Source of the DNA: a virus | Virus record (IMG/VR): IMGVR_UViG_3300030380_001715 | Location: 1 to 33,156 of that record | Length of the DNA stretch: 33,156 nt | Direction: 5' to 3' (one strand) | Shown here: one piece after another, positions 1-33,156 of the stretch | How the letters are laid out: each line of letters begins with the position of its first letter | Position numbering within the stretch: the first letter of the stretch is position 1 | Translations under genes and position numbers: made by a program | Notes under the pieces: model-generated | The model's database searches: none | Seen by the model: only the letters and a program-made list of their open reading frames with translations | Told to the model about the DNA's origin: nothing

Positions 1-15
1 TTGATAGGAGTATAG

Positions 16-612
16 ATGGCAATAATTAAACCAAACAATAATACAATATCTGCGATAACAGCTCTACCAGCAGCTATTCCTACTGGCTCTTTAGTTTTAA
101 TTAAAACTCAAACTGCATCTAATGTTTCTAGTGTTATTTTTGATAATGGTACAAGTGATGTTGTTTTTGATAATACTTATAAGTGTTATTTATTAAATAT
201 TGCAAGAGCTTATGGTGCTTCAAATGATGTTAAATTACAACTTAAAACAAGACTTAGTGGATCAGATAGTACAAGTGTTTTTAGAAATCAAATAATGTAT
301 CACACTTATAACGGTTCATCTTCTACTAATCCAGCTTCAGCACCAAATAATGATAAATTGTATCAAGTGTCAGGTACAATAAGAAATTCATCTCCAGAAT
401 ATTTTCAAGGTCAATTTTTCTTTTATGGTATAGGAGAAAATACAAGAATGGTAATGACTGGACAAGGTGCTTATAAAAATAGTAGTGGTTATCATCACAA
501 CGAAGCATTTAGTTCTGGTGTTGATAATACAGAAACAACTAATGGAATTAAAATAGATATGGCATCAGGAAATATTTATGGAACATTTTCACTATATGGG
601 ATTACAACATAA
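16..612 (+). CDS. Tail-associated structural protein, unknown function
   Basis: 198 residues. It is rich in Ser, Thr, Asn and Gly with beta-prone hydrophobic stretches and has no signal peptide or membrane segment, the look of a virion surface protein. I do not recognise a named domain. An ATG follows a TAGGAG Shine-Dalgarno at 5-10. It overlaps the next gene by one base (TAATG at 610-614). It stands first in the left-edge tail block and, if the genome is circular, lies directly downstream of the tail fibre, so a fibre accessory or distal tail role is plausible. That role is inference. Confidence 0.7.
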   Translation: MAIIKPNNNTISAITALPAAIPTGSLVLIKTQTASNVSSVIFDNGTSDVVFDNTYKCYLLNIARAYGASNDVKLQLKTRLSGSDSTSVFRNQIMYHTYNGSSSTNPASAPNNDKLYQVSGTIRNSSPEYFQGQFFFYGIGENTRMVMTGQGAYKNSSGYHHNEAFSSGVDNTETTNGIKIDMASGNIYGTFSLYGITT

Positions 613-896
613 TGACTAGATATGTAAATTTAATAAATGGTATTGAAGTACCAATGACAGAAGCAGAAATTACTGTACGAAAAGCTGAAGAAGCTCAAGC
701 TTTACAAGAACAATCTCAAAATAATAATATAGAACAAGCACCATATATAAATCAAAGAAAAAATGCTTATCCTGAAATCGGAGATCAACTAGATATGCTA
801 TGGCATACAATGGATAAAGATATGGAATTACAACATAAGTTTTACGATTTTTACCAAACAATAAAAAAAGTAAAAGTTGCTCACCCTAAAAAATAA
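612..896 (+). CDS. Small tail-region protein, possible tail assembly factor
   Basis: 94 residues, charged and largely helical. The start is fixed by TAATG overlaps at both ends. The first 12 residues (MTRYVNLINGIE) are followed by an acidic, Gln-rich helix, then YPEIGDQLDML around residues 54-64. A similar Y-P-x-I-x-D-Q-L-D-M-L motif recurs in small proteins encoded beside tail fibres of many phages (family memory, no search run). There are no Cys residues or membrane segments. It could be a fibre chaperone or a minor virion component; the sequence does not settle which. Confidence 0.7.
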   Translation: MTRYVNLINGIEVPMTEAEITVRKAEEAQALQEQSQNNNIEQAPYINQRKNAYPEIGDQLDMLWHTMDKDMELQHKFYDFYQTIKKVKVAHPKK

Positions 897-1225
897 TGGC
901 AAATTCTTATAAATTCAAAGGGGTTGCTCTAGCATCAGCTAGTGAAACATCACTTTTAACAGCTTCATCAAATGAAACTTTAATTCTTAAATCAATTAGA
1001 GTTACTAATAATACAAGTAATACTCCAACATTTTCACTTGATGTTTTGGATAGTTCTGCAAGTAATGCAGAATTTACTATATTAAAAACACAATCACTTG
1101 CAGCTAATACTTCTGTTGAAATTTTAACAGTACCATTAGTTTTAGAAAGTTCAGACCAAATAAAAGCAACAGTAAGTTCATCAGACTCAGTTCACATAGG
1201 TATTAGTTATTTAAATATTACATAA
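896..1225 (+). CDS. Small beta-rich structural protein
   Basis: 109 residues, almost entirely short alternating hydrophobic and Ser/Thr stretches, consistent with a compact beta-sandwich. It resembles in style the small proteins encoded after the capsid gene (28441-28782 and 28943-29230), so a decoration or tail-accessory role is possible. It overlaps its neighbours by one base on each side, indicating coupled translation within the tail operon. No specific family recognised. Confidence 0.65.
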   Translation: MANSYKFKGVALASASETSLLTASSNETLILKSIRVTNNTSNTPTFSLDVLDSSASNAEFTILKTQSLAANTSVEILTVPLVLESSDQIKATVSSSDSVHIGISYLNIT

Positions 1226-1665
1226 TGAAATTAGTCAATATACCATCATCTAATTTAGATGATGTTTGGTCTTTAGTTAAAAAAGATATTAGCGAAGCTC
1301 TATCTTACTCAGGCAATCAAACAGACGCACAATTTGTTTTTGAAAGTATTAAAGAAAACAAAATGCAGCTTTGGGTAGTTTGGGATAAAGATAAACCTAC
1401 AACAATTGATAAGTATTATGGAGTTGTGGTTACAGAGATTATTCAAAGAAAATTAAAACGATCTTGTCAAATATTTATAATGACAGGAAAACACAGACAA
1501 AAATGGCAACATCTTATTAGTGTTTTAGAAGATTTTGCTGAAGAACAAGAATGTCAAGAAATGGAATTATTTGCTAGACCTGGTTGGCAAAAAATTCTTC
1601 AAAATTATAACTATAAAAGAACTCATGTTGTTCTTGAAAAACCAATAATAAAAAAGGAAAAATAA
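1225..1665 (+). CDS. GNAT-fold-like internal virion protein (T7 gp13-like)
   Basis: 146 residues. The C-terminal half reads like the last strands of a GNAT acetyltransferase fold: a helix with EEQECQEME, then LFARPGWQKILQNYNYKRTHVVLEK around residues 111-138. That G-W-x-x-x-L-x-x-Y-x-Y pattern is common in podovirus proteins annotated as gp13-like internal virion protein A (family memory). The acetyl-CoA loop is not convincing, so I infer a structural rather than enzymatic role. It lies just upstream of the larger candidate ejection proteins. An enzymatic acetyltransferase remains possible. Confidence 0.6.
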   Translation: MKLVNIPSSNLDDVWSLVKKDISEALSYSGNQTDAQFVFESIKENKMQLWVVWDKDKPTTIDKYYGVVVTEIIQRKLKRSCQIFIMTGKHRQKWQHLISVLEDFAEEQECQEMELFARPGWQKILQNYNYKRTHVVLEKPIIKKEK

Positions 1666-1666
1666 T

Positions 1667-2386
1667 ATGTCATTTGGAGGAAATACAGGTGGAGGACAAG
1701 TACAAAGTGTTAATGTACAACCTTATGCACCAGCACAAGGATCTTTAAATCAGATAATTTCTGAGGCAGGAAATATTTATGGTCAAGGTGTATCAAGTGC
1801 AGGGTATGTAGCACCCACACAACAAACACAAACTGGACTTGCACAACAAGAAGCATTAGCCAATATGGCTAACACACAAATTACAAACACACTTGCTGGT
1901 AATTATTTAAATCCATATTTAAGTCCTATGTTGCAAAACGCAACAAGTGAAATTGCAAATAGTATTAATAGTGAATTTTCTGGTGCAGGAAGAACACCAG
2001 GATCAGCTATGAACCAATCACAAATTATTGGTGAAGTTGCAGATTACGCATTACCTCTTGCGTTTAATCAGTACAATGTTGAAAGACAAAATCAATTAGG
2101 TCTTGCAACTCAATTACCTAATATGCTGACTACTGGACAACAAATTGAACAACTTGAAAGACAAAAGAACTTAGCACCTTTTCAAGCATTACAGCAATTT
2201 GGAAGTATTGTAACTCCTATTGCTTCTGGCTTACCTGTTCAACAAACACAAACAAGCAACAATCCAAATATATTTACTCAAGCTCTAGGTGGTGCTTTGG
2301 TTGGTAATAAAATTGGTGGAGATGACTATGGAACTATCGGTGGTGTAGCTGGAGCTATTGGTGGAGTCTTAGCAGGATTATTATAA
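1667..2386 (+). CDS. Ejection / internal virion protein with Gly-rich C-terminus
   Basis: 239 residues. The N-terminal 50 residues are Gly/Gln/Ala-rich. The middle has NPYLSPML followed by a long amphipathic helix, ending in an Ala/Gly-rich glycine-zipper-like tail (GGALVGNKIGG, then GGVAGAIGGVLAGLL). Such small-residue C-termini are typical of phage ejection proteins that cross or perforate membranes. Many podoviruses carry this type before the larger internal proteins. Its stop overlaps the next start (TAATG). The ejection role is inferred from composition and gene order. Confidence 0.6.
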   Translation: MSFGGNTGGGQVQSVNVQPYAPAQGSLNQIISEAGNIYGQGVSSAGYVAPTQQTQTGLAQQEALANMANTQITNTLAGNYLNPYLSPMLQNATSEIANSINSEFSGAGRTPGSAMNQSQIIGEVADYALPLAFNQYNVERQNQLGLATQLPNMLTTGQQIEQLERQKNLAPFQALQQFGSIVTPIASGLPVQQTQTSNNPNIFTQALGGALVGNKIGGDDYGTIGGVAGAIGGVLAGLL

Positions 2387-2496
2387 TGGATAAAATAAAT
2401 AAAATAATTTACGATTTAAAAACAGATATAGATAATAACACATCTAAATACATCATAATTCTTGGTGTACTATTTATAGTTTCAATAATTTTATAG
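2386..2496 (+). CDS. 36-residue single-pass membrane peptide
   Basis: A short ORF starting at the ATG that overlaps the previous stop by one base. The N-terminal half is charged (MDKINKIIYDLKTD), and residues about 20-36 form one hydrophobic helix rich in Ile, Leu and Val. The stop TAG at 2494-2496 sits inside the next gene's Shine-Dalgarno (TAGGAG), which supports real coupling. It could be a small holin-like or accessory membrane peptide. Nothing in the sequence gives a specific function. Confidence 0.55.
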   Translation: MDKINKIIYDLKTDIDNNTSKYIIILGVLFIVSIIL

Positions 2497-2506
2497 GAGA
2501 ATAACT

Positions 2507-3301
2507 ATGCCAGGTTGGGATTGGGGTGGAGCAAGTAACCCAAACGATAGAGATGAAGATAAAACTTCTAACAGTTCTTCTAATGACACTTCTAATAATA
2601 CATCAAATAATAACTTAAATGATAACTCAAATGATAATAATTTTTTTAAAGATCCAATCTTGGATATGGTTGATCCAACCAAAATACCAGGCACAACAGA
2701 ATATAGTATAGAAGAAAAAACAGATTATGTAACACTTCCTGAAAAGAAACTTAAAATGTCTAAAGGCACTAGACCTGAAATGACAGTTACTTTGGAAGAA
2801 AAAAAATACTGGGATAGATTAGATGCACAAGTTGATAAAGTTACAGGTTCTCTTGGTTATCAGTTAGAAAAAAGATTAGCAAATTTTGCTAAAAATAAAA
2901 TACCTTTAGGTTTTTTAATACCAACTATTTATCCTGAAAGAACAATTGCTGGTGATAGAATAGGAAATCAAGATATTCCTATGGACAGACCAGATAAAGA
3001 AAGTGATTTTAGAAAAATTGAAACTCAAGATGAGGGTACAGATTTTATTTTAAAACAAATTGCTATGGGAAACAACAACTGGGCAGATGATCCTAGTTGG
3101 TGGTCTAATCTACCAGAATCTCAAGCTAATAAATATTTTCAAGGATTGGATCAAGACAATAGTGTAGATTCAGATTTTCTTAGCACTCACAATGCAGCAG
3201 TTGCTAGAATTAATGGATTATTAAAAGATAACAATAAATATCAAATAAGTAAAAATAATGGAATTTTTAACGAATGGCTAACAGGAAAAGGATTGATTTA
3301 A
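2507..3301 (+). CDS. Internal virion protein with Asn/Ser/Asp-rich N-terminus
   Basis: 264 residues. It starts after TAGGAG at 2494-2499. Residues about 10-45 are a low-complexity Asn/Ser/Asp linker. The rest is globular and charged, with Trp-rich segments near residues 187-205 (NNWADDPSWWSNLPE). There are no membrane segments. Its place between two candidate ejection proteins suggests a virion component or partner. No family recognised; homologues should be sought in marine podoviruses. Confidence 0.6.
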   Translation: MPGWDWGGASNPNDRDEDKTSNSSSNDTSNNTSNNNLNDNSNDNNFFKDPILDMVDPTKIPGTTEYSIEEKTDYVTLPEKKLKMSKGTRPEMTVTLEEKKYWDRLDAQVDKVTGSLGYQLEKRLANFAKNKIPLGFLIPTIYPERTIAGDRIGNQDIPMDRPDKESDFRKIETQDEGTDFILKQIAMGNNNWADDPSWWSNLPESQANKYFQGLDQDNSVDSDFLSTHNAAVARINGLLKDNNKYQISKNNGIFNEWLTGKGLI

Positions 3302-3302
3302 T

Positions 3303-4475
3303 ATGGCAATAGATATGAAAAGTTTATTAGAAGATGACAATTTCTTAATTGGAATGGGTTTGTTATCAGCAGGTGCTAAAGGTCAAAGCATTGGTGAAGC
3401 TGGTATAACATCTATTAAAGACGCAGCAGCTATTAAAAAATCATTTGCTGGAAAAACAAAAGATAAATTTAGACTTTTATCAAGAATTGAAATTGAAAAT
3501 AATCCATCTTTAGATAACAATTCTAATTATCAAGTAAATATGACAACTGGTGAATTAAAAATAGTTCCTATTAATAAAGGATCTAAAGAAAAAGATCAAT
3601 TTAGACTTTTAACTAAAGAGGAAATAGAAACTAATTATCCACAATTAGATTCTAATAAAATTTATCAAATTAATGAAGCAACAAATGAAGTTAAACTTTT
3701 CAAAAAAGAACCTTTAGTAAATATAGAGGGTGATAAACAGCAAACTGAATTTGAAAAAGTAATGGGTAAATCTGAAGCAGAATATGTAGTTGAAATTAGA
3801 GAAGATTCAAACAAAGCCATAGATCAAAACTCAGAGTTAGAAATAATTGGTGCTTTATCAATGGAGTTAAAATCTGGTAAATTTGGTACTACATTTTTAG
3901 AGATTGCTAAAATTGGTGAAAGAGCTGGGATAGATATGAACTGGCTTTCAAGTTATGATGGTGCTGGTACAGCTACTGTTGCTAACGCAGAGGTATTACA
4001 AGTATTATCATCAAGCATGGTTTTAAATGCAATTAGTAAAACTAAAGGTTCTATTTCAGATAAAGAAATGAGTTTCTTTCAATCTATTGCACCTAATCTT
4101 GGTATGAGTCCAGAGGGTATTCAAAAAACTGTAGAAATTACAAGAAGAATTAATGAAAGAAAAATTCTTAAAGCAGACCTAATGAATAACTGGTTAGCTG
4201 ATGATGGTTCAGGAAAAAAAATACTTCCTAGTACAAAAAAATTAGTTGAATACACAGATGCAAATGGAAAAACTAAAACAAAAATGATGACCTTTGACCA
4301 AATGTGGTCAAACTATACAAAGACAAATTCTCTATTTGATAAAGAAGAAATGGAAGAATTAACATCTATTGCAAAAACTCAACCTGATGGAGATAATATT
4401 CAAATTTATAATGGAAACAAATATTACATTTTACCTGGTGGTAAAGTTATATTTATAGGCAAAGTACAAAAATAG
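3303..4475 (+). CDS. Internal virion protein
   Basis: 390 residues. A short hydrophobic, Gly/Ala-rich N-terminal stretch (residues 14-35, FLIGMGLLSAGAKGQSIGEAG) is reminiscent of N-termini of phage ejection proteins. Two related internal segments follow, each containing DxFRLL(S/T)(R/K)xEIE (near residues 55 and 99), a roughly 44-residue tandem repeat. The remainder is helical. Role inferred from position between two other large virion proteins and from the N-terminus. No enzymatic motif seen. Confidence 0.6.
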   Translation: MAIDMKSLLEDDNFLIGMGLLSAGAKGQSIGEAGITSIKDAAAIKKSFAGKTKDKFRLLSRIEIENNPSLDNNSNYQVNMTTGELKIVPINKGSKEKDQFRLLTKEEIETNYPQLDSNKIYQINEATNEVKLFKKEPLVNIEGDKQQTEFEKVMGKSEAEYVVEIREDSNKAIDQNSELEIIGALSMELKSGKFGTTFLEIAKIGERAGIDMNWLSSYDGAGTATVANAEVLQVLSSSMVLNAISKTKGSISDKEMSFFQSIAPNLGMSPEGIQKTVEITRRINERKILKADLMNNWLADDGSGKKILPSTKKLVEYTDANGKTKTKMMTFDQMWSNYTKTNSLFDKEEMEELTSIAKTQPDGDNIQIYNGNKYYILPGGKVIFIGKVQK

Positions 4476-4484
4476 GAAATATAT

Positions 4485-7034
4485 ATGGAATTAGTACCAG
4501 GACAAATAATAGAAGATGAAGAATTACTTAGTAATATTTTAACTAATGTAAAAAAAAAAGAATTAGAAAAAAAATACGATATTGAAGATGGTGCTAAAGA
4601 AGTTCCTGATGGTGAATTAAAAAATAAAATTCTTGAAAGTTATGAAAATGACAAAAAGAAAAAAGAAGATACACCTAGTGCTTTTGAAACTAATGTAATT
4701 AATTTTTATAAAAATAATATTTCTGGTAGTGGTAAAACTGAATATCCTAACATGAAAGAAATATTTGATGTTAATACTAATTGGAAAAGTGATTTAAAAC
4801 TTGGTGTAGCTTTTTCTTTAACTGCTGACAATGATGCAAGATTAGATATTCTTACTAAAACATTTCCAGGAACAGTAATTTCAAAAGATAAATTTGACAA
4901 TATTATTGTTACTTTACCTGAAAACGCAGTTGCTAAAGGTTTAGACAGAACTTTTTATATGAACAAACCAGGCATTAGTCTTAAAGGTACTATTGATACT
5001 GCTGCAAATGTAATTCAGTACATACCAGGTGCAGGTTGGGTGCAAAGAAATGTAACATCAGGTGTAATTAAAAAGATTGTAGGTCAAGGTACAGCAGCAG
5101 CAATAACTGGTGCAGCTCAAGATGTTGGAGCAAACCTTATGGGATCAGAACAAAATATGGGTGGTATTCCTGTTATTGATGATGCTAAACTTGGATTAAA
5201 CTTTGCGTTTGGTGCAGCAGGTGAAAAAATTACACAATTGCTAAGTAGATTTACTGGAGTTAATAAAGGAATTGATATTACAAAAAGTCTTATACCAAGT
5301 CGTTTTAATATTTTTTCAGGATCTGGAAAATACTTAGACAACAAAGGTAAAGTTACTGATCTTACAATTAGCATGGCTAAAAAACTTGGAGTACCAGATA
5401 ATGTAATTAATAATAAAGAATTAATTGCAGCTTATGCTCAAGCATTAGAAGATGGTATTGAATCCTCAGTAGCAGCTAATGTTGTGGGTTTAAATGAATG
5501 GGGTGTTTCTGTTTGGTTAGCTCAAGCAACTAAAAACACTAAAGTTTTAAAAGAAATAGACCTTATGAGAAAAGGTGCTTATGGTGAAAGATTACAATTA
5601 TTAGTACAAGGACAAGATGATCTTCAATTAAAACAAACTTTTAAATATTTAACAAAATATAGAGATAATTTATTAAAACAAAAAGATGGATTAACTCAAG
5701 CTCCTCCAGGAACTAAAAATGCTGCAACACAAAGTATTGATGAAAATTTATTAGTTGTAAAACAATTAATTATTGATGCTGAAGAAAAAATGGCAAAAAG
5801 TGTAGCAGCAAAATATAGTGCTGTAGATTCAAGTGCAAAACTAACTTTTAAAAAACCTATATTAAAAAACTTTACATATCATATTAATAAAGCATTATTA
5901 GATTCTGATAATGGTATTGGTCAAGCATTAGACAAAGGTTTAATGCCACAATCTTTTATAGCAGTTAAAAATTTAAATAAATTTATGTTAAAGTTAGAAA
6001 ACAAAAATTTATCTAAAATTACTTTTGGACAATTAGAAACTCAAAGAAAAAATATTGTTAAGATGTTAAAAAACACAGCAGATGGTGTAGATAAAGCTGC
6101 TTTAAATGTAATCTTAAAAAGATTTGATGTTTTCTATGATGATGCAGTTACTAAAGGTTTAGCAAGTGGTAATAAAGAAGTTTTAGAGGCTATTAAAATT
6201 GCAAGAGCAGAAAACACAAAACTTAAAAAATTATTTAGTCCACAAAATATAAAAAAAGATGGTGTAACTATTAAAGATAAAGGTGGCGAATTTGTTGCTA
6301 AAATTATTAATGGTGAACACAAAATGACATCTACAGAAATTTCACATTATATTTATGGTAATGCTAGTTCAGGTGGTAAATCTTTTAAAGATTCAAGTAT
6401 TCAAATTGTAAGAAAATTAAATGAAATATTTCCTGATGGTTCTGATGGCAGACAACTTATTAAAGATGGTGCTTTTTTAAGAATTATGGAAAATAGTTTT
6501 ACAAAGGCAGGTTCAAGAGAATTTTTTGATGTGACTAAATTTGTTAATTCTGTTGAAGATGCTTTTAATGGTAAAGGTAAAGATATTTCTAAAGAAATAT
6601 TTACTAAACAAGAAATGAAAGAGTTAATGGCTTTTGCTAAAAAATTAAAAGCAGATATACCAAGAGGAGATTTTCTTTCAAATAAAGGAGTTGAAAAAAC
6701 TACAGGTATTTGGAACTCATCATTAAGAACATTAACTAAATTAGGTGGTTTTAATTTAGCGAATATTCAAGGAATGTTAGCAGGTCAATTTATATTTGAT
6801 GCTACAACAAAAAGTGCTGCAAGAAATGCTGCACTTAAAGAAATGGAAGAAGTTATTTTTAAAACTACTTTACCAAGACCAACTGGTGGTGCTGGTTTTG
6901 TAGATCAAGGTGTTGAAAACAGAAACTTTATGGAAAATAAAAAAGAACCAATAACTTATGGTGAGAGAACAGTTGATAATGCTCAATTACTAGAAGATAT
7001 GGGTGTTATAGAATCTTTAAATAAATACAGATAA
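4485..7034 (+). CDS. Large internal virion / ejection protein
   Basis: 849 residues, the longest protein in the window. An acidic, Lys-rich N-terminus is followed by Gly/Ala-rich segments around residues 165-260 that could insert in membrane, then long helical regions. There is no obvious lysozyme or transglycosylase motif (no clear catalytic E-S-x-x-N). Size, position at the end of the tail/internal block and composition match large ejection proteins of T7-like and P22-like podoviruses. The stop overlaps the next start by one base. Confidence 0.6.
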   Translation: MELVPGQIIEDEELLSNILTNVKKKELEKKYDIEDGAKEVPDGELKNKILESYENDKKKKEDTPSAFETNVINFYKNNISGSGKTEYPNMKEIFDVNTNWKSDLKLGVAFSLTADNDARLDILTKTFPGTVISKDKFDNIIVTLPENAVAKGLDRTFYMNKPGISLKGTIDTAANVIQYIPGAGWVQRNVTSGVIKKIVGQGTAAAITGAAQDVGANLMGSEQNMGGIPVIDDAKLGLNFAFGAAGEKITQLLSRFTGVNKGIDITKSLIPSRFNIFSGSGKYLDNKGKVTDLTISMAKKLGVPDNVINNKELIAAYAQALEDGIESSVAANVVGLNEWGVSVWLAQATKNTKVLKEIDLMRKGAYGERLQLLVQGQDDLQLKQTFKYLTKYRDNLLKQKDGLTQAPPGTKNAATQSIDENLLVVKQLIIDAEEKMAKSVAAKYSAVDSSAKLTFKKPILKNFTYHINKALLDSDNGIGQALDKGLMPQSFIAVKNLNKFMLKLENKNLSKITFGQLETQRKNIVKMLKNTADGVDKAALNVILKRFDVFYDDAVTKGLASGNKEVLEAIKIARAENTKLKKLFSPQNIKKDGVTIKDKGGEFVAKIINGEHKMTSTEISHYIYGNASSGGKSFKDSSIQIVRKLNEIFPDGSDGRQLIKDGAFLRIMENSFTKAGSREFFDVTKFVNSVEDAFNGKGKDISKEIFTKQEMKELMAFAKKLKADIPRGDFLSNKGVEKTTGIWNSSLRTLTKLGGFNLANIQGMLAGQFIFDATTKSAARNAALKEMEEVIFKTTLPRPTGGAGFVDQGVENRNFMENKKEPITYGERTVDNAQLLEDMGVIESLNKYR

Positions 7035-7240
7035 TGGCTACACAATCACAAAAAAATTCACAAGATATAATTAAGCTACAAGGCGAAATAAAACTTATTC
7101 ATCAAAAAATAGACACTATCACTAATAACCATCTTCATCATTTGGATTTGGAAATTAAAAACATAAAGAAGATTGCATGGGTGATACTAACAATAAGTCT
7201 AAGCAGTTTATTAAACATGGTGGCAAACTTAATAAATTAA
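7034..7240 (+). CDS. Small coiled-coil plus membrane protein, holin-like
   Basis: 68 residues. Residues about 8-45 form an amphipathic coiled coil (QDIIKLQGEIKLIHQKID). Residues 48-66 form one hydrophobic helix (AWVILTISLSSLLNMVANL). The arrangement matches small accessory membrane proteins of phage lysis cassettes, including haemolysin-XhlA-like types. It overlaps the next gene by 64 bases in another frame. Holin, spanin or ejection accessory are all possible. Confidence 0.6.
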   Translation: MATQSQKNSQDIIKLQGEIKLIHQKIDTITNNHLHHLDLEIKNIKKIAWVILTISLSSLLNMVANLIN

Positions 7241-7509
7241 GTACAAATATTAAAGGCACAATTGGAGAATACCAAGAGATAGTTAATTTAACTAGACAAG
7301 GGTATTGGGTTGCGAAGTCTTGCGATCCACAATGTCCATTTGATTTAGTAGCTGTATCTCCTAATGGAGATATACAATTATTAGATATAAAAACTAATAC
7401 ATACAGAAAACACATTAAACCATACAGAAGAAAAATTTGGCGAACACCTACTGCCAAACAAAAAAAATTAGGCATAAAAATTATCATGGTAGATCATGCA
7501 AATGATTAA
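7177..7509 (+). CDS. PD-(D/E)XK nuclease-like protein (Holliday-junction-resolvase type)
   Basis: 110 residues. The restriction-endonuclease-like core is visible: GE at 30-31, a beta strand ending PFDLVAV with Asp56, then QLLDIKT with Asp70 and Lys72, followed by a basic C-terminus (YRRKIWRTP). These match the E...D...(D/E)xK layout of archaeal Hjc-like and phage resolvase-like nucleases. A role in resolving or trimming DNA before packaging is inferred. The first 64 bases overlap the preceding membrane gene. The ATG at 7177 leaves a full fold; an ORF antisense to it is a shadow. Confidence 0.65.
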   Translation: MGDTNNKSKQFIKHGGKLNKLSTNIKGTIGEYQEIVNLTRQGYWVAKSCDPQCPFDLVAVSPNGDIQLLDIKTNTYRKHIKPYRRKIWRTPTAKQKKLGIKIIMVDHAND

Positions 7510-7520
7510 GGAGCTTTACT

Positions 7521-7598
7521 ATGAATTATTATTTTACAGGGGTTTTAATAATTCTTTTCGTTTTATTAGTAATCTTTGGAAATCCAACTAACTATTAA
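7521..7598 (+). CDS. 25-residue hydrophobic membrane peptide
   Basis: A tiny ORF with a good Shine-Dalgarno (AAGGAG at 7508-7513) and a stop overlapping the next ATG by one base. Residues 4-20 are a continuous hydrophobic helix (YFTGVLIILFVLLVIFG). The spacing, ribosome site and TAATG junction argue that it is translated. A tiny holin or regulator of a neighbouring membrane protein is possible; function unknown. Confidence 0.5.
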   Translation: MNYYFTGVLIILFVLLVIFGNPTNY

Positions 7599-7966
7599 TG
7601 AAAAATTTAAAATTATCTGAGAACACAGGCATACAATTACCAGCAAAAAATCTTCTAATGATTGTAGCTGGTGCAGTTGTTGCAACAATTAGTTTTTTTG
7701 AGTTAGAAAATCGTATTGGCTCACTTGAAACAAGTAGAGAATTATTTGAAGCTGATTTGTTAAAAAAATCAAATCAATTACCAGTAGATCAAGAACAGTT
7801 TATGTTGCTAGAACACATAGCATCACAAGTAGAAAATATACAAAAAGAAATGGAAACAATGAGAAACAACAATGTCAATATTAATTATGCAATGAAAGAC
7901 ATTGAAAAAATTAAAGAAAATTTAGAACAACTTAAAGATAAAGTTAGAGCTAATGGGAGTCATTAA
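7598..7966 (+). CDS. Membrane-anchored coiled-coil protein, possible spanin
   Basis: 122 residues. One N-terminal transmembrane helix at about 19-36 (LLMIVAGAVVATISFFEL) is followed by roughly 80 residues of coiled coil. This is the topology of an inner-membrane spanin (i-spanin) or a similar lysis accessory. No partner lipoprotein with a clear lipobox is obvious; the next gene has a hydrophobic N-terminus and is a weak candidate. Coupled to both neighbours by overlaps. The spanin role is inference. Confidence 0.6.
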   Translation: MKNLKLSENTGIQLPAKNLLMIVAGAVVATISFFELENRIGSLETSRELFEADLLKKSNQLPVDQEQFMLLEHIASQVENIQKEMETMRNNNVNINYAMKDIEKIKENLEQLKDKVRANGSH

Positions 7967-8181
7967 TGGAACAAGTTGTTATAGCTTTACTTTTATTGGT
8001 CAATAACGAAATCAAAGAAGCAAGAATACAAACAGATTTATCTACTTGCCTTAAAGGTAAAAGGGTTGCAATGCGTAGCAACACAGGCACAAATGTAGAG
8101 TACAGATGTTTGCGTACAAATGCAGAGCTAGAAAAAAACATAGATGGCTCATACTCAATTAAAAAACTTATTTTGGAATAA
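7966..8181 (+). CDS. Small protein with hydrophobic N-terminus
   Basis: 71 residues. A short hydrophobic N-terminus (MEQVVIALLLLV) precedes a polar domain with two Cys residues (in STCLKGKR and EYRCLRT) that could form a disulphide. This suggests a secreted or periplasm-facing small protein. Similar short proteins with a CLKGKR motif are frequent in marine phages (memory only). Function unknown. Confidence 0.6.
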   Translation: MEQVVIALLLLVNNEIKEARIQTDLSTCLKGKRVAMRSNTGTNVEYRCLRTNAELEKNIDGSYSIKKLILE

Positions 8182-8183
8182 AG

Positions 8184-8390
8184 ATGTTAGATAAAATTTT
8201 TTATAAATTATTTGGTTACTTAGATTTATTTGCAGAACAATTAGATAAAGTAATGTTTCCAAAGACTAAAAAAAAAACTAAAAAAAAAAGGAAATGTAAA
8301 GACTGTCATTGTAACTGTCATTGTAAAGCAGAATTTCATTTACATCACTATGATGGAGATGTCTGTGTTTGTGATGCCTGTGCTTGTTAG
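8184..8390 (+). CDS. Cys/His-rich C-terminal small protein
   Basis: 68 residues. Residues 1-25 are an amphipathic helix (LDKIFYKLFGYLDLF) and 28-37 a Lys-rich patch. Residues 38-68 then contain nine Cys and five His in close-packed pairs (CKDCHCNCHCK, then VCVCDACAC). The density and CxC pattern resemble metallothionein-like or multi-metal sites rather than a standard zinc finger. It sits directly before the endolysin. Metal binding is inferred from composition. Confidence 0.6.
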   Translation: MLDKIFYKLFGYLDLFAEQLDKVMFPKTKKKTKKKRKCKDCHCNCHCKAEFHLHHYDGDVCVCDACAC

Positions 8391-8398
8391 TTAAGATT

Positions 8399-8884
8399 AT
8401 GCAACTCTCTAAACATTTTAAACTAGAAGAATTTACTAAGTCTATGACTGCTACTAGAAAAGGCATTAAGAATGAGCCTGGTTCTGGTGAAATTAAAAAC
8501 TTAGAAAATCTTTGTTATGAAATACTTGAGCCTTTAAGAGCCAAGTTTGACAAACCTATTACTGTAACATCAGGTTATCGTAGTCCTCAGTTGTCAGAAG
8601 CTATAGGTTCAAAATCCACCTCACAACATTGTAAAGGTATGGCTTCAGATATTGAGATAGCTGGAATACCAAATATTCAAATAGCTTATTGGTTACAAAA
8701 CAATGTGGACTTTGACCAATTAATTTTAGAATTTTACGATCCTAATGATCCTAGTGGTGGGTGGGTACATATTAGTTTTAACGAACAAGGATCTAACAGA
8801 AAACAAGTCTTAACTTATGATGGCAAGAAATATTCTAATGGTTTGCCAGACATGAAGTGGAAAGATGGAAAGGTACAATCATAA
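8399..8884 (+). CDS. Endolysin, peptidase M15-type (D-Ala-D-Ala carboxypeptidase-like)
   Basis: 161 residues from the ATG at 8399. The zinc-peptidase motif is visible: SGYRSP at 58-63, His77 and Asp84 in QHCKGMASD, and His124 in GGWVHIS. Together these give the H-x(6)-D ... H ligand set of the M15_3 family, which cuts peptide cross-links in peptidoglycan at the end of infection. A TTG start at 8384 would add five residues (MLVKI) but makes a worse N-terminus. It is followed one base later by the holin-like gene. Confidence 0.85.
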   Translation: MQLSKHFKLEEFTKSMTATRKGIKNEPGSGEIKNLENLCYEILEPLRAKFDKPITVTSGYRSPQLSEAIGSKSTSQHCKGMASDIEIAGIPNIQIAYWLQNNVDFDQLILEFYDPNDPSGGWVHISFNEQGSNRKQVLTYDGKKYSNGLPDMKWKDGKVQS

Positions 8885-9267
8885 TGTGGTTAAGTGCAGT
8901 AAAACTAGCTTTAAATGCTGGAACTCATATTTATAAAAAAAGACAAGAAACTAAAATGGCTATGGCAGATGCTCAACACATGGCAGCTACTAAAATGGCT
9001 AATGGTGAAACTGAATATCAAGGTAAATTATTAGAGGCTAGACAAAACGATTACAAAGATGAATTTTGTCTTTTAATTTTAAGTTTCCCAATAATAATTT
9101 TGGCTTGGGCAGTATGGTCAGATGATCCAGAAGCTATGGATAAAGTTAATATTTTCTTTGAACATTTTGCAGCACTCCCATCATGGTTCACAAATCTTTG
9201 GATTTTGGTAGTGGCATCAATTTTTGGAATTAAGGGAACACAAATATTTAGAGGTGGCAAAAAATAG
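8884..9267 (+). CDS. Holin-like protein with two membrane helices
   Basis: 127 residues from the ATG overlapping the endolysin stop. An N-terminal amphipathic region (to about residue 60) precedes two hydrophobic helices at about 62-78 (FCLLILSFPIIILAWAVW) and 101-118 (LPSWFTNLWILVVASIFGI), ending in a basic tail. Position directly after the endolysin and the two-helix topology support a holin or pinholin role. A longer reading frame from 8857 would overlap the endolysin and is less likely. Confidence 0.65.
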   Translation: MWLSAVKLALNAGTHIYKKRQETKMAMADAQHMAATKMANGETEYQGKLLEARQNDYKDEFCLLILSFPIIILAWAVWSDDPEAMDKVNIFFEHFAALPSWFTNLWILVVASIFGIKGTQIFRGGKK

Positions 9268-9491
9268 TGAACTATGTTCTTAATTTAATAATGTGTTCTG
9301 CCGTAGCAAACACTTGCTTACCTCCTTACAGATACCCTGATTTATTTTCTGATGGCTACTCTTGTATGATAGCTGGTAATTATGAGTCTATTTTAAAATT
9401 AGAAGAACTTGGTCATTTAAAAGTCAATGAGAATAAAATTTACATTAAATTTTTATGTACTGAAGATGTTAAAGAAAAGGTTAGTACCTAA
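9267..9491 (+). CDS. Small exported-looking protein, GTG start
   Basis: 74 residues. The GTG overlaps the previous TAG (TAGTG). A hydrophobic N-terminus (MNYVLNLIMCSAVANTCL) could be a signal peptide. It has four Cys residues and a central YPDLFSDGYSCM segment. Function not recognised. It is the last of the lysis-side genes before the basic-protein run. Confidence 0.6.
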   Translation: MNYVLNLIMCSAVANTCLPPYRYPDLFSDGYSCMIAGNYESILKLEELGHLKVNENKIYIKFLCTEDVKEKVST

Positions 9492-9742
9492 TGGCAAAAA
9501 CAGCAGCATGGCAAAGAAAAGAGGGTAAATCTAAGTCAGGTGGACTTAATGCTAGAGGCAGAAAATCCTACAATAGAGCTACAGGAGGAAATTTAAAAGC
9601 TCCTACAAAATCTAAGACTAGCAAAAGACGTAAATCATTCTGCAAACGTATGCTTGGAATGAAAAAGAAACTTACTTCTAAGAAAACAGCTAATGATCCT
9701 AATAGTAGAATTAACAAAGCACTTAGAAAGTGGGATTGTTAG
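9491..9742 (+). CDS. Basic small protein, DUF6321-like
   Basis: 83 residues, very Lys/Arg-rich. The order of motifs, AAWxRKxGKSxxGGLNxRGR then KAPT then RRKSFCKRMxGMKKKLTSKKTANDPNSRINKALRKW, matches a conserved marine-phage family I recall as DUF6321. Function unknown. The high positive charge suggests nucleic-acid contact. It starts by one-base overlap and ends by TAGTG overlap with the next gene. Confidence 0.75.
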   Translation: MAKTAAWQRKEGKSKSGGLNARGRKSYNRATGGNLKAPTKSKTSKRRKSFCKRMLGMKKKLTSKKTANDPNSRINKALRKWDC

Positions 9743-9933
9743 TGCCTAAGAAACTTTGGAAGAAACCAAGTATAATAATTATTGATATTGGCAAATGTAG
9801 ATATTGCCAAAAAGATATGATTAACACAGAATCTTTTGTTGCTTTTCATGGTGGTGAGAAAGCTCACTATGAATGTATGAGAAAAGATGATTACAAAAAA
9901 CTAATAGAAAAGGAAAAAAATGAGTCTAACTAA
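9742..9933 (+). CDS. Small zinc-ribbon-like protein, GTG start
   Basis: 63 residues from the GTG that overlaps the previous TAG. Motif CRYCQKDM at 19-26, then HYEC near residue 47, gives a CxxC...HxxC arrangement that could bind zinc. The N-terminus is basic. A GTG at 9730 would extend it by four residues but breaks the TAGTG pattern seen throughout. The last 14 bases overlap the next gene. Confidence 0.6.
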   Translation: MPKKLWKKPSIIIIDIGKCRYCQKDMINTESFVAFHGGEKAHYECMRKDDYKKLIEKEKNESN

Positions 9934-10093
9934 TATGCTTAAAGGTCTTACTCCTAGACAGAAAAAGACTATGAGAAAACACAGAAAACATCACACATTA
10001 AAACACATGAAAGCTATGGCTACTGCTATGAAAAAAAAAGGAATGTCATTTACAGCAGCACATAAAATGGCTCAAAAAAAAGTTGGAACTTAA
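9920..10093 (+). CDS. 57-residue basic protein
   Basis: Starts with an ATG preceded by AAAGGAAAAAA within the end of the upstream gene. Rich in Lys, Arg, His and Met (LTPRQKKTMRKHRKHH, then MKAMATAMKKKGMSFTAAHKMAQKK). It has no acidic residues at all. The second half could form one amphipathic basic helix. DNA or RNA binding is a reasonable guess; no family recognised. Confidence 0.6.
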   Translation: MSLTNMLKGLTPRQKKTMRKHRKHHTLKHMKAMATAMKKKGMSFTAAHKMAQKKVGT

Positions 10094-10111
10094 TTTATAA
10101 AAAGGAAACAA

Positions 10112-10243
10112 ATGCCTAAAGGTAAAAATAAAAAGTACAGTAAAAAACAAATGAAAATAGCAAGAGTTGCAAAACCTAGAAACAGAATAACTGGTGCTGA
10201 TTTTGCAAAATTAAAAAAATCAAAAAAAAGGAGAATGGCATAA
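10112..10243 (+). CDS. 43-residue basic protein
   Basis: ATG after AAAAGGAAA (10100-10108), a normal Shine-Dalgarno spacing. Lys/Arg-rich (MPKGKNKKYSKKQMKIARVA), with a short neutral GADFAKL segment and a basic tail ending RRMA. The stop overlaps the next ATG. It resembles small basic phage proteins that may neutralise DNA charge or bind RNA. That role is inference. Confidence 0.6.
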   Translation: MPKGKNKKYSKKQMKIARVAKPRNRITGADFAKLKKSKKRRMA

Positions 10244-10410
10244 TGGCAAAAGTAAAAAAAGGATTTCATAAAACTAAATCAGGTAGAGTTGCAAAAAAAG
10301 GTTTGTACTACTACATGAACAAAAGAAAAAAAGCTGGAACTAGCAGAAAAGGTAAAGGAACTGTAACTGCTAAAGCATTAAAGAGATCAGCAAAAACTGC
10401 TAGATCATAA
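10243..10410 (+). CDS. 55-residue basic protein
   Basis: One-base overlap start. Lys/Arg/Gly-rich with a central GLYYYMNKRKKAGTSRKGKG segment (residues 20-39) and an Ala/Lys tail. Similar small proteins with a YYYMNKRKxAG motif recur in marine phages (memory). It is the last gene before the non-coding integration region, so the transcript probably ends at the terminator at 10655-10694. Confidence 0.6.
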   Translation: MAKVKKGFHKTKSGRVAKKGLYYYMNKRKKAGTSRKGKGTVTAKALKRSAKTARS

Positions 10411-10526
10411 CCGATTTGGTGCAAGTCTTAATTGCAAGTCTGATATTATCAGAGGGGTAGCTTTCGCTATGTGGGAGGGAAAATAATTCTCTTGTATTCT
10501 GTTTCCAAATAGTTATCGTATTCATA
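10411..10526 (+). ncRNA. Candidate structured RNA upstream of attP
   Basis: There is no coding potential. Three hairpins follow each other: TGCAA / TTGCA with a 7-base loop (about 10421-10437), CTGAT / ATCAG with a 3-base loop (10439-10451), and GTAGC / GCTAT around TTTC (10458-10470). A GGGAGGGAAA purine tract follows. An 8-base direct repeat, GCAAGTCT, overlaps the first hairpin. It sits in the 3' region of the basic-protein transcript. It may instead be part of the attP arm. Confidence 0.3.
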
Positions 10527-10553
10527 ATGTCTAAGAATACAGTAAGAATACAA
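10492..10553. repeat. Left set of AGAATACAA 9-mers (candidate integrase arm sites)
   Basis: Three copies: an inverted copy TTGTATTCT at 10492-10500, AGAATACAG at 10534-10542, and AGAATACAA at 10545-10553. The last two are direct repeats on 11-bp centres, one helical turn. An extra partial inverted GTATTC lies at 10518-10523. They flank the tRNA-derived core on its left, as arm-type binding sites of tyrosine integrases do. Function inferred from position and phasing. Confidence 0.55.
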
Positions 10554-10585
10554 AAGTATAAATTTGACAAAGAAAATAAGACAAT

Positions 10586-10631
10586 CCTATTGATTACAAA
10601 TCAATTGCTCTACCAGCTGAGCTACAAGGGC
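10586..10631 (-). other. attP: attP core: 5' half of tRNA-Thr(UGU)
   Basis: On the minus strand these 46 bases read as a tRNA 5' half: acceptor strand GCCCTTG, TA, D-arm GCTC/GAGC with an AGCTGGTA loop, anticodon arm ATTGA-TTTGTAA-TCAAT with anticodon TGT, then AGG. After that the match to a tRNA stops; there is no T-arm or 3' acceptor. A tRNA fragment beside an integrase gene is the classic signature of the phage attachment core. The identity covers the 5' half, whereas most phages carry the 3' part. Confidence 0.85.
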
Positions 10632-10643
10632 ATAACGAAAAAC

Positions 10644-10672
10644 CTTATATATATAGCCGAATTAAATCGCAA
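10644..10672 (-). promoter_or_regulatory. Leftward promoter-like sequence aimed at the tRNA half
   Basis: On the minus strand there is a -35-like TTGCGA (10667-10672), a 17-base spacer, and a -10-like TATAAG (10644-10649), placed 12 bases before the first tRNA base. After integration this could drive the hybrid tRNA-Thr made of the phage 5' half and host 3' half. It overlaps the stem of the rightward terminator. The match is by eye. Confidence 0.5.
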
Positions 10673-10694
10673 GATTTTTTTCGGCTCTTTTTTT
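10655..10694 (+). terminator. Rho-independent terminator
   Basis: AGCCGAA (10655-10661) pairs with TTCGGCT (10680-10686), and inner AAATC pairs with GATTT around a GCAA tetraloop; the two are separated by a 2x2 T/T internal loop. The stem is followed by CTTTTTTT. It should stop rightward transcription from the lysis/basic-protein operon before the integrase promoter. Confidence 0.8.
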
Positions 10695-10744
10695 GTGCCT
10701 GGACTATTCGTTTTATGGGGATTTTTTTGGGTTCTCATTAGACT

Positions 10745-10764
10745 AGAATACAAAGAGAATACAA
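10745..10764. repeat. Right pair of AGAATACAA 9-mers (candidate integrase arm sites)
   Basis: Two perfect direct copies at 10745-10753 and 10756-10764, again on 11-bp centres and in the same orientation as the left pair. With the left set they bracket the tRNA core, as the P and P' arms would. Confidence 0.55.
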
Positions 10765-10804
10765 AATTGTTATACATTTCTTTGCCAAACACCTTTTTAT
10801 ATTC

Positions 10805-10841
10805 TTGCAATTCTTATAACTTATTGTTAATCTAATTAACA
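10805..10841 (+). promoter_or_regulatory. Candidate integrase promoter with overlapping palindrome
   Basis: TTGCAA (10805-10810), 17-base spacer, TAATCT (10828-10833). A 7-bp inverted repeat TGTTAAT-cta-ATTAACA (10825-10841) covers the -10, a likely operator. The predicted start is about 20 bases before the integrase ATG, which has GAAAGTGAG as a ribosome site. Confidence 0.5.
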
Positions 10842-10860
10842 TCAAAGAAAGTGAGAAAAT

Positions 10861-12057
10861 ATGAATAAAATAAAGCTAAAAAAAAGATCATGGATAAACA
10901 AAGATGGTAGAAAAGGAGCATCATATAGATTTTTCTACAATGAAAATGGCAAGAAAAAATACATACAATCACCTAACAAAAAGTGGTTAGAAACAGAAGC
11001 TGAAAAAATATTATTTAAATTAGATAATGTTAGAAGTGAAGTACCTTTGCCATTACAAGATACTTGGGAGGCTTACTACAAAGAGTCTAAGAGTAGAATG
11101 TATGAAAAGAAAAGTAAGTTTAGCCAAACTACTTTAAATGAATATGAGAGCCATTACAAAAACATCTATAATATTTGTGGTAATATAGACCTTAGAAATA
11201 TTGATGAAGATTATGTTGGTAAGTTTGTTATAAAATTAAAGCCAAAGTATGAAGATCATAAGCTCATATCTGGCTTTGCAAAGATGAATTATCGTAAAAA
11301 AATCTTTGATACATTTTCTAGGATTTACAACTATCATGTAGGATCTGGCAAACCTTTTAAATTTAATGTGTTTAAAACTGGTAATTACTTCTCAGATCAA
11401 GATAAAGCTGACATGAAATATGTACCATTAGGTCAAGACTTATCAGTAGATTGGCTAGAAGAATGGGATTTTAACAGGATTAAAACAATCATAGATAATG
11501 TAGATTCTATAGAGATTAGGCTTATGTTTAAGCTAATGGCAGAAACATCTTGCAGACCAAGTGAGGCAAGAGCTGCACAAAGACAGAGTTTTAACTTCAA
11601 GAAAAATACTCCTATGTTTAAGATTTTTCATGCAGTTGATAATTACAAGGTCTTAAAAGAACCTAAAACTGACAAAGGTTATAGGTCTATTGTAATAAGC
11701 TCTGATCTTAAAGACCAACTTACAGATTGGATTAATTCCTTGCCTGACAACCAAGAATTTTTATTTTTAAATTCTGTAGGTAAATTCTTTGATCTTAAAA
11801 GAATGACGGAAGAACTTGATAGATCATGCAAAAAACTTAATCTTAAATTACCTTTTAGAAAAAATTATTTTTTTAGACATTGGAACGCAAGTATGTGGGC
11901 AGCATCTGGTAAGTACACTAATGCTATGGATTTTGCTAATGATATGGGTGATAAAGACATCAATATGATTGAGGAAAAGTATATTAAAAAATATAGCAAT
12001 AGTAAAAATTCAGAAAAATTTACTGAACACCAGAATAATAATTATAAGTGGAGTTAG
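10861..12057 (+). CDS. int: Tyrosine recombinase integrase
   Basis: 398 residues. It catalyses site-specific recombination between attP and the host tRNA-Thr gene. An N-terminal basic AT-hook-like/arm-binding region (to about 60) is followed by a SAM-like core-binding domain (about 65-175) and the catalytic domain. Catalytic Arg232 is in ETSCRPSEAR. The second Arg339 lies in NYFFRHW, where the usual His three residues earlier is Tyr. The usual LGH is MGD, and the nucleophile is Tyr374 in EKYIKKY. Substitutions at the His positions are tolerated in several families. It sits just downstream of attP, and its stop overlaps the stop of the leftward gene. Confidence 0.9.
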   Translation: MNKIKLKKRSWINKDGRKGASYRFFYNENGKKKYIQSPNKKWLETEAEKILFKLDNVRSEVPLPLQDTWEAYYKESKSRMYEKKSKFSQTTLNEYESHYKNIYNICGNIDLRNIDEDYVGKFVIKLKPKYEDHKLISGFAKMNYRKKIFDTFSRIYNYHVGSGKPFKFNVFKTGNYFSDQDKADMKYVPLGQDLSVDWLEEWDFNRIKTIIDNVDSIEIRLMFKLMAETSCRPSEARAAQRQSFNFKKNTPMFKIFHAVDNYKVLKEPKTDKGYRSIVISSDLKDQLTDWINSLPDNQEFLFLNSVGKFFDLKRMTEELDRSCKKLNLKLPFRKNYFFRHWNASMWAASGKYTNAMDFANDMGDKDINMIEEKYIKKYSNSKNSEKFTEHQNNNYKWS

Positions 12058-12230
12058 GTCTTATACCAATACTTATCATAGTTTTCTGAGTCATATCTAA
12101 CTACTTGCCAGACATCTTTTTTTTTAAGACTTCTTTTGGCATAGTCGGTAGCTTCAGCTTCAGTAGAAAAAAGGGTGTTAGTATAAGAGGTAAGGATATT
12201 ATTTTTATTTTTAAATATTATAAAAAACAT
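12054..12230 (-). CDS. 58-residue small protein, convergent with integrase
   Basis: Reads from the ATG at 12228-12230 to the TAA at 12054-12056, whose bases overlap the integrase TAG (12055-12057). The protein has a hydrophobic-basic N-terminus (MFFIIFKNKNNIL), then TLFSTEAEATDYAKRSLKKKDVWQVVRYD and a YDKYWYKT end. The beta-alpha-beta pattern with STEAEA...A resembles small accessory phage proteins. It overlaps the HNH gene end by 13 bases. The N-terminus may have been altered by HNH insertion. Function unknown. Confidence 0.55.
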   Translation of the reverse strand: MFFIIFKNKNNILTSYTNTLFSTEAEATDYAKRSLKKKDVWQVVRYDSENYDKYWYKT

Positions 12231-12784
12231 TTATTACTTTTTAAAATATTTTCTTTTGCTGTTAAATACTGCAAATTATTTTCTACATGAAAACCACAAA
12301 CATTTTTTCCTTTTAAAGGTATAATGTGATCTACATGAAATCCTTTTTTTCTGTTTTTATATATTTCTTTAATTTTTTCTAAATTTGCCCATTTAGGTAT
12401 TGCTCTTAACTTTCTTGCATGACGTAAAGCTGTATTATGATTTTTATTTTTTTTACCCTTGTCAGTTGCAGAATATTTTTTATTAATTAAACTTTTTCTA
12501 CCTGACTCAATATATCTTTGATTAAATAATTTTCTTGCAGGATTATTCATTTTAAATTTATTTCTGCATTTTACAGAACAATATTTTTTATGCTTTGCAT
12601 AAGATTTATCTATAAAAATTTTATTACAAATTTTGCAATTCTTTTTTATTTGATCTGGTAATAATCTTTTAGCTTTTAAATTTCTAATTTTTTTACAATT
12701 TTTACTGCAATAAAGTTTTATAAGATTAAAAGTATTATCTTCAAATTTTTTATTACAAATTTTACAATTTTTAATTTTATTCAT
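12218..12784 (-). CDS. HNH endonuclease with two zinc knuckles (homing type)
   Basis: 188 residues. Two CxxC...CxxxC zinc motifs (Cys7, 10, 26, 30 and Cys50, 53, 69, 73) precede a basic linker and a C-terminal HNH core with HVDHIIPL at 150-157 and HVENNLQYL at 166-174. This is the domain order of free-standing phage homing endonucleases. No Shine-Dalgarno is seen before the ATG, which comes straight after the T-rich tail of a terminator hairpin. That suggests a mobile insertion between the repressor and the 58-residue gene. Confidence 0.8.
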   Translation of the reverse strand: MNKIKNCKICNKKFEDNTFNLIKLYCSKNCKKIRNLKAKRLLPDQIKKNCKICNKIFIDKSYAKHKKYCSVKCRNKFKMNNPARKLFNQRYIESGRKSLINKKYSATDKGKKNKNHNTALRHARKLRAIPKWANLEKIKEIYKNRKKGFHVDHIIPLKGKNVCGFHVENNLQYLTAKENILKSNKCFL

Positions 12785-12790
12785 AATAAA

Positions 12791-12822
12791 AAGGGTGGAC
12801 AGGAGCTATCTTATCCACCCTT
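12791..12822 (-). terminator. Leftward rho-independent terminator after the repressor operon
   Basis: The 9-bp arms AAGGGTGGA (12791-12799) and TCCACCCTT (12814-12822) pair. On the minus strand the stem is followed by TTTATTATGA, a T-rich tail that runs into the HNH start codon. Confidence 0.7.
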
Positions 12823-12837
12823 ATCATCAAACAAACA

Positions 12838-12862
12838 CAATCAAGTTCACTAGGCTTGATTG
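12838..12862 (-). terminator. Second hairpin downstream of the repressor
   Basis: CAATCAAG (12838-12845) pairs with CTTGATTG (12855-12862), an 8-bp stem with a 9-base loop. It is followed on the minus strand by TGTTTGTTTG. It lies 10 bases past the repressor stop, and with the next hairpin forms a tandem termination region. Confidence 0.5.
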
Positions 12863-12871
12863 AATTTTATG

Positions 12872-13234
12872 TTAGACATTTTCAAGGGACTCAGAAACTT
12901 TAACTGAGCTATTATCGGTTGGTCTAACTTTCTCCAATAATTCTGTTGCATCACTTGTAAAGTATTCAAGTGGTTTATTAAAAAAATTACTTACTTCTAA
13001 AAGTTTTATTGAACTTAATGTTGTGTTGCCAGACTCATATCTTTGTATAGATTGAAAAGTTACACCTAATGCTTTACCTAATTGCGATTGAGTTATTAAT
13101 TTCTTTTTTGGTTTTTTCCAAATTTTATTTGTTTCTTTGTCAAAAAAATCTTGCAAAACTAAATTTTCTAATCTTGCTTGTTTTACTTTTTTTCCGATTT
13201 CTTTATTTAATAATTTTTCTTTTGCTCTGCTCAT
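12872..13234 (-). CDS. XRE-family helix-turn-helix repressor
   Basis: 120 residues. The HTH covers about 48-69: TQSQLGKALGVTFQSIQRYESG, the canonical XRE/Cro pattern. An unusually long, basic linker (residues 25-46, with KKPKKKL) lies between the first helix and the HTH. The C-terminus is short, with no LexA/CI peptidase domain. The likely role is lysogeny repressor or regulator, acting at palindromes such as 18736-18753 and 21390-21407; that pairing is inference. It is the last gene of the leftward early operon, before two terminator hairpins. Confidence 0.75.
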   Translation of the reverse strand: MSRAKEKLLNKEIGKKVKQARLENLVLQDFFDKETNKIWKKPKKKLITQSQLGKALGVTFQSIQRYESGNTTLSSIKLLEVSNFFNKPLEYFTSDATELLEKVRPTDNSSVKVSESLENV

Positions 13235-13245
13235 TTTCTTTCTCC

Positions 13246-13446
13246 TTAATTATAAAGTTTGAAACCTTTTAAAATTTTTCTATCTAACTGTTGGTGTGAA
13301 TCTTCACTACCAAAATTTTCTTTACAATTATAATCTGTGTAAAACATAGCCATCAATAATTGACATTTTTCAGATTTAGTCATTTTGTTTAAATTAACTT
13401 TATCGTTATCTAACCATTTTTTTAGTTTGTTATTTATTCTTTCCAT
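13246..13446 (-). CDS. Small protein of unknown function (66 aa)
   Basis: Charged, helical protein with MTKSEKCQLLMAMFYTDYNCKENFG around residues 21-45 and two Cys residues. A GGAAAG-type ribosome site lies about 8 bases before the ATG. It is placed between the repressor and other small genes of the same operon. Function not recognised. Confidence 0.5.
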   Translation of the reverse strand: MERINNKLKKWLDNDKVNLNKMTKSEKCQLLMAMFYTDYNCKENFGSEDSHQQLDRKILKGFKLYN

Positions 13447-13521
13447 TTCTTTCTTTCCTTTTTTTTGGCGACAAGTAGCCTAAAGTTTTTTTACAACTTT
13501 TAATACATACTAAGAATTAAT

Positions 13522-13713
13522 TTATAATTCTTTGTATCTTATCTGTGCATCACTATTTTGGTTAGCAACAATTCTTCTAACAAGTTGCTTGTACTCTAAA
13601 TAGTTATTGTAAGTATGTACGCACATTCTAGTATCTACTGATTTCATAATTTGTTTATGAAGATCATTTAGTTTCTGGTACAGTCTTACTGTGCTGTTCA
13701 GTTGCATTTTCAT
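13522..13713 (-). CDS. Small helical protein of unknown function (63 aa)
   Basis: The start follows AAGGAGC, a strong ribosome site located inside the upstream gene, which supports translation. Residues 8-63 are mostly helical and basic (LYQKLNDLHKQIMKSVDTR, NNYLEYKQLVRRIVANQ). A second Met at residue 3 could also serve. It overlaps the preceding gene by 50 bases in another frame. Confidence 0.5.
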   Translation of the reverse strand: MKMQLNSTVRLYQKLNDLHKQIMKSVDTRMCVHTYNNYLEYKQLVRRIVANQNSDAQIRYKEL

Positions 13714-13882
13714 GCTCCTTATCGTTGTTGGTTTTGATTAATGACTTGTTTAACTTTATGTCAATAATCTCTAAGTTAGCATCTTCGCTAACATTCAATT
13801 TTGCAGAAGCAACTTCTGCACTATCGAATTTTTCTATTGTTTTAAAACTTGCTTCAAAAAAACTTTCTTTAAATACACTCAT
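13664..13882 (-). CDS. Small acidic/polar protein (72 aa)
   Basis: N-terminal MSVFKESFFEASFKTIEKF looks like an amphipathic helix; the rest is polar and acidic with a disordered C-terminus rich in Glu, Asn and Lys. ATG overlaps the upstream gene by four bases. It contains the ribosome site of the next gene within its last codons. Function unknown. Confidence 0.5.
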   Translation of the reverse strand: MSVFKESFFEASFKTIEKFDSAEVASAKLNVSEDANLEIIDIKLNKSLIKTNNDKEHENATEQHSKTVPETK

Positions 13883-14178
13883 GCTTGACTTTCAATTACA
13901 GGGTATGATTTATTAATATTAAGATTGGCAACTGATCCCATTTGTTCAGTAGTCATTTCTATTTTTCTATGGCTTGAGATACCTTTTGAGATAAAGCCTA
14001 AGTCATATAACTCACTAACTATCTTGCCAGACCTAGCTCTTGACCATTTCATTGCTTGAGAAATCTCAGCAAAAGTAGGTGAGAAGTTATGCTTTTTTAT
14101 ATAGTTCTTTATAAATTTAAGTGTCTTGAGCTTTGGCTCACTTAAATAGATATATTTATGTCCATTTCCATTCTTCAT
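13879..14178 (-). CDS. Winged-helix DNA-binding protein, LexA N-terminal-like
   Basis: 99 residues. Residues about 15-62 fit a winged helix: LKFIKNYIKKHNFSPTFAEISQAM, then WSRARSGKIVSELYDLGFISKG. The FSPTFAEI...L(G/D)xGFI pattern matches the LexA DNA-binding domain. There is no peptidase domain. It is probably a second transcription regulator of the leftward early operon. One-base overlap with the DUF3310 gene upstream. Confidence 0.65.
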   Translation of the reverse strand: MKNGNGHKYIYLSEPKLKTLKFIKNYIKKHNFSPTFAEISQAMKWSRARSGKIVSELYDLGFISKGISSHRKIEMTTEQMGSVANLNINKSYPVIESQA

Positions 14179-14474
14179 TATTTATCTTTCTTAAATAGTT
14201 CGGCAACATTGTCAGGCTCACCAATAAACAATCCATTTTTTTTTAGATCGTTTAGATATTGTATTAATTTATTTATGTACCATTCAGCTTTGCTAATATC
14301 GGTTAGACAAGCATCAACAGTCCCATTCTCTTTAGAACCAAACCTCATAGAATATTTAAGCACTTGGGATCTACAATAACCAATTACCTCCATTGGAGAT
14401 AACTGGCTAGAGATAGCATCAAATGTTTCTATGCTCTTATTCTTGTAGTGATCTGGATTGATCTGATCTTTCAT
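14178..14474 (-). CDS. DUF3310 family protein
   Basis: 98 residues. Conserved NPDHYKNKSIETFDAI at 6-21, VIGYCRSQVLKYSMRFGSK at 30-48, then a KAEWYINKL helix. This is the pattern of DUF3310, small phage proteins often found near recombination or nucleotide genes. Biochemical role not established. Coupled to both neighbours by one-base overlaps. Confidence 0.8.
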   Translation of the reverse strand: MKDQINPDHYKNKSIETFDAISSQLSPMEVIGYCRSQVLKYSMRFGSKENGTVDACLTDISKAEWYINKLIQYLNDLKKNGLFIGEPDNVAELFKKDK

Positions 14475-14692
14475 TAAAATGGTTGCTCCTCTTTAGCGAC
14501 TATCTCAGAAATTTTTAAACTAATATCTGGTTGTCCCTCTTTGGTTTTTTCTGTGTTAAGCCATGCAGCTAAATTCATTTTCTTACCACCAACTGTAATG
14601 TTTCCATTGTAGTGTGGGTATTTTTTACCAGCTACATCTGTTTCTCTTGGTTGTCTTTTCCAAAGTGCTGCTGAATTATCGTAATCACTCAT
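14474..14692 (-). CDS. Small OB-fold-like protein, DUF736-like
   Basis: 72 residues. SAALWKRQPRE, then HYNGNITVGGKKMNLAAWLN and ISLKISEI give a short beta-barrel-like pattern seen in small phage proteins encoded beside annealing proteins. I suspect an OB-fold single-strand DNA-binding helper, but no diagnostic residue confirms it. It lies one base from the annealing protein. Confidence 0.5.
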   Translation of the reverse strand: MSDYDNSAALWKRQPRETDVAGKKYPHYNGNITVGGKKMNLAAWLNTEKTKEGQPDISLKISEIVAKEEQPF

Positions 14693-14693
14693 A

Positions 14694-15407
14694 TTATTTT
14701 TTCCTATTTGTTATTTGTTTGTGTAGTGAAACTTCTTCTTGATCTACTCTAGCTTGTTGAATGAGATCAGAATTTATTTGTCTGAGTTCTTCTAAATACT
14801 CTTTTCTAAGAGGATTTAAATTTTTTTCAAATCTACCAACTGATGTTTCGTTTTGTGCTGCGTTTTGCATAACACCAATCCATTCATCAGCTAAAACTCT
14901 TGTATCTCTAAAATTAACATTTGGACTTGTGTCTTTGTGTTTTTGAAGTACATTTGAATTTGTAGTAATAGTTGGAAGATCATTTGATGGTATTGTTTGT
15001 GTTTTTTTTATTTCATTTTCAAAAGGTTTGTCATCTTGTAAAAAAACTTCCATTTCATCTTTAGATGCTATTTCATCTCCAAAAAAACCTAACAAAGAAA
15101 GACCTCTACCAATAGATACAGTTTGACTTTTTTCAAAATCTTTTTCTTTGTTGCTCATTTGCTTAGACTCTCCAACACTAACTAATTTGTCATTTAAATA
15201 TATGTTTGCTTTAAATTTATGAGAACCATTAGAAAGTTCTATACTTTCAGTTTGGATAGACATTTTTTCACCAAAATATTCTCTGCAAAATTTCAATCTA
15301 TAAGCAACACTCAAATAATCTTTGCCACCTTTTACTTTTCCATAGTCTGTTTTTTTTATGCCAGATTTAAATTGTTGTATTGCGTCTGTTAAACTTCTTT
15401 CTTTCAT
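14694..15407 (-). CDS. Probable single-strand annealing protein (Rad52/ERF-like)
   Basis: 237 residues. The N-terminal domain (about 1-120) has DYLSVAYRLKFCREYFGE, a central strand set, then QTVSIGRGLSLLGFFGDEIASKDE at 96-119. This S-x-I-G-R-x-L-x-x-L-G pattern is shared by Rad52-like and ERF-like phage annealing proteins. The C-terminal half is polar and probably disordered, ending in a helical Gln/Glu-rich region. The exonuclease gene upstream makes a two-part recombination pair likely. Moderate certainty because no search was run. Confidence 0.6.
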   Translation of the reverse strand: MKERSLTDAIQQFKSGIKKTDYGKVKGGKDYLSVAYRLKFCREYFGEKMSIQTESIELSNGSHKFKANIYLNDKLVSVGESKQMSNKEKDFEKSQTVSIGRGLSLLGFFGDEIASKDEMEVFLQDDKPFENEIKKTQTIPSNDLPTITTNSNVLQKHKDTSPNVNFRDTRVLADEWIGVMQNAAQNETSVGRFEKNLNPLRKEYLEELRQINSDLIQQARVDQEEVSLHKQITNRKK

Positions 15408-15592
15408 AGTTCTCCTTGCTCTCTCATTTTTTTTGTTGGGTTGTTTATTCTTTCCGTAAGTTCTTCTATTAATTTATTTTTATCTTGTATCTCTTGTCTA
15501 AGCTGACCATTCTTTTTTTGATGAGCTAAATTTATTTCTTCCAAATCTCTAACTCTATCTCTCAAAGGTTTTATGATTCCCATATCAGACAT
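15404..15592 (-). CDS. Small coiled-coil protein (62 aa)
   Basis: Residues 8-50 form a clear heptad coiled coil (LRDRVRDLEEINLAHQKK, LIEELTERI). Overlaps the genes on each side by four and eight bases. It may mediate oligomerisation of a recombination complex, or only couple translation; function unknown. Confidence 0.5.
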   Translation of the reverse strand: MSDMGIIKPLRDRVRDLEEINLAHQKKNGQLRQEIQDKNKLIEELTERINNPTKKMREQGEL

Positions 15593-16493
15593 AAGTTTTT
15601 AAATAATTCTCCATGTATTCTTTTGGTATTGAGTTCCACCAGAAACTTTTTTTACGAATATCTGAAAAGTCAGGAATATTTAGCCATAATAATTCTGTTA
15701 CAGATCCGTTAGCAGCTTTAAGTTTTTTCTCCCAAGCAATTTCATAAGCAATCAATTCATTTAGCCATAGCTTTAAATTTTCTGGTTTCAATTCTTCACA
15801 ATTATCTTCTGTAAATAAAATTCTTTCATTAGCACTTGCATAACTTAATGATGGTTTTAATCCTGTAGTGTGTGAGTAAAGAGCAATCTGCATTAAGTCA
15901 GATGTAAAAACTCTTGCATCTAATTTAGGGTGTGAACAAGTCCAATCACCAATTCTATTATTATTTTCTTTTTTTTGTTTTGTTACAAGTGGTGCAAATT
16001 TAACACCTGGTAATTTGTTTTTTATATCAACAACAGATTTTGTACCAACAACATCACAAAACATTCTAAAAGGAATTTTAACTGGTTCTATCCATTTTAT
16101 AAATTCAACTTCTGTTTTCCATGTTTGTTTAGGTAACTCTTTAAAATTTTCTAAATGATTTTGTGCAGTTTTTGGTAAAAATTTAACTGCAAATTTAAAT
16201 TTCATTTCATCTGTTTTATCTATTGGAAAGTAGGAATCTATTTCTTTTTGTATTTCATCACTTGCAAAAACTTCATCAACTGTAAGATTTTTATTTAAAC
16301 AAATCTCAACAATGTTATGACCAATCGTACCAGCTTTTAATGATGCGTTATTACATTTTTTGGATTGTTCTTTTGTAAGAAAATATCTTTTCATAGCTCT
16401 TACAGAATGAGGCTCTTTGTTTGCTGACACAGATGTATTAGTGTCATTAAACTTTTCGTATGCTTCACCAATTATTTTTAAGTGATTTGCCAT
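15585..16493 (-). CDS. PD-(D/E)XK exonuclease, RecB-like
   Basis: 302 residues from the ATG at 16491-16493 (a TTG at 16502 would add three). Motifs of the RecB-like nuclease fold follow in order: GTIGH at 55-59 (the GxxxH signature), Asp147 in FCDVVG, Asp156 and Lys158 in VVDIKNK, and a Gln-x-x-x-Tyr helix (SDLMQIALYS) near 200. These match phage exonucleases that resect double-strand ends for recombination. The annealing protein three genes downstream is its likely partner. First gene of the leftward operon. Confidence 0.8.
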   Translation of the reverse strand: MANHLKIIGEAYEKFNDTNTSVSANKEPHSVRAMKRYFLTKEQSKKCNNASLKAGTIGHNIVEICLNKNLTVDEVFASDEIQKEIDSYFPIDKTDEMKFKFAVKFLPKTAQNHLENFKELPKQTWKTEVEFIKWIEPVKIPFRMFCDVVGTKSVVDIKNKLPGVKFAPLVTKQKKENNNRIGDWTCSHPKLDARVFTSDLMQIALYSHTTGLKPSLSYASANERILFTEDNCEELKPENLKLWLNELIAYEIAWEKKLKAANGSVTELLWLNIPDFSDIRKKSFWWNSIPKEYMENYLKTYV

Positions 16494-16502
16494 AATAGAC
16501 AA

Positions 16503-16622
16503 ATCATTATCAGTTTGTTAATCTGATTGCAACTTAATTAATCTTCTATTAAATAGGTTGCTTTACTTTTAAAATTGTGCATAGTTTTTTATTGATTTGC
16601 CTCACTATCAAATCTTTAAAAT
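16503..16622. other. Divergent control region
   Basis: 120 bases between the leftward recombination operon and the rightward early genes. Rightward promoter elements are weak: TTGATT with a TTTAAA at 17 bases just before the ATG at 16623, or TTGCTT with CATAGT. I see no palindrome like those at 18736 and 21390 here. Confidence 0.4.
16504..16532 (-). promoter_or_regulatory. Leftward early promoter candidate
   Basis: Minus strand: TTGCAA (16527-16532), exactly 17 bases, TAATGA (16504-16509), about 11 bases before the exonuclease ATG. It would start the recombination/repressor operon with a very short leader. TTGCAA is also the -35-like box of the integrase promoter and of the 21390 region. Confidence 0.5.
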
Positions 16623-16865
16623 ATGAAAGTATTAGTTTTAATTTTTGGGGTGATTACAAATGATGGACAGATAGACCTAGTAAAAGTCCCAAATTCTGAG
16701 CTTAACAACATTAATTCTTGCGAAAAAGCAATAGAAACATTAACAAAATGGCAATTAAATCCTAAGTCTAAGCCAGGAAATTACGAAGTTTGGGGTTACT
16801 ATACTTATAAAAATAAACCCATAATGCTTAAATACTGCACAGAGAATGGGGTTTATAGTGGATAA
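16623..16865 (+). CDS. Small exported-looking protein (80 aa)
   Basis: A hydrophobic N-terminus (MKVLVLIFGVI) without a clear signal cleavage site is followed by a polar domain with two Cys residues (SCEKA, KYCTENG) and YEVWGYYTYKNKP. Similar small proteins occur in marine phages. It is first in the rightward early group and overlaps the next gene by 20 bases. Function unknown. Confidence 0.55.
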   Translation: MKVLVLIFGVITNDGQIDLVKVPNSELNNINSCEKAIETLTKWQLNPKSKPGNYEVWGYYTYKNKPIMLKYCTENGVYSG

Positions 16866-17364
16866 TGAGATAACCCTTGATTTGTATGAAATGCAATCAG
16901 CAGCTCATTTAGGGATCTTGCGTTGCCTTGAGTCTAAAAAGCATAAAGAAAATTGGGGTTACTCTTATAAAGGTTCTTTTAATGACCAAATGGCTAAGTC
17001 TATATCTGGTGCTATGGGTGAGGTTGCAGCATCAAAATTTTTAAATATAAAATTTGAGTATCATTGTAACGTTGGTGGTGTTCCAGATTTAATTTTTAAA
17101 GATTTAAGATTACAAGTTAGAACACAACTTCCTAAAAATAATAATTCATTAATTATTAGACCAAAAGCTAAACCTAATGAGCTTTATATTTTAATTGTTG
17201 ATGAAGCACCTAAGTTTAAAATTTTAGGATTTGTTAATTCAACTTATGTATTAGGACAGGAACAATGGAAAACAACTTTTGGTCTTGACCGACCATTTTG
17301 TTATTCAATTCCACCTGACAAATTAACACCAATAGAATTATTAAAAAATGGAACATGGAATTAG
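16846..17364 (+). CDS. PD-(D/E)XK-fold protein, possibly inactive
   Basis: 172 residues. GAMGEVAASKFL with Glu59, VPDLIF with Asp81, then RLQVRTQ at 88-94. The order of motifs follows the restriction-endonuclease fold, but the catalytic Lys position holds Arg92 and the preceding acidic residue is Gln90. It could be an inactive or altered nuclease, or a DNA-binding remnant of that fold. GTG 16858 is an alternative start. It overlaps the next gene by 10 bases. Confidence 0.55.
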   Translation: MGFIVDNEITLDLYEMQSAAHLGILRCLESKKHKENWGYSYKGSFNDQMAKSISGAMGEVAASKFLNIKFEYHCNVGGVPDLIFKDLRLQVRTQLPKNNNSLIIRPKAKPNELYILIVDEAPKFKILGFVNSTYVLGQEQWKTTFGLDRPFCYSIPPDKLTPIELLKNGTWN

Positions 17365-17525
17365 ATATGTATGGTGATCCTAAAAAACCTTGCAAAATTT
17401 GTGGTGAGGGAGCTGATATTAGAGAGGGTAATATTTATTATTGCTGCGATCACTATGCTTTATATGTGCTTGGAAAACCTATGAGCCAAATTGAAAAAGA
17501 ATTAAATGAAAACAAAATATTTTGA
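17355..17525 (+). CDS. Small zinc-finger-like protein (56 aa)
   Basis: CKICGEGADI near residue 13 and YYCCDHYAL near residue 29 give a CxxC...CCxH zinc-knuckle-like set. It starts inside the end of the previous gene (overlap 10 bases) and runs 20 bases into the HTH_36 gene. The short polar C-terminus (PMSQIEKELNENK) is a helix. A regulatory or replication accessory is plausible; function not recognised. Confidence 0.55.
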   Translation: MELDMYGDPKKPCKICGEGADIREGNIYYCCDHYALYVLGKPMSQIEKELNENKIF

Positions 17526-17910
17526 AAAAATAAATAAAGATTTACTAAATAATAAGTTTTTAAATAGCCATGAAAAGCTAATTTATATTATCTGCAAATC
17601 ATTTGAAAATGCTCCCAGAGGTGCAAGGGTATCCCACAAATACTTAATGCAAAGAACAGGCATTAAAACTAAAAAAACTTTAATTAAATGCTTGGACAAC
17701 CTGGCATTGTTTGGACTCATGGCTAGAAAACAAATTGGACAAGGCACTTGCCATTATGTTTTTGATAAACAAACCATGCAAGAATATATCCGTCATAATA
17801 TTAATAAACGTAAAAAGATTTCATTAAGAAAAAACAGACAATTTAAGTCTTATATGAACAACCTAAATGATCCACAAGTTATTAACATTAACAAGTTTAT
17901 TAAGGAGTAA
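17506..17910 (+). CDS. HTH_36-type DNA-binding protein, possible replication initiator
   Basis: 134 residues. Residues about 20-90 match the HTH_36 winged-helix pattern seen in phage replication proteins: LNSHEKLIYIIC, then VSHKYLMQRTGIKTKKTLIKCLDNLALFGL. The C-terminal 45 residues are basic. It lies immediately before a repeat-rich AT tract that looks like an origin, and the phage has no visible polymerase, so an initiator that recruits host replication is a reasonable guess. A transcription regulator is the alternative. Confidence 0.6.
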   Translation: MKTKYFEKINKDLLNNKFLNSHEKLIYIICKSFENAPRGARVSHKYLMQRTGIKTKKTLIKCLDNLALFGLMARKQIGQGTCHYVFDKQTMQEYIRHNINKRKKISLRKNRQFKSYMNNLNDPQVININKFIKE

Positions 17911-18034
17911 TTAACAATTTGGAGTATCAAAAACAACACACCGAAGTATCAAAAAGGATACTTAATATAGATATAGATATATATAGATCTATATACGAAT
18001 TTCTATATTTGAGGTCTGGCAAGGGGTGTATCTA
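17911..18034. other. Candidate replication origin: iterons, palindrome, AT tract
   Basis: Direct AGTATCAAAAA copies at 17923-17933 and 17945-17955 are 22 bp apart (two helical turns). AAGTATC (17944-17950) is also inverted against GATACTT (17957-17963). A run of ATATAG units leads into a perfect 16-bp palindrome TATATAGATCTATATA (17980-17995). It follows the HTH_36 gene. A regulatory leader for the next gene is the other reading. Confidence 0.45.
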
Positions 18035-18241
18035 ATGAAAGACCGAAAATTAGAAATTAATAATATCATTAAAAATATAGTTAAAAATAAATCTATTCCT
18101 TATGTAAATGCAATAACTAAAATAAAACAAGACAGGAAAGGTTATTACCAACAAAAAGACATCAAAAACAAACAGAAATCCCTCTCATCTGATAGATTTC
18201 AACAATATTTAAAGGATATACAAGAAAATGATACCGATTAG
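18035..18241 (+). CDS. Small basic protein (68 aa)
   Basis: ATG 18035 has AAGGGG about nine bases upstream and is preferred to GTG 18026. Lys/Asn/Ile-rich helical protein with two basic helices (MKDRKLEINNIIKNIVKN, then KDIKNKQKSLSSDRFQQYL). It overlaps the next gene by 14 bases. Function unknown. Confidence 0.5.
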   Translation: MKDRKLEINNIIKNIVKNKSIPYVNAITKIKQDRKGYYQQKDIKNKQKSLSSDRFQQYLKDIQENDTD

Positions 18242-18662
18242 GCTAACAGTAGATCAATTAGATAGTTACTTCCAAACTGCAACCTACGTTGAACGATATA
18301 TGCCTAGTCCATTAAATATTAAGAATAAACGTACAGAAATGTTTTATATAATAGAAAAATTATATGGCATTGGTAAAGATAAAGATTGCTATAAAGGTCA
18401 AGATAAACCTAAAATGAAAATTAGGCTTAATGGTGAACAATTACAAATTTATGAATTTTGTTTATTATTATTATTGAAAGCAGAAGAAAAAGATAGAGAT
18501 ATTATACAACTTAGGAATTTCCCTTATAGGAGGTCATTTAGGCAGCTTAAAAAATTCTTCCTACCCTCAAGCCATGAAAAGGTGAGATCCGACTATTACA
18601 AAGCCTTATATGAGCTTATAAGCCTATATAATAGCAAAGGTTATAAGTTTATTTGTAAATAA
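18228..18662 (+). CDS. DUF6362-like phage protein
   Basis: 144 residues. N-terminal ATYVERYMPSP, then a helical centre ending in LRNFPYRRSFRQLKKFFLPSS and YYKALYELISLY. The layout of an R-x-M/L-P motif, a hydrophobic helix and a HTH-like S-x-R-Q-L...S(S/T)...Y-x-x-A-L resembles phage proteins I recall as DUF6362, thought to be DNA-binding. Last rightward gene before the convergent region. Family assignment is tentative. Confidence 0.5.
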   Translation: MIPIRLTVDQLDSYFQTATYVERYMPSPLNIKNKRTEMFYIIEKLYGIGKDKDCYKGQDKPKMKIRLNGEQLQIYEFCLLLLLKAEEKDRDIIQLRNFPYRRSFRQLKKFFLPSSHEKVRSDYYKALYELISLYNSKGYKFICK

Positions 18663-18735
18663 TTTTTGGGGTAGCTCTTAGGTAGCTTTTTTCAATCTAA
18701 TTTTCTAGTTAGCTTATAGGTAGCTTTTTAAAAAT
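18663..18735. repeat. TAGCT repeat region after the DUF6362-like gene
   Basis: Two 21-23 base near-direct repeats containing GTAGCTCTTAGGTAGCT and GTTAGCTTATAGGTAGCT, each followed by five or six T. Each has AGCT/AGCT short stems with a seven-base loop and a T-run, so they could be weak tandem terminators. TAGCT also recurs at 18801 and 18829. Confidence 0.4.
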
Positions 18736-18753
18736 TGTTGTAATTTTGCAACA
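18736..18753. promoter_or_regulatory. Candidate operator palindrome O1
   Basis: TGTTGTAATTTTGCAACA, an imperfect inverted repeat, 16 of 18 identical to the palindrome at 21390-21407, with a further shared CACT downstream. It lies just upstream of a TTGACA and an extended -10. Confidence 0.55.
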
Positions 18754-18791
18754 CTATATCTTGACATTCTCTGAGATTAATGTACTAAATC

Positions 18792-18800
18792 TGGTATAAT
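18792..18800 (+). promoter_or_regulatory. Extended -10 promoter candidate
   Basis: TGGTATAAT, a perfect -10 with the TGn extension. The TTGACA at 18761-18766 is 28 bases away, too far to serve as its -35. Transcription would start near 18807 and run antisense to the leftward cluster unless it stops at the hairpin at 18853-18915. Confidence 0.5.
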
Positions 18801-18852
18801 ATAGCTTAATAGTGTTTTATCATTTTAGCTTTTTAAGTTTTATTTGAATCAT

Positions 18853-18915
18853 ATAAGACCTAATCCTCATATTCTTTACTCTCTCTCTTTCTTTCTACTA
18901 AGGTTTAGGTCTTAT
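18853..18915. ncRNA. Candidate small RNA hairpin
   Basis: ATAAGACCTAA (18853-18863) pairs perfectly with TTAGGTCTTAT (18905-18915); after one mismatch CCT pairs with AGG. The loop of about 33 bases is rich in UCUCUC/UUUCUUUC on the plus strand, complementary to purine-rich ribosome sites. There is no T-run after it. It abuts the stop of the leftward gene at 18915. Confidence 0.35.
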
Positions 18916-19229
18916 TAATTAAATTCCTTAGATTTTTTTTTGTTATTTACAATAACAATCCAATCTTCTGACCAATTTAATTTTTTAGATTTTCCTATTG
19001 TATAATTGTATTCTCTCCAAACTAAGCTGCATTTATATTTATTTTTAAAAACATTATAAGATATTAAAGCAGATTGAAGATTATCATAAAAATACATTAC
19101 AGAATTTAAATCATTAGGTACTTTTTTATTTCTCCAAACTTCAAATTCATTTGATCTTTCATAATAAAAAGACTTACAAATTGTATTAGATAAATCTTCG
19201 CAATCTTTATAATTTAGTAATTGTTTCAT
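18915..19229 (-). CDS. Unknown protein, last of the accessory cluster (104 aa)
   Basis: Strong ribosome site AGGAGG seven bases before the ATG. Polar and aromatic-rich, with DCEDLSNTICKSFYYERSN, an EVWRNKKVP segment and a KKLNWSEDWIVIVNN strand. No domain recognised. Upstream on its own side is a TATAAT flanked by an AGAGAT/ATCTCT inverted repeat (19259-19277), a possible local promoter. Confidence 0.5.
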   Translation of the reverse strand: MKQLLNYKDCEDLSNTICKSFYYERSNEFEVWRNKKVPNDLNSVMYFYDNLQSALISYNVFKNKYKCSLVWREYNYTIGKSKKLNWSEDWIVIVNNKKKSKEFN

Positions 19230-19258
19230 GTTTCCTCCTATTGATTAATTAAATACAA

Positions 19259-19277
19259 AGAGATCATTATAATCTCT
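19259..19277 (-). promoter_or_regulatory. Candidate promoter/operator before the 104-residue gene
   Basis: AGAGAT-CATTATA-ATCTCT inverted repeat; on the minus strand the loop holds TATAAT. The best -35 is TTGAAA at a 19-base spacer, rather long. It sits in the only gap above 60 bases inside the cluster. Confidence 0.35.
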
Positions 19278-19292
19278 GCAATTATTATTATT

Positions 19293-19478
19293 TCAATCAT
19301 TTGATTTTAATTTATAATGAGCAATACAATTATTAAATTCCATTTTTTTAGGATTTTCTCTTTCATAGATAGCAAAATATTTATCATGACCATCACTAAA
19401 TAAATTAACATCAATAGTTTTATTATTTTCATCTTTAATGGTAGTCCAAAGATCATTTGGATATTCATATTTTTTCAT
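19293..19478 (-). CDS. Unknown small protein (61 aa)
   Basis: One-base overlap (TAATG) with the gene upstream. Alternating charged and aromatic residues (YEYPNDLWTTIKDE, DKYFAIYERENPKKMEF) suggest a small beta domain. No family recognised. Translation depends on the AGGAGGG encoded at the end of the upstream gene. Confidence 0.5.
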   Translation of the reverse strand: MKKYEYPNDLWTTIKDENNKTIDVNLFSDGHDKYFAIYERENPKKMEFNNCIAHYKLKSND

Positions 19479-19699
19479 TATTTAACCCTCCTTTGATTGT
19501 TATAAAAAAGATATTCAATACCTTTAAAGAAAGATTTATTTTGTTTTATATACCAATCAGAAATTTTATAATCTTCTGATTTGCAGCTATAACAATATAA
19601 ATCCATTTCTTTATAATCTCCATTTTTATCTATTGCTTCATCACCTTTAAGAATTTTTATATTTGATGATAAGCAAGTATTACAAAGATATTCACTCAT
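19478..19699 (-). CDS. Small zinc-ribbon protein (73 aa)
   Basis: CNTCLSSN at 6-13 and CYSCKSED near 36-43 form two CxxC knuckles typical of a zinc ribbon. The C-terminus ends QRRVK, and its codons AGG AGG GTT AAA form the ribosome site of the next gene. Probably a nucleic-acid- or protein-binding accessory; no specific family. Confidence 0.55.
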   Translation of the reverse strand: MSEYLCNTCLSSNIKILKGDEAIDKNGDYKEMDLYCYSCKSEDYKISDWYIKQNKSFFKGIEYLFYNNQRRVK

Positions 19700-19887
19700 T
19701 ATTTAACCCTCCTTTTTTGGTTATAGTATTCCTGGATTGGAAATTGATAAACATTTGAAACTTGTCTTATTGGTTTATCAACCTTTGGTATTAATAATAA
19801 TTCACCGAAACCCATAAAAGAAAACATTTTCCTTTTTTTATAGGTTGCAGAGAATAATTTATAAATATTTATATATTTAGCTTTCAT
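19699..19887 (-). CDS. Unknown small protein (62 aa)
   Basis: ATG 19885-19887 is chosen (a TTG further upstream would add MELI). Basic N-terminus (MKAKYINIYKLF), a hydrophobic SFMGFGELLLIP centre, and an end reading NQKRRVK whose last codons AGG AGG GTT AAA again give the ribosome site for the next gene. No domain recognised. Confidence 0.5.
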   Translation of the reverse strand: MKAKYINIYKLFSATYKKRKMFSFMGFGELLLIPKVDKPIRQVSNVYQFPIQEYYNQKRRVK

Positions 19888-20035
19888 TATCAATTCCAAT
19901 ATTTTTTAAATGATCTTTAAATTCTTCATCACTCATATTTTTAACTTCATTATTATAGTGCTCATATAACAATTCATTTACAAAATCATTATCTGCACTT
20001 TCCATTTGAAATTTAATATAATCTTTTTTATTCAT
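19877..20035 (-). CDS. Unknown small acidic protein (52 aa)
   Basis: GGAGG-type ribosome site (GAGGAGG) before the ATG at 20033-20035, which overlaps the upstream stop by one base. Acidic, helical (MNKKDYIKFQMESADNDF, NNEVKNMSDEEFKDHL). It overlaps the next gene start by 11 bases. It is too short to appear in routine ORF calls, but spacing and ribosome site support it. Confidence 0.5.
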   Translation of the reverse strand: MNKKDYIKFQMESADNDFVNELLYEHYNNEVKNMSDEEFKDHLKNIGIDNES

Positions 20036-20187
20036 TATTCCTCCTCATATTTTGGCAGCATTAATAAAAATTTAATTATAAACAGAAAAAACATACATAA
20101 ACCTATTGGTATGCTTATATGTGTTACGACTAATAGACCAAGCAAAGCTAGTCCAAAGCATAGAGCAAAATAAATTGATTTAATCAT
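20035..20187 (-). CDS. Two-helix membrane protein (50 aa)
   Basis: Ribosome site AAAGGAGG. Almost all residues are hydrophobic: helix about 4-24 (SIYFALCFGLALLGLLVV) and helix about 27-44 (SIPIGLCMFFLFIIKFLLML), with a KYEEE end. The GAG GAG GAA codons of the end form the next ribosome site. It could be a small immunity or membrane-active accessory; function unknown. Confidence 0.5.
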   Translation of the reverse strand: MIKSIYFALCFGLALLGLLVVTHISIPIGLCMFFLFIIKFLLMLPKYEEE

Positions 20188-20540
20188 TCAACCTCCTTTA
20201 TTCCTTTTTGTTTAATTTTATAATAATATTTTTCTAATCCGTCATGGTGTCCACACTTAGCCTGAAAACTATTTATTCCTGTCTGCCATAAATAAAAATT
20301 TAATTGACTTGCATCAGGTTTAACTTTTTCAAATATGTTTATAACATTATCAAGATCAAAACTTTTATAACCTGATAAATTTTTCCAAGTCACATTTTTA
20401 GCTTTTACAATTACTTTATAACCAAGATATTTATTGAAATAATATTCAAGATTACCTTTAAAATTTTCCCATTCAATGTCACAATCAAAATCATCTTTAC
20501 AATCTATTAAATCATATTTTGCTATTAGTTTTTTTTTCAT
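20184..20540 (-). CDS. Unknown protein (118 aa)
   Basis: ATGA overlap of four bases with the membrane gene and ribosome site AAAGGAGG. Contains four Cys and a C-terminal ASQLNFYLWQTGINSFQAKCGHHDGL segment. Charged and mixed helix/strand. No family recognised; it is one of the two largest proteins of the cluster after the 161-residue one. Confidence 0.5.
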   Translation of the reverse strand: MKKKLIAKYDLIDCKDDFDCDIEWENFKGNLEYYFNKYLGYKVIVKAKNVTWKNLSGYKSFDLDNVINIFEKVKPDASQLNFYLWQTGINSFQAKCGHHDGLEKYYYKIKQKGIKEVE

Positions 20541-20550
20541 TTTACCTCCT

Positions 20551-20745
20551 TTAATTAATTAAATTGCTGATTGGTTGATATTTTACAAAGTTTAATTCTT
20601 TTCTGAATTTTTCAATTTCAGATTTATAATGAAAACTATGTATTGTATGCTTTGCAATCTTTCCTTTTTCAAAGAATAACCAACAATCAGTTTCTTTTAT
20701 TGGTTGTCCCATGTCTTTTAATTCATAGTTTGCTAATATTTTCAT
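20551..20745 (-). CDS. Unknown small protein (64 aa)
   Basis: Strong ribosome site AAGGAGG. Begins MKILANYELKDMGQPIKE, then a CWLFFEKGKIAKH strand and a YKSEIEKFRKELN helix. Similar beginnings (K-I/L-x-A-x-Y-x-L) are seen in the 118-residue neighbour (MKKKLIAKYDLIDCK), so the two could be distantly related copies. Function unknown. Confidence 0.5.
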   Translation of the reverse strand: MKILANYELKDMGQPIKETDCWLFFEKGKIAKHTIHSFHYKSEIEKFRKELNFVKYQPISNLIN

Positions 20746-20766
20746 TTAACCTCCTTGTTAAATTAA

Positions 20767-21252
20767 TTATGAATCGCAATTTAATAATTGATTAAAACTT
20801 TCACCTAAAAAAGTTTTTAATTTTTTAGATTGTTTTTGTATATTCTTAAATGTTTTAAGTGATCTAATAGAATCTTCACTATAACCACAATTACAACAAA
20901 ATTCTTCAAATCCATCTGTTGCACAAAGATAATCACTTTTTAAACATTCAAGAACACTCTCTAAAGTAGGCTCTCCATTAATTCCATAACCTTGACTAAA
21001 AAATAAGGTCATTCTTTTATAAGAATATTTTGTGCCTAAATAATTTTTTTCTATTTGGAACTTTCTTTTTAAAGTAACTTTGTAGTGATTCATTCTTGAA
21101 CTCTCAAGACTGTTCATGGTTGGATTAGAATCACTATATTCATTTACAATAGTAATTTTATTATTGTTCTTTACATATTCGTTTTTAATAAAATTATTAA
21201 TTGTATTTTCTTCTGGTACTTTTTTTGTATTTACTTGTTCAACTTGATTCAT
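20767..21252 (-). CDS. Conserved phage protein of unknown function (161 aa)
   Basis: ATG 21250-21252 follows AAAGGAGC. N-terminal half is Asn/Lys-rich and polar; the C-terminal half has MTLFFSQGYGINGEPTLESVLECL, then FEEFCCNCGYSED and a basic helix. The FSQGYGxxGEPT and FEEWCCxxGY motifs recur in small proteins of many phages (memory), with no known function. First gene of the accessory cluster. Confidence 0.55.
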   Translation of the reverse strand: MNQVEQVNTKKVPEENTINNFIKNEYVKNNNKITIVNEYSDSNPTMNSLESSRMNHYKVTLKRKFQIEKNYLGTKYSYKRMTLFFSQGYGINGEPTLESVLECLKSDYLCATDGFEEFCCNCGYSEDSIRSLKTFKNIQKQSKKLKTFLGESFNQLLNCDS

Positions 21253-21435
21253 ATTTGCTCCTTTGTTTTTTTGGTTAATTTGAATCATACTTAATTAATA
21301 CCAGAGCAAATAATAAATGCAAACAAAATGATAACTTCATATTAAATTAATTAATATCAAAGAAACAACTATAAATAGAATTTAAATACTGTTGCAATTA
21401 TGCAACACTTAACTACATTAGAACGATTATAAACT
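21253..21435. promoter_or_regulatory. Divergent control region with operator O2
   Basis: An 18-bp near-perfect palindrome TGTTGCAATTATGCAACA at 21390-21407. Leftward TTGCAA-18-TATAGT (using 21392-21397 and 21368-21373) fits the accessory cluster. Rightward TTGCAA-16-TACATT fits the terminase operon. A 17-base element at 21349-21365 differs by one base from 10834-10850 just before the integrase. Confidence 0.5.
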
Positions 21436-21843
21436 ATGGCAAATATTAAATACAATAAGACAATAGAAAAGACTATTTTAAATAGACTTTGTAATGGTGA
21501 ATCAATCAGGAAGATTTGCAAAGATCCTGAAATGGTTTCATGGGCTACATTTAGCCAAAAATTGAAAGATTCTGAAAAATTACAAGATCAATACTATACT
21601 TGCAAAAAGATAGGTATTGAAATGGTTATAGCTGAAGCTCAAGATAAATTAATGGAGTCTATTAATACCTTAGAAAATTCTGGTAAAATGGATAATTCTT
21701 TACCATTTGCACATTTAATAAAAGAAATGCAAAGCAACGCAAAGTGGTTAAGCTCTGTTTTATCACCAGTTAGATATGGAAAAGATAATAAATTAACTCT
21801 AAATGGAGGAGATAAACCAATTGAGATTAAATGGCAGCAGTAA
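21436..21843 (+). CDS. terS: Terminase small subunit
   Basis: 135 residues. The N-terminal HTH (about 15-45: LCNGESIRKICKDPEMVSWATFSQKL) has the order seen in phage TerS proteins, followed by a helical oligomerisation region and an acidic/basic C-terminus. It recognises packaging DNA and brings in the large subunit. No Shine-Dalgarno is obvious before the ATG. It precedes terL, with a 300-base non-coding spacer and two small genes between. Confidence 0.8.
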   Translation: MANIKYNKTIEKTILNRLCNGESIRKICKDPEMVSWATFSQKLKDSEKLQDQYYTCKKIGIEMVIAEAQDKLMESINTLENSGKMDNSLPFAHLIKEMQSNAKWLSSVLSPVRYGKDNKLTLNGGDKPIEIKWQQ

Positions 21844-21950
21844 CAAAAGCTAAATAATACAAGGTTTATTTTAAATATTATTGATGAAACAGACGCAAAT
21901 TTATACAGTAGATTTATAGGAAATATCTCTCTGTAATTGCAACTTGTAAT

Positions 21951-21996
21951 AGAATACAAATAAAAACAACAGCAACAGAATACAAACAGAATACAA
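21951..21996. repeat. AGAATACAA cluster between the terminase genes
   Basis: Perfect copies at 21951-21959, 21977-21985 and 21988-21996. The last two are 11 bp apart, the same phasing as the attP pairs. Confidence 0.55.
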
Positions 21997-22026
21997 AACA
22001 TTTAAAAAGCTAATAACAACAACAAT

Positions 22027-22061
22027 ACCTATTGATTAAATAACAATAGGTTTTTTGTTTT
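22027..22061 (+). terminator. Rho-independent terminator after terS
   Basis: ACCTATTG (22027-22034) pairs with CAATAGGT (22044-22051), with loop ATTAAATAA, followed by TTTTTGTTTTT. It would separate terS transcription from the terL/head operon, unless read through. Confidence 0.7.
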
Positions 22062-22172
22062 TGTTATTTTCTTAGATTTTGGGGGGTTTTGTAGCGACCG
22101 ACCACCAAAAAAAGTTCAGCTACTGGGAAATATTTTGATACGACCTACACACAACTAAACAAGGAAATCACA

Positions 22173-22349
22173 ATGGCAAGAATAAGAGGTGGAATAAAAA
22201 AAAAAGAAGAAGAAACAGCTTTTGAAAAAGCTATGAAAAAATTTAAAGCACAAGCATCATCATCAATTAAAAGTGCAGATTTAAAAGGCTCAATATCAGA
22301 TAAAGAATATGAGTTTTTTTTAAAATTACTTAACAAAAAAAACAAGTAA
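22173..22349 (+). CDS. Small basic protein (58 aa)
   Basis: Ribosome site AAGGAAA before the ATG. MARIRGGIKKKEEETAFEKAMKKFKAQ, then ADLKGSISDKEYEFFLKLLNKKNK. Helical with a basic start. TAATG overlap with the next gene. Possibly a terminase or packaging accessory because of its place; function unknown. Confidence 0.55.
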   Translation: MARIRGGIKKKEEETAFEKAMKKFKAQASSSIKSADLKGSISDKEYEFFLKLLNKKNK

Positions 22350-22540
22350 TGATGGATTTTGACGACAACGAAAAAGGTTACTCTGCTGTGATTTACATCA
22401 TGGAAAGCAGCAACTCTGTTGTTGTTCATTTTGGTGGCTTTAACGATCTTAGAGAATGTAGATATTTCTCACATCACATCATGGAAGATTTTGGCATTGA
22501 ACAACTACTAAACGTACCACAAGGAGTAACTGTTCACTAA
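22349..22540 (+). CDS. Unknown small protein (63 aa)
   Basis: Starts at the ATG that overlaps the previous stop; a second ATG follows directly. Acidic beta/alpha protein (SAVIYIMESSNSVVVHFGGF, RECRYFSHHIMEDFGIEQLL). Similar proteins with a VVVHFxGF centre occur in marine phages near the terminase (memory). Function unknown. Confidence 0.55.
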   Translation: MMDFDDNEKGYSAVIYIMESSNSVVVHFGGFNDLRECRYFSHHIMEDFGIEQLLNVPQGVTVH

Positions 22541-22558
22541 GGGGGGTTTTGTTTTAAA

Positions 22559-23827
22559 ATGCCAGAAATAGTCATTCCATATAAGCCAAGAGAATTGCAA
22601 AATTTTTTGCATAAAGAAATTGATAAGCACCGATTTAATGTAATCGTTGCACATAGACGAAGTGGTAAGACAGTCATGCTTGTAAATCACATGATTAAAG
22701 CAGCTCTTACTTGTCCTTTGCCAAACCCTAGATATGCCTTTATATCGCCAACATTCAAACAAGGTAAATCTACGGCATGGGATTACATAAAACAGTTTGC
22801 TGGTAAGATACCTGGAACTAAGTTTAATGAGTCAGAATTAAGATGTGATCTACCAAATGGCTCAAGGATAACTATTTTAGGTGCTGAGAACGATCAAGCA
22901 CTAAGGGGTATATTTTTAGATGGTTGTGTATTTGATGAAACACAAAGCATTAAACCTACAATATTTCCAGAGGTTATAAGACCAGCTTTGGCAGACCGAA
23001 AAGGTTGGTGCGTATTTATTGGAACACCAAAAGGTAGAAATTATTTTTTTCAACTTTACAAAGACGCACAAGAAAACAAAGATTGGTATGCTGGTTTATT
23101 TAAAGCTAGTGATACAAATATTTTAGATCAAGATGAATTAGCTGCTGCAAGGCAGATGATGTCAGAAGATTTATACGACCAAGAATTTGAGTGCAGTTTC
23201 CAAGCTGCCATAACAGGCTCTTATTATGGTGCTATAATAGAAAAATTAGAGGCACAGGGACAGATTACAGACAATCTGTATGATGAGAACCTTGATACTG
23301 AAACATGGTGGGATTTAGGTCTTAACGACAGTACAGCAATATGGTTTGTCCAAAGGTATAAAGGAGAAATCAGATTAATAGATTATTATGAATCTGCTGG
23401 TGAGGGTTTAGATCACTATGTAGATGTTATTAATAGAAAAGATTATGAGTATTCAAAGCATATAGCTCCCCATGATATTAAAGTTAGGGAGATAGGTAAT
23501 TTTGGTAAATCAAGATTAGAGAGTGCTTTGGAATTAGGTATTGCTTTTGAAGTAGCACCAAAACTATCTATTGAAGATGGGATTGAAGCTGTAAGAAAAG
23601 CACTTCCTAATTGTTGGTTTGACAAAAACAAATGTCAAAAAGCTCTTGAGAATTTAAAGGCTTACCAAAAAAGATGGGACGACAAGAACCAATGTTTTAG
23701 AAATAAACCAATGCACAATTACGCATCTCATTGTGCTGATGCCTTTAGAACTGGAATAGTAGGTGAGGGTGTAGAAGTTAGTGATTGGGACGAACAAATA
23801 CCAGTTGAAACAAATTATATAGTTTAA
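22559..23827 (+). CDS. terL: Terminase large subunit
   Basis: 422 residues. ATPase Walker A AHRRSGKT at 31-38; Walker B FLDGCVFDE with Asp126 and Glu127; coupling motif IGTPKG near 160. The nuclease domain begins WWDLGLND with Asp252, and the last acidic residue is Asp394 in HCADAFRTG. It packages DNA into the prohead and cuts it. Upstream GGGGGGTTTTG, rather far from the ATG, is the only Shine-Dalgarno candidate. Followed one base later by the portal. Confidence 0.95.
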   Translation: MPEIVIPYKPRELQNFLHKEIDKHRFNVIVAHRRSGKTVMLVNHMIKAALTCPLPNPRYAFISPTFKQGKSTAWDYIKQFAGKIPGTKFNESELRCDLPNGSRITILGAENDQALRGIFLDGCVFDETQSIKPTIFPEVIRPALADRKGWCVFIGTPKGRNYFFQLYKDAQENKDWYAGLFKASDTNILDQDELAAARQMMSEDLYDQEFECSFQAAITGSYYGAIIEKLEAQGQITDNLYDENLDTETWWDLGLNDSTAIWFVQRYKGEIRLIDYYESAGEGLDHYVDVINRKDYEYSKHIAPHDIKVREIGNFGKSRLESALELGIAFEVAPKLSIEDGIEAVRKALPNCWFDKNKCQKALENLKAYQKRWDDKNQCFRNKPMHNYASHCADAFRTGIVGEGVEVSDWDEQIPVETNYIV

Positions 23828-23828
23828 T

Positions 23829-26021
23829 ATGGAAGAAAAAATAACAGAATTTGAATTAAGAAATATTATTGGTCAAGAGATAAATAATGCTATGGGTTAT
23901 ATGGGTGGCAACCTATCTTCCCAAAGAAAAAAATCTTTAGAATACTACATGGGAGAACCATTAGGTACTGAGATTGATGGCAGAAGTCAGGTCGTATCTA
24001 CTGATGTAGCAGACACTATTGAAACCATCTTGCCAAACCTTTTAAAAATTTTTACAGCATCAGATCAAGTAATTAAATGTGAGCCTGTAAAATCTGAAGA
24101 TGTAGCACAAGCTGAACAAGTTACTAATTATGTTAATTACATTTTTAACAAAGACAATCCAGGTTTTTCTATTTTATATACTTGGTTTAAAGATGCGTTA
24201 ATTGAAAAAAATGGAATTGTAAAAGTTTATTGGGACGACAGCAAAAAGGTTGAGCAAGAAACTTACGAAAATTTAAATGACCAAGAATACGCATTATTAA
24301 TAAATAATGATGATGTTGAAATTGTTGAAGAAGAATCTTTTGAAGATGAAACTGCAAAATTACAATTACAACAATTAAAACAATTAGCTGAACAGCAAGG
24401 TCAAGAATTACCAGAGCCACCTATTCCAATGATCCATAATGTGATTATTAAAAGAACTAGCAGCTATGGTAAAGTTAAAATAGAAAATATACCACCTGAA
24501 GAATTTTTAATTCAAAGGTCTGCAAAGAGTATTGAAGATGCAAGTTTTGTTGCACACAGAGTTTTAAAAACTAGATCCGATTTAATACAAATGGGTTTTG
24601 ATAGAGAGATTATAGATGATCTTCCAACTCAAAATAATATAACTTTTAATGATGAAAGATTAACAAGGTTTTCTGATATAGATGAAAGTCCATTAAATGA
24701 TGCTCCAGATGAGAGTACACAAGAAATAGAAGTTTATGAGTGCTATGTTAAAATTGACATGGACGGAGATGGTGTTGCAGAGCTTAGAAAAGTAACTGTT
24801 GCAGGAAGTGAAGCAAGTACAATTTTAGAAAATATGCCTTGCGATTTTATTCCTTTCTGTTCTTTAACCCCAGTTCCAATGCCACATAGATTTTATGGCA
24901 GATCAGTTTCTGAATTAGTTGAAGATGTGCAGTTAGTTAAATCAACTGTTATGCGTCAGTTGTTAGATAATATGTATTTAACAAATAATAATCGTACTGC
25001 GATTATGGACGGCATGGTGAACTTGGACGACCTACTTACTTCAAGACCTGGTGGAATTGTAAGAACAAAACAACCACCTCAACAAGTAATGATGCCAATG
25101 CAATCACAAACGATTTCGCAACAAGCATTTCCATTATTAGAATACTTAGATACTGTTAGAGAAACTAGAACTGGTGTTACTAGATATTCTCAAGGACTTG
25201 ATGCACAAGCATTAAATAAAACTGCAACAGGTGTAAATACTTTAATGAGCCAATCTCAAATGAGAATGGAATTGGTTGCAAGAGTATTTGCTGAAACAGG
25301 AATTAAAGATTTATTTAGAAGAATATTTGAACTTACTTGTAAGTACCAAGACAAAGAAAGAATTGTAGAATTAAATAATCAATTCGTACCAGTTAAACCT
25401 ACTGAATGGAAAAATAGATATAATATTTCTATAACAGTTGGATTAGGTGCTGGTTCAAAAGATCAACAAATTGTTATCTTAAATAATATTTTAGAAAGAC
25501 AACTACAAGCATTTCAATTGCAAGGTGGTCAAGAGTTCCCAATGGTTAGTCTTAAAAATATTTACAACAGTTTAACTAAGATTGTTGAAAATGCAGGACT
25601 GAAAAATGTTGAAAATTACTTTGTTAATCCAGATCAAGGTAAAGATTTAGTTAGACCTAAACCTGAACCAAAACCAACTCCTATTGAGAAAATAGAATTT
25701 ACTAGAATTGCATCTGAAGAAAAACGAAAAGTTGCAGAGTTAGAATTAGAAATGAAAAAACTTAAAAGCAATAATGCTGCTAATGTTTTGGATTTTGAAA
25801 CTAAGATCAAAGAGATGGAGCTAAAATATACTACTCAAATAGATAGTGCTAAACTAAAAGCTGAAGCAGAACTTGATAAAGTTATTGTTGCAAACAGAGG
25901 TAAGGCATTTTTCGAAGCAGAAAAATCAGCAAACAAATTATCACAACAGATAGATAAAACTGATGAACAACCAGGAACAGGACAAGCTCAACCAAGAATT
26001 GAGCCAAGCGAACAAAGCTAA
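23829..26021 (+). CDS. Portal protein (SU10/P22-like)
   Basis: 730 residues, the length of the large podovirus portals. An N-terminal domain with GNLSSQRKKSLEYYMGEP, TDVADTIETILPNLLKIF around 66-83, a hinge loop rich in Glu, the crown/stem with PMPHRFYGRSVSELVED and TGVTRYSQGLDAQALNKTATGV, and a long helical C-terminus (about 620-690). It forms the dodecamer at the head vertex through which DNA enters and exits. Overlaps the next gene by 59 bases in another frame. Confidence 0.9.
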   Translation: MEEKITEFELRNIIGQEINNAMGYMGGNLSSQRKKSLEYYMGEPLGTEIDGRSQVVSTDVADTIETILPNLLKIFTASDQVIKCEPVKSEDVAQAEQVTNYVNYIFNKDNPGFSILYTWFKDALIEKNGIVKVYWDDSKKVEQETYENLNDQEYALLINNDDVEIVEEESFEDETAKLQLQQLKQLAEQQGQELPEPPIPMIHNVIIKRTSSYGKVKIENIPPEEFLIQRSAKSIEDASFVAHRVLKTRSDLIQMGFDREIIDDLPTQNNITFNDERLTRFSDIDESPLNDAPDESTQEIEVYECYVKIDMDGDGVAELRKVTVAGSEASTILENMPCDFIPFCSLTPVPMPHRFYGRSVSELVEDVQLVKSTVMRQLLDNMYLTNNNRTAIMDGMVNLDDLLTSRPGGIVRTKQPPQQVMMPMQSQTISQQAFPLLEYLDTVRETRTGVTRYSQGLDAQALNKTATGVNTLMSQSQMRMELVARVFAETGIKDLFRRIFELTCKYQDKERIVELNNQFVPVKPTEWKNRYNISITVGLGAGSKDQQIVILNNILERQLQAFQLQGGQEFPMVSLKNIYNSLTKIVENAGLKNVENYFVNPDQGKDLVRPKPEPKPTPIEKIEFTRIASEEKRKVAELELEMKKLKSNNAANVLDFETKIKEMELKYTTQIDSAKLKAEAELDKVIVANRGKAFFEAEKSANKLSQQIDKTDEQPGTGQAQPRIEPSEQS

Positions 26022-26256
26022 ACAACTTTTTGACAATCCATTATTAAAAGAATCTTTTAACAAATTAAGAGAACTTTATACAAACAGTTTATTAAATACT
26101 GGTGCTAACGAAAATGAAACTAGAGAAAAACTTTGGTTAGCATATCAAATGGTAGGCAAGGTAGAACAAAATTTAATTGAAATGATTGATACAGGAAAAC
26201 TTGCATCAAAACAATTAGAAGATTTTAGAAACCAAATAAAAAATAAAAAATTCTAA
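25963..26256 (+). CDS. Small conserved head-region protein (97 aa)
   Basis: Out of frame with the portal; shares its last 59 bases. Helical: FDNPLLKESFNKLREL, then NENETREKLWLAYQMVGKVEQNLIEMIDTGKL, a pattern common in small proteins encoded between portal and scaffold genes. No other in-frame Met exists until residue 62, so the start inside the portal gene is needed. Role in head assembly is inferred from position. Confidence 0.65.
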   Translation: MNNQEQDKLNQELSQANKAKQLFDNPLLKESFNKLRELYTNSLLNTGANENETREKLWLAYQMVGKVEQNLIEMIDTGKLASKQLEDFRNQIKNKKF

Positions 26257-26263
26257 CAAAAAA

Positions 26264-26300
26264 AGTTAGGATAAGCCAACCTCATAAGAGGAGCTTAACT
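26264..26300 (+). promoter_or_regulatory. mRNA hairpin before the scaffold gene
   Basis: Stacked stems AGTT/AACT, AAGC/GCTT and CCTC/GAGG around an ATAA loop, with small bulges. No T-run follows. It ends six bases before AAGGAAAA, the scaffold ribosome site, so it could affect translation or processing. Confidence 0.45.
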
Positions 26301-26314
26301 TAAAAGGAAAATAT

Positions 26315-27358
26315 ATGTCAGACAATCAAGGCAACCCATTACAAGGATCTGAAACTGATGTGCAAAAAGCACAAAGAGCAATCAATGGTTTATTAGAACC
26401 TAAAAAAGAAACAAAGGCACAAGAGCCTGAAGAAAATAAACAGAATTCTCCTGAACCACAAAATGAGGAATCGGAAACCGATCAACCACAGGAACAGGAA
26501 ATAAAGGAAGAAGAAACAGAGGCAGAGTCGCAAGACGAAACTGAAGAAGAAACTTCCGAAGATGTATCTCAAGACGAAGAACAAATTGATACTCAAGAGA
26601 AACTAGAAGATTCCACCTACAAGGTAAAAGTTGCAGGTCAAGAATTAGAAGTTACCCTTGATGAGTTGAGAAATGGTTACTCAAGAGATGCTGACTATAG
26701 ACAAAAGACTGAAGAACTTTCTAATCAAAGAAAGCAATTTCAATCTGAGTCTGAAAAGCAAAGACTAAATTATTCTCAAAAACTCAATCAAGTTAATGAA
26801 TTAATGTCTATGGCTCAAAAAGAACTAAACGCAGAAAAAAATTCTGTTGATTTAGAACAATTGTACGAAGATGATCCAACAGAAGCTATGAGGGTTGAAC
26901 ATAGGCTTAGAAAGAAACAAGAAAGACTTGATCTTGCTAAAGCCAAAACTCAATCTGAACAAAAAGCTCAATTTGATACTTTTTTGCAAGAACAAAAAGA
27001 ATTACTGGAAAAGAAAATGCCAGAATTTACTGATCCTGTAAAAGCATCAAGTTTAAAAGCTAGTATGAAAAGCACACTTAACAATTATGGGTTTAACGAC
27101 CAAGAAGTTGCACAAGTGTACGATCATAGAATAGTTATGTTGGTTAATGATGCTATGAAGTATAGAAATTTGCAAAATTCAAAACCGAATTTAGCAAAAA
27201 AAATATCTAAACCTGGCAAAGTTTTTTCTTCTGGAGTCAAACAAGGCAAGAATGAAACTAACTTAAAATTGAGGAAAGAAAAGTTTAGTCGTCTAAAAAA
27301 ATCTGGCAGTATGAAAGCTGCTCAAGATGTTTTTTTAGATATGATAACTAACAAATAA
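26315..27358 (+). CDS. Scaffold (capsid assembly) protein
   Basis: 347 residues. Residues 25-100 are extremely acidic (Glu/Gln/Asp) and disordered. YKVKVAGQELEVTLDELRNGYSRDADYRQKT at about 103-133 is the conserved scaffold motif, followed by a long coiled coil and a basic C-terminus that likely binds the capsid shell. It guides head assembly and leaves before maturation. Stands between the portal group and the capsid gene, as usual. Confidence 0.85.
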   Translation: MSDNQGNPLQGSETDVQKAQRAINGLLEPKKETKAQEPEENKQNSPEPQNEESETDQPQEQEIKEEETEAESQDETEEETSEDVSQDEEQIDTQEKLEDSTYKVKVAGQELEVTLDELRNGYSRDADYRQKTEELSNQRKQFQSESEKQRLNYSQKLNQVNELMSMAQKELNAEKNSVDLEQLYEDDPTEAMRVEHRLRKKQERLDLAKAKTQSEQKAQFDTFLQEQKELLEKKMPEFTDPVKASSLKASMKSTLNNYGFNDQEVAQVYDHRIVMLVNDAMKYRNLQNSKPNLAKKISKPGKVFSSGVKQGKNETNLKLRKEKFSRLKKSGSMKAAQDVFLDMITNK

Positions 27359-27380
27359 CCTCAACAATAAGGATATAACT

Positions 27381-28337
27381 ATGGCAATAGTAAGTAATAC
27401 GTTTCAAACGTATCAAGCCATTGGTGATAGAGAAGATTTGTCAGATATTATCTATAATATCTCTCCGACAGATACTCCTTTTATGTCATCAATTGGAAAA
27501 GAAAAAGCCTCTGGTGTTTTACATGAGTGGCAAACTGATGCTTTAGCAGCAGCAGCAAGTAACAATCACCACATTGAGGGTGATGAAATTAGCTTTGGAG
27601 CTGTTACACCAACTGCAAGAATCAATAACCATACACAGATTTCAAGAAAAGCTGTTGTGGTTTCTGGTACTCAAGATGCAGTAAATAAAGCTGGTAGAAA
27701 CAATGAATTAGCTTACCAAATTTCTAAAAGTTCAAAAGAACTTAAAAGAGATATGGAAACTACTCTATGTTTAAACCAAACAGGAACTGCTGGTGCAACA
27801 GGAACAGCTAGAAAATTATCTGGTCTTGCTTCTTGGATTCAAGCATCTACTAACAAAGCATCTGATGGTGCTAATGGTCAAGTATCAAGTGCAGACGTAC
27901 CTGGTACAGCAAGAACTGACGGAACTCAAAGAGCCTTTACTGAAGCTCAACTAAAAAATGTTATTAAACAATGTTGGGACGAAGGTGGAGATCCATCAAT
28001 GATTATGGTTGGTTCTTTCAACAAACAAAAACTATCAGGATTTACTGGTGGCTCAACTAAAATGACTTCAGCAGAAGACAAAAGACTTGTTAATGCTGTG
28101 GACATTTACGAAAGTGATTTCGGAGCTTTAACAGTTGTACCTAACAGATTCTCAAGATCAAGAGATTGTTTTGTACTACAACCTGATATGTGGTGTGTTG
28201 CCTTTTTAAGAGATTTCCAACTTATGGATCTTGCAAAAACTGGTGATGCTGAGAAAAAAGCTATGATCGCTGAGTACACACTTGTTTCTAAAAACGAAAA
28301 AGCAAGTGGTGCAGTATTTGATCTAACTACATCATAA
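27381..28337 (+). CDS. Major capsid protein (HK97 fold, SU10/DUF5309-like)
   Basis: 318 residues. N-terminus MAIVSNTFQTYQAIGDREDLSDIIYNISPTDTPF is the start pattern of the DUF5309 (SU10-type) capsid family: a loop, then SPTDTPFM. Central GDEISFGAVTPTARINNHTQI and C-terminal LQPDMWCVAFLRDFQ fit the spine/A-domain. The ribosome site AAGGATAT precedes the ATG. A strong hairpin follows the gene. Confidence 0.9.
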   Translation: MAIVSNTFQTYQAIGDREDLSDIIYNISPTDTPFMSSIGKEKASGVLHEWQTDALAAAASNNHHIEGDEISFGAVTPTARINNHTQISRKAVVVSGTQDAVNKAGRNNELAYQISKSSKELKRDMETTLCLNQTGTAGATGTARKLSGLASWIQASTNKASDGANGQVSSADVPGTARTDGTQRAFTEAQLKNVIKQCWDEGGDPSMIMVGSFNKQKLSGFTGGSTKMTSAEDKRLVNAVDIYESDFGALTVVPNRFSRSRDCFVLQPDMWCVAFLRDFQLMDLAKTGDAEKKAMIAEYTLVSKNEKASGAVFDLTTS

Positions 28338-28345
28338 TAATTAAT

Positions 28346-28371
28346 TTGGTGGGGGAGCAATCCCCCATCAA
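28346..28371 (+). terminator. Strong hairpin after the capsid gene (partial terminator or 3' protector)
   Basis: Arms TTGGTGGGGGA and TCCCCCATCAA around a GCAA tetraloop: 11 pairs with one G-T. No T-run follows, so read-through is expected; it could stabilise capsid mRNA. Confidence 0.6.
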
Positions 28372-28440
28372 TACTAAATCAACAATTTGTTTGGTCTTTG
28401 AAGTCAATGACGGAACGAAGCAATCAAAAAGGAAAATAAC

Positions 28441-28782
28441 ATGAGAACACTTAACGATTATTTTATTACATCTGCAATTCCAGATGTATCAACAGCATCA
28501 TCTACATTTGTATGTGTACCAGATGGTGGAAGAATAATTAAAATTATTACACACAACAAAGCAACTACTACAGGAACAGCAGCTATCTCTTTTGAAATAG
28601 GTGGTGTTGCAGTAACTGGTGGTGGAATTAGCCATACAGCTTCTGGATCTGCTGGTAGAGTAGCAACTGCTGAACCTACTGCTCTTAACAGAGTAGAGGA
28701 AGATGGAACTATTGAATGTATCACTAATGGTGGTTCAACAAATGCTTCTAAAATGGAAATAACTTTTGTTATTAGAAGATAA
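28441..28782 (+). CDS. Small head protein, possible decoration protein
   Basis: 113 residues, beta-rich, Thr/Gly/Ser-rich (VPDGGRIIKIITHNKATTTG, FEIGGVAVTGGGISH). It lies directly after the capsid gene, between two strong hairpins, and starts after AAGGAAAA. Position and composition suggest a capsid decoration or head-fibre protein. No diagnostic motif. Confidence 0.65.
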   Translation: MRTLNDYFITSAIPDVSTASSTFVCVPDGGRIIKIITHNKATTTGTAAISFEIGGVAVTGGGISHTASGSAGRVATAEPTALNRVEEDGTIECITNGGSTNASKMEITFVIRR

Positions 28783-28789
28783 TTACAAA

Positions 28790-28828
28790 ATTTGTGGGGA
28801 TCTTGTCTAGCGATACTTCCCCACAAAT
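28790..28828 (+). terminator. Hairpin after the decoration-like gene
   Basis: Perfect 11-bp arms ATTTGTGGGGA (28790-28800) and TCCCCACAAAT (28818-28828), 17-base loop, no T-run. Probably a partial terminator or mRNA stabiliser. Confidence 0.6.
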
Positions 28829-28853
28829 ACCAATATTAATTTAAGGAGAAAAT

Positions 28854-28943
28854 ATGTACGGAAAAAAACCAATGAAGAAAAAGAAAAAATCTAAAAAGAA
28901 AAAAAAATCAAAAAGAATTAAAGTTATGAAAGGTGGATATTAA
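28854..28943 (+). CDS. 29-residue poly-lysine protein
   Basis: Starts after AAGGAG with normal spacing and stops in TAATG. Begins MYGKKPMKKKKKSKKKKK, then KRIKVMKGGY; more than half of the residues are Lys or Arg. Translated because of the ribosome site and overlap, in my view. It could bind DNA inside the head; unknown. Confidence 0.55.
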   Translation: MYGKKPMKKKKKSKKKKKSKRIKVMKGGY

Positions 28944-29230
28944 TGTCATATAATTATGCTTTAAGACCTGGTACTACACAAAAAGTTTCATTTACAGCTT
29001 CATCAGTACCTTGTTCTAATGCTTTTGGAACTCAAACAAGATTTGTAAGAATAGCAACTACTCATAGTTGTCATTATGCAATCGGTGGTTCTCCAACTGC
29101 TACAACAAGTGATGCTTATCTTCATGCTGGAGATTATGAAGTTATTAAAGTTTCTCCTGGTGAAAAAATAGCTGCAATCAGAAACACAAGTACAAGTGGA
29201 GATTTGTTTGTAACTGAAATGGGTGCTTAG
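28943..29230 (+). CDS. Small beta-rich structural protein
   Basis: 95 residues. ALRPGTTQKVSFTASS, RFVRIATTHSCHYAIGGSPTAT, AGDYEVIKVSPGEKIAAIRNTSTSGDLFVTEMG: a jelly-roll-like pattern often found in small marine phage head or tail proteins. Two Cys. Coupled by overlaps at both ends. Virion role inferred. Confidence 0.65.
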   Translation: MSYNYALRPGTTQKVSFTASSVPCSNAFGTQTRFVRIATTHSCHYAIGGSPTATTSDAYLHAGDYEVIKVSPGEKIAAIRNTSTSGDLFVTEMGA

Positions 29231-29364
29231 TGGCTAAACAAAAGTTTGTCCATTTTGTTCCAAGAGATAAACCTCCTAAACGTAGAGGTGTTCATAAAAA
29301 ATCTCAATCAAAAAGTGAACGCAGACAAAAAAACCAAAACAGATATTTAGGTCAAGGTCGTTAA
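29230..29364 (+). CDS. 44-residue basic protein, GTG start
   Basis: TAGTG start and TAATG end. VAKQKFVHFVPRDKPPKR, then RGVHKKSQSKSERRQKN, RYLGQGR. This HFVPR-x-x-P-x-KR-x-G-x-HKKS pattern is a familiar small protein in AT-rich marine phages (memory). Very basic; function unknown. Confidence 0.65.
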   Translation: MAKQKFVHFVPRDKPPKRRGVHKKSQSKSERRQKNQNRYLGQGR

Positions 29365-29705
29365 TGAAAAAGATTAGTGAAGAAACAAATAAAAATATTA
29401 CCGAAACATATTTAGATAATGGTAATGATGGTGTTGTTCAAAAACGATCATTAGATGTATCACCAATCTTAGAAAACAATAAAAGATTATATACACAAAA
29501 TGATGGTTATAGTCCTGATAAAGGATTAAAAAGAGTAGCAACTATTCCCACAATCATTCTTGAGATTTGGACAAAAGAATATCACAAAGATCAAAACAAA
29601 GGTAATTGGTTTGAATTACCAAAAGACATTCAGCAAAAAATATTAAGAGAAAAATTAAATAGTTCTGATTACAGATACTTCAGAACAGCATCAGGAAGAT
29701 TTTAA
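29364..29705 (+). CDS. Head-to-tail region protein (113 aa)
   Basis: Polar N-terminus, then KGLKRVATIPTIILEIWTKEYHKDQNKGNWFELPKDIQQKILREKLNSSDYRYFRT at about 55-110. The IP-x-x-x-x-E-x-W pattern is common in small proteins preceding the adaptor gene in marine podoviruses. Coupled to the adaptor by a one-base overlap. A head completion or assembly factor is inferred. Confidence 0.6.
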   Translation: MKKISEETNKNITETYLDNGNDGVVQKRSLDVSPILENNKRLYTQNDGYSPDKGLKRVATIPTIILEIWTKEYHKDQNKGNWFELPKDIQQKILREKLNSSDYRYFRTASGRF

Positions 29706-30373
29706 TGGCACTTACAAATTATACAACTTTAAAAGCATCTATAGCAAACTGGCTAAACAGATCAGATTTAACAGATGAAATAGCAGATGATTTTATTAAA
29801 TTAACAGAAGCTGATTTTAACTCAAAATTAAGAGTTAGAAAAATGATAGCTCAAACAAGTTTTACTGTTGATACAGAAACTGAGGCTTTACCAACTGGTT
29901 TTTTACAAGTAAGAGATTTATATATTTTAAGTGGTAATACAAAATGTCCATTAAGATACATGACACCCTCACAAATGGATCAAATAAAAGGGACATCAAT
30001 AACTGGACTTCCATCTGTTTATACAATTTTAGGAGATACATTTAGATTTTCTCCCAAACCTGATTCATCTTACACAGCTTTTATAAATTATTATAAAGCC
30101 TTTGATGCACTTTCAGACACAAATACAACAAATTATATTTTAACAACACACCCTGCAATTTATTTGTATGGTTCTTTATTTCATGCAGCAAATTTTTTAG
30201 GTGGTATTAATCCACAACAAGTACAAACTTGGCAATCCATGTTTGCAACTGCTATGGAAAGACTTGAACAAAACGATAGAGAAGATCAATTTAGTGGCTC
30301 TCCTTTACAAGTAAGATCAGAAGATACAGTAAGAAGTGCTTTCTCTAATAATTTTTCAACAACAAATACTTAG
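29705..30373 (+). CDS. Head-tail adaptor (SU10/gp4-like)
   Basis: 222 residues. N-terminal LTNYTTLKASIANWLNRSDLTDEIADDFIKLTEADFNSKLRVRKM is the conserved start of podovirus adaptor proteins, followed by an AFINYYKAFDALSD strand region and YLYGSLFHAANFLG helix near 155-170. It sits below the portal as the tail's first ring. Directly before the nozzle gene, the usual order. Confidence 0.8.
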   Translation: MALTNYTTLKASIANWLNRSDLTDEIADDFIKLTEADFNSKLRVRKMIAQTSFTVDTETEALPTGFLQVRDLYILSGNTKCPLRYMTPSQMDQIKGTSITGLPSVYTILGDTFRFSPKPDSSYTAFINYYKAFDALSDTNTTNYILTTHPAIYLYGSLFHAANFLGGINPQQVQTWQSMFATAMERLEQNDREDQFSGSPLQVRSEDTVRSAFSNNFSTTNT

Positions 30374-30379
30374 AATATT

Positions 30380-31864
30380 ATGCAAATACCTTTTGGCGAA
30401 TGGTTGCCAGACCAACCAGATCATTTAAATCCAGGTGCAACTGTAGCAACTAATGTTTATCATGCACAAGCAAGTTACAAACCAGTAAAAGGATTGGTTG
30501 CTTATAGTGGTGCAAGTAATGTTACACAAAACGCAAAAGGTGCAGGTTCTTTTAGAGATAATACAAATACAGTTTTTACATTTGTTGGTACAAAAGATAA
30601 TATTTATAAATTAACATCTGGTACTTTTTCTAGTGTTAAAGGATCATGTACTGTAAGTGGTGGTGATACAGATTTTTTTACATTTACACAATTTGGTCAA
30701 TTTGTAATAGCAAGTAATGGTGTTAATCCTCCAATGTATTACGAAATGGGGACTTCAACTAATTTTGCAACTTTGCAAAGTTTAGTTACAAGCATTGGTG
30801 CAGGAACAGTACCAGCTAAGTTTAGAGTTTCAGGTGTTATTAGGGACTTCTTGGTAACTGGTAACATAGAGAACGCAAAGAACAGAGTTGCATGGTCAGG
30901 TTTAAATGACATAAGCACTTGGGAAGCAGGGTTTAAATCTAGTGATACACAAGATTTACCAGGTTCAGGTGGACAAGTTGTGGCAATAACTTCTGGTGAA
31001 GTTGGTTACGTTTTTAGAGAAGATCAAATAATTCGTATGGACTTTGTTGGTGGCTCAGTTGTATTTAGATTTTCTGTTATATCACCTAATAGAGGTGCAG
31101 TATTAGGACAAACAGTTTGCCAAGACAACAGACAAGTTTTCTTTTACGCATCAGATGGATTTTTTCAAATCAATGGCGACCAAATTTTGCCGATAGGAGC
31201 TGAAAAAGTAAATAGATTTTTTGATAGTGATTTAAACAAAGCATACACAGATAGAATTACAGCAGCAGTAGATCCATTTAATACTTTAGCGATTTGGTTA
31301 TATCCAAGTAAAGATAATCCAAACACTACTGGTATTTGTGATAAATTACTGATATACAATTATGTAACTCAAAAGTGGTCAGTTGCTAAAGTTAAAGCAT
31401 CACAAATCTTTAAACAATTCGTAGTAGCAAACACAGTTGAGTTGATGGATATTATTTCTGAAAACTTAGATGATATTAATATTTCATTAGACACAGCATT
31501 TTGGACAACAGGACATTTATATTTAGGTGCTATAGATGAAAATTTTAAAGCAGCTATATTTTCTGGAAAAACTTTAGAAGCTGAACTTGAAACAAAAGAA
31601 CAAGAGTTGTTTCCAGGACTTAGAGCAAATGTAACTGGTATAAGACCATTAGTAGATGCTTCGTCTAATGTAATTATTAAGACTAGAGATAAACTTGCAG
31701 ACACAGTTACAAGCTCATCATCAAGTACAATGAATAATTCAGGAATAGCACCAGTTAGACAAAGTGGTAGATATTTTAGAGCAAATGTAAAAATACCAGC
31801 AGAAAGTATTTGGACAAATGCACAAGGAATTGACTTAACAGCAAGTCAAGGTGGATCAAGATAA
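30380..31864 (+). CDS. gp10-like nozzle / packaged-DNA stabilisation protein
   Basis: 494 residues. Starts QIPFGEWLPDQPDHLNPGATVATNVYHA, the usual beginning of this marine podovirus family. Repeating beta-propeller-like strands follow (FVGTKDNIYKL, DTDFFTFTQFGQFVIASNG, IWLYPSKDNP), consistent with P22 gp10/T7 gp12-type tail proteins that plug the portal. The stop overlaps the next ATG. Confidence 0.75.
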   Translation: MQIPFGEWLPDQPDHLNPGATVATNVYHAQASYKPVKGLVAYSGASNVTQNAKGAGSFRDNTNTVFTFVGTKDNIYKLTSGTFSSVKGSCTVSGGDTDFFTFTQFGQFVIASNGVNPPMYYEMGTSTNFATLQSLVTSIGAGTVPAKFRVSGVIRDFLVTGNIENAKNRVAWSGLNDISTWEAGFKSSDTQDLPGSGGQVVAITSGEVGYVFREDQIIRMDFVGGSVVFRFSVISPNRGAVLGQTVCQDNRQVFFYASDGFFQINGDQILPIGAEKVNRFFDSDLNKAYTDRITAAVDPFNTLAIWLYPSKDNPNTTGICDKLLIYNYVTQKWSVAKVKASQIFKQFVVANTVELMDIISENLDDINISLDTAFWTTGHLYLGAIDENFKAAIFSGKTLEAELETKEQELFPGLRANVTGIRPLVDASSNVIIKTRDKLADTVTSSSSSTMNNSGIAPVRQSGRYFRANVKIPAESIWTNAQGIDLTASQGGSR

Positions 31865-32010
31865 TGTCAGATAAAATTAATATAGATAACATTAGATATT
31901 CTTTTGAAGCACAAGAGCTTTTTCAAAGACAAGTAGAAGAAGCTGTGAATACATTAATTAATAAAAACAATACTGAAAGCGATAAAGCATTTAGTTGGTT
32001 TATGAATTAG
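31864..32010 (+). CDS. 48-residue acidic helical protein
   Basis: ATG overlaps the nozzle stop by one base; the TAG at 32008 is inside the fibre's TAGGAG ribosome site. One amphipathic helix (NIRYSFEAQELFQRQVEEAVNTLI). Probably a small tail assembly or structural protein; function unknown. Confidence 0.6.
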   Translation: MSDKINIDNIRYSFEAQELFQRQVEEAVNTLINKNNTESDKAFSWFMN

Positions 32011-32017
32011 GAGCAAC

Positions 32018-33156
32018 ATGACAACAAACATTAAAGATTATTCAACTACACAGGCAAGTAACACTACATTAAACTCTATTGATGTTAATGAGGGTATGCT
32101 ACCTAGTAATTTGAACAATGCGATTAGAGCATTGATGAAAAATACTAGAGATTGGTTTAATGATGCACAATGGATTGAGTATGGTGATGGTTCAGGTTCA
32201 TATACTGCTGCGTATGCTTCAGCTACTTCTTTTACAATTGCTGGTGCAAATGTAACTTCTATTTATCATGCTGGAAGAAGAATTAAATTAACAGCATCAA
32301 CACCTGGTACAATTTTTGGAACAATTGCTAGTTCTTCATTTTCTACAAACACAACAGTCAATGTTACTTGGGATAGTGGTTCTTTGGCTAATGAAGCAAT
32401 TACAAATGTTTATGTTGGTGCTTTATCAAAAACAAACTCATCTATACCAGAGGGCATAGTTGTAACAGCAACTCTTGCAGATGGTTCAGTTACACTTGCT
32501 AAACTTGCAGCAGATTCTGTAAATGGAACTAAAATTGCAGATGATAGTATAAACTCAGAACACTATGTAGATGGTTCTATAGATACAGCTCACATTGCAG
32601 ATGCACAAATTACAACAGCAAAAATTACAGACGCAAATGTTACAACAGCTAAAATTGCTGCTGATGCGATAGATGGAACAAAAATAGCTGATGATAGTAT
32701 TAACTCAGAGCATTATGTTGATGGTAGTATTGATACTGCACATATTGCAGATAGCCAAGTTACCCTTGCTAAACTTGCAAGTAACTCAGTTAATTCATCT
32801 AAGATAGTAGATGACTCAATTGTTAATGCAGATATTAATTCAAGTGCTGCAATAGATGCTACTAAAATACATGATGGCACAATCTCTAATACAGAGTTTG
32901 GTCATCTTAATGGTGTAAGTTCAAATATTCAAACGCAATTAGATGCTAAAGGTGCTTCTAATGCAAACCTTACAGCGATTGGTAATCTAGCAAATACAGA
33001 TGGTAATTTTATAGTTGGTAGTGGTTCAACATGGGTAGCAGAAAATGGCTCAACTGCAAGATCATCACTTGGACTTGGAACTATATCAACACAAGCTGCA
33101 AATAGTGTAGCCATATCTGGTGGTACGATTACAGGACTTGGTACACCATCATCTAA
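32018..33156 (+). CDS. Tail fibre protein, runs off the right edge
   Basis: At least 379 codons, open at the end. The N-terminal region (MTTNIKDYSTTQASNTTLNSIDVNEGMLPSNLNNAIRALMKNTRDWFND) is a known podovirus fibre attachment pattern. Repeated DxxNGTKIADDSINSEHYVDGSIDTAHIAD units follow (about 168-250), then LNGVSSNIQTQLDAK and LGLGTISTQAANSVAISGGTITGLG, typical of fibre shafts. If the ends of the window are joined, the frame reads N and then TGA at bases 2-4. A continuation with DAATK-type repeats would be expected in a full fibre, so the window edge may be an assembly break. Confidence 0.85.
   Translation, partial: MTTNIKDYSTTQASNTTLNSIDVNEGMLPSNLNNAIRALMKNTRDWFNDAQWIEYGDGSGSYTAAYASATSFTIAGANVTSIYHAGRRIKLTASTPGTIFGTIASSSFSTNTTVNVTWDSGSLANEAITNVYVGALSKTNSSIPEGIVVTATLADGSVTLAKLAADSVNGTKIADDSINSEHYVDGSIDTAHIADAQITTAKITDANVTTAKIAADAIDGTKIADDSINSEHYVDGSIDTAHIADSQVTLAKLASNSVNSSKIVDDSIVNADINSSAAIDATKIHDGTISNTEFGHLNGVSSNIQTQLDAKGASNANLTAIGNLANTDGNFIVGSGSTWVAENGSTARSSLGLGTISTQAANSVAISGGTITGLGTPSS
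32521..32754 (+). repeat. Repeat units in the tail fibre
   Basis: Two long near-identical repeats (about 32521-32604 and 32671-32754) encode NGTKIADDSINSEHYVDGSIDTAHIAD and DGTKIADDSINSEHYVDGSIDTAHIAD. They differ mainly at third codon positions, so the protein repeat is under selection. Confidence 0.7.

Follow-up and report, generated by a model that had tools for sequence, protein, structure and literature searches.

Candidate attP of a pelagiphage-like record pairs the 5′ half of SAR11 tRNA-Thr(UGU) with a putative phage promoter

Positions 10534–10766 of a pelagiphage-like virus record probably form the attP of a temperate SAR11 phage beside its tyrosine integrase gene, and the phage promoter within it, TTGCGA-17-TATAAG, would transcribe the hybrid tRNA-Thr rebuilt upon integration; this probability applies jointly to the whole of what we consider the best explanation. 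Phages and islands using tRNA genes almost always spare the host promoter. A phage that takes over the 5′ end has to provide for the transcription of an essential single-copy tRNA itself; its lysogens would rely on viral DNA, with loss or mutation of the prophage promoter expected to be lethal to them, and the system offers a clean test of how elements protect the expression of their target genes.

Anatomy of the candidate attP region and its host gene

The window (the whole stretch of DNA analysed, 33,156 bases) is one entire IMG/VR virus record (IMGVR_UViG_3300030380_001715). It is a pelagiphage-like record: pelagiphages were its nearest annotated relatives in DNA comparison, and its portal protein best matched that of Pelagibacter phage HTVC106P (62%). 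Judged from sequence, its host would be SAR11. The integrase gene adjoins the tRNA-half core, as expected of an attP (Table 1); its product carries the RPSE arginine motif, the YFFRH motif and the tyrosine (YIK), kept in all or nearly all aligned relatives, and a search among annotated phages found no close relative of it. Repeats of AGAATACA flank the core on both sides, as for arm-type sites, and are considered putative integrase sites.

Table 1 Features of the candidate attP region in the window.
Feature	Position	Strand	Basis or remark
Putative arm-type integrase site AGAATACAGTAAGAATACAAAA, one side of core	10534..10555	+	Direct repeat D1
tRNA-Thr(UGU) 5′ half, acceptor strand through anticodon arm to AGG; attP core	10586..10631	-	GCCCTTGTAGCTCAG...TTGTAATCAATAGG, 46 nt
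Leader, 12 nt, -10 box to tRNA	10632..10643	-	Comparison of relatives; length constant, sequence variable
-10 box TATAAG	10644..10649	-	TATAA in all 31 distinct type I attP sequences
Intrinsic terminator, strand opposite tRNA	10655..10694	+	Folding; stem 10655-10686, T tract 10688-10694
-35 box TTGCGA, inside hairpin	10667..10672	-	Sequence comparison
Putative arm-type integrase site AGAATACAAAGAGAATACAAAA, other side of core	10745..10766	+	Direct repeat D1, 86% identical
Tyrosine integrase, 398 aa	10861..12057	+	phrog_1 integrase, E 1.3e-28; family alignment
Phage flank ATTGTCTTATTTTC			Expected beside host 5′ half at the rlmB-side junction

The first-pass annotation had described a tRNA-Thr(UGU) 5′ half ending at AGG on the minus strand, a TTGCGA-17-TATAAG promoter 12 nt before the first tRNA base, and a terminator in the other direction on the same stretch; all three were borne out. 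The half is identical to SAR11 tRNA-Thr(UGU), the coordinates give exactly these spacings (17 nt between the boxes, 12 nt from TATAAG to the tRNA), and the plus-strand hairpin has a folding energy of −15.7 kcal/mol (z −5.35), equalled by 0 of 200 shuffles, and is followed by TTTTTTT. ARAGORN found no complete tRNA in the window, and the Rfam tRNA match at the half fell below threshold (27.9 bits vs. a gathering value of 29). An Rfam match to Bacilli-1 in the window was likewise below threshold and was rejected. A simple promoter and terminator scan of the window listed neither element, owing to its fixed rules; the promoter was missed because TATAAG lacks the final T. The boxes match the promoter consensus at 9 of 12 positions, and an equal match at that position arose in 6% of shuffles (P about 0.06). 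By this match alone the promoter is ordinary for such AT-rich DNA and not significant, which is weak evidence; the case for it is built on the comparative evidence below, not on the consensus match.

A separate block of about 70 nt (CCGATTTGGTGCAAGT...TCTGATATTATCAGAGGGGTAGCTTTCGCTATGTGGGAGGG; 10408–10480, plus strand), with two small inverted repeats, follows the last small late gene. It is nearly unchanged in contigs L002–L006 and recognisable in L191; the small genes preceding it differ.

Alignment of the core to host genomes had been set beforehand as a test of the annotation. We found the 46-nt core to be identical in at least 113 SAR11 loci (113 among the 120 stretches listed, from single-cell and metagenome-assembled genomes), and in those 113 listed loci the host tRNA opens with GCCCTTG and runs on into the SAR11 3′ half (TCCGCGGTTCGANTCCG). 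The gene was single-copy in 11 of 11 informative SAR11 genomes. The window sequence past AGG showed no match to the host tRNA, so the phage would restore the 5′ end of the gene and not the 3′ end; in ARAGORN, the phage 5′ half joined to the host 3′ half gave a complete, normal tRNA-Thr, and the phage sequence alone gave none.

The host flank upstream of the gene, compared in the same way, differs from the phage cassette, which argues against simple capture. In 96 native host copies the tRNA follows rlmB, usually about 40 bp past where the match ends, and has a promoter-like region of its own; the window's terminator-promoter cassette (type I) had no match in 135 host loci (0.95 Mb). Both the lack of a match in these loci and the different promoter region of the 96 native copies speak against the reading that the cassette is functionless host flank captured by imprecise excision. 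Nothing in type I favors that reading; what can be said for it is a short AT-rich similarity to host flanks in another cassette, type II, where this lies beside tRNA-Thr. We give it next to no credence.

Conservation and natural variants of the cassette

We scanned viral contigs for the hairpin/−10 sequence, with downstream sequence not a selection criterion, and found the cassette in 36 viral contigs; downstream of it, a tRNA 5′ half followed nearly always, at the same distance. The type I set comprised 31 distinct attP sequences, among which 19 different upstreams were represented. Every one of these attPs has TATAA at −18 to −14, the hexamer always ending 12 nt before the tRNA, and the variable leader bases are those at −12 and −6 to −2. 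Between representatives, mean identity was 88% over the 62 nt upstream, and the flank past the anticodon arm was 38% identical ungapped or 56% gapped; the integrases of cassette-bearing phages ranged down to 31–37% identity with that of the window. Past the anticodon arm, none of the members with a tRNA half had sequence related to the host; these members thus carry the 5′ half and not the 3′ half, and the phage upstream promoter region was unlike that of the host and conserved among the elements. This comparative evidence makes the promoter credible.

The 12-nt leader of L131 (6719–6730) reads TTTTTTTAACTT vs. GTTTTTCGTAAT at the same place in L144, constant in length; apart from the leader, the two contigs are identical over several hundred bases around the attP. 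Leaders were also common to otherwise different phages.

The main alternative holds that the cassette is a recombination site (IHF- or Xis-type bending) together with a late-operon terminator, that the promoter match is incidental, and that the tRNA is read from inside the prophage. A site for an integrase accessory protein would likewise be expected to keep a fixed distance from the core, and this counts against our explanation, as does the shuffle P of about 0.06 for the promoter match alone. In L004 and L005, moreover, the tRNA half has been lost and the hairpin is kept, pointing to a role of its own; however, TATAAG vanishes in exactly these two contigs. The terminator acts on the other strand and accounts for −62 to −24, but not for TATAA at −18 to −14. 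Depending on the phage, the core lies anywhere from roughly 0.2 to over 1.7 kb from int, indicating that the overall attP geometry is not rigid, and unrelated hairpins occur in the same place, which a sequence-specific protein site would not permit. We consider this alternative rather unlikely.

These unrelated hairpins were found by an integrase-based search without selection for the cassette: in integrase relatives, three unrelated cassettes (II, III and IV) occupy the same place. Type II (TTGGCTT...AAGCCAA) lies before Thr or Asn and is an opposite-strand terminator by folding; type III is likewise one by sequence inspection, and type IV is less clear-cut. The −35 and −10 boxes of cassettes II–IV are weak or not clear-cut. 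No recognised tRNA half was found in the contigs of some integrase relatives (e.g., L198, L199, L208, L219, L222, L232 and L244). Type I itself also stands before a second tRNA; in L153, L168 and L253 it precedes a tRNA-Asn half, 42 nt of which are identical to SAR11 tRNA-Asn.

Behind the same cassette, L131 (6731–6805) and L144 (5137–5211) carry a complete tRNA-Thr, with a 5′ half equal to that of SAR11 and a diverged, well-paired 3′ half without CCA; integration of either would yield two complete tRNA genes. These two contigs lend some support to the reading that the window holds a decayed phage tRNA gene, once complete with its promoter, for which attP function is secondary or absent. Against it, every subfamily has a half that stops at the anticodon arm, past which the sequence is unrelated; tRNA-Asn halves occur too, and arm repeats and an integrase belonging to the same family adjoin the half; furthermore, the 5′ half stays identical to the host, whereas the 3′ half of L131 matches it at only 16 of 27 positions. 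We regard a decayed gene as very improbable. Taken together, the variants fit a promoter required by tRNA transcription, and an incidental match fits them poorly.

On a broader reading our judgment is evenly balanced: terminator, promoter and fixed-length leader may constitute a portable tRNA-rescue cassette, retained and swapped between tRNA targets within a large SAR11 phage family, with several unrelated origins and a counterpart in SAR11 islands, takeover of the 5′ end of essential tRNA genes being regular in this lineage rather than exceptional.

Proposed integration and searches for lysogens

We propose crossover by the integrase in the anticodon arm of tRNA-Thr(UGU), a single-copy gene of the host; this position is suggested by the anatomy of the site. 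At one junction, the host promoter would retain a 5′ half and now read into the prophage; at the other, phage terminator, promoter and 5′ half would come to lie directly before the host 3′ half. The tRNA restored in this way would have host sequence and would be transcribed from the phage promoter. The opposite-strand terminator may keep transcription from reaching the integrase gene: late transcription in the case of the phage, and host antisense transcription in the case of the prophage.

Searches with the integrase protein and an integrase profile, each draw a partial sample of about 390 SAR11 genomes, recovered no lysogen or hybrid junction of the window's integrase family, and the module pattern (2 mismatches allowed) was absent from 397 sampled SAR11 genomes; the profile does recover held-out viral relatives. 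The sole match of the integrase searches, G206, was weak, lay near a tRNA-Met and was of no use as a lysogen. It may be that prophages of this type seldom become stable or do not last; T7-like cyanophages, for example, insert into tRNA-Leu with no stable lysogeny (PMC8776855). From sequence we infer integration at this site by the window's integrase, promoter activity and insulation by the terminator. The promoter donation to the rebuilt tRNA proposed by the first-pass annotation is supported as the likely reading. Its observation that the phage carries the 5′ half, unlike the usual 3′ part, also held, and this geometry is rare: in the Islander study (Hudson, Lau and Williams 2014), a 5′ fragment is displaced in 159 of 3919 islands, vs. 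a 3′ fragment in 3760 (PMC4383910).

Known systems and SAR11 islands

Several known systems share parts of this arrangement. In the 5′-fragment islands of Islander, the element likewise restores the 5′ part of the tRNA and the displaced 5′ fragment stays upstream, but the accessible part of that source gives a count of geometries only and does not describe a conserved promoter/terminator cassette (PMC4383910). According to a review on archaea, a restored tRNA gene in bacteria is, apart from very few exceptions, still under the promoter it had before; where pTN3-like elements take the 5′ half, the tRNA is read from the integrase promoter, and the review describes such a situation as seldom encountered in bacteria (PMC8371274). 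The pTN3-like integrases of Thermococcales resemble the window in targeting the 5′ half and in a restored tRNA read from the element; unlike it, they are archaeal suicidal integrases whose own gene is split and whose promoter reads the tRNA (PMC8371274), whereas the window has a dedicated cassette pointing away from an intact integrase gene. In the tRNA-dependent lysogeny of actinobacteriophages, phage DNA and a phage promoter also compensate for a disrupted essential single-copy tRNA, but a short core leaves the tRNA unrestored, and that of the host is replaced by a complete separate phage tRNA (PMC10865867). The window does not belong to that class, as its 46-nt core rebuilds tRNA-Thr and it holds no complete tRNA; L131 and L144 look intermediate between hybrid rebuilding and tRNA-dependent lysogeny. 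The pelagiphages of Mizuno et al. (2013) likewise come from the sea and carry an integrase along with a fragment of a SAR11 tRNA, their host assigned by attP/tRNA identity, but the half carried and the expression of the tRNA are not discussed in the accessible part of that paper (PMC3861242). In the open-access subset of the literature, we found no report of a conserved terminator-promoter cassette travelling with a 5′ half. The new part is this conserved cassette with the 5′ half, serving two tRNA genes; elements restoring the 5′ end are known but rare.

Promoter replacement of this kind at the same gene is seen in SAR11 genomes, through another element. A displaced 3′ fragment lies downstream in 23 host loci, which is the usual arrangement, and a displaced 5′ fragment lies upstream in three (L056, L085 and L093); a further displaced 5′ half lies about 10 kb from the intact tRNA in single-cell genome AG-422-D23 (G001). 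In L085 and L093, both from single-cell genomes, rlmB, the native promoter region and a displaced 5′ half are followed by a 4.1-kb insert and then by the intact tRNA, which has new upstream sequence (TTGATTTAATTGACTTTTAACATTAAAAACTT...); variants of this sequence precede the tRNA in other SAR11 loci without rlmB there. If the single-cell assemblies are correct, these two loci show that promoter replacement at tRNA-Thr(UGU) exists in SAR11 cells. A search of viral contigs did not recover the upstream element of the islands, and the inserts read (L056, L085, L093 and G001:C2:91552-103620) showed no integrase; the SAR11 island element differs from the phage of the window.

The SAR11 tRNA-Thr(UGU) gene is an insertion hotspot, a single tRNA gene invaded from both sides. 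By ORF reading, the cargo of the inserts includes ABC-transporter-like and tripartite-transporter-like genes and a cytosine methyltransferase. A contig titled as a Flavobacteriales MAG (L071, JABGVU010000053.1) has a SAR11 tRNA-Thr with an upstream region like that of the SAR11 islands, and is probably a mis-binned SAR11 contig.
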